The notes beneath the pieces were generated by a model. That model saw only the letters and a program-made list of their open reading frames with translations, had not been told where the DNA came from and searched no databases. This document shows, piece after piece, positions 1 through 64,000 of a DNA stretch of 64,000 bases. The DNA is from Armatimonadota bacterium (lineage in GTDB: Bacteria > Armatimonadota > DTGP01 > JAKQQT01): contig DASXVS010000079.1 of NCBI GenBank assembly GCA_036504095.1, forward strand, positions 124,001-188,000, written 5' to 3'. The position numbers were made by a program, and so were the translations under genes. The first letter of the stretch is position 1; each line of letters opens with the position of its first letter.

Positions 1-2
1 AT

Positions 3-383
3 CCCGATCTGGCAACCACTAACTCCGTCCTCGACATTACTACCGGTGGCGAGACTTTCGGCATTCGGAACTTCGATATCACGCCATTCAATGAAGGCTC
101 CTTCGATATCATCCGCCTGCCCGCGTCCGTCTCGGCACGCTATATCAAGATCCACGCGACCACTTACGGCACGTACCAAAACTACTCCATCATCGAGATG
201 CGCGCTCTCAGCGCAGCAGCCCCGATACCGCCATCCTCGGCAGACGTAACGCGCGCGTTGCAGATTGCCGGAGGTCTCGTGAACGCCACATCGGCTGACA
301 AGGCTCGACTCGACAAAGACGGCGACGGTCGCATCACGGTCATGGATGCGGTCAAGATCAACAAGGCGGTCAACGGGCTATAG
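3..383 (+). CDS. C-terminal part of a secreted dockerin-type protein (5' end outside window)
   Basis: The reading frame is open from the window edge to TAG at 381-383, so only the C-terminus (about 126 residues) is present. The first half resembles the end of a discoidin / F5/8 type C carbohydrate-binding domain, with ARYIKIHATTYG followed by YSIIEMRAL, which is the usual last strand of that fold. The final 47 residues form a dockerin-like module: a helix ending LQIAGGL, then a Ca-binding loop DKDGDGRIT and a second helix. In Armatimonadota-type genomes such modules sit at the C-terminus of exported proteins. The catalytic or adhesive part lies upstream and cannot be judged. A strong terminator follows 25 bases after the stop codon. 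Confidence 0.8.
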   Translation, partial: PDLATTNSVLDITTGGETFGIRNFDITPFNEGSFDIIRLPASVSARYIKIHATTYGTYQNYSIIEMRALSAAAPIPPSSADVTRALQIAGGLVNATSADKARLDKDGDGRITVMDAVKINKAVNGL

Positions 384-407
384 CCCATTCGACCGAGTTG
401 GATCACC

Positions 408-443
408 AGAGGGCGCCCGCGAGGGCGCCCTCTCCCTTTTTTT
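408..443 (+). terminator. Rho-independent terminator after the dockerin gene
   Basis: A perfect 11-bp inverted repeat (408-418 and 423-433, AGAGGGCGCCC with its complement) encloses a 4-base loop and is followed by an uninterrupted run of seven T at 437-443. This is a textbook intrinsic terminator. Confidence 0.92.
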
Positions 444-520
444 GAGACACCCGTGGGGCGACACGTTGCCAGGTGGCCATGGGGATATCCTGGCGATTAC
501 CGCTCACCCGCTAGGCGAGG

Positions 521-526
521 TATAAT
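521..526 (+). promoter_or_regulatory. Candidate -10 box for the 626 gene
   Basis: A perfect TATAAT lies about 100 bases before the ATG at 626. The best -35 match 17-18 bases upstream (TTACCG at 497-502) is poor, so this is a -10-only prediction. It would give a leader of roughly 90 bases. Confidence 0.45.
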
Positions 527-625
527 GATGGCGACCCCGCACACAGCGGCGGCCGTACAACGGCCGTTAGCCATGGCATTAGCGCACATTGACAGGCTGG
601 TCCCCCCGATGGAAGGAAAGCACAT

Positions 626-3472
626 ATGACGGTGTTGAAATCTGCGGTCGCCCTCGCCACTTTCTCCTGCATGGCAGCGGCCGGGTTCCGCGGCAACGCG
701 GCCACGCTCGATAACGGCCTTGTAACCGCGCGGTTCGATGCGCGCGGCCTCGTCGCAGTCACGGACAAGGCGAGCGGGAACACCGTTCGATTCTCCGGCG
801 ACAGCTTCGCGCTTACGCTGGACGGCTCCGTCATAAATGGCGCCAGTGCTCCGCTGGCGGGCGGGGCACAGACCCACACCGGTCTCGTCTTCGCGTACAA
901 CGCCGGCGGCCGTGCCGTCGAAGTGGTGTACGAACTCCAGCCGGGTTGGAGGTTCGTCAGCAAGCAGATACGCATCCCCGCGGTTTCAGGTATCACGCGG
1001 GTCAATTCGGTGCAGGTCTTTGCAGGCAGGCTGCTGAATCCGGTCGCTACGGAGCGTCGCCAGCGAGGTGGATCGTACGGATCGTTTGTTCGGCTGGCCG
1101 ATGAACCGGGTGCGCCGGCGACCAGAGCGCATTGTGGCGTCTTTTTCGCCCTGCAGAACCCGTTCATGAAATGGAGCCTCTCCGATGGCGCCGTGTCCAT
1201 GGCCTACGAGCCCGACATGGACTGGAAAGCGGTGTACGGTCCGTTCGAATCGGATCGCGCGCTCATCGGGCCCTATAGGCTGTCCGGTGTCGAATTTCCC
1301 GGCATGGCGCGCGAGTGGGAGTATATTCAGGAACCGCGATCGTTCGGCGCCGGCGACCTGAAATTAGATGCGACGGAGATACAGGCACTTACGGACTGCG
1401 TGGACGCATTTGTGACCTGGCGCCCGAAGGAGACCCTCAAGTTCCACGTCGGCTGGTGCGAGAACGACTATCAGATCGATGTCGCGACGCCGGAAGGACG
1501 CACGGAATACAAGCGCATCATCGACCAGGCGGCGGCCGTCGGCTGCCGGGATATCCTCTTTTCGCCGGCGAACAGCGCCGTCTCCTCGCTGGCCGAAAAC
1601 AAGGATGCGTGGGGATGGGAAAACCTGCTCTGGTTCGGTCTGGGCCAGAAAATCCGCAAGGACGAGTGGATTCCGGGCCGGGACCCGCTGCCTCCAAGCA
1701 TCAGCGAACTGGTTTCGTACGCGAAGGCCAAAGGCGTCGGATGCGTGGCGTATGTCTATCCCTCACTGCCGTGGATGCAGGATCCGCGATGGACGAAATG
1801 GGCCGGCGACAAACTGGGTGGCTATCTCGCCGCTGATACCGGCGAACGGGGATTCCAGGACTTCCTCGTGGACAAACTCGTGGCCTTCAGCAAGGCGACG
1901 GGCTGCGCCGGCTTCTCGTTCGATCATTGGTGGATCGCATACGACAGCCCGGCGACCAGCAGGTACGCGCAGTGGTATGGCTGCCGTCGCATCATGTCGG
2001 AACTCCGGCGCCGCTTGCCGGACGTCATCATAGACGGCCGCCAGCAGTACCACGGTTTCGGCCCTTGGACCTGGGTCTCGGGGTCCTTCCCACATCCTCT
2101 GGCAAGTGACGAGCAGCCTGAGAGCTTCCCCGCCTTCCCGGACATGAGGTTCGACCGGGTGTCCGCCGATCGCGAACGGCGCACCTTCTGGTGGTATCGC
2201 ACCGCCAATTTCACGCCGACCTCGATCATGCCGGGCTACATGACCCATCAGACACAGCGCTACACGCCGGATGGGGCTAACCCGCGGTCCGCGTTTCGCC
2301 GCCGCGACTGGGACCTCCTGGGCTGGCGCTATTCCGTACTTTCCTCGATCGCGACGGCTCCGGTCAACAACGTGGTCAATATGCTTCCGGCGCGGGACAC
2401 GGACGAATACCGGCTGTTTTCCGCGGACGATAAGGCGTGGTTCAAAGCCTGGCTCGCGTTCACAGACAGAAACCGCGCCATCCTCAACCACACCCGGCCG
2501 ATCATTGGTCAACCGATGGTGGGCGTCGTTGACGGCACGTCCGCCATGGTCGAAGACCACGGCTTCGTGTTCCTGTTCAACCCTAACTACCGGGCGCTCC
2601 GTGGCGAATTCACGCTGGACCGAACCATCGGCCTGACCGCCGGGACGAGGTTCTTCATCCGCGAACTGGAACCCCAGTCGGGGCGCCTCATCGGCAAGCC
2701 GAAAACCGGGCTTTGGACATACGGCGACAAGGTGTCGATTCCGATGGCGGGCGCGACGGCGATTGCGTTGGAAATCCGCCCCGTCGCCGCCGGATCTCCG
2801 TCGGGCCCGATGTTGCTGAACGCTGTCGGGCGCGCGGTCCTGAAGGGCAGCCGGCTGGTTCTGACAGGCGTTCGCGGCGAAATTGGAACCCGGACAACGC
2901 TGCAGGTGATTCTACCACGAGGACGAACGTTCCGTAAGGCGCTGGTCAACGGCAAGACGTTGCCTGCGGCCACAACCGGAGGGGTGGCTTCCATTCCGGT
3001 TCGTTTCTCCGGCGAGGCGTTCGGACGGTGCCGGCAGGTGGGCGCCTACGACCCGGATTTCGCCGGAACGACCTACACCGCGAAATTCCGCGTCCCGGGA
3101 CGAATCTTCCGGCAACTGAACCGGCGGAAAGCGGCGTGGCCGATCGCGTACACAGCCGACGACCTGGAGGCCGCGTGGCTGGGAGCGTATCGCCTGCTGA
3201 TGTTTGTCAGCATAGCGGAGCCTTCCAGCAAGACGGACGTAACGATGAAAATCGACGGTGCCGAAGTGCCGGTGAAGAAGGCGTACTCGTCAGTGTATCC
3301 GCAGGCGGTGGACAACACTTTCGTCGGCTTCTACGCCGATCTGTCGGCTCTGAAACCGGACCGGGAGCACTCGGTGGAAGTGACGCTGCCCCCGACGAAA
3401 TCGGGGCAGTTCCAGGGCTTGTTCTTCGAGAACGTGGAAACGGAATACACCGGCGGTGTCGCCAGGGGATGA
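626..3472 (+). CDS. Secreted glycoside-hydrolase-like TIM-barrel protein
   Basis: This 948-residue protein begins with a signal peptide (about residues 1-25, cut near GNAATLDN). Residues about 25-230 look like an N-terminal beta-sandwich. Residues about 270-610 look like an alpha-galactosidase-type (beta/alpha)8 barrel: strand-end motifs include FHVGWCEND, GFSFDHWW (possible nucleophile Asp) and DVIIDGRQQYHG (possible acid/base). Further beta-rich modules follow to the C-terminus. The ATG at 626 is preceded by GGAAGGA at 611-617. The specific family (GH27/36/31-like) cannot be fixed by eye. The stop lies only 25 bases before the hydroxyproline genes, so it may be cotranscribed with them, which would couple extracellular polymer attack to amino-acid use. 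Substrate unknown. Confidence 0.7.
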   Translation: MTVLKSAVALATFSCMAAAGFRGNAATLDNGLVTARFDARGLVAVTDKASGNTVRFSGDSFALTLDGSVINGASAPLAGGAQTHTGLVFAYNAGGRAVEVVYELQPGWRFVSKQIRIPAVSGITRVNSVQVFAGRLLNPVATERRQRGGSYGSFVRLADEPGAPATRAHCGVFFALQNPFMKWSLSDGAVSMAYEPDMDWKAVYGPFESDRALIGPYRLSGVEFPGMAREWEYIQEPRSFGAGDLKLDATEIQALTDCVDAFVTWRPKETLKFHVGWCENDYQIDVATPEGRTEYKRIIDQAAAVGCRDILFSPANSAVSSLAENKDAWGWENLLWFGLGQKIRKDEWIPGRDPLPPSISELVSYAKAKGVGCVAYVYPSLPWMQDPRWTKWAGDKLGGYLAADTGERGFQDFLVDKLVAFSKATGCAGFSFDHWWIAYDSPATSRYAQWYGCRRIMSELRRRLPDVIIDGRQQYHGFGPWTWVSGSFPHPLASDEQPESFPAFPDMRFDRVSADRERRTFWWYRTANFTPTSIMPGYMTHQTQRYTPDGANPRSAFRRRDWDLLGWRYSVLSSIATAPVNNVVNMLPARDTDEYRLFSADDKAWFKAWLAFTDRNRAILNHTRPIIGQPMVGVVDGTSAMVEDHGFVFLFNPNYRALRGEFTLDRTIGLTAGTRFFIRELEPQSGRLIGKPKTGLWTYGDKVSIPMAGATAIALEIRPVAAGSPSGPMLLNAVGRAVLKGSRLVLTGVRGEIGTRTTLQVILPRGRTFRKALVNGKTLPAATTGGVASIPVRFSGEAFGRCRQVGAYDPDFAGTTYTAKFRVPGRIFRQLNRRKAAWPIAYTADDLEAAWLGAYRLLMFVSIAEPSSKTDVTMKIDGAEVPVKKAYSSVYPQAVDNTFVGFYADLSALKPDREHSVEVTLPPTKSGQFQGLFFENVETEYTGGVARG

Positions 3473-3497
3473 GGCAGGAAGGCGTGGGGCATTGACA

Positions 3498-5087
3498 ATG
3501 GAGACTCGCGATTCGTTAACGGGACGGCACCTCATCGCCGGAGAGTGGGTGACCGCCGACGGCGGCCGCGTTCGCGCCGTCAACCCTGTCACAGCCGAAC
3601 CGCTGAATCCCGCGTTCTGCCAGGCGACGGAACTCCAGGTCGATGCGGCATTGCGCGCCGCCGCGGATGCCGCCGCACAGACGCGTGGCCTGCCCGGAGC
3701 CGATTGGGCTGCCCTGCTGGACGACATCGCCGACCGCATCGAGGCATTGGGCGACACCCTCATGATTCGAGCGAATGAAGAGACCGCGCTTCCTCTCGCA
3801 CGGCTCGAATCGGAGCGGGCGCGAACGTGTTTCCAGTTGCGCCTGTACGGCCAGGAGGCGCGCGAAGGTTCGTGGGTCGATGCCGTCATAGACCACGGAG
3901 ATCCGGCTCGCCAGCCGCTGCCGAAGCCGGACGTGCGCCGCATGCTGCGTCCGCTTGGCCCAGTGGTCGTCTTCGACGCCAGCAATTTCCCGTTTGCCTA
4001 CGGAGGCTGCGGGGGCGACACAGCCTCGGCTCTGGCCGCCGGGAATCCTGTGATTGTGAAGGCACACCCGGGGCACCCTGGAACGGATGAGCTCTTCGCG
4101 GAGGTGGTCCTGGCCGCGATACGCGCCGCCGGACTGCCGCCCGGTCTGTTCGGCATGCTCCAGGGCGCCACGGCGGAGAGCGGTTCCGCCCTTGTGCGCC
4201 ATCCTCTCACGGAAGCCGTAGGCTTCACCGGCTCGCTTCGTGGCGGCCGCGCCCTTTTCGACATCGCCTCGTCCCGACCGCGTCCCATCCCCGTGTACGC
4301 GGAGATGGGAAGCCTCAATCCGCTGGTCGTACTTCCGGGCGCTCTGGCCGAACGCGGCGACGCCATCGCGGACGGCCTGTCGCAATCGATCACGGGCGGG
4401 GTAGGGCAGTTCTGTACCAAGCCGGGCCTCGTCCTTGTGATAGAAGGCCCGGACACCGAGCGCTTTATCCAGGGTCTCAAAGCCCGCATGGCGGCGATAC
4501 CGGCCGGGACGATGCTGAACTCCGCGATCCAAACCGGTTTCCGCAAAGTGACACAGGGCTTTCCCGGGGTGGCAGGTGTCAAGGTTCACCTCGAGCCCTC
4601 CTGTTCCGGCTACACAGACGCCACGCCGGGCCTGTTCGAGGTGGACGCGTCTACATTCATCGCGCGTCCGGAGTTGCGGGAAGAGGCTTTTGGCCCGGCG
4701 GCGCTGGTCGTCCGATGCCGTGATCTGGCAGGCCTGCTCGACTCCATCGCCGCGGCAAGCGGGCAGCTCACCGGAACGGTTCACGCCGGCGCATCGGATG
4801 ACTTGAAGGTTGTCGCCGCCGTTGCAGATGCCTTGGAACGCGGAGTCGGACGTTTGGTTTATAACGGCTATCCCACCGGCCTGGAAGTCTGTCGCGCGAT
4901 GATGCACGGCGGCCCATACCCGGCGACAACGGCGCCCGCCACAACCTCCGTTGGGACGTCCGCGCTCGTACGTTTTGCCCGCCCCGTGGCCTTTCAGAAC
5001 ACACCGGACGCGCTGCTGCCACCCGCGCTGCGCGAAGCAAACCCGCTGGGTATCCGCCGCATGGTCGATGGTGTGCTGATCGCCTGA
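3498..5087 (+). CDS. Aldehyde dehydrogenase, likely 2-oxoglutarate semialdehyde (2,5-dioxopentanoate) dehydrogenase
   Basis: This 529-residue protein belongs to the NAD(P)-dependent aldehyde dehydrogenase superfamily, in the subgroup that oxidises 2-oxoglutarate semialdehyde to 2-oxoglutarate. Visible motifs are the cofactor strand GFTGSLRGGRAL, the general-base Glu in AEMGSLNP and the nucleophilic Cys in GGVGQFCTKPG. The N-terminus RHLIAGEWV is typical. I start at ATG 3498; an in-frame GTG at 3456 would overlap the preceding gene. It is the last enzyme of the trans-4-hydroxy-L-proline route, and the three genes after it supply the earlier steps. The same enzyme also ends pentose and glucarate pathways, so the assignment depends on the neighbourhood. 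Confidence 0.85.
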   Translation: METRDSLTGRHLIAGEWVTADGGRVRAVNPVTAEPLNPAFCQATELQVDAALRAAADAAAQTRGLPGADWAALLDDIADRIEALGDTLMIRANEETALPLARLESERARTCFQLRLYGQEAREGSWVDAVIDHGDPARQPLPKPDVRRMLRPLGPVVVFDASNFPFAYGGCGGDTASALAAGNPVIVKAHPGHPGTDELFAEVVLAAIRAAGLPPGLFGMLQGATAESGSALVRHPLTEAVGFTGSLRGGRALFDIASSRPRPIPVYAEMGSLNPLVVLPGALAERGDAIADGLSQSITGGVGQFCTKPGLVLVIEGPDTERFIQGLKARMAAIPAGTMLNSAIQTGFRKVTQGFPGVAGVKVHLEPSCSGYTDATPGLFEVDASTFIARPELREEAFGPAALVVRCRDLAGLLDSIAAASGQLTGTVHAGASDDLKVVAAVADALERGVGRLVYNGYPTGLEVCRAMMHGGPYPATTAPATTSVGTSALVRFARPVAFQNTPDALLPPALREANPLGIRRMVDGVLIA

Positions 5088-5122
5088 CTCTCTCCCAATT
5101 GAAAGGACCGACCGAGTTGCCT

Positions 5123-6037
5123 ATGAAACCCGACTGGAAAGGCGTGTTCCCCGCCGTCGCCACTCAGATGAAGAAAGACCAGTCGCTCGACCTGGATGCG
5201 ACAGCCCGGCACATTGAGACCCTTATCGAATCGGGCGTCAAGGGAATCATCATGCTCGGCTCGCTCGGGGAGAACACCGCGCTTGAACCGGGTGAAAAGC
5301 GCGCGGTTGTCAAGTCGGCCATCGAGGCCGCCGCCGGTCGCGTCCCGGTCCTCAGTTGTGTCGCCGAAACCAGCACCGCCGGCGCCTCCCGCTATGCAGC
5401 GGACATGGAGAAGCTTGGCGCGGACGGTCTGATGGTCCTGCCCGCGATGGTCTACCGTGCTGATACACGTGAGGCCGTCGCGCATTTCCGCACTGTGGCG
5501 GGTTCCACCGGGCTTCCCATTATCATCTACAACAATCCGATCGCCTATGGCGTGGACCTGACACCTCGGGCGTTCGCCGACCTGGCGGATGTGCCGAACC
5601 TGGTGGCGCTCAAGGACTCCGGCGGCGATGTGAGGCGGGTGACAGACATCATCAACGAGGTTGGAAACCGCTATACGATCTTCTGCGGCGTGGACGACCT
5701 GTTGCTTGAGAGCGTTCTGCTCGGAGCAGAGGGCTGGATCGCCGGGGTGGGGCTTGCGTTCCCGAAGGAGAATCAGTACCTGTGGGACCTCGCCACAGGC
5801 GGGCAGTGGGAGAAGGCGCGGGAGATTTACCGCTGGTTCATGCCTCTCCTGCACCTGGACACGGATATCAAGTTCGTCCAGTATATCAAACTCGCCATCC
5901 AGGAGTGCGGATTGGGCGCCGAGTGGGTTCGCGCGCCGCGCCTGCCGCTGGACGGCGAAGAGCGCGAGCGGGTTCTGGCCGTTATCCATCGCGGAATCGA
6001 GACGCGCCCGCGCATACCCGAAGCCGCACGCGGATGA
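5123..6037 (+). CDS. DapA-family lyase, likely 1-pyrroline-4-hydroxy-2-carboxylate deaminase
   Basis: This 304-residue protein is a dihydrodipicolinate synthase/N-acetylneuraminate lyase (class I aldolase fold) family member. The Schiff-base Lys sits in [11 protein letters not shown], and the conserved Tyr is in IIIYNNP; the N-terminal [10 protein letters not shown] strand is typical. Between a semialdehyde dehydrogenase and a proline-racemase-family gene, the likely reaction is deamination/dehydration of pyrroline-4-hydroxy-2-carboxylate to 2-oxoglutarate semialdehyde. I chose ATG 5123; an upstream in-frame TTG at 5099 is less likely. Its stop overlaps the next start by ATGA, indicating translational coupling. 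True DapA activity is less likely because no lysine genes are nearby. Confidence 0.85.
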
Positions 6038-6984
6038 CGTCCGGTTCGCCTCATATCGTGCGCGTGATCGATTCACACACCGGTGGTGAGCCGACGCGCG
6101 TGGTGCTGGAGGGCGGTCCCGCGCTTTCGGGCGCCACGGTGGCCGATCGATGTGACGATTTCCGGCTTAGGTTCGGCGCCTTTCGTTCCGCCGTCATCAA
6201 CGAACCGCGAGGATCCGACGTGATGGTCGGCGCGCTGTTGGTCGAGCCTACAGACCCGGAAGCCGCGGCCGGGGTGGTGTTCTTCAACAACGTTGGTGTA
6301 ATCGGCATGTGCGGTCACGCTGCCATCGGCCTGGTGACCACGCTGGCCCGCCTGGGGCGCATCGGGCCGGGGGAGCACCGGATCGAGACTCCCGTCGGAA
6401 CGGTCGCCGCGACGCTGCACCTGAACGGAGAAGTGTCCATCCGCAACGTCCCAGCATACCGCCACGCAAAGGCGGTCACCGTCCATGTGGATGGTCACGG
6501 CGATGTGACCGGCGACGTGGCATGGGGCGGCAACTGGTTCTTCCTGGTCGAGGCCCATGGCCAGGATATCGACCGCGGAAACACGGAGAACCTGATCGCG
6601 TTCTGTTGGGCGGTCCGCATCGCGCTGGAGAGCGGCGGCATCACCGGCCGCGACGGGGCGCCCATCGACCACATCGAACTCTTCGCGCCCGGAAGCGTTC
6701 CGAAACTCAATTCCCGCAATTTCGTGCTCTGCCCCGGCAAGGCGTACGACCGTTCACCGTGCGGCACCGGGACCAGCGCCAAACTCGCCTGCATGCTCGC
6801 CGACGGCAGGATCCGCGAGGGCGAGATCTGGCGCCAGGAGAGCATCACGGGCAGCGTCTTTGAGGCCAGCGTCGGCATCGAAAACGGAGAGGTGATTCCG
6901 ACGATTCGCGGCCGGGCCTTCGTGACAGCCGAAGCGAACCTCATCCTGGATCCGGTGGATCCGTTCTGCTGGGGCATCCGTTAA
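6034..6984 (+). CDS. 4-hydroxyproline 2-epimerase (proline racemase family)
   Basis: This 316-residue protein is a proline-racemase-family enzyme. Both catalytic cysteines of the two-base mechanism are present: Cys93 in GMCGHAAIG and Cys243 in [10 protein letters not shown]. This argues for an epimerase/racemase and against the trans-3-hydroxyproline dehydratases, which lack one Cys. The N-terminal [10 protein letters not shown] signature is also present. It would convert trans-4-hydroxy-L-proline to cis-4-hydroxy-D-proline in the cytoplasm, feeding the FAD oxidase encoded 19 bases downstream. The start overlaps the preceding stop (ATGA). Plain proline racemase is the alternative, but the operon favours hydroxyproline. 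Confidence 0.88.
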
Positions 6985-7003
6985 GTCCCGGCTGACCACC
7001 TCA

Positions 7004-8263
7004 ATGGCCTCACCCGTATCCACCATCATCATCGGCGGCGGTGTCATCGGCTGCTGCACGGCGTACTACGCGATGCTCAAGGGACATCGCGTAACGCTCG
7101 TGGAACGGGCGCCGCGAAGCCAAAATGGCTGCTCGATGGGCAACGGCGGCATGATCGTTCCGAGCCACTTCATCCCTCTTGCTGCGCCGGGAATGGTGTC
7201 GTTGGGCATGCGGATGATAATGAATCCGGAGGGCCCGTTCAGTATCCGCCCGTGGGCAAACCCTGGACTCGCGGAATGGTCGTGGCTGTTCTACCGCTCC
7301 GCGACGAAACAGCACGTGGAACGGTGCGCTCCCGTGCTGCGTGACCTCAACCTGGCCAGCCGACGGTGCTACGAGGAACTCGCCGATCTCCCGGAAATGG
7401 ACTTCGGACTCGTGCGCAAGGGCCTGCTGATGCTTTGCAAGACCCAGCACGCCCTGGATGAAGAGGCGAAGGCCGCCGAAATGGCAAACGCTTTGGGCGT
7501 TCCCGCAGAGGTCCTCTCGCCACATGCGACCGCTGAGCGGGATCCGGCCATCCGTATGGATGTTGCGGGGTCCGTCCACTTTCCGCTCGACTGCCACTTC
7601 GTGCCGGGCCGGTTTATGGCGGCCATCATCGGCGCGCTGGAACGGGGTGGGGTGAATTTGCTGTGGTCCACCGAAGTGGCAGGATGCCGCACCGACGGGC
7701 GGCGCGTGGTGGCGCTCAAGACGGATGCTGGAGACCTGACCGCCGACGAATATGTACTGGCCGGTGGCGCGTGGTCGCAGGGGCTCGCGCGAGGCCTGGG
7801 CCTGCGGCTCCCGATGCAGGCGGGTAAGGGGTACAGCATGACGCTGCCAAGTCCCCGTCAGCTTCCCGAAATCTGTTCCATCCTCACCGAGGCCCGTGTC
7901 GCGGTCACTCCGATGGGTTCGGCGTTGCGCTTCGCAGGCACGATGGAGGTGGGCGGCCTCGACCAGTCGGTGAATTCTGCGCGGGTGCGCGGGATCGTGA
8001 ACTCCATCCCTCGCTACTTTCCTGAGTTCCACGCGGAAGATTTCGGCGATGCGCCCGTATGGGTCGGCCTTCGTCCGTGTTCGCCGGACGGGATGCCGTA
8101 CATCGGCCGGACGTCGCGCTACGACAACCTGCTCATCGGTACGGGCCACGCGATGATGGGCATGAGCCTCGGCCCTGTCACCGGCCAACTCCTGGCCCAG
8201 CTTTTGTCGGCTGAGAAGCCTCTTCTGCCCCTGGACGCGGTTTCGCCTGACCGATGGTCCTGA
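7004..8263 (+). CDS. FAD-dependent D-amino-acid dehydrogenase, likely D-hydroxyproline oxidase/dehydrogenase
   Basis: This 419-residue protein is a DAO/DadA-like flavoprotein. The dinucleotide-binding motif IIIGGGVIGCCTAYY lies at residues about 8-22 and is followed by an acidic end of beta2 (TLVE). The C-terminal GTGHAMMGMSLGPVTG segment is the second FAD contact of this family. As the last gene of the hydroxyproline set it would oxidise cis-4-hydroxy-D-proline to pyrroline-4-hydroxy-2-carboxylate, the substrate of the DapA-family enzyme two genes upstream. It is a single-polypeptide DadA type, not the heterotrimeric LhpBEF type. No transporter or regulator for the pathway is seen adjacent. 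Confidence 0.87.
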   Translation: MASPVSTIIIGGGVIGCCTAYYAMLKGHRVTLVERAPRSQNGCSMGNGGMIVPSHFIPLAAPGMVSLGMRMIMNPEGPFSIRPWANPGLAEWSWLFYRSATKQHVERCAPVLRDLNLASRRCYEELADLPEMDFGLVRKGLLMLCKTQHALDEEAKAAEMANALGVPAEVLSPHATAERDPAIRMDVAGSVHFPLDCHFVPGRFMAAIIGALERGGVNLLWSTEVAGCRTDGRRVVALKTDAGDLTADEYVLAGGAWSQGLARGLGLRLPMQAGKGYSMTLPSPRQLPEICSILTEARVAVTPMGSALRFAGTMEVGGLDQSVNSARVRGIVNSIPRYFPEFHAEDFGDAPVWVGLRPCSPDGMPYIGRTSRYDNLLIGTGHAMMGMSLGPVTGQLLAQLLSAEKPLLPLDAVSPDRWS

Positions 8264-8284
8264 TACGACTGACAGGCACACCCG

Positions 8285-8322
8285 CGGGTTGCGTAAACGG
8301 GTATGGCCGTCTGCGCAACCCG
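8285..8322. terminator. Hairpin between convergent genes
   Basis: A 9-bp perfect inverted repeat (CGGGTTGCG 8285-8293, CGCAACCCG 8314-8322) with a 20-base loop lies between the end of the oxidase gene and the end of the minus-strand dockerin gene. There is no T-run, so it may be a weak bidirectional terminator. Confidence 0.5.
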
Positions 8323-8336
8323 AAGGCGTGAGCACA

Positions 8337-10376
8337 CTATGGTCCGTTGCTGATGTTGTCGAGCTGGTAGATGCTTCGCAGCACCCGGAGTGCGTCGTCG
8401 ACCTGCAGCATCAAATCGTCACCCGGGAACCCCGCGGGTGAAACATCGCCCGCAGCCACCGCTCCCGGATCGAGGGGACCGGCGACGCCGCCGGCGGACC
8501 GCAGAATCAGAGCCACATCGAGCGCGGTGACGCTGCCGTCCCCATCCACGTCGCCATAAGCCACCGGGATGCCCTCGGTGTCGCGGAATTGCAGATCATC
8601 CGCGCTGATCGGCACGATGGAATCGGCCGGATCGTCCAACGGTTCCATAAGATCCTGCCCCGCGGGTACTGGAATCTGGCGATGGGCTGTCACTTCACCG
8701 GTCACGGGGTCTTCGATGTCCACATCATATAGAAGGACGGGCTGGGCGAACGCTTGCTGGATCCCTTCCGGGCGGAAGTAGAGCCCGTAACAGATGTCGG
8801 TCACCATCGCCAGGCTGGTTCCGAGTTCTGATGTCAGATAGCGCAGAAACTCGTCCTGAATGAGGGTGATGGGGCGCGGATCGACCGTTTGAAGCAGTTT
8901 TCCGGTCTGGCGCCTCAGCAGGTGGTGCCCAGTGATCTGACCGAGGTTGTCAATGTGCACCTGGAAGAAGGCGCCTTCGCCTACAGCGGGTATGGCCGCG
9001 CCGGTTGCCGTGCGGACGATGCGCGGGTACTCGACGATGGCCTCGTCCGAGGTTGGGCGCAGGGGCGTTCCTCCGATGGTGTCGGACACCTGGTGCATCA
9101 GGCGCCGCACAACCGGAGCCCCCAATTCCCCGCTGGGAACACCGTGTTTGGTGAGCCAACCGAGTGCGATCTCAAGAACGGCGGTGTCCGATTGCGGCGG
9201 GTCCTGGCCCGGTGCTTCGAGGAGCATCCGCGTGGTGTCGGAGAAGAGTTCGGAACCCGCAGGGTCAAGCGCCAGCAGATAACGCCCGTCGGAGAATGAG
9301 AGGCCGCGCGGGGTTGCCTTCGCGGTGCCGCTGCTGATGCCCAGTTCGCGCGCCCGAACGGTGATCGTATCGACGTTCACGAGATTGGGCACGATTTCGT
9401 ACGTGGGAAGGCCTCCGGCCAGTTGCGGCGGGGTGGCCTTGAAGGTGACTTGTGCGGGGCTTCCCTGTTCGGACGGAAGCGAGGGCAATTCAAGTGGTTC
9501 GCGAAGGTCGGTCGGGCCGATGGCGGGGATCGGTATCAAGCGTGCGGCCGTCGTTTGCTTCTCTTCGGGGTTGAACAATTCGACCGTGAACAGATAAGCC
9601 GGTTGGAACCACCCCTGCCGCTGTCCCTCGGGCCGGCCGAAGTACCCGAACTGAATCCGGGTGATGATCGCATCGTTCAGGCTGTTCCCCATTTCGCGCT
9701 TCAACCGGCCGATTAAGGCATTCTGCACGTCGGTATACGGCAGGATGGGAATGGGTTTGGGCTCGCTCATCGCATTCCGCCACATCATTTGCTGCCCGGT
9801 GAGCGCGCCGAAGTTATCGAAATGGAGTTGTATGTGCTCTCCAACCCCGCCCCCCGGGAGGACCGGGTAGCCGTTGATCATCCGGCTGAAGAGCACGATG
9901 GTCTCGTCCTGCGTGGGTGGTGACAATTGGCCGGAGCGGAGATCCTGGCCCTGGTTGTTCAGATGCCTGAAGCCCTCAAAGTCCACTTCGGAGAAGGAGA
10001 CCCGGCCGATCCGTTTTCGGAGGGCCTCATTCGCGAGTGTCAGGACCTGGGTGTCCGGCAATGGCTTGGCTTCTCCCGGCGCCTCGGCCATGAAACGTGC
10101 CGTATCAGCGAAGAACTCTGAGCCGAGCAAATCCTGCGCCAGGATCAATGAGCCTGCTCGCAACACCAGACCGCGAGGGGTTTTCCCGAGGACCGCAGAC
10201 CGTATTCCGAATTCGCCGCCACGCATCTGAAGGCTCTGGCGGGAAACGTGAACCGGCGCGAGTTGAACCGCCGGGAGTTCGGTGGGCGCTGCGGGCGGTT
10301 CAGCCTGAAAGATAATGGAGGCGTGAGCGCTGCCTATCAGCGCGCCCCCCAGAATGGCTGTGATGAGCCCTTTCAT
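8337..10376 (-). CDS. Secreted protein with internal tandem duplication and C-terminal dockerin
   Basis: This 679-residue protein has a signal peptide (MKGLITAILGGALIGSAHAS). Its body is two homologous halves, roughly residues 45-320 and 325-600. Matching segments include GKTPRGLVLRAG/KATPRGLSFSDG, LLGSEFFADTARF/PAGSELFSDTTRM and QLHFDNFGALTG/QVHIDNLGQITG. I recognise no enzymatic family in them. Residues about 610-675 form a two-part dockerin-like module with the Ca-loop GDVDGDGSVTALD and the helix LILRSAGG. The start has AAGGAGG spaced correctly. It is the third gene of a minus-strand operon behind two paralogous caspase-like proteins, 12 bases after the second, so a joint extracellular role (substrate, inhibitor or pro-protein) is possible. 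Function unknown. Confidence 0.82.
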   Translation of the reverse strand: MKGLITAILGGALIGSAHASIIFQAEPPAAPTELPAVQLAPVHVSRQSLQMRGGEFGIRSAVLGKTPRGLVLRAGSLILAQDLLGSEFFADTARFMAEAPGEAKPLPDTQVLTLANEALRKRIGRVSFSEVDFEGFRHLNNQGQDLRSGQLSPPTQDETIVLFSRMINGYPVLPGGGVGEHIQLHFDNFGALTGQQMMWRNAMSEPKPIPILPYTDVQNALIGRLKREMGNSLNDAIITRIQFGYFGRPEGQRQGWFQPAYLFTVELFNPEEKQTTAARLIPIPAIGPTDLREPLELPSLPSEQGSPAQVTFKATPPQLAGGLPTYEIVPNLVNVDTITVRARELGISSGTAKATPRGLSFSDGRYLLALDPAGSELFSDTTRMLLEAPGQDPPQSDTAVLEIALGWLTKHGVPSGELGAPVVRRLMHQVSDTIGGTPLRPTSDEAIVEYPRIVRTATGAAIPAVGEGAFFQVHIDNLGQITGHHLLRRQTGKLLQTVDPRPITLIQDEFLRYLTSELGTSLAMVTDICYGLYFRPEGIQQAFAQPVLLYDVDIEDPVTGEVTAHRQIPVPAGQDLMEPLDDPADSIVPISADDLQFRDTEGIPVAYGDVDGDGSVTALDVALILRSAGGVAGPLDPGAVAAGDVSPAGFPGDDLMLQVDDALRVLRSIYQLDNISNGP

Positions 10377-10388
10377 TGGGTTGCCTCC

Positions 10389-11162
10389 TTAATGGATCCA
10401 TGCCCACGCGCGCCACGAGTGCGGCGGGGCCTGTTCCATGCTTGAGCCGAACGACTCGGTCTCGCGCCGGTTGACGGCGATAGCCGCGGTGGTGCCGTAC
10501 GCCATGACTACCGCCGTGTTGCCGCCAGGCCGGGCGCTGAACCACGCCTGCTTGACAGAGAAACCGATGTTGCCCCAGAACGCGTAGTTCTGGCCCACGC
10601 TGGGACTATCAGACTCGTTGCCGTCAAAGCCGGTGATCATATGGAGACCCTGGGCGACCGCGTCCCAATGCGCAAGGTCGGTGAGATCCAGGCCGTGGCA
10701 GGTGGAAAGGTTCAGGATGCGTGTGTGGCCGAAGCCATTTCCCAGCTTCCACCATTGAACACCACCATCACTGGTATAGGACCTGCACGTGCTGATGCCG
10801 CCGACAGTGTGCGTAGCGCCGGTGGTCATCCTGAAACGCGTCGCGTCCGAACCGCCGTGTGTTGAGAAGAAGGTGATGTTCGCCGTATCTCCGTAGAGAC
10901 AGTCCTTCCCTCCGGGTACGGAGCAGTCAACCTCGTCGTCCGGCCAGAAATCGGAATTCCCGTACAGGAACCTCTTGGTATGGCCGAACACCTGCATCAT
11001 CCCGATGAAGCCGCTCGCATCCGGCTTGGTGTTGCTGATCGTCGCATTTCCGCAAGCGTCGGTCTGGCAGTACTCGGCGCCCACGGTGGCGGCGAGACCC
11101 GACACGGGCAGCGTCAGGAGGAAGCCCAGAACAGGCAGTAAAAACAGATTGGTGTACCTCAT
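10389..11162 (-). CDS. Secreted DUF6345-like protein with caspase-like His/Cys pair (copy 2)
   Basis: This 257-residue protein has a signal peptide (MRYTNLFLLPVLGFLLTLPV...). It is a close paralogue of the upstream gene. Two motifs resemble the clan CD peptidase (caspase/gingipain) dyad: a hydrophobic strand ending in His-Gly (ITFFSTHGG, His102) and a second strand ending in Thr-Cys-His-Gly (RILNLSTCHG, Cys155). Four further cysteines in both copies (in TDACGN, DCSVPGG, KDCLYG, ISTCR) suggest disulfides, fitting an exported protein. I recall a family of unknown function (DUF6345) with this appearance, but could not check. ATG 11162 is preceded by AGAGGAGG, 11 bases after the upstream stop; the in-frame TTG at 11177 is rejected. 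Confidence 0.78.
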   Translation of the reverse strand: MRYTNLFLLPVLGFLLTLPVSGLAATVGAEYCQTDACGNATISNTKPDASGFIGMMQVFGHTKRFLYGNSDFWPDDEVDCSVPGGKDCLYGDTANITFFSTHGGSDATRFRMTTGATHTVGGISTCRSYTSDGGVQWWKLGNGFGHTRILNLSTCHGLDLTDLAHWDAVAQGLHMITGFDGNESDSPSVGQNYAFWGNIGFSVKQAWFSARPGGNTAVVMAYGTTAAIAVNRRETESFGSSMEQAPPHSWRAWAWIH

Positions 11163-11173
11163 GTCGCCTCCTC

Positions 11174-11944
11174 TCAATTAACCCAGGACCAGGCGCGCCA
11201 GGTCTTAGGCCCCAGGCGGGCCATGCTCCAGTTGAAGGTCTCGTTGTCCCGCCGGTTGATCGCGTCCGACTGGCTCACCCCGTATGCCATCACGACTTTG
11301 GTGTCCGCGCTCACGGAGGCGAACCAGGCAGACTTGATGCTGAAACCGATGTTCCCCAAGAACGCGTAGTTGGTGCCGGCGGAAGCGCTGTCGTACATAT
11401 TACCGCTTCCGCCGGTTATGACATGCAGGCCCTGCGCCACCGCGTCCCAGTGCGGCAGGTCAGACAGTTCAAGTCCGTGGCATGTATAGAGATTGAGGAT
11501 CCGCACGCTCCCATCGCCCATGCTCCACCACTGGGTGCTGCCGTTGCTGGTCCATGCGCGGCAGGTACTGATGCCATCCACTATTCGGGTGGCTCCGGTG
11601 GTGATGCGAAATCGGGTTGCGTCGGAACCACCGTGCGACGATAGATAGAGGTGATTCACGGTGTCGCCATAGAGGCAGTCTTTGCCGCCGGGTACGCTGC
11701 ACATGACCAGATCGTCCGGCCAGTAGGAGGAATTTCCATACAGGAATCTGCGCGTGTGGCCGAAAACCTGCATCATCGAGACGAAGCCGCCGACGTTGTC
11801 GCCGGCGGCGGGAAGGTAGGCGTTTCCGCAAGCGTCCTGGTTTGCGTACTCCCCCCCCACCGTACCGGCCCGGGAGCCGGCAGGCAGAAGGAGGGATACG
11901 GCCAATGGAACGGGGAGGAACGCCTTTAGAAGCCTGAAGTTCAT
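11174..11944 (-). CDS. Secreted DUF6345-like protein with caspase-like His/Cys pair (copy 1)
   Basis: This 256-residue protein is the first gene of the three-gene minus-strand operon. It starts at ATG 11944 behind a strong AAAGGAGA site. A signal peptide covers residues about 1-26. The clan-CD-like motifs are HLYLSSHGG (His104) and RILNLYTCHG (Cys155), each at the end of a hydrophobic stretch. The flanking WPDD, CSVPGGKDCLYGDT and DAVAQGLH segments are nearly identical to the downstream paralogue. The tandem pair points to a recent duplication with both copies retained. Whether it is an active cysteine peptidase is an inference from the dyad. Confidence 0.78.
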   Translation of the reverse strand: MNFRLLKAFLPVPLAVSLLLPAGSRAGTVGGEYANQDACGNAYLPAAGDNVGGFVSMMQVFGHTRRFLYGNSSYWPDDLVMCSVPGGKDCLYGDTVNHLYLSSHGGSDATRFRITTGATRIVDGISTCRAWTSNGSTQWWSMGDGSVRILNLYTCHGLELSDLPHWDAVAQGLHVITGGSGNMYDSASAGTNYAFLGNIGFSIKSAWFASVSADTKVVMAYGVSQSDAINRRDNETFNWSMARLGPKTWRAWSWVN

Positions 11945-12590
11945 AACGCGTCTCCTTTCACCGAGGTGCGGGCAGGGACCGACCCTGCGTCTCTCCGCAC
12001 AAGGCCCCGGCGCCGGCCCGGTTCAGCCTTCTTCCGGCCAGGAGGAAGTGAACCCCGAGCGCCTCTGCCTTGTGCGGAATCGGACTCGCAGCCGCTCATT
12101 CTAAGCCGCCGCGATGCAAGGAATCTGTGGACGATAGGTTGCACCTGTGAGGTACACTCAACGGGTTTGGGAATCGGCGCTTCGAATGGCGCGGTTCACC
12201 CGAGCCACTGTAAAGCGCTCTGTTGAGTGAAGTTCTTGCAACGCCTGGTTGGTTCAATGCACAATGCGGATATCCGGGCCCTTGCGATTGATGTGCACTG
12301 AGCTGTTATCCCACATGAAGGCCTTGGCCGCACGCTTCGGCCGCCAGCGCTAACAGATAGCACACACAGGTACAATACGACCACACTCTTTGTGATGTGG
12401 CGCCCCGATCGTAGGTGACGGGAACGCAGACAAGAGGGGATTCCCGCTCCGGTGCGTTTCAATAGTTCGTCCGGCAGGCTACACTTTCCATGGTTGCGAC
12501 GTAACCATGGCTCACCCGAATATCACAAGCTCTATGGCGCCGGCGCTCGAGGGCTTCGGCTCGATCACAGGCCGGGGGGATTGAGGATAA
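11945..12590. other. Intergenic region between divergent transcription units
   Basis: These 646 bases contain no convincing gene. They must hold the promoters of the minus-strand secreted-protein operon and of the plus-strand protease-like gene. A TACAAT at 12371-12376 resembles a -10 box but lacks a -35 partner. Short GC hairpins (for example GGCCG/CGGCC at 12326-12342) are present but not distinctive. Confidence 0.5.
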
Positions 12591-14594
12591 ATGAGATCCA
12601 GGCTTCCAGCATGGGCGCGCCGGTCCCTGGCGACAGCGGCCGCATGGTCTTTCATCGCTATGCGTATGGCGGCCGCCGCTCCGTCAGCGACCGGCGCTTT
12701 GGGTGCGTCGCTGTCCGCGGTGCTGCCAGCCTCGCCATCGTCCGTCGATGTTCTCACGCCAAGGAACACCGATAACGTCAAAGCGCTCGAAAAGCGCTTG
12801 AAACGGGTGGTGGAAGCGGTATCCCCCGGGGTTGTGGCCGTGGAATCCGGCGGCAGCGGCGTGGTGGTGAGCGGTGACGGCTTCGTGCTCTGCGTGGCGC
12901 ACGTAGGCCAGAGCGCGGGGCGCAAAGTGGTGTTCACATTTCCCGACGGGCGCAAGGCGAACGGCGTCACCCTGGGCAACTGCAAGGACGAGGACGCTGC
13001 GTTGATGAAGATTACGGACCCGGGCCCCTGGCCGTACGTTGATATGGGCCGGTCCGCCGCGGTGGCCGAAGGCCAGTGGTGTCTTGCGTTGAGTTATCCT
13101 GTGACCTTTGAGCACGGGAGGGCCCCGGTCGTGCGCGCGGGACGTGTTCTGCGAAATGATCCCTATTCCATCGTGAGCGACTGCGCGATCATGGGTGGCG
13201 ATTCGGGAGGGCCGCTATTTGACCTGGAGGGCAAGGTCATCGGCATCAGCGCAACCTGCAACAACTCGCTGCTCGAAAATCGCCACATTCCGGTTGACCG
13301 CTATCGGGACGACTGGGACCGTCTGGCGAAAGGCGAGGACTACAACGGCCGGCCCGACCAGTCCGCGCTTCTCGGTCTGCGTCCCGACGCAAACGCCAAA
13401 GACGCCCGTATCGGAGATATCGTTTCCGGGAGTCCCGCCGATGTCGCCGGCCTTCAACGCGGCGACGTCATCATCCAGTTCGATGGCCAACCGGTGCATG
13501 CGTACGGGGATCTGAGGCCGCTGGCGGCAAAGCATCACCCTGGCTGCACGTGTGATATTGAGGTGGTTGTGCGGCGCGGCGCAACGGAGCTCAAGTTTCA
13601 CACCGGCTTCGCCAAAACCGAGCTTGGGAAGGCGCCGAAGGCCGCCAACCGGGACAATGAGAGGAATGGCGCCTCCGTCTCGGCGGCCGCGCGCCCGCTC
13701 GTGGCCCGGAACGCAGCGGCAACCGTCCGTATTATGTCCGGCGGCAAGGCCATTGCGATGGGGACAGTGGTGGACCCGGACGGATATATCGTAAGCAAAG
13801 CCAGCCTGCTCCAGGGCAGCCTCGTCTGCCGCTGGAAGGATGGTCGCGAACTGGAGGCCAAAATCGTCGGTGGAGATCTAGCCGACGACCTTGCGTTGCT
13901 CCGAGTGGACGCGAGGCGGCTGCCTTCGATTCAATGGCGAAGAGGTCCGGTACCGCCGCCCGGGAGCATCGTTATCGCACCTGGCGCCTCCGATGATTCC
14001 ACGACGATTGGTGTTGTCAGCGCTGACCAGAGGAAGATCAACGGTACCATGGTTCCCGTCGCACGGCAAGGCTGGCTGGGAGTCAGCCTGCGCTCCGACG
14101 AAACCGGTGTGATCGCGGAGAGCGTGGTGCATAATAGCCCGGCGGACAGGGCGGGGCTACGGTCCGGAGACCGGATCCGCGCCATCAACGGCCAGGAGAT
14201 GACCTCGCCGGCTCAGGTGACCGAAGCCATCCGCAGCGCCGCGCCGGGTTCCGCCGTGAAGATTTCGGTCCGCCGCGACATTTTACCAGTGGTATTGTCC
14301 GTCACCCTCGGGCGTCAGTCTTATACCGGAAGCCATACTCCGGAGGACGGTTGGGGCGGCGGGCCATTCAGCGAACGACGCTGGGGCTTTCCTTTCGTCT
14401 TGCCCCACGATATCGCGGTCGCGCCGGATCAATGCGGCGGACCGCTGTTGGACACGGATGGCAAAGCTGTCGGCATCAACATTGCTCGCGCGTTGCGTGT
14501 GAGCACGTTCGCTCTGAGTGCGGACACCGTCAAGAAGGTGGTGGGCGACTTGATCGCGGCCGCCCGAACCAACGTAGCCTCTGAGCGGGGATGA
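12591..14594 (+). CDS. Exported trypsin-like/PDZ protein with a second, degenerate protease domain
   Basis: This 667-residue HtrA-like protein has an N-terminal signal or anchor (residues about 8-30). The first chymotrypsin-fold domain (about 75-245) has a complete triad: His104 (CVAHVG), Asp135 (DEDAALMK) and Ser205 (GGDSGGP). A PDZ domain follows (about 255-340). A second protease-like domain begins near 372 but has lost the His (VSKASLL) and carries Cys615 instead of Ser (DQCGGPLLD). A second PDZ domain (about 493-570) is inserted between its two halves, before the Cys region. The likely role is envelope protein quality control, with the second domain regulatory. A typical HtrA has one protease domain and 1-2 PDZ domains, so this architecture is unusual. 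Confidence 0.83.
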   Translation: MRSRLPAWARRSLATAAAWSFIAMRMAAAAPSATGALGASLSAVLPASPSSVDVLTPRNTDNVKALEKRLKRVVEAVSPGVVAVESGGSGVVVSGDGFVLCVAHVGQSAGRKVVFTFPDGRKANGVTLGNCKDEDAALMKITDPGPWPYVDMGRSAAVAEGQWCLALSYPVTFEHGRAPVVRAGRVLRNDPYSIVSDCAIMGGDSGGPLFDLEGKVIGISATCNNSLLENRHIPVDRYRDDWDRLAKGEDYNGRPDQSALLGLRPDANAKDARIGDIVSGSPADVAGLQRGDVIIQFDGQPVHAYGDLRPLAAKHHPGCTCDIEVVVRRGATELKFHTGFAKTELGKAPKAANRDNERNGASVSAAARPLVARNAAATVRIMSGGKAIAMGTVVDPDGYIVSKASLLQGSLVCRWKDGRELEAKIVGGDLADDLALLRVDARRLPSIQWRRGPVPPPGSIVIAPGASDDSTTIGVVSADQRKINGTMVPVARQGWLGVSLRSDETGVIAESVVHNSPADRAGLRSGDRIRAINGQEMTSPAQVTEAIRSAAPGSAVKISVRRDILPVVLSVTLGRQSYTGSHTPEDGWGGGPFSERRWGFPFVLPHDIAVAPDQCGGPLLDTDGKAVGINIARALRVSTFALSADTVKKVVGDLIAAARTNVASERG

Positions 14595-14684
14595 AATCGC
14601 CTCGTTGCCGCCCGGGCGGCCTGCGCCACCCAAAGTAGTCCGCAAACTGCTCCGGATAGACTTTCATGCGAAGGGAGTTAATGG

Positions 14685-17105
14685 ATGAGCACACCGTCTA
14701 GCGCTTCGGGAACCGGAGCGGATAGGGGAGAAGGCCGGCTCGAGCCGCCGGCAGCGCCGCTGACCGCCGACGAACTCCATCGGCTCGACGCCTACTGGCG
14801 CGCGGCGAACTACCTCTCGGTTGGCCAGATTTACCTCCTGGACAATCCCCTGCTTCGCGAGCCCCTTGCCAAGTCGCATGTGAAGCCGCGTTTGCTGGGG
14901 CACTGGGGCACGACCCCCGGTCTCAACTTCATCTACGCGCATTTCAACCGCATCATCAGGAAGAACGACCTCAACGTCATCTACATCGCCGGTCCCGGCC
15001 ACGGCGGCCCCGGACTTGTGGCAAATACGTATCTCGAAGGGACGTACAGCGAGTTCTATCCCAACATCTCGCAGGATGAGGACGGCATGCGCCGTCTCTT
15101 CAAGCAGTTCTCGTTCCCCGGCGGCATTCCAAGCCACGTGGCGCCCGAAACGCCGGGCTCTATCCACGAGGGCGGCGAACTGGGCTATTCGGTGTCCCAC
15201 GCGTACGGTGCGGCATTTGACAACCCCGATCTGCTCGTCTGCTGCGTCGTGGGCGACGGTGAAGCTGAGACCGGGCCGCTTGCCGCCAGTTGGCATTCCA
15301 ACAAGTTTCTCAACCCGGCCACCGATGGCGCGGTCCTGCCTATTCTCCACCTGAACGGCTACAAGATCGCGAACCCAACGGTGCTGGCGCGCATTTCGCA
15401 CGACGAGTTGCGGGACCTGTTCGTCGGGTACGGGTACAAGCCCTACTTCGTGGAAGGGTCCGATCCCGTTGAAGTTCACCAGTTGATGGCCGCCACTCTG
15501 GATACCGTCGTTGCCGAGATCAGGGGCATCCAGGCAGAGGCGCGAAGCACAGGCGTGGGGGAGCGCCCGCGGTGGCCGATGATCGTTATGCGGACACCCA
15601 AGGGCTGGACCGGCCCAAAGGACGTGGACGGCCTGAAGACCGAGGGATACTGGAGATCCCACCAGGTTCCCATCCCCGATATGCACACACCCGAGCATAT
15701 CGCCCTGCTGGAAAAGTGGCTGAAGTCGTACAAGCCGGAGGAACTGTTCGACGAATCCGGCGCTCTCATCCCGGAACTGCGCGAACTGGCGCCCAAGGGC
15801 GAACGGCGCATGGGGGCGAACCCGCACGCCAACGGCGGCATTCTTCTGCGCGACCTCAAGATGCCCGATTTCCGCAGATACGCGGTAGACGTGCCAAAGC
15901 CTGGTACGGTGGTGTCCGAGGCCACACGCATCCTCGGCACGTTCCTGCGGGATGTGATGGCGGAGAACCTTGAGAGCCGCAATTTCCGCGTAGTAGGACC
16001 GGACGAAACGACATCAAACCGGCTGGGCGCGATTCTGGAGGCCACGGACCGGACGTGGCTCGCGGAGCATCTCTCGTACGACGATCACCTCGCGCCCGAC
16101 GGGCGCGTAATGGAGATCCTGTCCGAGCACACGTGCCAGGGTTGGCTGGAAGGTTATCTGCTCACCGGCCGGCACGGCTTCTTCAGCTGCTACGAGGCGT
16201 TCATCCACCTGGTGGACTCCATGTTCAACCAGCACGCCAAGTGGCTCAACACCACGCGGCACATCCCGTGGCGAAGGCCCATCGCGTCGCTCAACTATCT
16301 GTTGACGTCGCACGTATGGCGGCAGGACCATAATGGATTCTCGCATCAGGACCCGGGCTTCATAGACCACGTGGTGAACAAGAAGTCCAGCGTGGTCCGC
16401 GTTTATCTCCCGCCGGACGCCAACTCGCTGCTTTCCGTCGGCGATCACTGCCTTCGAAGCCGGCATTACGTGAATGTCATCATTGCGGGGAAGCAGCCGG
16501 CGCTTCAGTTCCTCGACATGGACGCCGCCATCCACCACTGCACCGCCGGTATCGGCATATGGAAATGGGCCAGCAACGATCAGGACGGCGATCCCGACGT
16601 TGTCATGGCGTGCTGCGGCGATGTTCCCACGCTGGAAACCCTGGCCGCCGTGGACATCCTTCGCCAGAACGTCCCCGATCTCAAGGTCCGCGTGGTCAAC
16701 GTGGTTGACCTGATGAAACTCCAGCCCGAGCGGGAGCATCCGCACGGCCTGAGCGACCGCGATTTCGATACGCTGTTCACCACGGACAAGCCGATCATAT
16801 TCGCGTTCCACGGCTACCCCTGGCTCATCCACCGGCTGACCTACCGACGCACCAACCACGACAACCTCCACGTCCGAGGCTACAAGGAAGAGGGGACCAC
16901 GACCACGCCGTTCGACATGTGCGTCCTGAATGACATCGACCGGTTCCACCTGGTGGGTGACGTCATCGACCGCGTGCCCAGCCTCGGCTACCACGCCGCG
17001 CACTGGAAGCAGACCCTGCGTGACAAGCTGATCGAGCACCGCCAGTACGTGACCGAACACGGCGACGACCTGACCGAGATCAAGAACTGGACCTGGCCGT
17101 ACTGA
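14685..17105 (+). CDS. xfp: Xylulose-5-phosphate/fructose-6-phosphate phosphoketolase
   Basis: This 806-residue protein has the normal length and sequence of a phosphoketolase. The N-terminal [15 protein letters not shown] and GPGHGGPG segments carry the conserved histidines, and the TPP-binding region [13 protein letters not shown]...[11 protein letters not shown] is clear. It cleaves xylulose-5-P or fructose-6-P with phosphate to acetyl-phosphate plus glyceraldehyde-3-P or erythrose-4-P. ATG 14685 follows AAGGGAG at 14671-14677. No acetate kinase or phosphotransacetylase gene is adjacent. The last 51 bases are duplicated downstream of the toxin-antitoxin pair (see 17909-17959). Confidence 0.97.
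17055..17105 (+). repeat. Direct repeat copy 1: 3' end of the phosphoketolase gene
   Basis: These 51 bases encode the last 16 codons and stop of phosphoketolase. They recur at 17909-17959 with two mismatches, bracketing the DUF433/DUF5615 module. Confidence 0.9.
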
Positions 17106-17142
17106 GGGCGCATAGCCGGCGCGGGACGGGATAAGCGCCCTG
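17106..17142 (+). terminator. Hairpin after phosphoketolase
   Basis: A 7-bp inverted repeat (AGGGCGC 17106-17112, GCGCCCT 17136-17142) directly follows the stop. No T-run follows, so termination is only possible. Confidence 0.4.
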
Positions 17143-17178
17143 CTCCCCTCATCATACTCGCCGGCAGGGGTGGTGATG

Positions 17179-17184
17179 TATAAT
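17179..17184 (+). promoter_or_regulatory. Candidate -10 box of the toxin-antitoxin module
   Basis: A perfect TATAAT lies 30 bases upstream of the antitoxin ATG at 17215. No good -35 is visible. It would give the module its own promoter, separate from phosphoketolase. Confidence 0.5.
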
Positions 17185-17214
17185 CGCAGTAGTAGGGCTG
17201 AGGAGGGATTTCTG

Positions 17215-17556
17215 ATGCTGGAGCAATCTTTGGAGATGGGCTCTCCGCTTCACATGGACGAAGACGGGGCCATCCGGGTAGCGCAGACGCGGGTCACGCT
17301 CGACTCGATCCTGTGGTCGTTCCGCTCCGGCGCCTCCGCGGAAGGTATAGCCGAGAAATATCCGTCCCTGGATCTGGGCGACGTCTATGCCGTCATTGCG
17401 TACTACCTTTGGAATCGCGAACGCGTTGACGATTACCTCGCGCGGCGCAGCCAGGAAGAGGAACTTGCCCTCGGTGAGATTACCGCCAGGTTTCCCCGCG
17501 AAGGTCTCCGCGAACGACTGCTGGCCCGCAGAAGTGTAGGGACATCGGAGGCGTGA
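17215..17556 (+). CDS. DUF433-family antitoxin
   Basis: This 113-residue protein contains a DUF433 (VapB-like) domain: an IRVAQTRVTLDSIL strand-helix, then a helix-turn-helix-like GASAEGIAEKYPSLDLGDVYAVIAYYL. In this family it binds DNA and neutralises a PIN-like partner. I start at ATG 17215 because AGGAGGG at 17201-17207 precedes it with correct spacing; an earlier in-frame start would lie over the -10 box. Its stop overlaps the GTG of the next gene (GTGA), the usual coupling in such modules. Confidence 0.87.
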   Translation: MLEQSLEMGSPLHMDEDGAIRVAQTRVTLDSILWSFRSGASAEGIAEKYPSLDLGDVYAVIAYYLWNRERVDDYLARRSQEEELALGEITARFPREGLRERLLARRSVGTSEA

Positions 17557-17900
17557 TCCGCTTCCTGGCCGACGAGGATCTCGACAACGACATCCTGCGC
17601 GGATTGAAGCGTAGAGTGCCGGATGCTGTGATCTCACGGGTGCAGGATCTGTTTCCCGGAAAGCCTGACCCCGAAGTGCTTGCCTGGTGCGCGGATGATG
17701 GGAGTGTGCTGGTCAGCCACGATGTCCAGACGATGCGAAAACACGCGTACGCGCGGATAGACGCCGAGCTCCGCATGCCGGGTCTGATCCTTATCCCCCG
17801 TTCCACCCCCATCCACATTGCGATCGACGACTTGGCGTTGATTGCCGAAGCAAGTCTCGAATCAGACTGGGAGGGAAAAGTATCATTTCTCCCGCTGTAG
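17553..17900 (+). CDS. DUF5615-family PIN-like toxin
   Basis: This 115-residue protein fits the DUF5615 PIN-like family, putative ribonuclease toxins paired with DUF433 antitoxins. It begins with FLADEDLDNDILRGL, with clustered acidic residues for metal binding, and has the central strand SVLVSHDVQTM with a further Asp. It starts with GTG and overlaps the antitoxin stop. Immediately after its stop lies a second copy of the phosphoketolase gene end, evidence that the module arrived as a unit. Confidence 0.86.
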   Translation: MIRFLADEDLDNDILRGLKRRVPDAVISRVQDLFPGKPDPEVLAWCADDGSVLVSHDVQTMRKHAYARIDAELRMPGLILIPRSTPIHIAIDDLALIAEASLESDWEGKVSFLPL

Positions 17901-17908
17901 GATCGAAA

Positions 17909-17959
17909 GAACACGGCGACGACATGCCCGAGATCAAGAACTGGACCTGGCCGTACTGA
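17909..17959 (+). repeat. Direct repeat copy 2: duplicated end of the phosphoketolase gene
   Basis: This 51-base segment matches 17055-17105 with two substitutions and ends at the same TGA. It has no upstream coding sequence here, so it is a remnant. It marks the right border of the roughly 0.8-kb toxin-antitoxin insert. Confidence 0.9.
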
Positions 17960-18164
17960 TAATACCCAAGCCGGGTCGGTCGGCGCGGACGAGGTTTAGG
18001 GATTCCCAACCGAGCGGTAAACTGCATGTCAATGGCGTGCAGGACGCCACCGGTCCGCGGACAGGACGGAGTCCACCTGATCCCATTGCTGTCAGTCAGG
18101 GTTCGCATGAACCTCCTTGCAGCCCGAATCTAGCGGACACCGGGCAAGCCCTTGAGGAGGGATC

Positions 18165-19397
18165 ATGTTGGAACGCGATTTTCCGGTTCGTCCGGACCTC
18201 ACGCAACTCAGGCACCAGGCGAAGGACCTTCTGCGCGCCATCCGGGAGGGCGAACCTTCCGCCGTTGCCGAACTCCGGGAGCGCCACCCCGAGCGCCCGG
18301 AGCCAGGCGTCGCCAGACTGGCCGATGCCCAACTCACACTCGCCCGAAGCAACGGTCTGCCTAGCTGGCCCCGCCTCGTTCTCGCCTGCTCCATGACCGA
18401 CGCTATCTGGCGAAACGACGCCGATGCCGTCCGCCGCATGGTTCTGAAGCGCCCGCAACTGCTCCACGAAAATGCCCGTGGCCGCGAACAGTGTAACTGG
18501 GGCCCGCCGATGTCCTATGCCGCCAACCTCGGCAAGGATGCGATCGTCACGATGCTTCACGAACTCGGCGCCTCGGACGTTCAGCACGCGTTCGAGCGGG
18601 CATGCCTCCGCGGCATTCTCGACACCGCGCGGCGGTTGCACGCGATGGGTGGCATGCCGGTCCGCGGTTCCGTGATGGGCCCCTGCGAAACGCTGAACGG
18701 CGACGGCCTCGCCCTGCTTCTCGAACTGGGCGCGGAGTTCTGCGATGCTGACGGCGATCGGCTCGCGCCGCTCGGCCTGATCCTGCAGACCTATTCCCGC
18801 AATCCGCCCGGGAAGCACAAGTGTCTCAAACTCGTGGAAGAGCAGGGGATTCCGCTTCCCGACACGCCGCCGATGGCTGTCCATCGCGGACGGATGGACC
18901 TGCTGGAACAGCACATACGCCGTGATCCAGCCGTCCTTTCAAAGCGGTTTTCCCATCGCGAAATCTTCCCGGTGGAGCTGGGTTGCGATCTGGACGAATC
19001 GCTTGCGCTCCACGGGACGCCGCTCGCGGGAACGACCCTGCTCCACATGTGTGTGGACTACGATGAGATCGAAATCGCGCGTTGGCTCATTGAACAGGGC
19101 GCCGATGCGAATGCGACAGCGGACATCGACGCCGACGGCTTCGGTGGCCACACGCCGCTGTTCGGTTGCGTTGTATCGCAGCCGTACCGCACTGGGCGCC
19201 GCCTCGATGATGCGTTCGCCCGATTGCTGCTGGAGCACGGCGCCGATACGTCCATCCGCGCTTCCCTGCGCAAACGCCTCCGCTTTGTCGCCGATGAGAC
19301 GGCCCACGAGTACCGCAACGTCACGGCGAAGGAGTGGGGAGAGCGTTTCCACGATCAAGATTGGGTAAGCCGCTCCGTCATGAGTTTGCTCTCCTGA
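18165..19397 (+). CDS. Ankyrin-repeat protein
   Basis: This 410-residue protein has no signal peptide. Ankyrin-type repeats are visible, for example TPLAGTTLLHMCVDYDEIEIARWLIEQGADANA (broken here only by the helix turn) and LDDAFARLLLEHGADTSIRAS, with weaker units from about residue 75. The first 75 residues form a basic helical region (LRHQAKDLLRAIREGE). ATG 18165 follows GAGGAGGG. Such proteins bind other proteins; the partner is unknown and the neighbours do not help. Confidence 0.8.
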   Translation: MLERDFPVRPDLTQLRHQAKDLLRAIREGEPSAVAELRERHPERPEPGVARLADAQLTLARSNGLPSWPRLVLACSMTDAIWRNDADAVRRMVLKRPQLLHENARGREQCNWGPPMSYAANLGKDAIVTMLHELGASDVQHAFERACLRGILDTARRLHAMGGMPVRGSVMGPCETLNGDGLALLLELGAEFCDADGDRLAPLGLILQTYSRNPPGKHKCLKLVEEQGIPLPDTPPMAVHRGRMDLLEQHIRRDPAVLSKRFSHREIFPVELGCDLDESLALHGTPLAGTTLLHMCVDYDEIEIARWLIEQGADANATADIDADGFGGHTPLFGCVVSQPYRTGRRLDDAFARLLLEHGADTSIRASLRKRLRFVADETAHEYRNVTAKEWGERFHDQDWVSRSVMSLLS

Positions 19398-19639
19398 GGT
19401 CTCGAAACTTGGACGGCCGCGCGTGAAGCGGCACTTCGAAAGATGCTGGAACCTGCGCGTAGGTGGTGTGGTTCCTTCCACTAAGGACGGCCGGGTCAGC
19501 CGTCTTGCGGCGCGCGGGTCTGCCCGTCGCCCGCGGTGAGGCAGCCGCCCGCGCGCAACGGCGTATTGCCATACACCCCGACGTAGTTTCCGGCGCGGCT
19601 TGCCTCCTCTCACAAGACCGGTTCCATGAGGAGGTGAAT

Positions 19640-21067
19640 ATGACGGAGCAGCAAATCATGTCCCGTACGGGCGGATCGGCTTCTCTGCGTGAGGATACCA
19701 TCCGAGGGTTCGCCGAAGCGTTCACAGGCCGTCTCGTGACTCCCGGGTCGCCCGAATATGACCAGGCCCGGACGGTCTGGAATGCGATGATAGACCGCCG
19801 GCCGGCGATGATCGCGCGCTGCCGGACAGACGCTGATGTCGTCCAGGCTGTGTGCTTCGCGCGAGACAACAACCTGCTTCTCGCCGTGCGGGGCGGCGGG
19901 CATAACATCGCCGGAAACGCCGTCTGTGATGGCGGCATGATGATAGACCTGTCGCCGATGCGCGCGGTCACGGTGGACGCAGCGCAAAAGACGGCCCGCG
20001 TTGAAGCGGGCGCGACACTCGGCGACTTCGATCGAGAGGCGCAGGCATTCGGCCTGGCCACGCCCCTCGGTGTGAATTCAACCACCGGCGTCGCGGGGCT
20101 CACTCTCGGCGGCGGCTTCGGCTGGCTGAGCCGCAGCCTCGGCCTCACCATCGACAACCTCATTTCGGCGGACGTTGTTACCGCCGATGGCAGGAGACTA
20201 CGTGCGAGCGAGACCGAAAATCCTGATCTGTTCTGGGCCTTCCGCGGGGGCGGAGGCAACTTCGGTGTGGTGACCGCCTTCAATTTCCGCTTACATAAAA
20301 TCGGCCCGGAAGTGCTTTCGGGCCTCATCGTCCACCCGCTGGACGACGCGCAGAAAGTCTTGCGATTCTACCGTGAGTTCATAGAGACCACACCGGAAGA
20401 GTTCGTCTGCTGGATAGTATTGCGCCAGGCGCCGCCGCTCCCGTTCCTCCCGGAGGAGTGGCACGGCCGGGAGGTCCTGGTACTGGCGGTCTGCTACTCC
20501 GGGCACGACCTGAAGGAGGGCGAGCGGGTGGCGAAACCGTTGCGCGACTTCGGGAGTCCCATCGCCGATGTGATCGCGCCCCATCCGTTTACGGTGTGGC
20601 AGACGATTCTCGACCCGCTGCTCACGCCGGGAGCGCGCAATTACTGGAAATCGCACGATTTCCGCGAGATCAGTGACGGGCTGATCGATGTTCTGATCGA
20701 CGCCGCCCGGCGCCTGCCGGACCCGCAGACTGAAATCGCGTTCGCCCAGCTTGGCGGCGCCGTGAGCCGGGTTCCGAGCGATGCAACGGCCTATGGTCAC
20801 AGAGATGGCCGCTACGTTCTCAATACGCACGGCCGATGGAACGATCCGGCCAAAGACGAGGCCGGCATCGGCTGGGCGCGGGACCTGTTCCGGGCGGCGG
20901 CGCCCTACGCCACGGGCTCCGTCTATGTTAACTTCCTCACGCAGGACGAGGACGATCGCGTCCGGGCCGCCTATGGCGGCAACTACGACCGCCTGGTGCG
21001 GATCAAGAACCGTTACGATCCGTCCAACCTCTTCTGCCACAACCAGAACATACGGCCGTCGGTCTGA
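19640..21067 (+). CDS. FAD-linked oxidase of the berberine-bridge-enzyme family
   Basis: This 475-residue protein has a PCMH-type FAD-binding domain (about residues 40-215) with LLAVRGGGHNIAGNAVCDGG, whose His is the usual 8-alpha-histidyl FAD attachment site, and TTGVAGLTLGGGFGWLSR. The C-terminal BBE segment YDPSNLFCHNQNI is present. The Cys that makes the flavin bicovalent in many relatives is replaced near VNSTTGVAG, so single covalent linkage is expected. It may oxidise an oligosaccharide reducing end or another alcohol; substrate unknown. ATG 19640 is supported by GAGGAGGTGA at 19629-19638; the open frame upstream is not coding. Confidence 0.85.
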   Translation: MTEQQIMSRTGGSASLREDTIRGFAEAFTGRLVTPGSPEYDQARTVWNAMIDRRPAMIARCRTDADVVQAVCFARDNNLLLAVRGGGHNIAGNAVCDGGMMIDLSPMRAVTVDAAQKTARVEAGATLGDFDREAQAFGLATPLGVNSTTGVAGLTLGGGFGWLSRSLGLTIDNLISADVVTADGRRLRASETENPDLFWAFRGGGGNFGVVTAFNFRLHKIGPEVLSGLIVHPLDDAQKVLRFYREFIETTPEEFVCWIVLRQAPPLPFLPEEWHGREVLVLAVCYSGHDLKEGERVAKPLRDFGSPIADVIAPHPFTVWQTILDPLLTPGARNYWKSHDFREISDGLIDVLIDAARRLPDPQTEIAFAQLGGAVSRVPSDATAYGHRDGRYVLNTHGRWNDPAKDEAGIGWARDLFRAAAPYATGSVYVNFLTQDEDDRVRAAYGGNYDRLVRIKNRYDPSNLFCHNQNIRPSV

Positions 21068-21095
21068 GACCGATCGGCTTCCTCAATCGGAGTAT

Positions 21096-21146
21096 GGACT
21101 GCGGCGCTGTGTCCCGGGCGTACCCCGGGGCATGGCGCCGCGGTCC
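21096..21146. terminator. Long hairpin between convergent genes
   Basis: A 12-bp stem with one wobble pair (21096-21107 with 21135-21146) plus an inner CCCGGG/CCCGGG pairing forms a strong 51-base hairpin between the oxidase and GH9 stops. It probably terminates in both directions although no T-run is present. Confidence 0.6.
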
Positions 21147-21161
21147 GTCCGACGAAGCCGG

Positions 21162-22970
21162 CTATGCCGCGTATGCGTCCAACGCGGCAAGGAGCAGAAA
21201 CTTCGCCGTGTAGTCGTTCGCCGGTTCATTCGTCACGTAGTCATCGGCGCTGTCGTGGTATACCGCCGGTTGGTCGGCGTTCTCGGGGAAGAGAGGGGGG
21301 CTCTCGGCGTCGGCGCCGGGACCTTCATCGCGTAAAGTGATTTTCTGCTCCTTGAAGATCGACTGTGAGGTTGGGCCGCCCACAAGCGCGCCGGTGAGCT
21401 CCACGCCCTTCAGGTCGGCGATCTGGTGGTGGGGGTTGAGCGGGTAATGGCTTCCGGCGCCGATGACGAACGACATCCCCCACGGATTGCAGCCCAGTAT
21501 GAAGTCTCGCTGCCGGCGCGATAGCGTAAGGAAGGCATCGTCACCGCTGAGCTTGCCGTAATTCCAGCACAGGAGGCCGGCCCCCGCGGCCGCTTCCGCC
21601 GTCCCCCAGATGAGCGGCGTGCCGAGCGAGTAGGGGTTGTTCGCCTGTTTGCTCACCACTTCGGCGTCGGCGCGGATGTAATCGAGCAGGCGCTTGCGGT
21701 CGCCGGTAGGCGCGTGCGGGTAGAGCGCCGTATGCGCGACGGCGTGTGTGCTGTAGACGCTGGGCGCCTCACCCGCAGGCCCGGCTTCCTCCGAGAAATC
21801 CAGCGCGTGCCGCAGGTATTCCTGGCGACCGGTGGTCGTGAAAAGCTGCGCCGCTCCCCACTCCATATCGTCGGCCCAGGTCTTCTCCGGATAGAAATCG
21901 TACGGTAGTGTGGACACCACCTTCGGGTTGGCCAACCCGAGCGCGAAAGCGGTTTCTGCGGCCTTAAGACACTTCTCCGCGAACGCTTTATCCTTCGTCC
22001 GGTACAGACGCGCGGCCACGGCCAGCGATGCCGCAACCCGTCCGGCCAGGTTGGCGCCCACGCCGAAATACACGGGCCGCGGCTTCCATGCACGGTTGCC
22101 GGCCGGTACGTCGGTCTCGGGGAGCCGCCACGTCTCGTGATCGGATTCATCGCCAACCTGGTAGTAGAACTCCTCGGCGGCGGGGTGCATTTTTAACAGC
22201 CACTCAAGCCCGACCCGGCAGTGCAGTAATAGCGCCTGCAACGTCTGTGCGGAGGTGGGGTCCGGCGGCATCTTGAGGTATCGCTCGCACGTGGTGGCGA
22301 GGAGGCCGGTGACGTAGCTCGTGGTTTCGACGAACTTCAGGTAGTCCCCCGCGTCGTGCCAGCCCCCGGTGGCGTCAATCTGCTGGCCGTCGCGCGGCCC
22401 TCCCACCGCGATGCCGTCGTCCGTGTGGCAAGGCCCATGCACCAGTGACGGCAGCCTGCCGCAGCGTTGCGCGTCGAAGTACTGCAGCACCAGGGGGATC
22501 AGCTGGTGATAGGCGTCCTTGCCGATCGTGAAGGGTTCGGACAACCGGCCATCCGCGAGCCTGAGACGGTATCGCCCAGGCACGGTGTACGCGTCGAAAT
22601 CGGCTGCATAAAAATTCTGAAACGGGGCATCCGCGGGAACGCGCTGCGGCATCCCCACGATCTTGCCGCGGTGACGAATTCGGGGCACGACTGCGTCATC
22701 CACGATGCTGAAACCCGGAGATGGCGGCGGAGCGGTGGCGGCGATCACTGCCCGCTTCGGATCGGCGGGCAGGAATCCTACCTGGTTGAGGCCGATGACG
22801 ATGTAGGGACGCTTTCGCGCGGGCGGTGAAGGTCCGGCGGAACGCTCATCGGCGAGGGCGGGCGTCGCGGGCGGCACGGCGAATGCCAGCCCCGCGCCCC
22901 CCAGCCCTTGCAGGAGGGCCCGGCGCGTCACGCTGTTCGGCTTTCCCGGTTCGATTTTCGACTCGTCCAT
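21162..22970 (-). CDS. Tat-exported glycoside hydrolase family 9 cellulase
   Basis: This 602-residue protein has a twin-arginine signal (SVTRRALLQGLGGAGLAFA). An N-terminal immunoglobulin-like cellulase domain (about 55-150: GLNQVGFLPADPKRAVI) precedes the GH9 (alpha/alpha)6 barrel. Catalytic signatures are the DAGD motif in GGWHDAGDYLKF, the NPHH motif in HYPLNPHHQ, and the C-terminal acid Glu in YVTNEPANDYTAKF. It should hydrolyse beta-1,4-glucan or related glucans outside the cytoplasm. Tat export implies folding before secretion. It stands alone, divergent from a channel gene, and carries no dockerin. Confidence 0.92.
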   Translation of the reverse strand: MDESKIEPGKPNSVTRRALLQGLGGAGLAFAVPPATPALADERSAGPSPPARKRPYIVIGLNQVGFLPADPKRAVIAATAPPPSPGFSIVDDAVVPRIRHRGKIVGMPQRVPADAPFQNFYAADFDAYTVPGRYRLRLADGRLSEPFTIGKDAYHQLIPLVLQYFDAQRCGRLPSLVHGPCHTDDGIAVGGPRDGQQIDATGGWHDAGDYLKFVETTSYVTGLLATTCERYLKMPPDPTSAQTLQALLLHCRVGLEWLLKMHPAAEEFYYQVGDESDHETWRLPETDVPAGNRAWKPRPVYFGVGANLAGRVAASLAVAARLYRTKDKAFAEKCLKAAETAFALGLANPKVVSTLPYDFYPEKTWADDMEWGAAQLFTTTGRQEYLRHALDFSEEAGPAGEAPSVYSTHAVAHTALYPHAPTGDRKRLLDYIRADAEVVSKQANNPYSLGTPLIWGTAEAAAGAGLLCWNYGKLSGDDAFLTLSRRQRDFILGCNPWGMSFVIGAGSHYPLNPHHQIADLKGVELTGALVGGPTSQSIFKEQKITLRDEGPGADAESPPLFPENADQPAVYHDSADDYVTNEPANDYTAKFLLLAALDAYAA

Positions 22971-23361
22971 TCGCGTGTCCGGCTTTGCGCGGGATTTCTT
23001 GCGGGCCGTGCGGCCAAGGCGCCTCCGATGCCTTCCGGTTCATGATACGCCTTCCGTATCCCCTGTTGCACCATGGTTCGAAATCCGAACCTGTACCCGG
23101 CCGCGAAAGCAGGTACCGAACGGTTTCACCGGAAGCCTGTCCATCTGTTCTGTACAGCCTATATTGGGAAAGAGTTCGTTCAGGCTGTCTGAACCGGCAC
23201 GGCCTCTCATCGCCGAAGGACATCGTAATCGGCCGGGCCGGAAAGCTGTTCTGCCCGCCGTTGAACTCCACCGGTGTTCATAACGTTTTCCGGTATGTTG
23301 GGACGGTCCGGGCTCGTTGGGAACCGTCGAGGTCCGCTTTACGAAGGTAGAGGGCTGCCGC
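22971..23361. other. Intergenic region between divergent GH9 and channel genes
   Basis: These 391 bases contain no convincing gene. They must carry two divergent promoters. A TATATT at about 23160-23165 could be a -10 box for the plus-strand gene, and a short inverted repeat GTTCG/CGAAC lies at about 23074-23088. Neither is strong. Confidence 0.4.
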
Positions 23362-24453
23362 ATGGAATATGTCGTTGGTGCGCTGGCGTGTTTGCTGATC
23401 CTGTTCATCCTGTGGGACACCTTCGAGACGGTGATCATGCCGCGCACGGTGATCAACCGGATGGGGCTCACCACGGTACTTTACCGGGTATCCTGGCGGG
23501 TATGGGGCGCCCTCGCGTCCAGGCTGGGCGCCCGGCGCGAACGCTTTCTCAGCGCATTTGGCCCGCTTTCCCTGATACTGCTTCTGGCAACCTGGGCAGT
23601 GATGCTGATGCTGGCGTTTGCGATGCTGCATTGGTCTGCCGGCTCACGCTTCGTCACCGCCGGGCGCCATATCGGATTTGGCACGTATGTGTACGTGAGC
23701 GGGACGACGTTGTTCACGCTTGGCCTCGGCGATGTGACCCCTGTCGGCATCGTCGCGCGGTCGATCACCGTCCTGGAAGCCGGCCTTGGCTTGGGATTCC
23801 TCGCGGTTGTCATCGGTTATCTACCCGTTCAGTACCAGGCATTTTCGCGCCGGGAAGTCACCATTTCCCTTCTCGATGCCCGGGCGGGCTCCCCGGCGAC
23901 AGCCACGGAACTCCTTCGCCGGCATGCGGCGGCGGGCCAGACGAAGGAGGTAACCGATCTGCTGCGCGAGTTTGAGCGTTGGTCGGCCGAGGTGCTTGAA
24001 AGCCACCTATCGTACCCAACACTCGCTTACTACCGCTCCCAGCACGATCGACAGTCCTGGCTCTCCTCGTTGACGACCGTCCTCGACACATCGGCGCTCG
24101 TCGCTGTGGGTGTGGGCGACATTCCCACATGGCAGGCCGAACTGACACTCGCGATGGCCCGGCATACCGTCGTGGACCTCGCGCTAGTCTTCTACGCCGC
24201 GCCGGCCGCGCCGTTCCCGGATCGCCTTCCATCAGAGGATTTCGACACGCTCAGCGCCATACTCGCGGAAGCCGGTATTCCATTGCGCGATCCGGAAACT
24301 GCTGAACTCCGCCTGTTGAAGAACCGTCGCCTGTATGAGCCCTACGTCGCCGCCCTGGCCAAAGGATTAAGGCTGGACCTGCCGACCTGGATCGCCCCCA
24401 GCGGCGGGGTGGATAACTGGCAGACCAGTTTCTGGGATGGCGGCCACCTGTAG
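23362..24453 (+). CDS. Two-TM potassium-channel-like membrane protein
   Basis: This 363-residue protein has an N-terminal membrane helix (about 3-22), two further hydrophobic helices (about 65-90 and 130-155), and between them a pore-loop-like segment SGTTLFTLGLGDVTP. This resembles a K+ selectivity filter (TVGYGD) with LGLGD instead of GYGD, so selectivity is uncertain. The C-terminal 200 residues are soluble and helical, of unknown function. ATG 23362 is preferred over an upstream TTG because the membrane protein begins naturally there. It is monocistronic. Confidence 0.75.
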   Translation: MEYVVGALACLLILFILWDTFETVIMPRTVINRMGLTTVLYRVSWRVWGALASRLGARRERFLSAFGPLSLILLLATWAVMLMLAFAMLHWSAGSRFVTAGRHIGFGTYVYVSGTTLFTLGLGDVTPVGIVARSITVLEAGLGLGFLAVVIGYLPVQYQAFSRREVTISLLDARAGSPATATELLRRHAAAGQTKEVTDLLREFERWSAEVLESHLSYPTLAYYRSQHDRQSWLSSLTTVLDTSALVAVGVGDIPTWQAELTLAMARHTVVDLALVFYAAPAAPFPDRLPSEDFDTLSAILAEAGIPLRDPETAELRLLKNRRLYEPYVAALAKGLRLDLPTWIAPSGGVDNWQTSFWDGGHL

Positions 24454-24497
24454 CCGTCGGCGCATTCATCACCCGTTCCGGCATTGTTACCGCACAG

Positions 24498-24526
24498 GTG
24501 ACAACCTTTTGTCCGCGTGTTAGTAT
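24498..24526 (+). promoter_or_regulatory. Sigma-70-type promoter for the ABC transporter genes
   Basis: GTGACA at 24498-24503 (5 of 6 to consensus) and TAGTAT at 24521-24526 (4 of 6) are separated by exactly 17 bases, about 65 bases before the ATP-binding-protein ATG. Confidence 0.55.
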
Positions 24527-24589
24527 GCAAGTGAAATGCAATCGCACGCGGATACGGTCCCGCCTCGGCGCGACCACAGGAAGGCGCCC

Positions 24590-25315
24590 ATGCTTGAGAT
24601 CAACGGCATCACCAAATACTTCGGCGATCTGGCCGCTGTCAATACGCTGAGTTTTCGCGTCGATGGCGGGGAGATCGTCGGCCTACTGGGGCCAAACGGA
24701 GCCGGGAAGACCACCACCATCCGATGTATTGCCGGCATCCTCTCGCCGGATTACGGGAACGTCACCCTCTGCGGGCGGGACATCGTCCGCGAGCCTGAAG
24801 CCGCCAAACGACACCTTGCCTACGTACCGGAAGTCCCCAACCCGTACGAAATGCTCACGGTCATGGAGCACCTTCGGTTCGTGGCGGCCGCCTTCGACAC
24901 CGAGGCGGAGTTGGCGCGCGCCGATGAACTGCTCGACGCCCTCGACCTTCTCGATAAACGCAACGCCGTCGCGGCCTCTCTCAGCAAGGGCATGCGGCAG
25001 AAACTGGCGTGCGCCTGCGCGTTTGTTCACCGGGCCGACATCTTCTGCTTTGACGAACCGCTGGTTGGAATCGACCCGAAGGGCGCGCGATCCCTCAAGG
25101 ACCTTCTGCAGCGGGAGCGGGACGCCGGCAAAGCGCTCCTCATCTCCACTCATCAGTTGGACACCGCCGAGCGCCTCTGTGACCGGGTAGTCATCATGCA
25201 TAAAGGCTCTCTGGTCACCGAGGGAACGATGGAGGAGCTTCACCAGACGGCCCGGCTTGGTGAGAACGCCACCCTGGAGGACATGTTCCTCGAGCTTACC
25301 GAAGAGGTGACGTGA
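24590..25315 (+). CDS. ABC transporter ATP-binding protein
   Basis: This 241-residue nucleotide-binding subunit has Walker A GPNGAGKTTTIR, signature SLSKGMRQKLACA, Walker B IFCFDEPLVGID and the H-loop STHQ. It resembles the exporter/drug-efflux type (CcmA-like). I start at ATG 24590, which has AGGAAGG at 24578-24584. The stop overlaps the start of the permease gene by one base (TGATG), so the two form one transporter. Confidence 0.93.
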   Translation: MLEINGITKYFGDLAAVNTLSFRVDGGEIVGLLGPNGAGKTTTIRCIAGILSPDYGNVTLCGRDIVREPEAAKRHLAYVPEVPNPYEMLTVMEHLRFVAAAFDTEAELARADELLDALDLLDKRNAVAASLSKGMRQKLACACAFVHRADIFCFDEPLVGIDPKGARSLKDLLQRERDAGKALLISTHQLDTAERLCDRVVIMHKGSLVTEGTMEELHQTARLGENATLEDMFLELTEEVT

Positions 25316-26946
25316 TGCGCGCCATCGCCCTTATGTCCTGGTGGCAATTTCGGAACGCTATCCGCACCACGCTCACCGAACCACGCAAACTCATTCCGGC
25401 CCTGGTTTTCCTCGGTTTGATGGGGTTGCAGGCCCTCAATTTCGTCTTCATCGGTTCCCAAAGCCATCAGACCCCGATACCGTTGGTTTCCGAATTCATC
25501 CGGCTTCACGCCTCCGCGGCCCGGTCCATGGTCTTTCTGTTTCTCGCCGTTCTCTCGGTCGGGCAGTTGGAATCCGGGCTCACCGGAGGCGCGCTCACGT
25601 TCTCGTTGAGCGACGTGGACTACCTGTTCCCAGCACCCATCTCGCGGCGAATCGTTCTGCTCTACCGGATTCCGGCCATCGTGTTCCGGAACCTGTTATA
25701 CATTGCGTTCTTCCTGTTCATCGGGTACCTGACGTTCTGGCGAATGACCGACGCGGGGCAGGCAAACCTTTCGGGCCTGCCGCTGTACGTTGCCGTTTCC
25801 TGCTGGCTCTGTGGATACACCTGCATCGCCATCACGCTGGAGATCGTGTTTGGACTCGGCAAAGCGCGTTTGGCGCACAAGTTTGCCTGGGCATTTCTCG
25901 CGGCGCTGGTCGGTGCCATCGCTATGACGATCTGGCGTGGCGGCATCGACGGCATCGGGGCTTTGGAGCGTTCCTGGGTTCTGGGTATCCCGTTCTACCC
26001 CTGCCGACTCCTTGCGGACGCCTTTGTTTCGCCTCTCACCGGAAAGCCGGCGGGCGGTTCAATCTGGCAGTTGGCCGTGTTTTTCGCAGCAACGCTTCTT
26101 CTGCTCCTCACGCGCACCGAGAACTATTATGAGGTGACGCTCACCGGCTCGGAGCGCATTGCGCGTTTGAGAGAGGCTGCACGGTCCGGAAGCTTCTCGG
26201 CGATATTTGCCGCGCGGTTCAGAAACCGAGAGGCCGGCCGCAAAGGCCGGGCCACGCCTTACGCTCTGCCGCTCTTCGGGAGGGGCGCCGGCGCGGTGTT
26301 CTGGGCGCACCTTTCCTCGGCGGCGAAGCGTCCCTTCGTCAATTTCGTGCTGCCTTTCTCAGCTGGCCTCGTTTCGGCAGTCGTTGCCCTGATGTGGCTC
26401 CCGGGCAGCGCGGTAGAGATTGTCGCCGGCATCGACGCCTATGTCACATGGTCATTCCTGCTGATCGCCACACGTTCGTCGTTCCGACAGTGCGTGCAAC
26501 TCCGATCCCTGGTCCGTCCCTTCCCGATCCGGCCCTGGAAGGTCGTAGTCGCGGACGTTACGCCCACTGTGCTCACCGGTTCGCTGTTCGGGTGGGGGGC
26601 AGGCCTTGCGTTATTGGGATACGGGGGGAAGGAGCGGGTCATCGTCGCGGCGGCGCTGCTGTTTGCCGCTCCGGCGCTGGTGTGCGCGCTCGCGCTGATC
26701 CAGTACGTAATCGCGCTGTGGTACCCGTCCGCGCAGGACAAGATGCAGCAGCTCCTGTCCGGCTTCGTCAGCATGGCCCTGTTCGGCGCCACCGCCATTG
26801 TGCTCACGCCGTTTATCGCGGTGCCGCTCATCTTGAGGGCTTCGCTGCCTGTAGTCGTGGCCTCCGGCTTCATCGGCAGCATCGCGTCGGTCTGCGGGCT
26901 CCTGGCGCTCGCCTCGTCCGTCTTCCGGCGGGCGGAAATCGCCTGA
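25315..26946 (+). CDS. ABC exporter permease (putative ABC-exporter family)
   Basis: This 543-residue protein has many hydrophobic segments (about 12), beginning with MRAIALMSWWQFRNAIRTTL and the conserved ADVDYLFPAPISRR-like cytoplasmic segment (SDVDYLFPAPISRR). This matches the family annotated as putative ABC exporter that pairs with a CcmA-like ATPase. The ATPase overlaps it by one base. The transported substrate cannot be told. The preceding GTG at 25312 is an alternative start. Confidence 0.85.
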   Translation: MRAIALMSWWQFRNAIRTTLTEPRKLIPALVFLGLMGLQALNFVFIGSQSHQTPIPLVSEFIRLHASAARSMVFLFLAVLSVGQLESGLTGGALTFSLSDVDYLFPAPISRRIVLLYRIPAIVFRNLLYIAFFLFIGYLTFWRMTDAGQANLSGLPLYVAVSCWLCGYTCIAITLEIVFGLGKARLAHKFAWAFLAALVGAIAMTIWRGGIDGIGALERSWVLGIPFYPCRLLADAFVSPLTGKPAGGSIWQLAVFFAATLLLLLTRTENYYEVTLTGSERIARLREAARSGSFSAIFAARFRNREAGRKGRATPYALPLFGRGAGAVFWAHLSSAAKRPFVNFVLPFSAGLVSAVVALMWLPGSAVEIVAGIDAYVTWSFLLIATRSSFRQCVQLRSLVRPFPIRPWKVVVADVTPTVLTGSLFGWGAGLALLGYGGKERVIVAAALLFAAPALVCALALIQYVIALWYPSAQDKMQQLLSGFVSMALFGATAIVLTPFIAVPLILRASLPVVVASGFIGSIASVCGLLALASSVFRRAEIA

Positions 26947-27209
26947 TAAGCCGTCTAAGGAACGAGGCGTCGGCCGTTTCGTTGTGCGAACGCCCGCCTG
27001 CGTTGCTATCCTGAACGAGTTGAGCAAGATCCCCCTGCATCCGGGCCTCGGCATGGTACGGCAATTGCTGAACGTTTGCGCATACGGCCGTGCTTCATAC
27101 GGCTGCCAGCAGTTGCGTCCGGCGATCCTCAGTCGCATTCGTTGGCACGACACAGCCATTTTACGGGGGCAGGCAGGCCCGTCTGCCTGGATCAGTGATT
27201 ACAGACAAT

Positions 27210-29351
27210 ATGGAAGAAACCATCTTCGAACCACAAGAGATTGACCTTCGTACGTACTGGCAGGTAGTCCGAAAGCGTCGCTATACAATCCTCACCTCAC
27301 TCGCGGCGGTCGTTACGCTGGGCATGCTGTGGACCTTCATGCAGAAGCCCGTCTACCAGGCGGAGACGAAGATTCTGTCCAAGGGGAACAACGCTACGGG
27401 CAGCGGCGATATCCTCAGCAGCACCATACCGGCCCTCGGCGCCTTCGCCGATCAGCGCGCCGTGCAGACACAGGTCGAGATCATTACGTCGTCGCCCATG
27501 CTGAAGGAAGCGGCCAAACGGACCGGGCTCGGCGATACCGATATCGCTCCCCAGGTGAAGGTCGATGGCGGCAAGGATTCCAACGTCATTAACGTGACCA
27601 CGAAATCCACCAATCCCAAGGTGGCTATGGACCTCGCCAACAACCTTGCGGCCGTGTACGTCGAAGGCAATCTGAACCAGAACCGCAGCAGCGCCCACGC
27701 CGGGCGTGTCTTCCTGGAGGATCAGCAGGCCCGGTATCAGACGGCCCTCGAAGAGGCTGCGGTCGCATTGCGCGATTATCAGCAAAAGACCGGCTCCGTG
27801 TCGCTTCCCACAGCCACTGAAGCGGAAGTCAAAGCGCTATCCGATCTGGAAGTCGGCAAAATGGCGGCCGAGACGGACCGCAACACCGCATTGGCCAGGG
27901 CCGACGGCATTCGCAGGATGCTGGACAGGACCACCGTTACCGTCGTCTCACAATCCACGATCGCCCGAAATCCCATCGTTGATAAACTGCAGGGGCAGAT
28001 TGTGGACCTGAACGTGCAGCGCGCGGGATTGCTGAGGGAATTCAAACCAGCCAGCGCCAAGGTGCAGGCGGTCGACGCCCAACTCGCCACCGCGGAGGCG
28101 CGCGAGAAATCAGTGGTGGCAAGCATCCTGTCAGGAAAGATATATGCGGAAAACCCCGTGCACCAGGCGCTGATGGCGCAGTTGACCGATGCCGAAGGCT
28201 CCGCCCTGGCCTCCGCAGCGCGCTCGACGGCGGTTGGCCGGTCCATCGCCGCTCAAAAGGCGATCCTCCAGCGCTTGCCGGAAGAACAGTTCCGCATGGC
28301 TCAGTTGGAGCGCAACGTACAGGTGGCTGAGAAGACCTACCTTGCCCTTCAGGACCGGTACCAGAGCCTGCGCATCGCCGAGGAGAGCACTCTCGCCAAC
28401 GCTCAGATTATCGAACCGGCGAGGCTGCCCAAGGGGCCGATCAGCCCGAAGCGCAAACTGAATTTCATCCTGTCCGTCCTTGTTGGCCTGATGCTTGGCG
28501 TCGGGATAGCCGCGCTTCAGGAAGCGTTGGATGACACCCTCCGGACCAGCGAGGACGTGGAACGGGAATTGGCGCTTCCGATGCTTGGTATCGTGACGCG
28601 CATCGCCGAACCTGGGGACAGGTCCCTGGTCCACGCCGGCACGCTAAGCGGCGTCGCCGAAGCGTTCCGCATGGTTCGGTCGAACATCAAGTTCATGGCG
28701 GTCGATAAGAGCCTGCGGACGATCATGGTGACCAGCGCTGGAAAGGGTGAGGGCAAGAGCACCACAGCCGCGAATCTGGCGATCGCCCTTGCCCAGGACG
28801 GACGCAACGTAGTGCTGGTAGACGGCGACCTCCGCCGCCCCAGCGTGCACAAGCAGTTTGGAGTGCCAAACGCCACAGGGCTGACGAACGCGATCGTAGG
28901 AGGTCTTCCAACCGGCGAGGTATCTCTCGACGTTGGCCTTGAGAACCTGCGCATCGTGACAGCCGGCCCGATCCCGCCGAATCCGGCCGAGTTGCTGGAC
29001 TCCGAGCGGTTCGCGAAGATCGTCGAGGAACTGCGCGCTGCTTATGACATCGTGGTGTTCGACGCGCCCCCCGTTCTGGGGGTCGCGGATGCCAGCGTGT
29101 TGGGTGGCCGGTGCGATGGCGTTGTGCTTGTGGTCGCGGCCGGCGAGGTGGAGAAGAAAGCCGCGAGGCGGACCGTCCAGATGCTGCAACAGGCCCGCGC
29201 CCACATCCTGGGAGTGGTGCTCAACAAGATCGACCAGCGTCACGGGGAGTATTACTATGACTATTACTACTACCAGTACCATTCAGATGACGGAAGCACA
29301 CACCGCCGGAAGCGTAACAAAGCCTCCAGTTCACACGGAAAAGGGAAGTAG
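27210..29351 (+). CDS. Polysaccharide co-polymerase/tyrosine autokinase (Wzc-like)
   Basis: This 713-residue protein controls exopolysaccharide chain length and export. A Wzz domain with TM1 (about 20-40) and a coiled-coil periplasmic region is followed by TM2 (FILSVLVGLMLGVGIAAL, about 420-440). The C-terminal BY-kinase has Walker A TSAGKGEGKSTTAANLA, Walker A' VVLVDGDLRRPS and Walker B YDIVVFDAPP. The tail has a tyrosine cluster (YYYDYYYYQY) for autophosphorylation. ATG 27210 has a weak RBS; the longer upstream frame is not convincing. The next gene begins immediately after its stop and encodes the outer-membrane partner. Confidence 0.93.
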   Translation: MEETIFEPQEIDLRTYWQVVRKRRYTILTSLAAVVTLGMLWTFMQKPVYQAETKILSKGNNATGSGDILSSTIPALGAFADQRAVQTQVEIITSSPMLKEAAKRTGLGDTDIAPQVKVDGGKDSNVINVTTKSTNPKVAMDLANNLAAVYVEGNLNQNRSSAHAGRVFLEDQQARYQTALEEAAVALRDYQQKTGSVSLPTATEAEVKALSDLEVGKMAAETDRNTALARADGIRRMLDRTTVTVVSQSTIARNPIVDKLQGQIVDLNVQRAGLLREFKPASAKVQAVDAQLATAEAREKSVVASILSGKIYAENPVHQALMAQLTDAEGSALASAARSTAVGRSIAAQKAILQRLPEEQFRMAQLERNVQVAEKTYLALQDRYQSLRIAEESTLANAQIIEPARLPKGPISPKRKLNFILSVLVGLMLGVGIAALQEALDDTLRTSEDVERELALPMLGIVTRIAEPGDRSLVHAGTLSGVAEAFRMVRSNIKFMAVDKSLRTIMVTSAGKGEGKSTTAANLAIALAQDGRNVVLVDGDLRRPSVHKQFGVPNATGLTNAIVGGLPTGEVSLDVGLENLRIVTAGPIPPNPAELLDSERFAKIVEELRAAYDIVVFDAPPVLGVADASVLGGRCDGVVLVVAAGEVEKKAARRTVQMLQQARAHILGVVLNKIDQRHGEYYYDYYYYQYHSDDGSTHRRKRNKASSSHGKGK

Positions 29352-30482
29352 ATGATGCGCTGGACACTGATAATGGCTGCCCTGTTCGGAATGGCGGCTT
29401 CATCCGCTCTCGCCGGCGGCCTGTACACCCTCGGCCCGGAGGACGTGCTGAGCATCACCGTTTATGGGCACGAAGATCTCACACGCGACGTGGTGGTCCT
29501 CAGCGATGGCCAATTTGCGTATCCCATCGTTGGTAGTGTGTCCGCGTCCGGGCAAACGGCCGAACAGGTCGCGGCAGCGATATCCAAAGGACTGGAAAAG
29601 GAACTCAACGAGCCCAGCGTTACGGTCACGGTTAAACAGCCAGCGATGCGCCGGGTGTATGCCAGCGGGCTGGTCGCAAAGGCCGGTTCATACGATTTGA
29701 AGCCCGGCTGGCGCGTCAGCCACCTCGTCGCCGAGGCCGGCGGCATCTCCGGCAAACCCGAGCTCACCAAAGCCACCGTTGTCCGTGGTTCCACAAACAT
29801 AGCCGTTGACCTTGCGGCGGTCCTCGGCGAAAGCAACCGTGACGCGGACATCGAACTGATGCCTGGCGACCTCGTCCAGATTCAGGCGGATACAAACCTG
29901 GTGCACGTCGTTGGACAGGCTAAATCACCTGGCGATTATCAGCTCAAGGCCAAACTGGGAGTGCTGGAAGCCCTGGCAATGGCCGGCGGCGCGACGGACA
30001 ACGCAGCCCTGACCGGCGTTCAGATTCTTCGCGGCGCTCGCGTCATCAAGGTTGACATGCACGCGATCATGGCGAACGGCGATTCCGGCGCCAATGTGGT
30101 GATGGAACCCGGGGACACCCTGCTGATCCCCGCCAACGAGGCGCGCATCGCGGTGCTCGGCGGTGTCCAGCAACCCGGCTACTACGATTTGCCCGACGGC
30201 AAGGTCGTTACCCTCGCGGACGCGATCGCCATGGCCCGCGGCGGCAATAAGCGCGCCAGGATGACCAATGTGGCGCTCGTTCGCATGGTCGGCGGCAAGC
30301 AGATCGTAAGCAAGGTGGACATCAGCCGCTTCCTCAAGAAGGGCGATCTGACCCAGAATCCCGCCGTTTCGCCCGGCGACGTGGTCTATGTGACCGACGG
30401 CAGCGCCGTTGAGCCTGGCGCCGTGCTGGGCGCGATCATGTCTCTCGCCAGCCCGTTGGTGTACACCTTCGCGCGGCAGTAG
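29352..30482 (+). CDS. Outer-membrane polysaccharide export protein (Wza-like, SLBB repeats)
   Basis: This 376-residue protein has a signal peptide (residues 1-22) and the Poly_export domain (GPEDVLSITVYGHEDLTRDVVV...). Three SLBB-type beta-grasp repeats follow (around 100, 190 and 275), each with a GxY/GDY-L turn and an L(V/A)EAGG-like helix. It forms or lines the outer-membrane exit for the polymer handled by the adjacent tyrosine kinase. An ATG pair at 29352/29355 follows AAGGGAAG. It implies a diderm envelope. No glycosyltransferases or polymerase are in this window, so the pair is detached from its biosynthetic cluster. Confidence 0.9.
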   Translation: MMRWTLIMAALFGMAASSALAGGLYTLGPEDVLSITVYGHEDLTRDVVVLSDGQFAYPIVGSVSASGQTAEQVAAAISKGLEKELNEPSVTVTVKQPAMRRVYASGLVAKAGSYDLKPGWRVSHLVAEAGGISGKPELTKATVVRGSTNIAVDLAAVLGESNRDADIELMPGDLVQIQADTNLVHVVGQAKSPGDYQLKAKLGVLEALAMAGGATDNAALTGVQILRGARVIKVDMHAIMANGDSGANVVMEPGDTLLIPANEARIAVLGGVQQPGYYDLPDGKVVTLADAIAMARGGNKRARMTNVALVRMVGGKQIVSKVDISRFLKKGDLTQNPAVSPGDVVYVTDGSAVEPGAVLGAIMSLASPLVYTFARQ

Positions 30483-30508
30483 GCCTCCGAGGGCATATGG
30501 CGGAGGCC
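30482..30508. terminator. Hairpin between convergent genes
   Basis: A perfect 8-bp inverted repeat (GGCCTCCG 30482-30489, CGGAGGCC 30501-30508) starts at the export-protein stop codon. It has no T-run and is probably bidirectional. Confidence 0.5.
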
Positions 30509-30516
30509 GGGCGCTC

Positions 30517-32286
30517 TCAACGAGTCCCGTCCGCCGCCACCGCCCGCGACAGCCTGTCCACAGCGGCCTCAGCTCGGTCCACCGCGTCCGCTGCCGGGTT
30601 CTTGATCACGTTGTCATACGTGAACGCCGCAAGGCTCGCGTCGAGGTCCTTCACCTCCGCTGTCGCACTCGCGCCCGCCCACTTCCGCAGCAGCCGGATC
30701 TTCTCGTACTCCTGAATCCCCTCGCGCAGCCTCTCGAACCGGATGGAGCTCCGGGCATTCGGGTAGACGAGGAACGCGTCGCCGGCCTGCCACGTTACGT
30801 GCTTCGTGTCGTACAGCGGGTCCTCAACCCACGAGTCATACGCCCACCGGAGGAACCCGGACAGATTCCGCGCGGAGGCGTACAGGCCCATCCATGCCGC
30901 TTCCGCGGGCGGCGAGTACGTAAAGGTATTCGGCCGCTCCGGACCCGTGCACACGTAGAACGTTGTCAGCTCGCCCCGTCCGGTGCGCTCCGCGATGGTG
31001 GCGTCGGAAACGGAGGAATTGATGATGACGCACCAGTCGTTGATATCTTTCTGGACGCGCGGCTCGTTGTCGCCCGCGAGGGCGAGGCGCAGGCCGTTTC
31101 CCTCGCGCTGAAGCATCGCTATGGCCGGCTTCATGAGTTCGAGGGGCCGTTCATCCATCGCGATGACTGCCCGGGCAAGCCAGCCCTTTCGCTTCAGATG
31201 CGCTGTGAAATCCTTCAGGAACGGCGACCATATCCTGTCATATTCCGGCGTTCCGGGCACGATGGACGCCTCGCGGTAGTCGCCGCTCGCCTCGTCCAGA
31301 TAGCGCACCTTGTTCGTCCAGGGCACCATCGAGTAGCAATTGATGTACTTGTCCAGCCCGCATTTGCTTCCGAAAGCCACGTATTTGTCGAACACTGAAT
31401 AGTCGTATTTCCATGTCCCGTCCTTGCGAAGCGTCCATTCGACCATCGAGCCGTACGAGTCGTACGTTTGCCCGCCCCACGGAGCGTGGATAATGGTGGT
31501 GCTGAGGCATTTCGCCCCCGCGTTCGCCAGCATCTCAAGGTGCGGTTTCAGAAGCGCGAAGTGCTCCGGCGACCACAGCTTGACGTGATGATAGCGGGCG
31601 ACGGCGTAGGGATTCTGCCAGAGGTCGAGGTGGAAAGACCAATCACGCGGCGCAGGCAGTTCGAGGGGCATGACCTCCAGACGTAGCGTGAACGAGTGGC
31701 TTTGTCCACCCTCCGCCCGCGCCGTCACAACTCCCTCATACGCTCCGGGTGCGGCATCCGGCGGGATATCCACGGTGGCCCACACCGGGCGGACGGATCG
31801 CGCCGGCATGTCCACCCGGTCGGCGTCATCGAGGATATCGGGCATCAACACCTGGTCTGCGAGAACGTACCGGACGAAACGAAGCGTTATCGGGATCGAT
31901 CCCGGGGCGGCCGTGCGCGACAGCCGAGCGGATTCAAGGCGCAATTGGCTGATGTCGTCGCGCGACCACAGCAGGAGTTGTGCGTTGACGCGTTCGCCGC
32001 GCCAACCGGCGCCTTCCCACGCGCCGGTTTCGGCCACCTTGGGTGGCTCATTTCGCGCGTACCGGAGGTTCAGCGATCCCACGCCTCCGCGCAGCCCCGC
32101 CGGTACGCCGCTCCACGCCTTTTCCGCGGCGGCTTGTGGTACGACGACCGGGTCGGCCGGTTCATACACCGGTCGCGGCCGGCGTTCGGCGTTTGCCGGG
32201 ATCTCGGCTGCCATCAGCGCAATCCCGAGGACCGACATCCCCAGCATCAATCGCGACAGGTCTGAAAGAGCGATTTGGGCGAACAT
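30517..32286 (-). CDS. Exported DUF4091/GH123-like glycosidase
   Basis: This 589-residue protein has an N-terminal signal sequence (residues about 8-33). A beta-sandwich (about 60-210) precedes a TIM barrel (about 215-500). The Asp-Glu pair of GH123 beta-N-acetylgalactosaminidases (substrate-assisted catalysis) appears in AVIAMDERPLEL, and the C-terminal WQAGDAFLVYP segment is typical of the DUF4091 region. Likely substrate is a terminal N-acetylhexosamine on a host- or matrix-derived glycan. ATG 32286 is preceded by GGAGGA. It converges on the polysaccharide export genes and is followed in the other direction by an unrelated FAD gene. Confidence 0.8.
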   Translation of the reverse strand: MFAQIALSDLSRLMLGMSVLGIALMAAEIPANAERRPRPVYEPADPVVVPQAAAEKAWSGVPAGLRGGVGSLNLRYARNEPPKVAETGAWEGAGWRGERVNAQLLLWSRDDISQLRLESARLSRTAAPGSIPITLRFVRYVLADQVLMPDILDDADRVDMPARSVRPVWATVDIPPDAAPGAYEGVVTARAEGGQSHSFTLRLEVMPLELPAPRDWSFHLDLWQNPYAVARYHHVKLWSPEHFALLKPHLEMLANAGAKCLSTTIIHAPWGGQTYDSYGSMVEWTLRKDGTWKYDYSVFDKYVAFGSKCGLDKYINCYSMVPWTNKVRYLDEASGDYREASIVPGTPEYDRIWSPFLKDFTAHLKRKGWLARAVIAMDERPLELMKPAIAMLQREGNGLRLALAGDNEPRVQKDINDWCVIINSSVSDATIAERTGRGELTTFYVCTGPERPNTFTYSPPAEAAWMGLYASARNLSGFLRWAYDSWVEDPLYDTKHVTWQAGDAFLVYPNARSSIRFERLREGIQEYEKIRLLRKWAGASATAEVKDLDASLAAFTYDNVIKNPAADAVDRAEAAVDRLSRAVAADGTR

Positions 32287-32364
32287 GGACGAATACTCCT
32301 CCGATCGATCTCACATTGCGGGGCCGGCGCCGGTGGTTGCGGGCCTGTGGCCCGAAACCCGGCC

Positions 32365-34380
32365 TTACCCTTGCTCCACGATCTCCTTGAGCTCGCACAG
32401 CGCGTGATTCCACAACACATCGTGGATGTACTGGGGGAAAAGCGCCTTGAACACTTTCCAGTATAACTTCAGCGGAAGGCCTCTGCCTCTCGGGAAATTG
32501 TACGCAACGTAAATGGACAGAAGGTGCACGTCTTCCCTCACCTCGTCAACGTCGAAAATGAGCACGCCGCCTTTCCCGAAACCATCCATAACGCGATACA
32601 CCAGGTACTTCCCGTCCTTCAGCGATTCGAGCCGGATAGTAAATCCGAGGCCCCGGATCGGCGTTGAATACCGGATCATCTTTCCCACTTCGTTTGCGTA
32701 ACCGCTGATCTTGTGGACGCGAACGATACGGGGCCGGAAATACTCCATATCTTCCTCGCCGAATTTCCCAAGCTGGCAAAGGATACTCTCGCGTGGCGCT
32801 TTGATCTGGATGGAGTACATCCGCTCGAATTCCAGCGGCGCGCTCAGTATTCCGAGGTCCAGCGCACCGCGGTACTCCTTTCGCTTGGCATCCACTACCT
32901 CCCGGTATACCCCGGTCGGAAACCGCCCGATCTCGCCCCAGTGCAGCCCGAACAACACCTCCGTGAGGTAGTTCCTGAAAGTGACGAGGACGCCGCCGAC
33001 GAGGAGGGACGCCATCGTCGCCGGCCTCGCCATCTGGAGGAGGATACGCTCGTACGTGTCGTCGCCGCTGGCGATTTTCCAGAGCAGCTGCTCGAGCAAT
33101 CGGTGATCCGCGTCGGTCGTGCGCCGCTCCGTCAGTACGGCCTGGTACAGGATCCGGCTGAGCGTCGGCCGGCTGAAGGCGATGCGGTTCATCATGAAGA
33201 CTGTGCGGCCGCAGTGGTTATCCCGCTTGACAGATCGAACAACGGGCCAGTAGGAACGCCGGAGGCTTTCCGCATCGACGCCCTGCTCGATGACAGAGTG
33301 GGCCAAGGCGTTCGCCATCGTATGTGCCGACAGGATGCCGTCCTTGTACAGCCGTGCCGCCGCCATGTCACCCACGATGGCCACGCGCTCACCAAACGGG
33401 TGGCGCGCCGCCCCGATGGTCATATTGGGCCAGCACGCACAGGATATCTCGAGGCGTGTGCCGTGCGGGAGGAGTCTCTTAACGTGGGGGAGCGCGAGAA
33501 AGCCCTCGATGATGCTCACCCCTTCGCTCTTATCCGCCCTGTCGATCGAGTCGCCCAGCAACGCGAGCGTGACAAAGCCTTCCTCCTTGAGGACGAGCGA
33601 TGACATCTCGATGCGGATCCGCCGCGACCCGTACTCCACAAAATACATCTCGCCCCGGAGGTTGCGGAGCTCGCGCTCGCTTCCCCTCAACTCGCAGATG
33701 AGCGTCCGCCTTACCCGTGGCGGCCGGAACTCCGGGATCATCGCCGTCAGCGATTTTGTGAGGGTGCTGTCTTCGACGGACATCCCCGCCCGTTGATTGA
33801 CTCCGCACGCGATCACCACGAAATCGGCTTCCATCTTCTGCGTCCCGCGCTGGGGCGCCGAACCGTCCGTGTAGGAGACGACCGGGCGCGCGCGGTCCGA
33901 ATATCCGAGGCCGCTGACTTCCGCGGTCACAACCTCCGCCCCGGCCGAAATGGCGCTCGCCAGCAGAAACGAGTCGAAGTTGTTGTAGCGGCCTATCCGC
34001 GTGTACGGGCGCGATCCCCGGTAAACCGCGAAGACCCGCCTGCCTGGAGGAACGGCCAGTTCGATGTGCTTCCAGTTGCCCTGAATCGTCAGGCTTTCGA
34101 TATGGCTCTGGATGATCTCCTCAGGAATCCGGAGACCGTCCGCTTCCAGGGCGTCCGCAAGCCGTGGAGACACGCCGCCGGCGCAGTAGCCGCAGCCTTC
34201 GCGGGATGCGAGCGAGAAGGTTCCGTCAAGTACCTGCCGCTTCTGTTCGAGGATAATCACCCGGATCCGATGCCCGCGTTCCCGGGCGAGTCTGAGCGCT
34301 TCCATGGCGAAGAAGGCGCCGCCTGGACCGCCGCCAACCACCGCGATCGTGCCGGATTCACCCAGTGGCACGGCTGCCAT
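32365..34380 (-). CDS. Large FAD-dependent oxidoreductase with C-terminal extra domain
   Basis: This 671-residue protein begins with a dinucleotide-binding motif (GTIAVVGGGPGGAFFAMEAL) and resembles geranylgeranyl-reductase-type flavoproteins, including a Cys-containing segment SREGCGYCAGGVSPR and a second FAD motif near VAIVGDMAAARLYKDG. Residues about 500-671 form an additional beta-rich domain that could be an SRPBCC-like lipid- or ligand-binding fold. No substrate can be assigned. I take ATG 34380; GTG 34386 is an alternative. It has no close operon partner. Confidence 0.72.
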   Translation of the reverse strand: MAAVPLGESGTIAVVGGGPGGAFFAMEALRLARERGHRIRVIILEQKRQVLDGTFSLASREGCGYCAGGVSPRLADALEADGLRIPEEIIQSHIESLTIQGNWKHIELAVPPGRRVFAVYRGSRPYTRIGRYNNFDSFLLASAISAGAEVVTAEVSGLGYSDRARPVVSYTDGSAPQRGTQKMEADFVVIACGVNQRAGMSVEDSTLTKSLTAMIPEFRPPRVRRTLICELRGSERELRNLRGEMYFVEYGSRRIRIEMSSLVLKEEGFVTLALLGDSIDRADKSEGVSIIEGFLALPHVKRLLPHGTRLEISCACWPNMTIGAARHPFGERVAIVGDMAAARLYKDGILSAHTMANALAHSVIEQGVDAESLRRSYWPVVRSVKRDNHCGRTVFMMNRIAFSRPTLSRILYQAVLTERRTTDADHRLLEQLLWKIASGDDTYERILLQMARPATMASLLVGGVLVTFRNYLTEVLFGLHWGEIGRFPTGVYREVVDAKRKEYRGALDLGILSAPLEFERMYSIQIKAPRESILCQLGKFGEEDMEYFRPRIVRVHKISGYANEVGKMIRYSTPIRGLGFTIRLESLKDGKYLVYRVMDGFGKGGVLIFDVDEVREDVHLLSIYVAYNFPRGRGLPLKLYWKVFKALFPQYIHDVLWNHALCELKEIVEQG

Positions 34381-34663
34381 ACGCACCCCCCGGACCCGCC
34401 CTCGTAAACCGGATTCCGCTGCCTCAGCCCGCGAAGGGCCGCTCCCGGCGAGCGTTCAAAGCCGGGCCGCGAATTGACCGGACGGCCATGGCGCCGAATG
34501 GCGCCTGCGGTGAGTCGATCGTGCGGCGGACTGAAAGGCGCGGAAGAAGGGGTCGAATGAACGGTCCGCCGCCGTTTCCGTGCTGGGGGACGTAGAAATT
34601 GAGGAAATCCCGGCCGTTTATGACTGTTTCAGCGGTGCCGAAACGCCGCGCTAGAGCGCCGCC

Positions 34664-35485
34664 TCACTCATCGGTGGGCATCTCTCCGTCTCCGGGCTTC
34701 ATCAGTTCCTCATGGGCCCACCACGCGATCGTGGCGCTTAGCAGGAAGAAAATCATCAGCCCCGTGCCGAGCCGTTTACGGTCGGCTACCGTTCGCTCCT
34801 TCACGCGGATCTGCGCGTCCAGGGTGGTGAGGTCGGGCCGGATTCCGTCCAGTTCGCGGGTGATGCGGGCGACGTCGAGGACGTGGGTAAGGCGGTGCGT
34901 TCGGTTCCGAATCGAGAACAGCGTTTGCCGTTCTCGCCCCTCATCCATGCCCTCTAAAAACATCCTCTCGTCGCGCCGCTCTGTTGAGGTCAGGGCGTCT
35001 TCCATTCCCTGAACGGTCTTCTTCAGTTTTGCCGCGCGATCGTAGGTGTGGCACGCTCCGCACGTCTGCTCGTTGATCAGGTTGAGTGTGACCTTCTGCT
35101 GAGCGTGGGCTGTGTGGCACGTGACGCAGTTGGGGCCGCCGCCGGGGCTGGAAAGCAGCGCCCGGTAGTGGGCGCTTTGAATGTAATTGGCCCGTACGGC
35201 GATGTGGCATTTTCCGCAGAAGGCGGGAACTCCCGTGGGCGTGGGTTTTCCGAGGAAACCCTTCTTCCGGTCCATGGCCACCGCGGGATCGTCCGAATGC
35301 GGGTCGCCCCCATGGCAGTCGCTGCAGGTGATGGCGTTCTGAAAGTGGATACTGGTTTGCCATTCGTGCACGGGAGCGCCGTAGGCGCCCGACTGGCCGG
35401 CATGGCAGGTCACGCAGGAATCCTTGTTCTGCGCGTAAGCGGCAGCACAGATCACGAGCCCGGTCAACAGTAGGATTGTCCTCAT
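34664..35485 (-). CDS. Pentahaem c-type cytochrome with C-terminal membrane anchor
   Basis: This 273-residue protein has a cleavable-type signal (residues 1-19). It has five CxxCH haem-binding motifs: C24-H28, C54-H58, C90-H94, C120-H124 and C142-H146. A long charged helical region (about 150-235) and one C-terminal membrane helix (about 242-260) follow. It is the third gene of a Rieske/cytochrome b operon, 13 bases after cytochrome b, and probably takes electrons from the quinol-oxidising complex in the periplasm. Confidence 0.88.
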   Translation of the reverse strand: MRTILLLTGLVICAAAYAQNKDSCVTCHAGQSGAYGAPVHEWQTSIHFQNAITCSDCHGGDPHSDDPAVAMDRKKGFLGKPTPTGVPAFCGKCHIAVRANYIQSAHYRALLSSPGGGPNCVTCHTAHAQQKVTLNLINEQTCGACHTYDRAAKLKKTVQGMEDALTSTERRDERMFLEGMDEGRERQTLFSIRNRTHRLTHVLDVARITRELDGIRPDLTTLDAQIRVKERTVADRKRLGTGLMIFFLLSATIAWWAHEELMKPGDGEMPTDE

Positions 35486-35498
35486 TCTCTGTGTTCCT

Positions 35499-36563
35499 TT
35501 ACGACAGGTAGCCCCATATCAGCATTCCCACGTATCCGATGACACCGAGGGTAGCAACGCCCAGGAATAGCCGGTGAAACCGCATATCGTCTTCACGGGA
35601 GCGATCGAGGAAGGGCAGCAGCAGGAGAACCACGCCTACACACATCTGAAGGAAGATGCCCAGAAACTCGTTGGGAACCGATTTGAGCACCTGATAGTTG
35701 GCCAGAAAATACCATTCCGGCTTGATGTGCGCGGGCGTCTCCAACGGGTTGGCCGGCCTCAGCGTGTCCGCCGGAAAGTTCAACTGCGGGAAGTAGAAAA
35801 CGAGCACATTGAGGAGCGCGAGCAGGATGAAGATGGAAAAGAGCTCTTTCGTCAGCATATGAGGATAGAACGGCACCTTCGCCCTCGCCGCTTCCGACTT
35901 CGCCTTCGGCGCGGCGATCCCGGTCTGGCGCAGGAAGAGAAGGTGGATACCGACCATAGCGAAGATCGTGAACGGAACGATCGACGTGTGCAGGGCGAAG
36001 AACCGGCCCAGCGTGAACTGAGTCACTTTGTCCGTTCCGCGGAGCCAGAGGACGAGTTCCTTGCCGATGCCGGGGATGCTGCCGGCGGAGTTCGTGGAAA
36101 CAGTCGTCGCCCAATAGGAGAGTTGGCTCCATGGCAGCAGGTAACCGGAAAGCGCGGCGGTCAGCACGAGGCCGAACAGGATCATTCCAGTCAGCCATTG
36201 CGGCTCGCGAGGCTTCCGGTACGTTCGCATAAAGAGCGTGGACAGAAGATGGAGGAACACCGCCAGCACAAAGAGATGCGATGTCATCGCGTGGATGCGA
36301 CGCACCAGCCAGCCGAACGAGACTCCGTTGCTGATGAACGTGACGGACTCGAACGCCTTGCTCACCTCCGGAACGTAGTAGACAAGGAGGAGCATGCCTG
36401 TGACGACCTGGATCACGAAACATGCGATCAGGATGGACCCCAGCGTGTGCCATAGAGTCAGATTCCGCGGCACCATGTACTCGGTGAGCGTCGCCCGGAA
36501 GATGGCGCTAAGGTGAAGTCGCTCGTCCGCCCAGTTCCAGATGGACGCTGCCGGGTTCTTCAT
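35499..36563 (-). CDS. Cytochrome b of a quinol:cytochrome c oxidoreductase
   Basis: This 354-residue membrane protein includes both the cytochrome b6-like part and the subunit-IV-like part. Haem-ligand pairs His91/His105 and His192/His207 have the expected spacing, and the Qo-site PEWY motif is in IKPEWYFLANYQVL. About eight hydrophobic helices can be counted. The ATG at 36563 overlaps the Rieske gene stop by one base, so translation is coupled. It passes electrons from quinol to the Rieske protein and across the membrane to the Qi site. Confidence 0.92.
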   Translation of the reverse strand: MKNPAASIWNWADERLHLSAIFRATLTEYMVPRNLTLWHTLGSILIACFVIQVVTGMLLLVYYVPEVSKAFESVTFISNGVSFGWLVRRIHAMTSHLFVLAVFLHLLSTLFMRTYRKPREPQWLTGMILFGLVLTAALSGYLLPWSQLSYWATTVSTNSAGSIPGIGKELVLWLRGTDKVTQFTLGRFFALHTSIVPFTIFAMVGIHLLFLRQTGIAAPKAKSEAARAKVPFYPHMLTKELFSIFILLALLNVLVFYFPQLNFPADTLRPANPLETPAHIKPEWYFLANYQVLKSVPNEFLGIFLQMCVGVVLLLLPFLDRSREDDMRFHRLFLGVATLGVIGYVGMLIWGYLS

Positions 36564-37066
36564 CACGCCACCTCCTGGAGCCCGATGAAGCCGTCCGGTG
36601 TTGTGCTCGGCCGGAACTGCTTGAGTGGCCTCGGCGGCGGCCCGAAGGTGTTCACGCCATCGGCGTTGAACTTGCCTCCGTGGCAGGGACAGATGAACTC
36701 CGCCGCCGCGGGGTCCCATTTGACGAGGCAGCCCAGGTGGGTGCATACGGCTGAGAACGCGCGCAACTCGCCCCCGTAGCGAACCACGATGGTGGCCTCA
36801 CTGTCTACACCCACGCCAACTACAAACGGCGCGCGCGACAGATCGGCAACCGGAACAGGATGGCCGTCGATGCCGAGAAGGACGTTATTTCCCTTCGTCG
36901 CCTTGCGGGGGCTCAGGTAGGAGAGGACAGGGAAGATGAACGTCGCCCCGGTGATGGCCAGGCAGGCGCCCAACAGGGACTGCAGGAACGCGCGCCGCGT
37001 GTTCGGTCCTGGGGCAGGACCGGGAGCTGGGCCGTGCCCGGTCGGGGAACTCGAATCATTGGACAA
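36563..37066 (-). CDS. Rieske iron-sulfur protein of the bc complex
   Basis: This 167-residue protein has a Pro/Gly-rich N-terminus, a twin-arginine signal-anchor (NTRRAFLQSLLGACLAITG) and the two [2Fe-2S] binding motifs CTHLGC (108-113) and CPCHGG (126-131). It is the first gene of the minus-strand operon Rieske - cytochrome b - pentahaem cytochrome c. AGGAGG lies upstream of ATG 37066. Confidence 0.93.
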   Translation of the reverse strand: MSNDSSSPTGHGPAPGPAPGPNTRRAFLQSLLGACLAITGATFIFPVLSYLSPRKATKGNNVLLGIDGHPVPVADLSRAPFVVGVGVDSEATIVVRYGGELRAFSAVCTHLGCLVKWDPAAAEFICPCHGGKFNADGVNTFGPPPRPLKQFRPSTTPDGFIGLQEVA

Positions 37067-37474
37067 CCGGTCACCCTCCTTCTAGCGGAAGCTGGGAACT
37101 GTCCTCCGGGACTTAGCCCTACATACCAAAGGCATCATGCTCCGGCCGGGATCCTTGTAAGCCCGCCGTCTCGCCGGTTGGCCGGCCTGCGGGTCTATGT
37201 TCGCTATGCCTACTGATTAGCCAAGTCTACCAGATTCATACCACACGCGGCAGTGGGTAATTCCGCACACCGGACGGTACTCGGGTACCATGTCGCCGTC
37301 GCATGGGCCAAGTTGGCTATCCTGTCGGAGGACGGCGCCTGACCACTTGATCGAATAGAATGGGCGTCTCGCCCGTTGCCCGCTTCAAACGGGGGGCTCG
37401 TTCTATACATTCAGGCCCATGATGGCTCTGTCACAATGCGGCTTTGCGCCGCGCCAGGTACCCGGATCCGGCCC
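37067..37474. other. Intergenic region between divergent genes
   Basis: These 408 bases separate the Rieske operon from the methyltransferase-like gene. No gene or strong promoter is seen. TAGAAT at about 37355-37360 is a -10-like hexamer on the plus strand without a -35 partner. Confidence 0.4.
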
Positions 37475-38335
37475 ATGCAAACGATGATCGACAGGATATT
37501 CGAAGAAGTGACCCGCGGCCTCATTTTCGAGCGGCTGCCCGATGCAACGCAGGCGCTCATTCGCGAGATGCCGATGGAGGACATCAGGACAGCGTGCGCA
37601 AATGTCCTCATTCGCCCGCAGCCTGGTGAAGTGGCGCAGACGGCCCGGATGCTGCTGAATCCATGTCTCGCCGCCTCGTGGTTGATGGTCTTCGAGGACC
37701 TTGGGCTGCCGCGCCGCCTGGCCGTCTACGAGCCGTGCGTCGGCAGCAGTGAACCGGTGATTCTCGCGGCCGACACATATTCGCGGGGTGGGGGATCGTA
37801 CACCACCGTGAATCTCAACCGGCCCCTCGCGGCGGAACTGGGCGCCAAACTCGGAAAAGTCGGTATGCCTGTCCGCATCATCGAAGACGACGCCTCTCGT
37901 CTCGGTACGCTGCTTCCCCCGGCAAGTGTGGATGCCGGCTGCTTCCACCACGCGGTCAATGATATCCTCCAGACGGCCGTCTCCGAACCGCGAGGCATGG
38001 ACACTCGGACGGTCGACTGGTGGCCGAACGAGCGGCAGATGATAGAATGGCTGGCAGAGGACGATCGCAAGGGCCGCCTCGATGAATGCGCCCGTCCCGC
38101 CCTCGTTTCCGCCGTTCGGCAAGCAGTCGACTTGGTCAAGCCGGGTGGCAGCCTCATCTTCGATCACTGGACCTGGGAAGCGTACACAACAGTCGATTGG
38201 TTTCCGTGGGACCTCTTCCAGCGCCTCATCCCGCTGGCAAGAGAGTGGATCATGGCGGAACGCCTTCCGGTGCGGGAGGTCTTCGTTCCTGGCCGCGATC
38301 CGCAATGGTGGATGTTCCTGGTGAAAGAGGGCTGA
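37475..38335 (+). CDS. SAM-dependent methyltransferase-like protein
   Basis: This 286-residue protein has a Rossmann-type methyltransferase pattern: a motif-I-like strand LAVYEPCVGSSEP, a motif-IV-like ASVDAGCFHHAVNDIL, and the post-motif LVKPGGSLIFDHW. The glycine pattern of motif I is degenerate, so cofactor binding is uncertain. The start is ambiguous: ATGs at 37436 and 37475 are both possible and neither has a good RBS. The next gene follows 24 bases downstream and is of unknown function, so the two may act together. Confidence 0.55.
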   Translation: MQTMIDRIFEEVTRGLIFERLPDATQALIREMPMEDIRTACANVLIRPQPGEVAQTARMLLNPCLAASWLMVFEDLGLPRRLAVYEPCVGSSEPVILAADTYSRGGGSYTTVNLNRPLAAELGAKLGKVGMPVRIIEDDASRLGTLLPPASVDAGCFHHAVNDILQTAVSEPRGMDTRTVDWWPNERQMIEWLAEDDRKGRLDECARPALVSAVRQAVDLVKPGGSLIFDHWTWEAYTTVDWFPWDLFQRLIPLAREWIMAERLPVREVFVPGRDPQWWMFLVKEG

Positions 38336-38359
38336 ATACAAGCCCCCGGGGAGGTCGTG

Positions 38360-39025
38360 ATGTCAATCGTGAATCCGGAGAGCCTGGCCGCGACACTGGA
38401 CGCGTTGAACGAGGCTCTTTTCGAAGGCCGGGCTCTTTCAGACAAGGATCGGCACGACGCTGCGGTGTGGATCGCCTGTCGACAGGGCCTTGCCGGCGCA
38501 TATCGGGGCATGCCGGCGCCCACAGCGGAAGACTTCGCGAAGGGTGCAAAGCTCTTCACCGGCGAAGCCATTCGGTCTCGTGTCGGTACTGCCCACATCC
38601 TGGGCGAAGAGGCTTGCCGCGCGCTGATGCTTCTGCGTCCGCTCGATGACGATGGGGTTTCCGCGCTTGCGAAATCGCAGGTATGGCTCAGAGAACCCGA
38701 GATGAACGGTCAGGGCCATTACTGCTGCGGAATCTGCAGCGTCTCCTTGTGGCGGCATCTCGCCACGAGGCCGTGGCCCGAGGCGGAAGCCGCGCTTGCA
38801 GCCGGGATGCGCATCCTTCGCGAAAGGCGCGTTGAAGGTGCCTGGCGCCCTCACCCTTTCTGGTACACGGTTCTCGCGCTTACCGAGATCGGACTGCCCG
38901 GCGCGACGGAGGAGCTGCGCTACGCAGCCCCGAAGCTGGAAACCTATCTTCGCTCCAGCGCCCGGCCGGGTATCGGCGCTGCTAGACGCCGCCAAGTAGC
39001 GGAAAGAGCGCTGGCGCGCCTCTGA
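38360..39025 (+). CDS. Hypothetical helical protein
   Basis: I do not recognise this 221-residue protein. It is soluble and largely helical. It contains a Cys cluster in GHYCCGICSVSLWRHL and a C-terminal helical segment PFWYTVLALTEIGLPGATEELRYA like one repeat of an alpha/alpha-toroid (terpene-cyclase/prenyltransferase-type) fold. ATG 38360 has GGGAGG upstream. It probably shares a transcript with the preceding methyltransferase-like gene. Confidence 0.65.
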   Translation: MSIVNPESLAATLDALNEALFEGRALSDKDRHDAAVWIACRQGLAGAYRGMPAPTAEDFAKGAKLFTGEAIRSRVGTAHILGEEACRALMLLRPLDDDGVSALAKSQVWLREPEMNGQGHYCCGICSVSLWRHLATRPWPEAEAALAAGMRILRERRVEGAWRPHPFWYTVLALTEIGLPGATEELRYAAPKLETYLRSSARPGIGAARRRQVAERALARL

Positions 39026-39060
39026 GGTTGGTTCGACGCCGAATACCGTTCACTCAGCGG

Positions 39061-39990
39061 CTACATGGTTGATTCCGTGCCCGCGCGGTGCGACTTCGCG
39101 AGGAGCGCCGCGACCTCCGCTCCCAGCAATAGCAGCATGTTGGAGTAGTACATCCACGTGATGATCAGCACCGTCCCACCCAGGGCCCCGAACATGCGGT
39201 TAGGGGTGGCGAGGAAGAGGGTCATGCCCTTGGTCGCCGCGATCCAGAGCACCCCCATCACACCGCCGCCGGCGAGGGCGTCGCGCCAGGAGACCCGCCC
39301 ATTCGGAAGATATCGGTAGATGAACGCGAACATCGCGACGTTCAGTCCAAGCGCCACAAAGAAGAACAGTGCGTTCACCGGCCAGGGTGCGGGGTTGGGG
39401 ATGCCCAACCTCGGGAGGATACGTCGGACAACATCGGGCCCGGCGGTTGAGGCGAACGATAACAGGAAGAAGAGGACGGCGCCGCACATCACCCAGGCGG
39501 CGACAAGACGCAGCCGGAACCAGGAGCGCTTCTCTTCCACCTCGAACGCGGCGTTCAGGGAACCTGAAGCGTTCACGAAGATCTGAAGGGCCGCCCAGAG
39601 CAGCGTTATCACTCCGATGGCCAGGTTGCGCGGCCCGGCGTGCTTCAGGTTGTGTACGAATCCGTGCAGGTCCAGCTGTTGTGTGAGCTGAAGGAAAGCA
39701 TCCTGCGCCGCCTTACCGGGCAGCATCCTCACCCCCAGGTTTTCGATTTGCCGGGTAGCCTCATATGTGCTGCCTGTGAAAATGGCGAGGGCTCCGATCG
39801 CTACAAGCAGCATCGGGACAATGGACAGCAGACTGAAGAACGACATGGCGGCGGCCATAACAGGGCATTTGTCTACCATGAACCGCTTGCCTAGCGCCTT
39901 CAGGTAGGCCACGGCCCCGCGCCCCTCCCCGGCGATGGTTTCCTCTTTTCGCGGCACCGGCGTGCCGGCAGCCCCAACGTGTCCCTGCAT
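39061..39990 (-). CDS. YihY/BrkB-family inner-membrane protein
   Basis: This 309-residue protein has six predicted membrane helices and the family motifs CPVMAAAMSFFSLLSIVPMLL near the N-terminus and GGTVLIITWMYYSNMLLLLGAEVAAL near the C-terminus (the latter broken by a helix turn). Members were once misannotated as RNase BN; transport or envelope roles are suspected. ATG 39990 follows GGAGGTG. It is a single gene converging on the hypothetical gene upstream. Confidence 0.88.
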   Translation of the reverse strand: MQGHVGAAGTPVPRKEETIAGEGRGAVAYLKALGKRFMVDKCPVMAAAMSFFSLLSIVPMLLVAIGALAIFTGSTYEATRQIENLGVRMLPGKAAQDAFLQLTQQLDLHGFVHNLKHAGPRNLAIGVITLLWAALQIFVNASGSLNAAFEVEEKRSWFRLRLVAAWVMCGAVLFFLLSFASTAGPDVVRRILPRLGIPNPAPWPVNALFFFVALGLNVAMFAFIYRYLPNGRVSWRDALAGGGVMGVLWIAATKGMTLFLATPNRMFGALGGTVLIITWMYYSNMLLLLGAEVAALLAKSHRAGTESTM

Positions 39991-40284
39991 AAGCTTTTCA
40001 CCTCCGGTCTGTTCGCCGTGATAGTCATCCCCCGCGCGACATCGCGCCAAACCCCTGACCGGTATGATCGAAGCAATCCTGATGATGCACTTATAGAAAC
40101 CAAAGGGGCAATGAGTCGTCTGTACCGCCGGTTGAAACCGGTGAGTAGGTCAGCGAAGGACTTCAAGCTGCACGGCCCGGGCCAACCATCCGCTGGAAAT
40201 ACCGTCCCGCCTGCTCCCAATACTGAAACGTCAACTTAGCGCGCGGGGCCGCCTTCCCGCCAGTCCATTCCAGGAGAGAACGTA

Positions 40285-41607
40285 ATGCGCAAGATCGCGT
40301 TTATCGGAGCGGGCAGTTTCGGCTTCACACGGAGCCTCGTCAGGGATATCCTCACCTTTCCGGCACTTGAAGATGCCACCATCGCCCTTATGGACATCGA
40401 TCCGGAGCGCCTCGCCTTCGTCAAGACCGCCGTCGACCGGATCGTGGCCGCGGGCAACTATCCGGCGAAGGTCATCGCCACCACAGACCGCGCCGAGGCC
40501 CTCAAGGGCGCTGACGGCGTCCTGTGCACCATCCTCCAGGGCGGAGTGGATGTGTTCCGCACCGATATCGAGATCCCCAAGAAGTACGGCGTCGATATCA
40601 ACGTGGGCGACACCCGCGGTCCGTCCGGCATCTTCCGCGCGCTGCGTACCGTCCCCGTGATGCTGGACATCGTGAAGGACATCGAGCGCTACTGTCCCAA
40701 CGCCATCTTCCTGAACTACACCAACCCGATGGCGATGCTCTGCCGAGCGATGCAGGGCCAGAGCGACGTCCAGATCACCGGCCTGTGCCACAGCGTCCAG
40801 GGCACCGCGATGATGCTGGCGAAATGGATCGGCGCTCCGTACGAGGAGATCACGTACCGCTGCGCCGGCATCAACCACCAGGCCCACTACCTGGACTTCA
40901 AATGGAACCGCAAGGATGCCTATCCGCTTATCCGTGAGGCCATCACCACACGCGAAGACGTGTACAACGAGGAACAGGTCCGCAACGAGATGTACCTGGC
41001 GATGGGCTACTATATCACCGAGTCCAGCGGCCATAACTCCGAGTACAACGCCTGGTTCCGCAAGCGCCCCGACCTCATCGAGAAGTACTGCACGCACGGC
41101 ACCGGCTGGAATCCCGGCGAGTATGCCTACATCCTCAACGAATACCTGAAGGTCAAGGATACCTGGCGCGACAATATCAAAGCGGACCTGGAGAAGGAAG
41201 TCGACCTGAAGCGTGGCCATGAATACGCCGCCAGCATCTTCAACGCCACCATCGGCGACGGCAAGCTCTTCGAGTTCAACGGCAACGTCCGCAATTTCGG
41301 CCTCATCGACAACCTGCCGGAAGGCTGCTGCGTGGAAGTGCCGGTGTTGGCCTCAAAGCGCGGCCTCGACCCGATGCACGTCGGTCCGCTTCCCCCGCAA
41401 CTCGCCCTGATGAACAACATCAGCGCCCGCTGTGAGGAACTCGCCGTGGAAGGCGCCATTGCCGGCGACCCGGACATGATCTACCACGCCATCGCGTTCG
41501 ACCCGCTGACCTCCGCCGTCCTCAGCCTCGCCGAGATCAGAAAGATGGTCGCCGAAATGTTCGAAGCGAACAAGGACTACCTCCCGCACTTCAAGCACTT
41601 CAGTTAG
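40285..41607 (+). CDS. GH4-family NAD-dependent glycosidase, alpha-galactosidase-like
   Basis: This 440-residue cytoplasmic enzyme belongs to glycoside hydrolase family 4, which uses NAD+ and a divalent metal in a redox-elimination mechanism. The NAD motif [20 protein letters not shown] is at the N-terminus. The metal-binding Cys-His appears in [10 protein letters not shown] and the second His in [11 protein letters not shown]. The MelA-type GLCHSVQG motif favours an alpha-galactosidase or related unphosphorylated alpha-glycoside; 6-phospho-glucosidase is the alternative. GGAGAGA precedes ATG 40285. It could process oligosaccharides released by the secreted hydrolases of this window. Confidence 0.9.
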
Positions 41608-41698
41608 CGCACCGGCGCAAGAGATTCGCGGGCAGAAAACGCATTATCCCGGTCCGCCTGCGCGAACCAGGACAATGCGCCTGGCTTGGGGATGCACC

Positions 41699-41902
41699 TG
41701 TCCGTCGTCCGAAGGACGATTGGCCGAAGGCCCTTTAGGCGGGTATTTCAATGCCCGGCCGGGGTCGAGCCCCCTGCCAATGAATTCGCGGCAACAAGAG
41801 CACAAGGGGTCCCGCCGGGCACCCCGGTAGGCGGCGGAGGCCGACTTTATGCTCTTGTTGCCGTGGGTTCAGCCCCGGGCTAACGGTCCGACACGGCCTG
41901 CC
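41699..41902 (+). repeat. Composite intergenic element A (REP-type left end, conserved right end)
   Basis: The left 65 bases (41701-41765) match 42979-43043 at about 88% and fold into hairpins CGTCC-GAA-GGACG, GGCC-GAA-GGCC and GGGTAT-TTCA-ATGCCC. The right end (GCTAACGGTCC at about 41879) is also shared with element B, but the interiors differ. The aldo/keto reductase gene lies between the two copies. Confidence 0.75.
41789..41863. repeat. Perfect 14-bp inverted repeat inside element A
   Basis: CGGCAACAAGAGCA (41789-41802) and its exact complement (41850-41863) enclose 47 GC-rich bases that can pair further (GGGGT with ACCCC). It could act as a terminator between the convergent GH4 and aldo/keto reductase genes or be part of the mobile element. 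Confidence 0.75.
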
Positions 41903-41926
41903 ACCCAGATGAAACCGGCGGGAGCG

Positions 41927-42808
41927 TCACGCCAGCCGCTTCTTCGCCTCCTCGTAGACCTCGGGCTTCAGCGCTCCCTTCGCGGCGGCGTCCAGGTTCT
42001 CTTTCAGGTGCGCCGGGTTCTTGGTCCCGACGATGGTCGTGTCCATATCCGGGTGCGAAAGCGTGAAGCGCAGGATGAACGAGGTCCGGCTCTCACCAGG
42101 CTCCAGCAGCTCATCCATCTTCGCCTTTTCCCAGACGTCCCACCGCTCCTGGGCGCCCAGGCCGGCCCCGGGCTCACCGCGCGCCACGCCGCCGCGGATG
42201 ATCGTGCCGGCGCCGGAGCGGGCGGCCGACGAAATCGCCGCCTCGTGCGTGCGCTCCAGCGCGGAGTATGGGATCTGGAAGGAATCGAACACACCCCAGG
42301 AGATGAATGTCTCGATGTGGGGTTCCGTGGAGGAGATGCCGATGAAGCGGGTCTTCCCCGCGTCGCGGACCTCCTGCATGACCTTCACCAGGTCGCCCTG
42401 GTCGACCTGCTCCACGCTGGCGTTGTGGATCTGCCACAAGTCCACGTGGTCGGTCTTCATCCGCTTCAGGCTGGTCTCGATGTTGTGCAGCAGGTTCTCG
42501 CGCGTCCACACGTGGGGCGTGTCGTCGTGATCGCCGGCGTCCACAACGGTGCAGCCGCACTTGGTGGCCAGGTAGTAGCGGTCGCGCTTCGCGCTGATGA
42601 ACTTGCCGATGTACTCCTCGCTCAGGCCGTAGTCGTAGGCCGTGTCGATGAAATTGATGCCGGCGTCCACGACGGCGTTCAGGATGGTATCCGCCTCCTG
42701 GTCCGTCACCGGCCGCCCGCTCCAGATGCGCGGCCCGCGAACTTCCATGGCTCCGAACCCAAGCCGCGTCACCTCCAACCCCGTCCTTCCCAACGTCTTC
42801 TTATCCAA
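41927..42808 (-). CDS. Aldo/keto reductase
   Basis: This 293-residue NAD(P)H-dependent oxidoreductase has the (beta/alpha)8 aldo/keto reductase pattern: N-terminal LGRTGLEVTRLGFGAMEV and the catalytic Asp/Tyr in FIDTAYDYGLSE, Lys in LATKCG, and His in WQIHNA. The cofactor segment TTIVGTKNP is near the C-terminus. It starts with TTG at 42808, behind AGGAGG five bases upstream; no ATG fits. It is flanked by two direct copies of an intergenic repeat element (41699 and 42977), so it could be part of a mobile or duplicated unit. Substrate unknown. Confidence 0.88.
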   Translation of the reverse strand: MDKKTLGRTGLEVTRLGFGAMEVRGPRIWSGRPVTDQEADTILNAVVDAGINFIDTAYDYGLSEEYIGKFISAKRDRYYLATKCGCTVVDAGDHDDTPHVWTRENLLHNIETSLKRMKTDHVDLWQIHNASVEQVDQGDLVKVMQEVRDAGKTRFIGISSTEPHIETFISWGVFDSFQIPYSALERTHEAAISSAARSGAGTIIRGGVARGEPGAGLGAQERWDVWEKAKMDELLEPGESRTSFILRFTLSHPDMDTTIVGTKNPAHLKENLDAAAKGALKPEVYEEAKKRLA

Positions 42809-42976
42809 ATGATCCTCCTCGAGCTACAGCGTTGACCGCGCTGAACGCGCGGTCTCAGGCGCCATTATATCACCGCCCGGTCGAACGCGACCCGTTGGGA
42901 TGGGACGCGCGCCCCGGCAGTCTATTCGCAGCGCCGACTCTATCCGCCAGGACCAAAGAGGACAAGAATGGCTGCC

Positions 42977-43201
42977 GTTTCCGTCGTCCGGAGGACGATT
43001 GGCCGAAGGCCGTTCAGACGGGTACTTCAGTGCCCGGTCGGCGTGGGCATTCGCGGAATGTGGTGCGGCCCGGAAAACGCGGGCCGCACGGCAATCGAAG
43101 TCGCAGCGCTTGCGTTCATGCTCCCATCTACAGGGGCGCCGTGGCCCATGCCGCTGTTCAGTTCATCTCCGGTCCCCGCTAACGGTCCAGGCACGCCTGC
43201 C
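42977..43201 (+). repeat. Composite intergenic element B
   Basis: Its left end repeats element A, with the hairpin GGGTAC-TTCA-GTGCCC carrying a T-A to C-G compensatory change relative to A. The right end shares GCTAACGGTCC near 43179. The interior instead contains a short coding remnant (43043-43111) that also forms a 10-bp hairpin (43063-43072 with 43080-43089). It lies in the 510-base gap between the aldo/keto reductase and the next gene; nothing else is seen in that gap. Confidence 0.72.
43043..43111 (+). pseudogene. Fragment related to the N-terminus of the GHL10-like gene at 45497
   Basis: Frame translation gives a 22-residue stretch (core GIRGMWCGPENAGRT) that matches residues 8-29 of the GHL10-like protein (core GVRGVWCGPEDAGRT) at 15 of 22 positions. 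Most of the base differences within identical codons are at third positions. The match stops abruptly on both sides, so this is a remnant of a paralogue inside repeat element B. Confidence 0.6.
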
Positions 43202-43318
43202 GGACAACGCCGCGTGGCCTTCGTCAACGTGGATTTGGCTGGGGCCTCGGACCAGTACATATCGTGTCGGTAGGTAACGCGATCGCCCGCCGCGCGTGGA
43301 CACCAACAAGAGGATTCA

Positions 43319-45355
43319 ATGATGCTTCGCCTGCTTCCCGTCCTGTGTCTGATGGTATTCTGCCTTCCCGCCGCCGCTGGCGCCTCCAAACGCCTCGGGG
43401 TTCGCGGCTTCGAGCGGACCACCTTCTGGCACGTTCACCCCGGCCTGACCGACGCGGACATCGCGGCGTCTGTCAATGCCTTTGTTCGGTCCGGCGTCAC
43501 CGGAGTCATCATTGGCGGCGGCCGCCACCACTACCTGCACGATGATCTGCCGTTCCTTGAAGACCAGATCGCCGTCACGAAGCGGGTGGTAAAGGCCTGC
43601 CATGCGAAAGGCATCCGCGTCTGCGAGCATCATTCAGTCGTTCTCACCGCCCGCAAAGACTATGCCCTGGAACACAAGGACTGGATCCAGCGCGACTTCG
43701 AGACCGGCGACTTCTCCGTGTGGCCTGAGTACCAGACCTACGCTTTCTGCCCCAACAACCCCGCCTTTCGAGAGCATTACTGGGCCATCATGGCGGACAT
43801 CGTGCGCCGTACCGGTGTGGACGCCGTGATGAGCGATGATGCCTCGTTCCACCACGGCTGCGCCTGTCAGGCCTGTACGGACCGATGGCGAAAGGAAGAG
43901 GGCGGCGATATACGGGCGGCGTGGAAGGCATCGCGCACGGCCGGCACGCCTGAATGGCGCCAATGGAACGCGGTGCGCCAACGCTGGTACACCGATTTTC
44001 GCGTCTGGTTGTATGAGCGGATGCGCCGCGAGATGCCCGGAGTCCAGTGCTTTTCCCTGCTCGGCAACCTGTTGTCCCCCTGGGGGCCGCAGACCTCGGG
44101 CGCAAACCAGGAGGGAATGATGGACACCGGCGACGCTTCATGGTGGGAAATCTACAACCCCGCCGATTTTCCGTCTTGGCGCCGTATTTCCGTCGAGGCG
44201 GCCGCGCTTTACGAAGCCGGCCGGGTGAGACATTCCGACATCGTCTCACTGCCGTACGCGGACCGTGCCGCCGAGCGCGACGTTACCGACCCGGAAGAGG
44301 AGACCTTCATGTGGGCGCTCTCCATGGCCCACGGGATATCATTCACCCAGGCACGCGTATTCCTGACCGGAATCACGCCCGCCGAACCCGTACGGCCGTA
44401 CTGGCTTTTCGAGCGCGATACTCTTAAGCCATATCGGAACGCCAGGCCCGCTGCGGCCATCGGCGTGTTCTTCTCGCGTCGCTCGCGTGACGCCGACCCG
44501 CGGTGGGAGTCCCTGCACTCCGCGCCGGCCGTCGGCTGGGCGGAATCACTGCAGGACGCCGGCATCCCGTACAGGGGCATTGTTGAGGAGACGCTTGACG
44601 CGGGCTTGCCCAGGGAAATCCGGACGGTGATCCTGCCCAACGCGTTTGCTGTCTCCGAAGCCCACCTGGATCGCCTGGAGCGATTCGTCCGTGAAGGCGG
44701 AACGCTGATTGTTACTCACCAGACCGGGTTCAACGGCGAGGACGGATCGCACCGCGTCGAGGAACGCTGGAAGCGGCTGGGCCCGCTCTTCGGCGTCAAA
44801 TTCGGAGCACCCGGCGATGAGAAGGCCGACCGTCCCCGCGTCGGCATGGAGCCGACGACCGCCACCCGTCTCGCGCAAACGCCGCTGGAGGCATACGAGA
44901 ACAGGATTGGTAAGGGGAAGGTCGTCTATCTCCCCGGCCTTCCGGAACGCGACGCATTCCAGAACACCGTCGCGGAGGGTGAACCCTACAGGGATCCGCG
45001 CGATCCGAAAACCGTACGAGCCCTCGCGGACCTCGCCCGGGCCCTTACACCGGGCCTTCCCGTCCGTGTGGAGGCGGGGAAACCCATCCTGGTCACCGCA
45101 TGGAAGCAGAAAGGCCGCCTGCTGGTCCATATCGTGAACACCTCCGGCGCGGACCGCCCGGACGGCGAGAAGATCCCGGCGCCATCGAAGGTCACCTGGG
45201 CGCCCGCGCAGGACCTGATACTGAAGTTCGCCAGGCCACCGAAGCGTCTCCGCCTGCTGTCCCTCGATCCATCGGAGAACCGCACAATCGAGGACCCGGG
45301 CGCGACCGTCGTGATCAAGTCTCCCCGCCGCTATGCCCTCGTCGTCGCCGACTGA
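43319..45355 (+). CDS. Exported putative glycoside hydrolase (GH42/GHL-like TIM barrel plus GATase-like domain)
   Basis: This 678-residue protein has a signal peptide (residues 1-21). Residues about 28-370 look like a TIM barrel with an acidic strand end VDAVMSDDASFHHG followed by a C-x-C-x2-C cluster (Cys181, 183, 186). Residues about 390-580 resemble the beta-galactosidase trimerisation (class I GATase-like) domain: LPNAFAVSEAHLDRLERFVREGG and then a VVYLPGLPE strand. A small beta domain ends the protein. This layout is typical of putative beta-galactosidases/fucosidases. Substrate unknown. A REP-type hairpin pair starts six bases after the stop. Confidence 0.72.
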   Translation: MMLRLLPVLCLMVFCLPAAAGASKRLGVRGFERTTFWHVHPGLTDADIAASVNAFVRSGVTGVIIGGGRHHYLHDDLPFLEDQIAVTKRVVKACHAKGIRVCEHHSVVLTARKDYALEHKDWIQRDFETGDFSVWPEYQTYAFCPNNPAFREHYWAIMADIVRRTGVDAVMSDDASFHHGCACQACTDRWRKEEGGDIRAAWKASRTAGTPEWRQWNAVRQRWYTDFRVWLYERMRREMPGVQCFSLLGNLLSPWGPQTSGANQEGMMDTGDASWWEIYNPADFPSWRRISVEAAALYEAGRVRHSDIVSLPYADRAAERDVTDPEEETFMWALSMAHGISFTQARVFLTGITPAEPVRPYWLFERDTLKPYRNARPAAAIGVFFSRRSRDADPRWESLHSAPAVGWAESLQDAGIPYRGIVEETLDAGLPREIRTVILPNAFAVSEAHLDRLERFVREGGTLIVTHQTGFNGEDGSHRVEERWKRLGPLFGVKFGAPGDEKADRPRVGMEPTTATRLAQTPLEAYENRIGKGKVVYLPGLPERDAFQNTVAEGEPYRDPRDPKTVRALADLARALTPGLPVRVEAGKPILVTAWKQKGRLLVHIVNTSGADRPDGEKIPAPSKVTWAPAQDLILKFARPPKRLRLLSLDPSENRTIEDPGATVVIKSPRRYALVVAD

Positions 45356-45360
45356 TCTCC

Positions 45361-45410
45361 GGTCGCCTAAGGGCGACTTGGCAACGGGAGCCCGCCAGTT
45401 CATTGGCGGG
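45361..45410 (+). repeat. REP element C
   Basis: Two hairpins, GTCGCC-TAAG-GGCGAC (45362-45377) and CCCGCCAG-TTCA-TTGGCGGG (45391-45410), match the layout of the REP family seen around the RAYT gene. The second hairpin keeps the TTCA loop. Confidence 0.7.
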
Positions 45411-45444
45411 GCAAACCATCTTCGGCAGGCCCTCACCGCCACGC

Positions 45445-45465
45445 TGTCTCCTGACTCCTGACTCC
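45445..45465 (+). repeat. Heptamer tandem array (TGACTCC)
   Basis: Units TGTCTCC, TGACTCC, TGACTCC follow each other with a strict 7-base period, 31 bases before the next start codon. Confidence 0.8.
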
Positions 45466-45496
45466 TAATGCGCCATAATGCCCTTGGGAGGCAACC

Positions 45497-46948
45497 ATGC
45501 ACAGCAATAACCGACTGGGCGTACGCGGCGTTTGGTGCGGGCCGGAAGACGCCGGACGCACCCCGTCCGATGTCGCCGCATTTCTCGAACAACTGCACCA
45601 CGCGCATATCAACCTCGTCGTCATGTGCGTGAAGGGCGCCGGGACTATCCACTGGCCAAGCCGCCTGTACCCCGACGCGGTCGCGGACGGTTACGCCGAT
45701 TTCGATATGCCCGCCGTTCTCCTGGCGGAATGCCGGAAGCGCGGAATGCAGGTCCACGCCTGGTTCATCGATTTCATGGAGGGGCCGGACAGCCAGGTGG
45801 TAGCCGAGCACCCCGAGTGGCTGATGCGCAATGCGGAAGGTGCCACAACTAGATCCGAAACGCTGCGTGGCTCTCCGTATCACTGGGAGTGGATGTGCCC
45901 CGCCCGGCGCCCCGGATATACCGATCAGTACCTGATTCCTCTCATGGCGGAGTTCGCGGAACGCTACACCTTCGACGCGATCCATCACGACTACATCCGC
46001 TACCCGGGCGACCTCGCGCCCGATCAGTACTGCTTCTGCGACGACTGCCTCGCCGAGATACCCCGATACGCCGGATATCTGACCGAAGCGTTCCCCAATG
46101 AGCCGTTCCATCACGAGAGCTACGACCGACCGTACATCGAATCGCATTGGGAACAGAGCCCGCGCGTTCTCCCGGCGAACTGGGTCCGTCTCTCCCGGGC
46201 GATGAAGAGCCGGTTCCTCCTCGAAGGCTCGTTCTTCCAGGGCGGCCGCGCCGACCTCGATTACTTCTTCTATCGGTATCGGACGGACGCAATTACCCGC
46301 TTCGCGCGTGAGGCGACGGACGCCATCCGCTCAGCGCGACCCGGCATGGCAGTTTCCGCCGCCGTGTTCAAGAACCCGGTTCACTCCGGCCGCTTCATCG
46401 GCCAGGATTGGCGCGAGTTCCCGCCGCACGTGAACATCGCGATGCCGATGGACTATCGCGACCACTACCCGGGAGACTTCGAAACGTATCTGACGCTGCT
46501 CGCGGAGAGCATCGGACAGCAGAAGGATTGGGCCTGCGACTACGATGCGCTTTGGCCCGGCTTCGCGGTGAACTTCCTGTACTACGAGGAGGACCGCCCG
46601 TTAAGCGCCGTCCGTAAAATGCTGGACAACGCCGCGGACGCCGGCCAGGTCGCGGAAGCTCTCGCCGCCGTCTCGCCACGATTCCGGGAACTCGCGCCGG
46701 CCCTTCAAGACCGCATTCAGGCGTGGGCTCGGGGTGGCGCCCCGGCGGGCGCGGTTGGCCTCGCTGCTGCGGTTGCGGAATTCCTCGCGAAGCCGCCAGA
46801 GGGCTACCGCCCCGAATCGAAACTCACTCGCACCGTCGAAGCGATCCGCGAGTCCGGCGCGCCGGGCATCTGTGTCTTTTCCGCCGGCCTGTTGACGCAT
46901 TATGGAATGTGGGACACGCTCCGCAATGCATTCTCACCGGACGTATAA
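45497..46948 (+). CDS. GHL10-like putative glycosyl hydrolase
   Basis: This 483-residue protein resembles the family-10-like glycosyl hydrolases (GHL10, former DUF187): RGVWCGPEDAGRT near the N-terminus, VHAWFIDFMEG, and the acidic strand YTFDAIHHDYIRYP. A C-x-C-x2-C cluster (Cys179, 181, 184: DQYCFCDDCLAEI) follows the acidic strand. No signal peptide is visible, so it may be cytoplasmic or exported in another way. ATG 45497 follows GGGAGG. Its stop runs into a seven-unit heptamer array. A degenerate copy of its N-terminus lies at 43043-43111. Confidence 0.78.
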   Translation: MHSNNRLGVRGVWCGPEDAGRTPSDVAAFLEQLHHAHINLVVMCVKGAGTIHWPSRLYPDAVADGYADFDMPAVLLAECRKRGMQVHAWFIDFMEGPDSQVVAEHPEWLMRNAEGATTRSETLRGSPYHWEWMCPARRPGYTDQYLIPLMAEFAERYTFDAIHHDYIRYPGDLAPDQYCFCDDCLAEIPRYAGYLTEAFPNEPFHHESYDRPYIESHWEQSPRVLPANWVRLSRAMKSRFLLEGSFFQGGRADLDYFFYRYRTDAITRFAREATDAIRSARPGMAVSAAVFKNPVHSGRFIGQDWREFPPHVNIAMPMDYRDHYPGDFETYLTLLAESIGQQKDWACDYDALWPGFAVNFLYYEEDRPLSAVRKMLDNAADAGQVAEALAAVSPRFRELAPALQDRIQAWARGGAPAGAVGLAAAVAEFLAKPPEGYRPESKLTRTVEAIRESGAPGICVFSAGLLTHYGMWDTLRNAFSPDV

Positions 46949-46996
46949 CACTAGAAACTCGGAACTAGAAACTCGAAACCAGCAACTCGAAACCAG
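46948..46996 (+). repeat. Seven-unit degenerate heptamer array
   Basis: Units ACACTAG, AAACTCG, GAACTAG, AAACTCG, AAACCAG, CAACTCG, AAACCAG run without gaps from the last base of the preceding stop codon to the nitroreductase RBS (GGAGA). Confidence 0.85.
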
Positions 46997-47002
46997 GAGA
47001 AT

Positions 47003-47518
47003 ATGCACTTGGAAACACTGAAAGCCATTAAGACTCGCCGGAGCATCCGGCAATATGAAAGTCGCCCCGTTCCCGCCGGGCTCGTCACGCAATTACTGGC
47101 CGCTGCGATGCAGGCGCCATCGGCGTGCAACCAGCAGCCCTGGGAATTCGTAGTAATCGACGACCGGGCGATCCTCGACGCCATTCCCACTTATCATGCC
47201 AATGCGGAGATGTGCCTCCAGGCCCCTCTGGCCATCCTGGTTTGCGCCGACACCAGGGCGCTCAAAGCGGTGGACCACTGGATTGAGGATTGCTCCGCCG
47301 CCACCCAAAACCTGCTCCTGGCGGCCCATGACGCAGGCCTTGGCGCGGTCTGGACCGCCGTGAGGGCCGATCCTGCGAGGGAGGCCGCGTTTCAAAGAAC
47401 CCTCAACTTGCCGGCCGGTATAACTCCGCTCGCACTCGTTCCGATAGGTTACCCGGCGGAGATCAAGGAGCCGGAAGATCGCTTTTTGCCCGGGCGGGTT
47501 CACCACAACCGTTGGTGA
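47003..47518 (+). CDS. Nitroreductase-family flavoprotein
   Basis: This 171-residue protein belongs to the FMN-dependent nitroreductase family. It has the N-terminal FMN-phosphate motif RRSIRQYESRPV, the PSACNQQPWEFVVI segment and GLGAVWTAV near the C-terminus. It is of the short type (about 170 residues). It reduces nitro groups, quinones or flavins with NAD(P)H; the true substrate is unknown. GGAGA lies seven bases before ATG 47003. Its TGA overlaps the GTG start of the sugar nucleotidyltransferase-kinase gene, which couples their translation though a shared pathway is not obvious. Confidence 0.9.
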   Translation: MHLETLKAIKTRRSIRQYESRPVPAGLVTQLLAAAMQAPSACNQQPWEFVVIDDRAILDAIPTYHANAEMCLQAPLAILVCADTRALKAVDHWIEDCSAATQNLLLAAHDAGLGAVWTAVRADPAREAAFQRTLNLPAGITPLALVPIGYPAEIKEPEDRFLPGRVHHNRW

Positions 47519-49893
47519 ACCGACGGACAGCATCGATCATCCTTGCCGCCGGAAACGGCACGCGGATGCGCGCACCCGATCGTCACAAGGTCACTCTGCC
47601 GATCGACGGCGAGCCGGTAGTCGCGCGCGCCATCCGTATGTACCGGGACTCCGGGATAAACCGCCATATCGTCGTCGTGGGGGTCCTCGCCGAACAGGTT
47701 CGCGAAGCGGTCCTTCATGCAGCACCGGAGGTGGACTTCGCGGTTCAGTCCGAACAACTGGGTACGGCGCACGCCGCGAGGGTGGGGGCGGACGTCCTGA
47801 AAGCCGAGGGCTTCGCCGGAGACGTCCTGGTAGTGGCCGGCGACAAGGTGATGGAGGCCGCGGCGATCGATCGGCTCATCGCCTCGTTCCGGAAGGCGGA
47901 CTGCGCGATGGCTTTTGTCGTCGGCCGCGCGACCGATTTCCCGAACGCCGGCCGCGTGCTTCTCGATGACGGGCGGCCAATCGCGGTGGTTGAGGTTGCC
48001 GACATCGCGCGCGCCCGCCTCCTCCGCGATTTCCGCGTTCTGACTGCGGAATCTCCCCTGCAGGCGGATCAGGCGCTGCGCCTCGCCCTCAAGGCGTTTC
48101 CCACGGAGAGCAAAGCGGCGAAAGCCCTCGGGCCGCTCTGGAACGCTCTCACAAACGGCGTCGCGTTGACTGCCGATTCCCTGCCGCCTGCGGACCAATC
48201 CGCACTCCGCGCGGAATCCGCCGCCCTGGCGAACTTATCCGTGTATCTGTTCCGCGCGCCGGCGCTGTACGCCGCGCTCGACGCCATCGGTGCGGACAAC
48301 GCGCAAGGTGAGCAGTATCTCACCGACGCCGTCGCATTCCTCGCGGGTCGGGGCGATGCGGTGGTGGCCGTTGAGGTGTCGGATCCGAACGAGGTCATGG
48401 CCTTCAACACACCCGATGAGTATGCTGAGGTGCGCCGCCGCTTCGAGCGGACCGTCGAGCCTTTGAACGGCGGGAAGCTCGCGCGCGATGGTTTCGAACG
48501 GCGCTTCGCGTCGCGCCCAACCCTCGTCGCTCGTGCGCCCGGCCGCCTCAACCTTATGGGCCGCCATATCGACCATCAAGGTGGCGTCAGCAACCTGATT
48601 GCGATAGACCGGAGCCTACACCTCGCCGTCAGCCCGAGGTCCGATGCAGTTTTCCACCTGTCCAGCGTGGACGCGGCGTTCCCGGACCGTGAGTTCCGTG
48701 TGAATCCGCCTGCCTCCGCGGCGGACTGGCTGGCGTACATAAATGGCCCGGCGGTCCGAGAACTCACCGCCGAAGCGAGGGGCGACTGGTCGCTGTACGT
48801 GCGCGCCGCCGTCGAACGGCTCCAGTTTGAGGCAGCCCGGCCGTTGCGCGGCATGAATATTGTGGCGAAGGGTACCATTCCCATCGCCGCCGGCCTGAGT
48901 TCCTCATCTGCCCTGGTCGTTGCCGCGGCGGAAGCGATTCTGGCGCTCAACGACCTCAGGATCGGACGCGACAGGCTGGTGGAACTCTGCGGTGAAGCGG
49001 AGTGGTTTGTCGGCACCCGTGGCGGGGCAGGGGACCACGCCGCGATGATCCTGGCCCGCGAGGGCTGCGTTACCCAGGTTGGCTACTTCCCGTTTCGGGT
49101 GATCGACTCAGCTCCCCTGCCGGCGGGCCACACATTCATGGTGTTCAATTCCGGCATCCCGGCCAGAAAGACAGCGGAGGTGAAGGCGACGTTCAACGCG
49201 CGCGTTGCGTGTTACCACGTCGGTCGGGAGCTTCTGAGACTCGCCTGTCCAAACGCACCAATCACACACCTCCGCGACGTCACTCCATCCGGCCTCCAGA
49301 TGGACTATCCGTCGTTCATTCGACTTCTCGGCCGCTTGCCGGAACGCCTCACGGTCGCGGATGCGCGCGCCGCCGTTCCGGCCGAGGTCGCGGACACTTA
49401 CCTGAGCCAGCTCCCCGACGATGAGGTCCTCCCCATCCGCGGGGTCGTCATCTTCGGCCTCGCGGAGTGTGCCCGTGCCGCCAAGTGTCTCGACCTCCTC
49501 CGGGCCGGCGACGTCGCGACCTTTGGGCGCTGGATGACGATCTCGCACAACGGCGACCGCGCCACACCCGCGGCCTATGCCGGTGCCGAGATGGAGCGTT
49601 GGTTCGAGGCGGCGAATAGGGGAGACCCGGCCACCGCGCTGGAGTTGCAGCCCGGCGCGTATGCATGCAGCGTGCCGGCGATCGACCGCATGGTGGATAT
49701 TGCGCTAGCCGTGCCCGGAGTCCTGGGCGCCCAGCTCTCCGGCGCCGGCCTGGGCGGCTGCATGATGGTCTTCGCCGAGGACGCCTCGCTCGACCACCTG
49801 GAGGACGCCATGCGCCGCCACTACTACGAGCCTAACGGCGTCAGCCCAGACATCATCCGCTGCCGCGCCACCGCCGGCAGCGGGACCTGGTAG
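47515..49893 (+). CDS. Fusion of a GlmU-like nucleotidyltransferase and a galactokinase-type GHMP kinase
   Basis: This 792-residue protein has two enzymatic parts. The N-terminal part (about 1-310) is a sugar-phosphate nucleotidyltransferase with ILAAGNGTRM, the Lys of DRHKVTLPI, QLGTAHAARV and VLVVAGDK. The C-terminal part (about 325-790) is a GHMP kinase with the galactokinase signature GRLNLMGRHIDHQGG, the ATP loop PIAAGLSSSSALV and the third motif LSGAGLGGCMMVF. It could convert a free sugar (galactose, GalNAc or similar) to its 1-phosphate and then to a nucleotide sugar, in the order seen in fucokinase/GDP-fucose pyrophosphorylase, but with a GlmU-type N-terminus. GTG 47515 overlaps the nitroreductase stop. 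The specific sugar cannot be read from the sequence. Confidence 0.83.
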   Translation: MNRRTASIILAAGNGTRMRAPDRHKVTLPIDGEPVVARAIRMYRDSGINRHIVVVGVLAEQVREAVLHAAPEVDFAVQSEQLGTAHAARVGADVLKAEGFAGDVLVVAGDKVMEAAAIDRLIASFRKADCAMAFVVGRATDFPNAGRVLLDDGRPIAVVEVADIARARLLRDFRVLTAESPLQADQALRLALKAFPTESKAAKALGPLWNALTNGVALTADSLPPADQSALRAESAALANLSVYLFRAPALYAALDAIGADNAQGEQYLTDAVAFLAGRGDAVVAVEVSDPNEVMAFNTPDEYAEVRRRFERTVEPLNGGKLARDGFERRFASRPTLVARAPGRLNLMGRHIDHQGGVSNLIAIDRSLHLAVSPRSDAVFHLSSVDAAFPDREFRVNPPASAADWLAYINGPAVRELTAEARGDWSLYVRAAVERLQFEAARPLRGMNIVAKGTIPIAAGLSSSSALVVAAAEAILALNDLRIGRDRLVELCGEAEWFVGTRGGAGDHAAMILAREGCVTQVGYFPFRVIDSAPLPAGHTFMVFNSGIPARKTAEVKATFNARVACYHVGRELLRLACPNAPITHLRDVTPSGLQMDYPSFIRLLGRLPERLTVADARAAVPAEVADTYLSQLPDDEVLPIRGVVIFGLAECARAAKCLDLLRAGDVATFGRWMTISHNGDRATPAAYAGAEMERWFEAANRGDPATALELQPGAYACSVPAIDRMVDIALAVPGVLGAQLSGAGLGGCMMVFAEDASLDHLEDAMRRHYYEPNGVSPDIIRCRATAGSGTW

Positions 49894-50035
49894 GTCGGGC
49901 CTCCGCCCTCGACGCACACGGTAGTGTCGGCGTCCTCGCCGACATCGGATGGTCGAGCCTTCGCCCTCGCCCGCATCTGGTAGGTCGGCCCTCCGCGCCC
50001 GACACACACGGTAGGTCGGGCCTCCGTGCCCGACC
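49889..50035 (+). repeat. 30-bp tandem array of five hairpin units
   Basis: Five units with a strict 30-base period begin GGTAGGTCGGGC or a variant. Each folds into a hairpin: unit 5 pairs GTCGGGC with GCCCGAC (50015-50034) and unit 2 pairs GTCGGCG with CGCCGAC (49926-49943), a compensated stem change. The stop codon of the preceding gene lies in the first unit. Confidence 0.85.
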
Positions 50036-50057
50036 CCTTAGCCCTGCCCGGCAATCC

Positions 50058-50105
50058 CGGTCGCGTAGCGACGAAACGAAAGCAGAGGGGTGCTTCAGCG
50101 CCCCG
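50058..50105 (+). repeat. REP element D, overlapping the PIN-toxin gene end
   Basis: Hairpin GTCGC-GTA-GCGAC (50060-50072) and hairpin GGGGTGC-TTCA-GCGCCCC (50087-50104) match the REP family. The minus-strand stop codon of the PIN gene is read from the TTCA loop. Confidence 0.7.
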
Positions 50106-50523
50106 CCTTCAGCGCCGCGAAGAACTCGTGGGTATCCTGAACCAGGATGGGAAATCCTTCTCGGACCGCCGAAGTCAGGATGTGGCGCCGATCAAGGGAA
50201 ACCAACACGTCGGAACCGGTCAGGTATGCACCGGCGAGGACGTGCGCGTCCTTCTGAGCGACGAGGTGAATCCACCTTGCGATATCGTGCTGGCTCGTTT
50301 CTACCCCCACCTCGATGTCAGTTTGGTGAACGTCCACGAGGAAGCGTGACATTGCCTCCCTGGGTAGTTTGGCGAGGATGTTCCGTTCCGCTTCAACGAG
50401 CACCAGTGGGGTGGTGATGATCCTAAACGCGTTAGCCCGGGCCAGCCGCAGGAGTTCCGCTGATCCGCCGGACGGACTGCCCGCCGCGGCAACCCAGCAC
50501 GTTGCGTCCAGGAAAACCCTCAT
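50095..50523 (-). CDS. PIN-domain ribonuclease toxin (VapC-like)
   Basis: This 142-residue protein is a PIN-domain protein. The four conserved acidic positions are visible: FLDATCW (Asp6), VLVEAERNIL (Glu), KDAHVLAGA (Asp) and VLVSLDRRH (Asp). The family consists of metal-dependent endoribonuclease toxins held in check by a DNA-binding antitoxin. ATG 50523 overlaps the stop of the upstream helix-turn-helix gene by four bases. The last codons and stop lie inside a REP element, so the C-terminus has probably been remodelled by the repeat. Confidence 0.85.
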   Translation of the reverse strand: MRVFLDATCWVAAAGSPSGGSAELLRLARANAFRIITTPLVLVEAERNILAKLPREAMSRFLVDVHQTDIEVGVETSQHDIARWIHLVAQKDAHVLAGAYLTGSDVLVSLDRRHILTSAVREGFPILVQDTHEFFAALKAGR

Positions 50524-50810
50524 CGTGGCGCTGATGCCGGTGCATCAAGTCTATCGAGCTGCAGCATCTGCTCGATCTCGTCAGAGGCGTATTCGCGTAC
50601 CGCCATTGCATCGGACTCACCGACACCGGATGTGATCTGACGGAGTTTGAGAAATCCTTCCAGATCCACACGACGCACGCGCCACAATCGGCCGAGTTTG
50701 ATGCCCGGAAGCGTGCCCGACCTTAACCAGTCCTGTACCGTTCGCTGTTGAACCTGCAGGTGATCGGCCACCTGCTCCGGGGTAAGAATCTCGCGCAGCA
50801 ATGTAACCAT
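50520..50810 (-). CDS. Helix-turn-helix (excisionase/MerR-like) antitoxin
   Basis: This 96-residue protein begins with an excisionase-type winged helix: LTPEQVADHLQVQQRTVQDWLRSG, then GIKLGRLWRVRRVDLEGFL. The acidic C-terminal tail (about 60-96) would bind the PIN toxin. Starting at ATG 50810 places AAGGAGG six bases upstream. It probably represses its own promoter, where TATAAT lies about 30 bases upstream. Confidence 0.85.
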   Translation of the reverse strand: MVTLLREILTPEQVADHLQVQQRTVQDWLRSGTLPGIKLGRLWRVRRVDLEGFLKLRQITSGVGESDAMAVREYASDEIEQMLQLDRLDAPASAPR

Positions 50811-50839
50811 CCCTGCCTCCTTAGACACACATATACGAG

Positions 50840-50845
50840 ATTATA
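50840..50845 (-). promoter_or_regulatory. -10 box and possible operator of the PIN module
   Basis: On the minus strand a perfect TATAAT lies 30 bases before the antitoxin start. It is one arm of a small palindrome (TATA-N6-TATA, 50832-50845) that could be the autoregulatory operator. No good -35 is visible. Confidence 0.5.
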
Positions 50846-50911
50846 CCACGTCTCACCGCCTCAGACATACCTCAACACCCCCTACGCGGTTCCTCGGCGC
50901 TCCGCGCCCAA

Positions 50912-50932
50912 CCCTCAGCCCTCAGCCCTCAA
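50912..50932 (+). repeat. Heptamer tandem array (CCCTCAG)
   Basis: Units CCCTCAG, CCCTCAG, CCCTCAA follow with a 7-base period. The stop codon (TCA read on the minus strand) of the MtlD-like gene is inside the first unit. Confidence 0.82.
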
Positions 50933-52075
50933 CCCCATCATCTCAAGCAACGCATCCCCTTCGCCAACTCCGCCAATCTCCCGCAAGACGGTGGCATCTC
51001 CGCGTTCGCGCCGGATCGCCTGGATCGTCTGCGATGCCGGATCTTCCGGATTGTCGTATTGAATCGCCGCGCGGATCGCCTTCACCACGTTAAGCGGGGG
51101 CACGCCCTGGTCCAGGCACATGTGTACCGCGCCGATGAGACGGTCGTTCGGGCCGAGTTTCCGGATGGGATCCCTGGCAACTCGCGTTATCTGGTCGCCA
51201 AGCGCTTTGTTCGCGAAGCGTCGCCGTAGATCGGCGGCGTGCGCTGTCAGATCGTCCAGAGGCATTCCGTGCTTGCGGTACAGTCCGAGGCACGTTTCCG
51301 CCATCGCGCCCTCAACGATTCCGCGGACCTCCGTGTCCTCGATCGCCTGCCAGATGTACGAATGGCCGCGTTGATAGCCCAGGTAGGCCGTGGCGGCGTG
51401 GCCGAGGTTGTGAACGAACAGCTTCCGCTCCACATACGCGCCGAAGTTGTCCTTCGCCTGGAGGCTCACGATCGGCGGTATCGGCCCGCGGAACCCGGCG
51501 CGATCGACAGGCAGGTCGCGGTACGCTTCCACCTCGATCAGAAGCGGGTCTTCCGCGATGAGTTCCGCAGTGAGGACCGGGACCATTCGCCCGATGCTCG
51601 CTTCCACGAATCCCACACTCGACTCCAGAACGTTGTGGAAACGCGGGTCCAGCGATTCGCGCACTCTGGACCGCATGAACGGCCCCGCGCCGATCAAGTT
51701 CTCGCAGACGATGATGTCCAGCGGCGCGGCGTTCGACCGTTCGAACCTACGCGCGATGCCGGATGCAAGCGCCGCGGCGATGGCCGGCATCACATGGACT
51801 CCGACCGCCGTGGCGGCGATGTCCGCGCCGGCCAGCGCCTCGGCCACGCCGTCCGAGTCCCGGGCGTTGATCGCGCTCACATTCCGGATGGTGACGTTGG
51901 TCGAGGTATCGTCCACGATGCGGAGCGGGTACTCGCCGCGCGCGTTCAGCGCATCGACGAGCGTGTCCTGAACGTCCACGAAGGTGGTGTGGTAGCCCGA
52001 CTCATAGAACAACTGCCCCAGGAACCCGCGGCCGATATTGCCGGCGCCGAACATGACCGCCTGTTTGTCCGCCAA
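50915..52075 (-). CDS. mtlD: Mannitol-1-phosphate 5-dehydrogenase-like protein
   Basis: This 386-residue protein is close to MtlD in length and in the NAD-binding N-terminus FGAGNIGRGFLGQLF. Other family segments are ICENLIGAG-like (IIVCENLIGAGPFM) and the catalytic Lys region VERKLFVHNLGHA. It would interconvert mannitol-1-P (or a related polyol phosphate) and fructose-6-P. I propose TTG 52075, which directly follows AAGGGGAGG and gives a normal MtlD N-terminus; GTG 52102 is less likely. It is the last gene of the polyol operon; no PTS genes accompany it, so the substrate may be made internally. Its stop codon lies inside a heptamer array. Confidence 0.8.
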   Translation of the reverse strand: MADKQAVMFGAGNIGRGFLGQLFYESGYHTTFVDVQDTLVDALNARGEYPLRIVDDTSTNVTIRNVSAINARDSDGVAEALAGADIAATAVGVHVMPAIAAALASGIARRFERSNAAPLDIIVCENLIGAGPFMRSRVRESLDPRFHNVLESSVGFVEASIGRMVPVLTAELIAEDPLLIEVEAYRDLPVDRAGFRGPIPPIVSLQAKDNFGAYVERKLFVHNLGHAATAYLGYQRGHSYIWQAIEDTEVRGIVEGAMAETCLGLYRKHGMPLDDLTAHAADLRRRFANKALGDQITRVARDPIRKLGPNDRLIGAVHMCLDQGVPPLNVVKAIRAAIQYDNPEDPASQTIQAIRRERGDATVLREIGGVGEGDALLEMMGLRAEG

Positions 52076-52132
52076 AGTCCTCCCCTTATCAAACCGAGCC
52101 ACGACGTTTCGCCGGCGCCCGGCCGTGGCTGG

Positions 52133-53800
52133 TCAATGGGCGACCCGCAGGAGTTCCTCCTCCGCGGCTTTGGTCCACCTTCCGCTGTCGAGTTTGGCCG
52201 CGACGCTTGGGTAGGCGGTCGCAAGCGTGCTCAACGGAGTCAGCGGCAGGTCGTGCAGCATCGGGTAAACGATGATCTTCCCGGCCAGGGTCCGATTCTC
52301 CACGGCGGCCAGTCCGTCCGTGGCGCCCGCCATGCCCGTGACGGCGTCAACGGACGCGTTGGTGTCCAAGGCGCCGGCAGTGACCTTGCCAAGCACGATT
52401 CGCATGTGTTCTGTCTCCGACCCACTGGTGCCGAAGACGAAAACGCGCTTGTTGATGAGCGCATCCAGGTCGATCTCATGCCGAACGGGCGCCGGGATGC
52501 CGGCGAAGACATTGACGATAGCGTTGGGGGCGCAGGCGTCGATTGCCGCCGCCAGAAGCGCCGGCACCGGCGCCATCAATGCGTAGTAGGTGAACGCTTC
52601 CGTCGTCGGCGATTTGGCGGTATTGACCGCGCGGTAAGAGCCGCTTGCGGCGCGGGCGATCGGTTCGGCCTTGGCCGAGAGCGTCTCCAGTCGCGCGTCA
52701 TCCATGTCGGTCGCCGTTACTTGAACACCCGGCAATCCCGTTGACACGTCGCGGATGGTGTGCATCTGGCCCATCGGGCCTCCGGCGCCGATCACGACGA
52801 TGTTTTCACCGGGCCGGATTTCGCCGTTCGCCGGGATCAGGGAATATGCGTCACGGACGTCGGTGGCCGGTGTGCCGACCCATCGCGTGGGGCCGTAATG
52901 GATGCGCCCAACGCCAACGGATACCTTCCGCCCGATCGCTCCGCCATTCAACAGGATCGCTATGATGCCGCCCGCTGCCAGTTTGTCGTTCAGAGCTTCG
53001 ATGGTCGAGGCGTTCGACCCTGCGTAGACGATGTCGTCATAGGCCTGGTCGGAGAGTTCCGGGATGCCGACCGGGTCGATCCGCGTCGTGGAACCCGGTA
53101 GCCCGAGAGGGGAGTACGCCGCTTCCAGTTCGGTCACATCCGCGCCAGGCTCGGAGACGATCAGTAGGCGCCCGCCCGGCTTGATCGTTTGCCGTTCCGG
53201 CGTGGCGTACGAGCATTCCACGCAGGCCCACGGCTCCACCAGCGCCGCCGCCGCTGCGGGCAGCGAATCCGGTACCGGGATGAGATAGAGGTCCTTGCCG
53301 GCCGAATCCGCGCTCACCCGCTCGTCCAGGAGGACGTATTCCTGCAAGGCGCCCTCGAAGTTGTACCCGAACGCCGCGTTGGAGCCTGTCGTGCGCAGGT
53401 TTCGGTAGTCCGCCTGGATGATGAAGCGGTCACCAACTCCGTGGCTGACCACACCGTCGCCTACCGCCACCACCCGGCACACAACTTCGTGTCCCGGAAC
53501 AGTGGGCTGGTCACCCGGCACATACGACGGGATTTGCCCGAGGATATCGTCCTCGATGCCGGAGAGGATGGCGCCTTTTCGTGGGTGTTCCCCGAACTGT
53601 TTCAGGAGTTTCAGATCGGAGAAACACAGCCCGACAGCTTCGGTGCGCGCGAGTATCTGACGCGGACCGGGCCGGAAAACGGTCTTCGCCGTGTTGAGCC
53701 GCACTTCGCCTGGCCCAACCAACTGCACCGCATATTGCGTCTGAGGAATTGTTTCCACCTGCCCCGCCTTTCCGCAAACCGTCATCTCGCCCATTACCAT
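52133..53800 (-). CDS. Long zinc-type MDR dehydrogenase
   Basis: This 555-residue protein is of the medium-chain dehydrogenase class but about 200 residues longer than usual. The GroES-like catalytic part has the Cys of GLCFSDLK and the GHE of VPGHEVVC. Two Rossmann-like segments follow: a degenerate one (PGGRLLIVSEPGADVTEL, about 235) and a canonical one (VVIGAGGPMGQMHTI, about 355). It is in the polyol/ketose operon, so it probably oxidises a sugar alcohol or reduces a ketose phosphate. ATG 53800 follows GGGGAG; ATG 53785 is an alternative. Confidence 0.78.
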   Translation of the reverse strand: MVMGEMTVCGKAGQVETIPQTQYAVQLVGPGEVRLNTAKTVFRPGPRQILARTEAVGLCFSDLKLLKQFGEHPRKGAILSGIEDDILGQIPSYVPGDQPTVPGHEVVCRVVAVGDGVVSHGVGDRFIIQADYRNLRTTGSNAAFGYNFEGALQEYVLLDERVSADSAGKDLYLIPVPDSLPAAAAALVEPWACVECSYATPERQTIKPGGRLLIVSEPGADVTELEAAYSPLGLPGSTTRIDPVGIPELSDQAYDDIVYAGSNASTIEALNDKLAAGGIIAILLNGGAIGRKVSVGVGRIHYGPTRWVGTPATDVRDAYSLIPANGEIRPGENIVVIGAGGPMGQMHTIRDVSTGLPGVQVTATDMDDARLETLSAKAEPIARAASGSYRAVNTAKSPTTEAFTYYALMAPVPALLAAAIDACAPNAIVNVFAGIPAPVRHEIDLDALINKRVFVFGTSGSETEHMRIVLGKVTAGALDTNASVDAVTGMAGATDGLAAVENRTLAGKIIVYPMLHDLPLTPLSTLATAYPSVAAKLDSGRWTKAAEEELLRVAH

Positions 53801-53848
53801 CCGGCTCCCCACTCCCATGGGGAGAAGGGCAGGGGTGAAACCGCCCCT

Positions 53849-53869
53849 CGGCCCTCAGGCCTCAACGCA
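53849..53869 (+). repeat. Heptamer tandem array at the aldolase-SDR stop
   Basis: Degenerate units CGGCCCT, CAGGCCT, CAACGCA keep the 7-base period. The stop codon (TCA at 53862-53864, minus strand) of the aldolase-SDR gene lies within them. Confidence 0.65.
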
Positions 53870-55922
53870 TCATCACCTGTCCACCCGTCACCGGCACCGC
53901 CTGCCCCGTCTCGTACTGCTGTTCCATCACGTAATACACGGCTTTCATCACATCGGAAACCGTGCAGCCACGGCGCATCGGCACTTTCGCCTCGTAAAAC
54001 CGCTTCACGTCGGCTACCGACGTTGCGCCGGGCACCTTCCCCGTCCGGAGGTATTGCGCGAACAAGCCGTTCTCCGGGTCCGACCACAACGGCCCGTCGA
54101 GGAAATTGCCCGGGCATATGCTGTTCACCTTGATCCCGTCCTCGATCAGTTCCAACGCGAACGACTGCGTGAGGCCGATCCCGCCGAACTTGCTGCCCGC
54201 GTAGGCTGCGTTCTTATTGGACCCCTCCAGCCCCGATTTGGAGTTGATCTGGATGATGTCCGTCCACCCATCCGGCCGCGCGAGATGCTGCACCGCCATC
54301 ACCGGCGCCGCGTGATGGACGCAGGTGAAGTACCCGAGATAGTTCACGCGCGTCACGAAATCAAACTCGGCCTGGCTCTGCTCCTTCACGCCGGCCGCGC
54401 GTAGCACGCCGGCATTGGAGATGAACACGTCGAAGCCGCCATAAGCCCTCACGACGGCGTGGATGGCATCTGCAACCGAATCGTCTTCGGTAACGTTCAT
54501 CGCCACACCAAAGCTCCGCCGTGGACCGTATCTTTGACACAGATCCGCCGCTGTCGCCGCCGCCCCTTCGGCGTTCACATCGGCGAGGACGACGTGCGCG
54601 CCCTCCGCGGCGAAGTCCGCCGCGATTCCCGCGCCAAACCCCTGGGCCGCACCGGTCACAATCGCCACTTTGCCCGCCGCCCGCCCGTTTGACCCCGCGC
54701 CCGCCGAAACCTTGCGCCGGTAGTTCTCGACCTCCCAGTTGTCGATGAACTCGCGGTCGCGCTGAGTCATATACCGGATGCCGCCGAGGCTCCTTGCGCC
54801 GGCCATGACCTTGATCGCGTCGATGTACACGCAGCGCACGGTGTCCGCCGCCTTGGCGCTGTCACCGGCAGCGAACAGTCCGAGGCCCTGCACGATAACC
54901 ACCTTCGGCGCGAAGCCGGTTGCCTCTTTATGCCGGCAGATGTCGGCCCGCAAACGCTGAACAAGGTTCGCGTCGTCTTCATCGCGCTGCGTTCGGAACC
55001 ACAGCGGGAACGACTTGCAATACACGATCTGGTCCGGTGTCAGCGGTCCTCCGGCGGCAATCGCCTCGCCCGCTAACGCGCCCGCGAGGGTCAATACCTC
55101 GGGGCTGTCGTCGAACGTGACGATCTTCAGCGCACATTCCCCGGCCGAAGGCCCCTCAGAGTGGTAATTCAGTGCGCGGGCCGGGTCGTCTGTATCAGCG
55201 AGAAGCCCACGCAGCGCTGGGCCGATCGTGTTGATATATCGTCTGCGCTCGAACTCCGCGATCAACGTGGTGGTGCCATAGCCCAGGGTCGGCTGTAGAC
55301 GGTCTCCGATCGTCAGGAGCAGAGACTCGGTGCGAGTCTTGACCTCATTCGCTGTTTCCCCGCAGACGATGAGCCCGTGGTTCGCCATCAGGACAGCTTC
55401 AGGGCAAGCAATGCCGGTCTGCCGGGTATACACATCAAGGAGGCGCATCACCAACCGGGCCAGTGCGTCTCCCGGGTCCACGTACGGTACCCAGAGCATC
55501 CTGTCGCCGAAGATCTCCGCCGCGATGCTCTCGCCGCCTTCCGAGCACGTCAGGATGTTCGCCAGCGTCGCGTGCGTGTGAACGACGTAAGCCGTCGGAA
55601 GCAGGTGGTGCAGGGCGGCCTCAACCGACGGTCGTGCCTCGCTCGCGGGATCCACCCGCGCCTCCATGATCGCCGCCTTGAACCGCGCTTCGCGTTCGCT
55701 GATGTCGACCGCCGGCTCCGAGCGCAGCAGGGCGTCCAGGCGCGCGCGCTCCAACTCCACGAAATTTGATTCAGTCACATCGGCCAGCGCACAACCGCTG
55801 GCTTTTACGAAGAGTCTGTCACTCGTCTTGTATGAGGTGTTCCCGCCGCCCGCCAGCACCATTGCCGGGTTTGCGCCGTAGAAGCGGGAAAGCTTGATGA
55901 GGTCGGCGATTTCGCGCGTCAT
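53862..55922 (-). CDS. Bifunctional class II aldolase / short-chain dehydrogenase (RhaD-SDR type)
   Basis: This 686-residue protein has an N-terminal class II aldolase/adducin domain (about 1-380) with zinc-binding HTHATLAN and LMANHGLIVCGE. The C-terminal short-chain dehydrogenase (about 415-686) has GAAQGFGAGIA for cofactor binding and the YxxxK pair in YAGSKFG. Such fusions cleave a ketose-1-phosphate to dihydroxyacetone phosphate plus an aldehyde and oxidise or reduce the product or precursor (rhamnulose-1-P and analogues). ATG 55922 overlaps the stop of the PHP gene. It is the second gene of the operon under the divergent DeoR regulator. Confidence 0.9.
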   Translation of the reverse strand: MTREIADLIKLSRFYGANPAMVLAGGGNTSYKTSDRLFVKASGCALADVTESNFVELERARLDALLRSEPAVDISEREARFKAAIMEARVDPASEARPSVEAALHHLLPTAYVVHTHATLANILTCSEGGESIAAEIFGDRMLWVPYVDPGDALARLVMRLLDVYTRQTGIACPEAVLMANHGLIVCGETANEVKTRTESLLLTIGDRLQPTLGYGTTTLIAEFERRRYINTIGPALRGLLADTDDPARALNYHSEGPSAGECALKIVTFDDSPEVLTLAGALAGEAIAAGGPLTPDQIVYCKSFPLWFRTQRDEDDANLVQRLRADICRHKEATGFAPKVVIVQGLGLFAAGDSAKAADTVRCVYIDAIKVMAGARSLGGIRYMTQRDREFIDNWEVENYRRKVSAGAGSNGRAAGKVAIVTGAAQGFGAGIAADFAAEGAHVVLADVNAEGAAATAADLCQRYGPRRSFGVAMNVTEDDSVADAIHAVVRAYGGFDVFISNAGVLRAAGVKEQSQAEFDFVTRVNYLGYFTCVHHAAPVMAVQHLARPDGWTDIIQINSKSGLEGSNKNAAYAGSKFGGIGLTQSFALELIEDGIKVNSICPGNFLDGPLWSDPENGLFAQYLRTGKVPGATSVADVKRFYEAKVPMRRGCTVSDVMKAVYYVMEQQYETGQAVPVTGGQVMMR

Positions 55923-56962
55923 TGTTGCGCCTCCACCAGGTCCCGGGCTCCCTGAGCGAACACCGCCTGCACGTCGTCCGGAATCGGTTCGCCGTCCATA
56001 CACGTAGGCGTCATCGGCAGCAGATCGAGTGTATTATGCTCGGTTCCCGCGCTCACGCTGAGCCCGGCGTCGCGCATCGGCAGCACGTATGCCCGCAGCG
56101 TTTCCGGCGAGTTGCGGTTCGGGATGAACTCCGCATGCCGGATCCCGAGGGCAAGGAGCTTTTCGATCAGGGCGTTCACGTCCGCCTCGTATTCGCAGGC
56201 CACGTCCGCACCGTCCGCAAGCACCGGGTAGCACGGTATGCCGCCAAGCTCGCTGATGAGCCGGAGCCCGTCCTCGAGGCCGATGAACGTCTCTTCAACG
56301 AACGCCGGCTTTCCCGCTTTCATCAGCCGGTTGCGTATCTGCGCCTGCGTCCGCGCTTCATCGTCGGCTGAAACCGGTGCCTTCAGGATCGCGCTCAACG
56401 CCTGGACGCGTTCGCCCTGCCGCACCATCTGAAACAATGCCTCCTGAAACGCCTGGGCAACGTGCCGCTCCTGCAAATACACGGTCTCCTGCGCGCAGCC
56501 ATATCGCAGCACGATCGAATTCACGATCCGGCGGGCATCCAACCGCGTCTCGACGCCCGCTTCGGCGAATATCTCCGCCATCCGGTCCACCATCTCCGCC
56601 ATCCGGGCCGAATCATTGTGACGGATGGTGTTGAGAAGGCGGTCTGCTTCAGCGGTCGGAGTTTTCCACCGGGACAGCGCTTTGCCGCACAGGTACATTT
56701 TCCCGGGATTCCCGGGATCATTCACCCGGACGCCCCGGTCCGCCAGTTCGGGCAGCCCCAATACGATTTCCATTCCGAACAGAGGCGTGATGGAATGCTG
56801 GTGGCACAGCGTCCCGAACTCCGAATAGACGGTGAAATCGTAATAATTGCTCGCTCCGAGGATGCCTACTTCCTCGTCGCACGCGAGCGCGACTGCCTGC
56901 TCCACGCTTTCGAAAGCAGAGAAGTTGGGTGGCAGGTGAATGTGTGTATTCGCGGAGTTCAT
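55919..56962 (-). CDS. PHP-domain metal-dependent hydrolase-like protein
   Basis: This 347-residue protein begins with the PHP motif NTHIHLPP (metal-binding His-x-His) and has further His-containing strands (FGMEIVLGLPE, then SAGTEHNTLDLLP near the C-terminus). PHP proteins are phosphoesterases with two or three metals. As the first gene of a ketose-phosphate operon it could be a sugar-phosphate or histidinol-phosphatase-like enzyme. ATG 56962 or 56971 is the start; neither has a strong RBS. Its upstream region shares TTGCA repeats with the regulator gene. Confidence 0.75.
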   Translation of the reverse strand: MNSANTHIHLPPNFSAFESVEQAVALACDEEVGILGASNYYDFTVYSEFGTLCHQHSITPLFGMEIVLGLPELADRGVRVNDPGNPGKMYLCGKALSRWKTPTAEADRLLNTIRHNDSARMAEMVDRMAEIFAEAGVETRLDARRIVNSIVLRYGCAQETVYLQERHVAQAFQEALFQMVRQGERVQALSAILKAPVSADDEARTQAQIRNRLMKAGKPAFVEETFIGLEDGLRLISELGGIPCYPVLADGADVACEYEADVNALIEKLLALGIRHAEFIPNRNSPETLRAYVLPMRDAGLSVSAGTEHNTLDLLPMTPTCMDGEPIPDDVQAVFAQGARDLVEAQQ

Positions 56963-57025
56963 TGCAAACATTCTATCATTTCTTGCAACATATTGTGCAA
57001 AATGACGCCAATTCTTGCACATAAT
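56962..57025. promoter_or_regulatory. Divergent promoter with TTGCA operator-like repeats
   Basis: Between the PHP gene and the DeoR gene, TTGCA/TGCAA occurs four times: TTGCAA 56962-56967, TTGCAA 56983-56988, TGCAA 56996-57000 and TTGCAC 57015-57020. The middle two form an 18-bp palindrome (TTGCA-N8-TGCAA). CATAAT at 57020-57025 is a likely -10 for the regulator. The region is much more AT-rich than its surroundings. Confidence 0.65.
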
Positions 57026-57045
57026 AGTTCGGAGAACCATTCAGT

Positions 57046-57822
57046 ATGGCGCATATTCCACAGGAACGGCGTGATGCCATCATAACTCGTATTCTACGCC
57101 GCGGCCACGTGGCGATCAAGGATCTGTCGACCGAGCTTTGCGTCTCGGAGGCCACCGCCCGCCGCGATCTGCGCGTTCTGGCCGATGCCGGAGAGGTGGA
57201 ACTCGTCTACGGCGGCGCAACTCTGCCGCGCACATCGGACCACTCCATTTCCTCCCGCGCGCTGCGCAATGCTGAGGCCAAGCGTCTTATCGGTGAACTG
57301 GCCGCAGGATTGATCTCCGACCAGGAGATGTTGTACATAGACGCCGGCACAACCTGTTACGAAATGCGGCACTATCTCCAGCGCAAACGCGGCCTGTCCA
57401 TTATCCTCAACTCGACGCGCCTGACGGTTGAACTGGGCGCAAGCACGGACGCCAGCATTATTCAGTTGGGCGGCCATTACAGAGCCGATAGCATGGATGC
57501 CGTTGGGCCCCTGGCGGTCGCCGCAATCGATCAATTGCGCGGTTACCTTGCCTTTATCGGCGCCGACGGCCTCGGGATGGATTTCGGGCTGACCGCCAGC
57601 GACATTCAGACGGCGCACCTGTACCAGCATGTATTGAAGAACGCCAGGGAAGCGATTCTCCTTGTGGATCACACCAAGTTTTTGACGCCTTCGCTGTTCC
57701 GCATCTGCGGTTGGGAAGGCATATCGCGCATCGTCACCGATATCCGGCCCGACCCGGACTGGCTTGCCTTCCTTCACGAGAGCGGCATCGAGGTCCTGTG
57801 GCCGAGTGACAATATGGAGTGA
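57046..57822 (+). CDS. DeoR/GlpR-family transcriptional regulator
   Basis: This 258-residue protein has the N-terminal DeoR winged helix (VAIKDLSTELCVSEATARRDLRVL) and the C-terminal sensor domain with the sugar-phosphate-binding pattern YIDAGTTCYEM and GADGLGMDFGLTA. Members sense phosphorylated sugars and repress adjacent catabolic genes. It is divergent from the four-gene polyol operon (56962 to 50915) and shares an 80-base intergenic region with it, so it most likely controls that operon and itself. Confidence 0.92.
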   Translation: MAHIPQERRDAIITRILRRGHVAIKDLSTELCVSEATARRDLRVLADAGEVELVYGGATLPRTSDHSISSRALRNAEAKRLIGELAAGLISDQEMLYIDAGTTCYEMRHYLQRKRGLSIILNSTRLTVELGASTDASIIQLGGHYRADSMDAVGPLAVAAIDQLRGYLAFIGADGLGMDFGLTASDIQTAHLYQHVLKNAREAILLVDHTKFLTPSLFRICGWEGISRIVTDIRPDPDWLAFLHESGIEVLWPSDNME

Positions 57823-57826
57823 CGAC

Positions 57827-57874
57827 ACCCGGCGCTGAAGCGTTGGGCTCCTGTCTTCCAGCCCCTACGGGGCG
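57827..57874 (-). repeat. REP element E, inverted copy upstream of the RAYT gene
   Basis: Its reverse complement aligns end to end with the 58617 unit: hairpin GCCCC-GTA-GGGGC, an A-rich linker and hairpin CGC-TTCA-GCG flanked by GGGT. It overlaps no gene and lies opposite in orientation to the downstream array. Confidence 0.85.
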
Positions 57875-57907
57875 GAGAAGTCGGTCGCTCGTTAGGAGGA
57901 GTCGTGA

Positions 57908-58360
57908 ATGGCGAATTCGTTTATTTCGTGTTACGTTCACGTGGTTTTCAGTACATATCGCCGTCAGCCAAGCATCGAGGAGTCCTGGCGCGAGCGGCTC
58001 TGGGCGTATATCGGTGGAGTCCTGGAGAGCGCAAATATGGTTCCGATTTGTGTGGGTGGCACAGAGGACCACTGTCACGCGCTAATCGCCATCCCGGGTA
58101 CACTTGCATTGTCGCACGCTGTTCAGCTCCTGAAGGGTGGATCGTCCCACTGGATACGACAGAACATCCCTTCGGCCGAAGGGTTCGCCTGGCAGGAGGG
58201 CTATGGTGCTTTCAGCGTGTCGCCGAACGCCCGCAACACGGTCATCGCGTATATTCGCGGGCAAGAGGAGCATCACAAATTGCGATCCTTTCAAGATGAG
58301 TACCTGCGTCCTCTTGTCGATAGCGGGGTCGAGTTCGATGAGCGTTATGTATGGGGCTGA
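57908..58360 (+). CDS. REP-associated tyrosine transposase (RAYT, IS200/IS605 Y1 type)
   Basis: This 150-residue protein is a single-strand HUH nuclease. The HUH pair is His55/His57 in EDHCHALI and the catalytic Tyr is Tyr115 in TVIAYIRGQEEHHK. The C-terminal FQDEYLRPL and DERYVW segments are characteristic. AGGAGG lies nine bases before ATG 57908. It is flanked on the left by an inverted REP copy and on the right by four tandem REP units. No tnpB and no full insertion-sequence ends are seen, so it is probably a domesticated transposase that acts on the REP elements. Confidence 0.92.
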   Translation: MANSFISCYVHVVFSTYRRQPSIEESWRERLWAYIGGVLESANMVPICVGGTEDHCHALIAIPGTLALSHAVQLLKGGSSHWIRQNIPSAEGFAWQEGYGAFSVSPNARNTVIAYIRGQEEHHKLRSFQDEYLRPLVDSGVEFDERYVWG

Positions 58361-58407
58361 ACGGCCTCCGTATCGCCTGAGTGCCTGCCTTGTTTGAGAG
58401 ATTGACT

Positions 58408-58678
58408 CGCCCCGCAGGGCCGGAAGACAGAAGCCGGGCAGTTTACTGGCAGGTCCGGGATAGGGGCCGGCCCATTCGCCCCGTAGGGGCTGAATGATAG
58501 GAGCCCGGCAGTTCACTGCCTGGCACGGTAAACGGACCGGCTCACTCGCCCCGCACGGGCCGAAAGAAAGAAGCTCGGCAGTTCAATGCCGGGTCTGGGA
58601 TAAGGACCGGTTCGGTCGCCCCGTAGGGGCTGAAAGATAGAAGCCCGGTAGTTCACTGCCGGGTACGGGGTAGACCCC
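58408..58678 (+). repeat. Array of four ~70-bp REP units downstream of the RAYT gene
   Basis: Units start at 58408, 58477, 58547 and 58617 (period 69-70). Each has hairpin 1 (CGCCCCG-N-GGGGC type), an A/G-rich linker, and hairpin 2, for example CCCGGTAG-TTCA-CTGCCGGG at 58644-58663. Stem bases vary with compensation while TTCA is kept in three of four units. The array ends 20 bases before the next gene and takes up nearly all of this 337-base gap. Confidence 0.9.
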
Positions 58679-58697
58679 CTGAACAGAGAAACACAAA

Positions 58698-61187
58698 ATG
58701 CCAAAATCCATCCCCATCCGCCCGAAAGACGTCCGAAAGCCCGGCCGCATCACGTTCGATCCTATCCCGATCAATCAGTACAAGCGAACCGTTCAGCAGG
58801 AGTCCGAACGATACGGCGTGGACGCGCTGTTGCGCATCCATCGGGATATGGCCATCATCCGTGCGTTCGAGACCATGCTCAACGAGGTCAAACTCAGCGG
58901 GAAGTACGCGGGCATCGAATACAATCATCGCGGACCCGCGCACCTGAGCATCGGCCAGGAAGCCGCATCCGTCGGGCAGTGTTTTCTGCTCGGCGTTGAG
59001 GACCATATCTTCGGCAGCCATCGCAGCCACGGTGAGATCCTCGCCAAGGGCCTGAGCGCCATCGCCAAACTCGACGACGCGACCCTCCAGTCCATCATGG
59101 AATCCTACATGGGCGGCGCCACCCTCAAAGCTGTCGAGTCTCCGCTCCCGGGTCTCACTTCGCAAGTCTCAAGTCTCAAGGATATCGCCGTCGATTTCCT
59201 GCTGTACGGGACTCTGTCTGAGATATTCGGCCGCGAGGCAGGCTTCAATAAGGGCATGGGCGGCAGCATGCACGCGTTCTTTACGCCGTTCGGCGTTTAC
59301 CCGAACAACGCCATCGTTGGCGGCTCCGGAGATATCAGCGTCGGAGCAGCCCTGTACAAGAAGGTCAACCTGAAGCCGGGCATCGTCATCTGCAACATCG
59401 GGGACGCTTCGGCGGGCTGTGGTCCTGTGTGGGAAGGCCTGTGCTTCGCGACTATGGACCAGTTCAAGACCCTTTGGGACGAAGCGCATCGCGGTGGCCT
59501 GCCCCTGATTGTGAATTTCGTCAACAACTTCTACGGCATGGGCGGACAGCCGGTTGGCGAGACGATGGGATTCGGCGTCCTCGCGCGGCTTGGCGCGGGC
59601 CTCAGCCCGGACAACATGCACGCGGAACGCATCGACGGCTACAACCCGTTGGCCGTTATCGACGCCATCGCCCGCAAGCGCGAGCTCATCGCCAGGGGGG
59701 ATGGACCGGCGCTCCTCGATACGGTGACCTACCGTTACAGCGGCCACTCACCGTCCGATGCGTCGTCCTATCGCGACAAGGCCGAAATCGAGGAATGGCA
59801 GAAGGTCGATTCGCTGGTCACCTACCGCGACAGCCTTCTCGGAGCCGGCCTGGCATCGAGCGTCGAGTTCGACCATGAGCAGTCTCTTGTCAACGCCGCC
59901 ATTCTGCGCGCTTACACCCGGGCCATAGACCTGGACCTCTCCCCGCGTGCCGACCTGTACGCCGTAGGCTCGCTCCTCGAGTCAACGATGTTCTCCAACG
60001 AGAGCGTTGAGTCATTCGACACATCCCGCGAGCCCGAGATCCGGGGACCACTTGCCGAGAACGCCCGGGTCAAGCAGCTCGCCGGGCGCAGTCGAACCGG
60101 GGTGGGGGAGGACGGCCAGCCGCTCCCGAAGGGCAAGTGCATCGGCATCCGCGATGCGATCTTCGAGGCCGTTCTGGACCGCTTCACAAAAGACCCCACG
60201 ATGGTGGCGTACGGCGAGGAGAATCGCGACTGGGGCGGCGCTTTCGGCGTCTATCGCGGACTCACCGAAGCGCTGCCGTACCATCGGCTGTTCAACACGC
60301 CCATCTCCGAAGGAGCCATCGCCGGCACGGCGTGCGGGTATGGCCTCGAAGGTGGCCGGGCGCTCGTCGAGCTGATGTACTGCGACTTCATGGGTCGCGC
60401 CGGAGACGAAATCTTCAACCAGTTGAGCAAATGGCAGGCGATGTCCGGAGGCGATCTGCGGATGCCCGTGGTCATGCGCGTCTCCGTCGGCAGCAAGTAC
60501 GGCGCCCAGCACAGCCAGGACTGGACGTCCATGGCGGCTCATATACCCGGCCTGAAAGTCGTTTTCCCGGCCACGCCCTACGACGCCAAAGGCCTGATGG
60601 CCGCTGCGCTCTGTGGCACGGACCCCGTCATCTACTTCGAAAGCCAACGCATCTACGATCAGCCCGAACTGTTCCACCCGGAAGGCGTGCCGGCGACGTA
60701 TTATGAGATTCCAATCGGTGAGCCGGAGGTCAAGAAGCCCGGAAGCGATCTGACGATTCTGACCGTGGGCGCCACGCTCTATCGCGCGCTTCAGGCCGCG
60801 AAGCAATTGGAGACGGACCACGGGATCACTTGTGAGGTCATCGACGCGCGCAGCATAGTCCCGTTCAACTACGACCGCGTCATCGAGTCGGTCAGCAAAA
60901 CCCACCGCATCGTCCTGGCATCGGACGCCTGTGAACGCGGGAGTTTCCTCCATACCATGGCCAGCCGGATCACGGAGTTCGCGTTTGACGAGCTGGACGC
61001 CCCGCCGGCCGTGGTTGGCGCGCGCAACTGGATCACGCCCGCCGACGAGGTCGAGGACGCGTTCTTCCCGTACCCGATAGACATCATCGACGCCGTCCAC
61101 GAGCATATCATGCCCCTTCCCGGCCATCAATCGAAGCGCCCCGCGGATACGGTGGAACTCGAGCGCCGAAGCAGGCTGGGAATATAG
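58698..61187 (+). CDS. Fused alpha-beta E1 component of a 2-oxoacid (acetoin/branched-chain type) dehydrogenase
   Basis: This 829-residue thiamine-diphosphate enzyme carries the E1-alpha domain (about 40-420; cofactor-binding [16 protein letters not shown] ... NFVNN) and the E1-beta domain (about 485-810; [32 protein letters not shown]) in one chain. It decarboxylates a 2-oxoacid and transfers the acyl group to a lipoyl E2. No E2 or E3 gene is adjacent in the window. Residues 152-161 ([10 protein letters not shown]) are encoded by a heptamer repeat array inserted in frame. The start has a weak RBS; a REP array lies just upstream. Confidence 0.9.
59152..59179 (+). repeat. Heptamer array inside the E1 coding sequence
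   Basis: Units GTCTCAC, TTCGCAA, GTCTCAA, GTCTCAA run for 28 bases inside the E1 gene. They encode residues 152-161 and do not disturb the frame. Confidence 0.75.
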
Positions 61188-61284
61188 GCGCCAGTTCTGC
61201 AATCAATACGCTTTCGCCGGTGGGCGCATTGGAAGTACGGACATTACGCCAAACCTTCGATTACCCGGCGCGGCCGGCGAGGCG

Positions 61285-61290
61285 CATAAT
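61285..61290 (+). promoter_or_regulatory. Candidate -10 box for the small protein gene
   Basis: CATAAT (5 of 6 to consensus) lies 15 bases before the ATG at 61306. The -35 region (TTACCC at 61261-61266) is weak, so the call is tentative. Confidence 0.35.
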
Positions 61291-61305
61291 AATAACGGAG
61301 TGCCT

Positions 61306-61593
61306 ATGTTTTCTGTCGAGTCCTACGGTGTGCTAACGCGTCCTATGACGCCTCATGCGAAGCGACTGAACCCAATCCTGCGCCATTTCGTTGGCGAGAC
61401 GTTGCGTGCGGAAGCGCTGCGTTTGACGGAGTCCTGCGTCACCGGTAAGGGCTACAAGAAGGCGCTGTCGGCCTTTGTGCACCAGCAACGAGGCATTTCA
61501 GCGCCGTTCCTGTGGGAGGTTCGGGATTTCATCGACCGAATGCCGGGCGAAACCGTCCCCGAGGTCTACGAAAACATACTCGCCGGCCTCTAG
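61306..61593 (+). CDS. Small hypothetical protein
   Basis: I do not recognise this 95-residue basic protein. It is helical and contains SVESYGVLTRPMTPHAKRL near its start and a C-terminal acidic-hydrophobic stretch PEVYENILAGL. ATG 61306 follows ACGGAG. It is a lone gene convergent with the TIM-barrel gene, and a heptamer array begins at its stop codon. Its reality rests on frame, RBS and a plausible -10 box. Confidence 0.5.
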   Translation: MFSVESYGVLTRPMTPHAKRLNPILRHFVGETLRAEALRLTESCVTGKGYKKALSAFVHQQRGISAPFLWEVRDFIDRMPGETVPEVYENILAGL

Positions 61594-61621
61594 TCAGCCC
61601 TGATGCCTCAGCCCTGCCCCC
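61594..61621 (+). repeat. Heptamer array at a convergent gene junction
   Basis: Units TCAGCCC, TGATGCC, TCAGCCC, TGCCCCC keep the 7-base period. The minus-strand gene's stop codon (61608-61610) lies in the third unit. Confidence 0.72.
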
Positions 61622-63023
61622 TGAAGGTCGCCTTGAGTCCCCGGACCGTGTGCCCGGGATAGCCCTTGAATAGCCATAGGCTGGGCGTGTCAACCATCTC
61701 GTTCACCAGCACGCGATAGCGTTTGCCCGGCTTCAGCCCCCGCACCGAGAGGTGGATCATGTTCCCGTCGGCCCGCGCCTTCGTGACGCTTACAACCTCG
61801 CCCTGCGGCCCGGTAACGTGGTAGTTTGCCGCGTCCGATGCCCGGCCCGCGTCCACGCGCTTCTGGAACACAAGGGATACTCCGCCCTGGCGGGGACGAG
61901 CCTCGACAAGGCGGGGCGGATCGTCATACATCGACTTCGTGATGAAGTACTCGTAGTTGACCGTGCCGCGCGCGCCCATCTTCCGTGCCGTGGCATCCGC
62001 CGACTTGAGCCAGGTGTAGGTTTGGCGCGAGGGGGCCAGCGATCCGGTGTCCACCTGGAACGTGAATGCCGTTCCCGGTGACAGGTCGCGAAGGTGCTTC
62101 ACGAATGGGGCGTACTTTTTCAAATAGTCCGGCGGCAGTTCGCTGCGCGACCAGTCCATCCAGTTGGTTTGCAGGCACACCGCGCTCGGGTGCACCGCGT
62201 GCGCCATCTCCCCTGCATCGTTGCCTTGCGCCTCCCGCAGCGCGGCCACGGCATTTGGAGAGTCCTGCACGAGCGTCCAGACCATCGTGGGAACGTCGGG
62301 CCGCCGCCGGCGCACGCCCCCCGGACCGTCCAGCGTGGCGTTGAGGAAGCGGGCGATCCCCTTCACGCGGGAGTCCATCCATTTGCGGTAAAGCTCGGGG
62401 TTGGATTTGTACCACCGCGGCGAGCTGGCGTCGGTGAACTCGGGCATCGCCGTCTCTTCCGGGTGATCCTTCAGAAACGCCGCCCGGCAGTGGGCACACA
62501 GGCAGCCGTAGGTATCGCTGGAGGGACCCGGCGCGTCCGGCCAGAACGGCTCAACCAGTTCCACCCCATCGAACGGATACCGTTTCATGGACGCCGCGAT
62601 CCGCGCGCGCTTGAACGCGATGTAGCCGGGATTGTTCATGCACAGCCGGGTATAGTCTTTGCCAGGGCTGTTGCGTAGCGACATCTTCCACGCTTCCCAG
62701 CCCTTCGGGAAATCGGCCGTGCTGTAGGCCACGTGGCAGAACGTGAGATACCAGACCGGGAGCCCTTCTTTGTGAAAGGCATCGATGAGATCGCGCCGGA
62801 TGGCTGCGTCGTTGGTGACCACGTAGTGAACTTGGCTGTAGCCGTTCGCCCGGATTTCCGAGGCGATGCTCTCCGCGCTGCGACCGGCATAGTACGGGAA
62901 CCCCGGATCGACCTCGGCCCCGAGTCCATCCAGCATCTGGTGGACCGTGAACGAAGCCGCTGCGAGGCCGGTCGCGGCCAGAAACAGGGCTGCCGTCGCC
63001 ATAAATCGGGTTGCGCCGGTCAC
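61608..63023 (-). CDS. Exported putative glycoside hydrolase (TIM barrel with C-x-C-x2-C cluster)
   Basis: This 471-residue protein has a signal peptide (residues about 5-24). Its barrel-like part (about 25-370) includes FDGVELVEPFWPD, an acidic strand end, followed by a C-x-C-x2-C cluster (Cys174, 176, 179 in YGCLCAHCRAAF). A C-terminal beta domain (about 380-465) resembles a fibronectin-like module. The same layout occurs in the 43319 and 45497 proteins. GTG 63023 overlaps the regulator stop by four bases. Substrate unknown; the linked regulator suggests a sugar inducer. Confidence 0.7.
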   Translation of the reverse strand: MTGATRFMATAALFLAATGLAAASFTVHQMLDGLGAEVDPGFPYYAGRSAESIASEIRANGYSQVHYVVTNDAAIRRDLIDAFHKEGLPVWYLTFCHVAYSTADFPKGWEAWKMSLRNSPGKDYTRLCMNNPGYIAFKRARIAASMKRYPFDGVELVEPFWPDAPGPSSDTYGCLCAHCRAAFLKDHPEETAMPEFTDASSPRWYKSNPELYRKWMDSRVKGIARFLNATLDGPGGVRRRRPDVPTMVWTLVQDSPNAVAALREAQGNDAGEMAHAVHPSAVCLQTNWMDWSRSELPPDYLKKYAPFVKHLRDLSPGTAFTFQVDTGSLAPSRQTYTWLKSADATARKMGARGTVNYEYFITKSMYDDPPRLVEARPRQGGVSLVFQKRVDAGRASDAANYHVTGPQGEVVSVTKARADGNMIHLSVRGLKPGKRYRVLVNEMVDTPSLWLFKGYPGHTVRGLKATFRGQG

Positions 63024-64000
63024 TGTCGTGGTGGCGCCGCGGTGGAGCGGCGAACGACCAGCCTGGTGGGCAGTCGCTCGATAGGTGAGTCGGGTGTGCC
63101 GCCGCGAACGGCCTCCTCGAGGCGCTCAACGGCGCGCCGGCCCATCGCATCCAATGGCTGTGCTACCGTGGTGAGCGGCGGGTGCAGAAACGCGGCGCTG
63201 AACTTGTCGTCAAACCCAACCACGCTCACGTCGTCCGGAATGCTCAGCCCGCGGTTCTGCAGCGCTTCGATCGTGTGCACGGCCAACTCGTAGCCTGCGG
63301 CAAAGAACGCGGTAGGGGCCTCCGGACCATCCATCGTCCGGAGCAGCGCATCCATCTCATCGCGCGACACGGCGGTAGCCGATGCGCAGGGGATGAACCA
63401 ATCGGGGTTATACGCGATGCCGTGCGCTGCGAGAGCGTCCTGGAAACCGATGTGGCGGTCGCGGCTATTCGACATGTTCTCCGGCGCGCCCACGAATCCG
63501 ATCCGGGTGTGGCCCAATCCTACGAGGTGATCGACAGCCAGCTTCGCGCCCATGATGTTGTCCGTATCGAGAGCCGGGAACGACTCATCCAGCCACGATG
63601 AACCAACCGAAACAAACGGCACGCGTTCCGACACCATTCGGCGCAGCGCCGGTATGGCCTCATCCAGTGGGATCATGAACAGAAAGCCATCCGCGCGCGA
63701 CCGGAGCCGCGCGCTCGTGCCTTCGTCCAGTGCTTCGTGCACGAGAAGGAGATCCCAACCCGTCTCGAAAGCCGCGCTCTGGACGCCCCGCATGATCTCC
63801 GAGAAGTAGGGGTCTCTCTTGATGTAGCCGGGGCTGAAGAGTGAGACCAGGGCAATCGTGCCGTTGTGGACGGCGTGCGCATCCTGGTGCATCACGAAGG
63901 TTCCACGGCCGACCTCCCGAAACAGGATGCCGTCGCGAACCATGTCCTGAATCGCCCGGTTCATCGTCATCTGGCTCACGCGGAATCGCGCCGAAAGCTC
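63020..64000 (-). CDS. GntR-LacI-type transcriptional regulator (5' end outside window)
   Basis: The frame is open from the window edge (64000), so the N-terminus is missing. The visible start is the second half of a GntR winged helix (SQMTMNRAIQDMVRDGILFREVGRGTFV). A LacI/periplasmic-binding-like effector domain follows, with TIALVSLFSPGY, LGHTRIGFVGAPENMSNSRDRHIGFQDAL and DDVSVVGFDDKFSAAF. This architecture (as in AraR) usually senses a sugar. The stop overlaps the start of the TIM-barrel gene, its probable target. Confidence 0.88.
   Translation of the reverse strand, partial: ELSARFRVSQMTMNRAIQDMVRDGILFREVGRGTFVMHQDAHAVHNGTIALVSLFSPGYIKRDPYFSEIMRGVQSAAFETGWDLLLVHEALDEGTSARLRSRADGFLFMIPLDEAIPALRRMVSERVPFVSVGSSWLDESFPALDTDNIMGAKLAVDHLVGLGHTRIGFVGAPENMSNSRDRHIGFQDALAAHGIAYNPDWFIPCASATAVSRDEMDALLRTMDGPEAPTAFFAAGYELAVHTIEALQNRGLSIPDDVSVVGFDDKFSAAFLHPPLTTVAQPLDAMGRRAVERLEEAVRGGTPDSPIERLPTRLVVRRSTAAPPRQ

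Follow-up and report, generated by a model that had tools for sequence, protein, structure and literature searches.

A probable REPtron-like locus on an IS200-related Y1 transposase, with repeats that appear to be of the Acido-Lenti-1 kind

What does a small transposase gene do when it stands, with no tnpB beside it, between inverted copies of a palindromic repeat? We asked this of a locus in a 64,000-nt stretch of a bacterial genome (contig DASXVS010000079.1, positions 124,001 to 188,000), called the window throughout, where a spacer of 875 nt between genes for a DeoR-type regulator (57046-57822) and a dehydrogenase E1 (58698-61187) holds the gene and its flanking elements. The answer that we consider quite probable is that this is a REPtron-like locus on an IS200-related enzyme of subclass 1.2, which would act on single-stranded DNA hairpins of the Acido-Lenti-1 kind and spread these elements.

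57827..57874, minus strand: left two-hairpin element, inverted relative to the right units; 48 nt; Acido-Lenti-1 at 29.8 bits, E 1.4e-4
57908..58360, plus strand: tnpA-Y1 gene, apparently of subclass 1.2 type; 150 aa; HUH His55/His57, Tyr115, YIRGQEEHH, C-terminal FDERYVWG
58407..58455, plus strand: right unit 1, two-hairpin element, decayed; 61 bits with covariance model R1
58476..58525, plus strand: right unit 2, two-hairpin element; 74 bits
58546..58595, plus strand: right unit 3, two-hairpin element; 67.5 bits
58616..58665, plus strand: right unit 4, two-hairpin element; 76.5 bits; Acido-Lenti-1 at 24.4 bits

A preliminary description of this DNA had proposed a HUH/Y1 transposase of 150 residues with His55/His57 and Tyr115, one inverted element to its left and four units of ~70 nt to its right, and the coordinates confirm both the gene (57908-58360) and its surroundings (57827-57874 and 58407-58665). 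As had also been remarked, neither tnpB nor IS ends are seen at the locus: tnpB is not adjacent to the gene, the genome's one TnpB-like match lies on another contig, and no near-identical copy of the gene was found in its genome. The suspicion of a distant phylum was well founded, since an RpoB tree groups the genome and Armatimonadetes bacterium SZAS-4 in a single clade (support 100/100), and the host is accordingly a member of the Armatimonadota.

The right-hand units follow one another at a spacing of 69-70 nt. A window unit comprises a first hairpin of 5 bp with a 3-nt loop (CGCCCC GTA GGGGC), a linker of ~13 nt with GAAG or GGAG at its 3' end, and a second hairpin of 8 bp with a TTCA or TTTA loop (CCCGGCAG TTCA CTGCCGGG); the foot of the element is this GAAG or GGAG, that is RAG, without GTAG. 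Among seven copies of the element, 92% of the pair cells are paired and three pairs have changed on both sides. The left and right sides give an inverted local alignment score of 29; 2,000 dinucleotide shuffles reached 20 at most, and 394 other positions in the window with this geometry reached 18 at most. When the 4.68-Mb genome was searched with a covariance model built from these copies, the unit proved not to be confined to the locus: the family has nine copies (54-77 bits), of which the locus holds five. The remaining four are spread over three intergenic sites away from it, and at one of these sites two copies form an inverted pair 12 nt apart. The layout of a REPtron, with inverted flanking elements and cognate copies elsewhere in the genome, had thus been rightly recognised. 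With nine copies here, and with no score among 20 relatives above the 34 bits of G001, which alone of the other sampled genomes is from the same family, the repeat family is genome-specific and small. Weak matches to the element model at 50058-50107 and 45363-45412 of the window (29 and 25 bits) are perhaps decayed copies or another family.

The class of the protein and the other Y1 genes of its genome

The window protein has a Y1_Tnp domain (Pfam, E 2.9e-23) and scores 59 bits with the NCBIfam IS200 model (cut-off 55), and 17.6 bits with the NCBI RAYT equivalog (cut-off 80), on which a canonical-type (class 2) gene of the same genome, L021, reaches 79.6 bits. Its AlphaFold2 model (pLDDT 90.6) is matched best by IS608/ISDra2 TnpA in Foldseek, with the E. 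coli RAYT 4er8 also found at 5.5e-5; phmmer gave no match to the PDB sequences. In the group scheme for RAYT and TnpA-Y1 proteins of Quentin et al. 2018 (PMC6006769), subclass 1.2 is recognised by HUH together with Y---Q--HH, by WQ and by a length of about 148 aa. The window protein has His55 and His57 in DHCH (C where V or I is usual), WQ, Tyr115 in YIRGQEEHH, 150 aa and the expected C-terminus, and by these motifs, rather than by the profiles of that study, it is a TnpA-Y1 of subclass 1.2, close to IS200 TnpA and not a canonical RAYT. Y---Q--HH is present in 79 of 80 homologues and Y---NP in 0 of 80. Canonical RAYT/TnpA-REP of class 2, which goes with REPs that have a GT[AG]G foot, was ruled out by the motif (Y---Q--HH, not Y---NP), the score of 17.6 bits and the lack of a GTAG foot. 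The name RAYT in the preliminary description therefore has to be given up, and its comparison to a REPtron stands for layout and, probably, for function, and not for the enzyme, which carries Y---Q--HH and is IS200-like.

The genome (G000) has five genes of subclass 1.2 in all, and the other four are 34-45% identical to that of the window, with no near-identical copies, in keeping with the low copy number and divergent copies within one genome that are typical of the subclass. In a protein tree the window protein is placed beside a multi-phylum clade, away from its four paralogues. Subclass 1.2 was listed as 'REP: no', generally without IS200-type ends, and as mostly from Cyanobacteria and Bacteroidetes; the scheme keeps REPs to class 2 (Y---NP) and gives 2.6 and 3 atypical structures (PMC6006769). 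This lack of REPs or IS-like ends, a property reported in PMC6006769 and outside the sequence definition of the subclass, does not extend to G000, where all five genes have inverted hairpin arms. There are six further Y1 genes in this genome, four of subclass 1.2 (L016-L019) and two of the canonical RAYT type (L020 and L021), and every one of the six is flanked by inverted copies of a hairpin repeat, from a different family for each gene. All repeat families of the Y1 genes of G000 have dispersed copies, and those of L020 and L021 are GTAG-footed palindromes, as in canonical REPs. The matched frame of L020 (C50) is interrupted by a TGA, and L021, the other canonical-type gene, is on C45. L016 (C24), with its hairpin arms, adjoins an mnmE-like gene. 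Repeat families of several different Y1 genes are stacked in three intergenic islands of G000:

C8:1-1600: island L272, stacked Y1 repeat families
C16:65000-66200: island L269, stacked Y1 repeat families
C46:44000-44700: island L273, stacked Y1 repeat families

Inverted arms, Acido-Lenti-1 and solo copies

To see how far the arrangement extends, we took the best 80 homologues in GTDB contigs, 78 of them with enough flank. They come from ten or so phyla, among them Acidobacteriota, Bacteroidota, Verrucomicrobiota, Planctomycetota, Calditrichota and Thermodesulfobacteriota; Cyanobacteria are not represented in the best 80. An inverted repeat between the two 400-nt flanks was found for 63 of 78 homologues, leaving 15 with no detectable arms; among 131 control windows, placed 1.5 kb away, 2 had one. 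The arms are usually ~90-110 nt long, often begin within about 20 nt of the gene, and are present in each phylum with more than two loci (in Bacteroidota at 12 of 18). Of two Bacteroidota plasmid homologues, that of Persicobacter (L286) has inverted arms and that of Bernardetia (L285) no detectable ones. The association with inverted arms is thus general for homologues of the window protein. The best-known arm begins with a small hairpin and a linker of ~12 nt that closes with (A/T)TAG; a hairpin of 8 bp with a 4-nt loop follows, then ~25 nt and another small hairpin before the gene. In a scan of all 64 trinucleotides, TAG heads the perfect 8-bp hairpin in 67 arms and any other in at most 5; 54 of 54 such hairpins have TAGCC, with TTCA (20) and TTTA (10) as loops, and the feet are ATAG (35), TTAG (14), GTAG (4) and CTAG (1). 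The stem alignment (A2) has strong covariation and 100% pairing, but this is circular because its rows were picked for perfect stems, and we prefer a test made without selection for pairing, in which the density of [AT]TAGCC in arms is ten times that of control DNA and, of 89 such sites, 63 head a stem with 7-8 of 8 pairs. Elements of most relatives (TAG-type arms) face the gene, whereas those of the window face away from it, and the TAG foot is missing from most Armatimonadota genes outside the window's clade, where the elements have other feet.

Arms and proteins vary together. Similarity of the one follows that of the other with a Mantel rho of 0.36, and of 0.28 between different phyla (both P<=0.001), in line with the coevolution of repeat and transposase for which the preliminary description had proposed a test; the two nearest protein relatives of the window (L082 and L083) have the arms most like those of the window among its eight nearest.

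The preliminary description had taken the repeat for a new REP sequence. It is not wholly new: by its sequence and structure the window element appears to be a diverged Acido-Lenti-1 element (RF01687) that falls below the Rfam cut-off. Four matches in the window, at 29.8, 24.4, 19.9 and 16.4 bits, do not reach the gathering threshold of 37, and all four cover RF01687 positions 1-46 with the two-hairpin structure and some non-standard pairs. Read as its reverse complement, the RF01687 consensus opens with a small hairpin, and after ~9 nt come TAG and a hairpin of 8 bp with a loop of 4 nt. The arms of the homologues are this element and reach 37-56 bits. Weinberg et al. introduced Acido-Lenti-1 in 2010 (PMC2864571), from Acidobacteria and Lentisphaerae, as a probable RNA to which no function was assigned. 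At curated cut-offs, the Rfam matches in 40 homologue loci are Acido-Lenti-1 and one tRNA only. With the array locus L084 left out, 78% (31 of 40) of the Acido-Lenti-1 hits in the other 39 loci are within 300 nt of the gene, a zone that makes up 10.5% of the DNA (binomial P 5e-23, for hits that are not fully independent). At L084:2382-5587 (Desulfococcaceae HSG8), dozens of Acido-Lenti-1 units at ~70-nt spacing flank a subclass 1.2 gene to its left and right, like the four-unit array of the window on a larger scale.

Genomes with the gene are rich in the element: six gene-bearing genomes have 149, 101, 103, 92, 136 and 150 copies, and 8 of 14 have 47-150, the highest numbers (up to 150) being lower bounds with at most 150 candidates scored; in 14 well-known control genomes there are 0. 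Copy number rises with gene number (rho 0.67 in 14 genomes picked by gene alone). Among 61 Armatimonadota genomes, five have a full-length gene of the window type, and four of these carry the element, versus 8 of the 56 others (Fisher P 0.004). The fifth, G016, has no detectable Acido-Lenti-1, and the catalytic Tyr of its homologue (L029:1495-1941) is replaced (HDIDTQRQHH). Two Armatimonadota genomes, G003 and G039, have 22 and 7 elements with no subclass 1.2 gene detected, for which gene loss, an assembly gap or service in trans are possible explanations. In the excerpts of the literature that name Acido-Lenti-1, we found no link to a transposase, and its copies are still read there as possible regulators, for example in Tannerella (PMC13298647).

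Whole arms of ~90 nt are also found as dispersed solo copies. We searched 14 genomes with their 14 arms together, so that cross-matches serve as the control even as own arms have a head start, and among the matches listed, 98 of 101 dispersed ones from twelve genomes point to the arm native to that genome; in G062, families of other types occur as well. About 25 solo copies that share sharp ends occur in G070; for three of them, G083 has the orthologous spacer without the element, in flanking DNA that is 93-95% identical. The only gene of this kind in G083 is a distant one. Exact insertion junctions at empty sites in G083, G090 and G084 could not be read because the spacers have diverged too far.

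Competing explanations, a proposed mechanism and what it would mean

Arms that abut the gene on both sides and often resemble terminal inverted repeats might belong to a small insertion sequence with long inverted ends, the solo arms being MITE-like deletion derivatives. Two units are, moreover, enclosed by direct duplications that repeat the 3' end of the gene upstream. The L016 unit is flanked by exact 27-bp copies (1357-1383 and 2041-2067) of the end of that gene, including its stop, and beyond the unit of L042 (G027 C45), a Y1 gene with arms placed directly after a comM-like gene, the 3' end of the comM-like gene is repeated over ~211 bp at 96% identity, as seen in the ~300 nt on either side of the Y1 gene. 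Transposition of the IS200 type is not known to make such duplications, and a target duplication would not be expected of a Y1 transposase. Against an insertion sequence speak the divergence of the four paralogues in G000 (34-45% identity to the window's, near-identical copies absent), solo arms that outnumber genes 10-50 fold in several genomes, and the arrays or REPIN-like pairs that occur among many arms, and we regard it as unlikely. That the locus is what an ordinary IS200/IS605 element (subclass 1.1) left behind once its ends had decayed we find scarcely credible, for all that the protein is above the NCBI IS200 cut-off and nearest in fold to IS608/ISDra2 TnpA. Inverted arms are absent from all four IS200-type controls, three of which lack Q--HH and sit beside a transposase or TnpB gene; tnpB is missing from the window locus and, by motif, from the 80 homologue loci; and the arms are conserved across phyla. 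IS200/IS605 elements carry subterminal hairpins at left and right, with guide and cleavage sites; the window locus has hairpins too, as inverted copies of one element on both sides.

The elements might also be structured RNAs, as the listing of RF01687 as an sRNA in Rfam implies, or bidirectional terminators, their nearness to a transposase gene being incidental or regulatory. The stems covary and the two hairpins could work in RNA, but covariation is equally expected from hairpins of single-stranded DNA, and the concentration of 78% of the hits (39 homologue loci) in 10.5% of the DNA, by the gene, on both sides and inverted, together with ~100-150 copies per genome and the L084 array of dozens of units at ~70 nt, makes this reading very improbable. 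We think it likely instead that Acido-Lenti-1 is not primarily an RNA but a single-stranded DNA substrate of TnpA-Y1 of subclass 1.2, and that the two form a second, independent system of the REP/RAYT type, spread over ten or so phyla and derived from IS200-like transposases rather than from class 2.

For the REPtron-like locus a mechanism can be drawn from the biochemistry of IS608 and TnpA-REP (PMC8266576). The enzyme would recognise the two-hairpin element as single-stranded DNA, and a dimer would bind the folded hairpin of 8 bp and 4 nt, by analogy with IS608 and the E. coli TnpA-REP. The foot, which ends in AG (as TAG in relatives and as RAG in the window), might be read as a guide for the cleavage site, predicted to be CT; Tyr115 would then cleave a nearby short site with a 5'-phosphotyrosine link, and joining of the strand at another place would copy or move single elements or inverted pairs of them, the gene itself remaining at low copy number. 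The TTNA loop resembles the one needed by the TnpA-REP of Marinomonas (PMC8266576). Since the genes are few and divergent and the elements many, the enzyme most likely spreads its repeats rather than itself. Present activity of the window family is doubtful because the family is small, and with nine copies and one decayed unit it may be quiet now. The idea of a domesticated enzyme, also put forward in the preliminary description, is plausible; against it, other units of this kind carry the long flanking duplications, which hint at movement.

The nearest known systems are the REPtrons of TnpA-REP class 2 (PMC6006769), as in E. coli and Stenotrophomonas (PMC8266576), which share with the present loci a Y1 HUH gene flanked by inverted palindromic repeats, dispersed and gene-specific repeats, a hairpin with an AG-ending 5' foot and the lack of tnpB. 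They differ in that the enzyme here has Y---Q--HH and an IS200-type core, the foot is TAG (RAG in the window) and not GTAG, and the repeat has a second small hairpin; their copy number is often >100 per genome, compared with nine for the window family and 101-150 Acido-Lenti-1 copies in relatives. REPtrons with GTAG beyond the gammaproteobacteria were already known (PMC3733652, PMC6006769). TIRtrons (Di Nocera et al. 2013, PMC3733652) likewise have a Y1 gene, for a TIRYT, within long inverted repeats that are partly self-complementary and in some cases have dispersed copies, but their proteins belong to subclasses 2.1, 2.2 and 2.5 (PMC6006769), not 1.2. With subclass 1.2 as described in PMC6006769 the present genes agree in length, WQ, Y---Q--HH, the C-terminal domain, low copy number and divergent paralogues, and differ in that they typically have inverted hairpin arms, over ten or so phyla. 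Acido-Lenti-1 agrees in that the reverse complement of its consensus matches the element of the window locus, and differs in being annotated as an sRNA, where we see a REP-like DNA repeat tied to a transposase.

These observations give putative substrates to a subclass described without REPs or IS ends, and they indicate what a widespread 'RNA' of Rfam is likely to be; 'IS200/IS605 family transposase', the name that the NCBI pipeline gives to such genes, is misleading. If the proposed reading is true, the Y1 family arrived at a REP/RAYT lifestyle on two or more occasions, and a guide rule, an AG-ending foot with a TTNA loop, would be comparable between two lineages.
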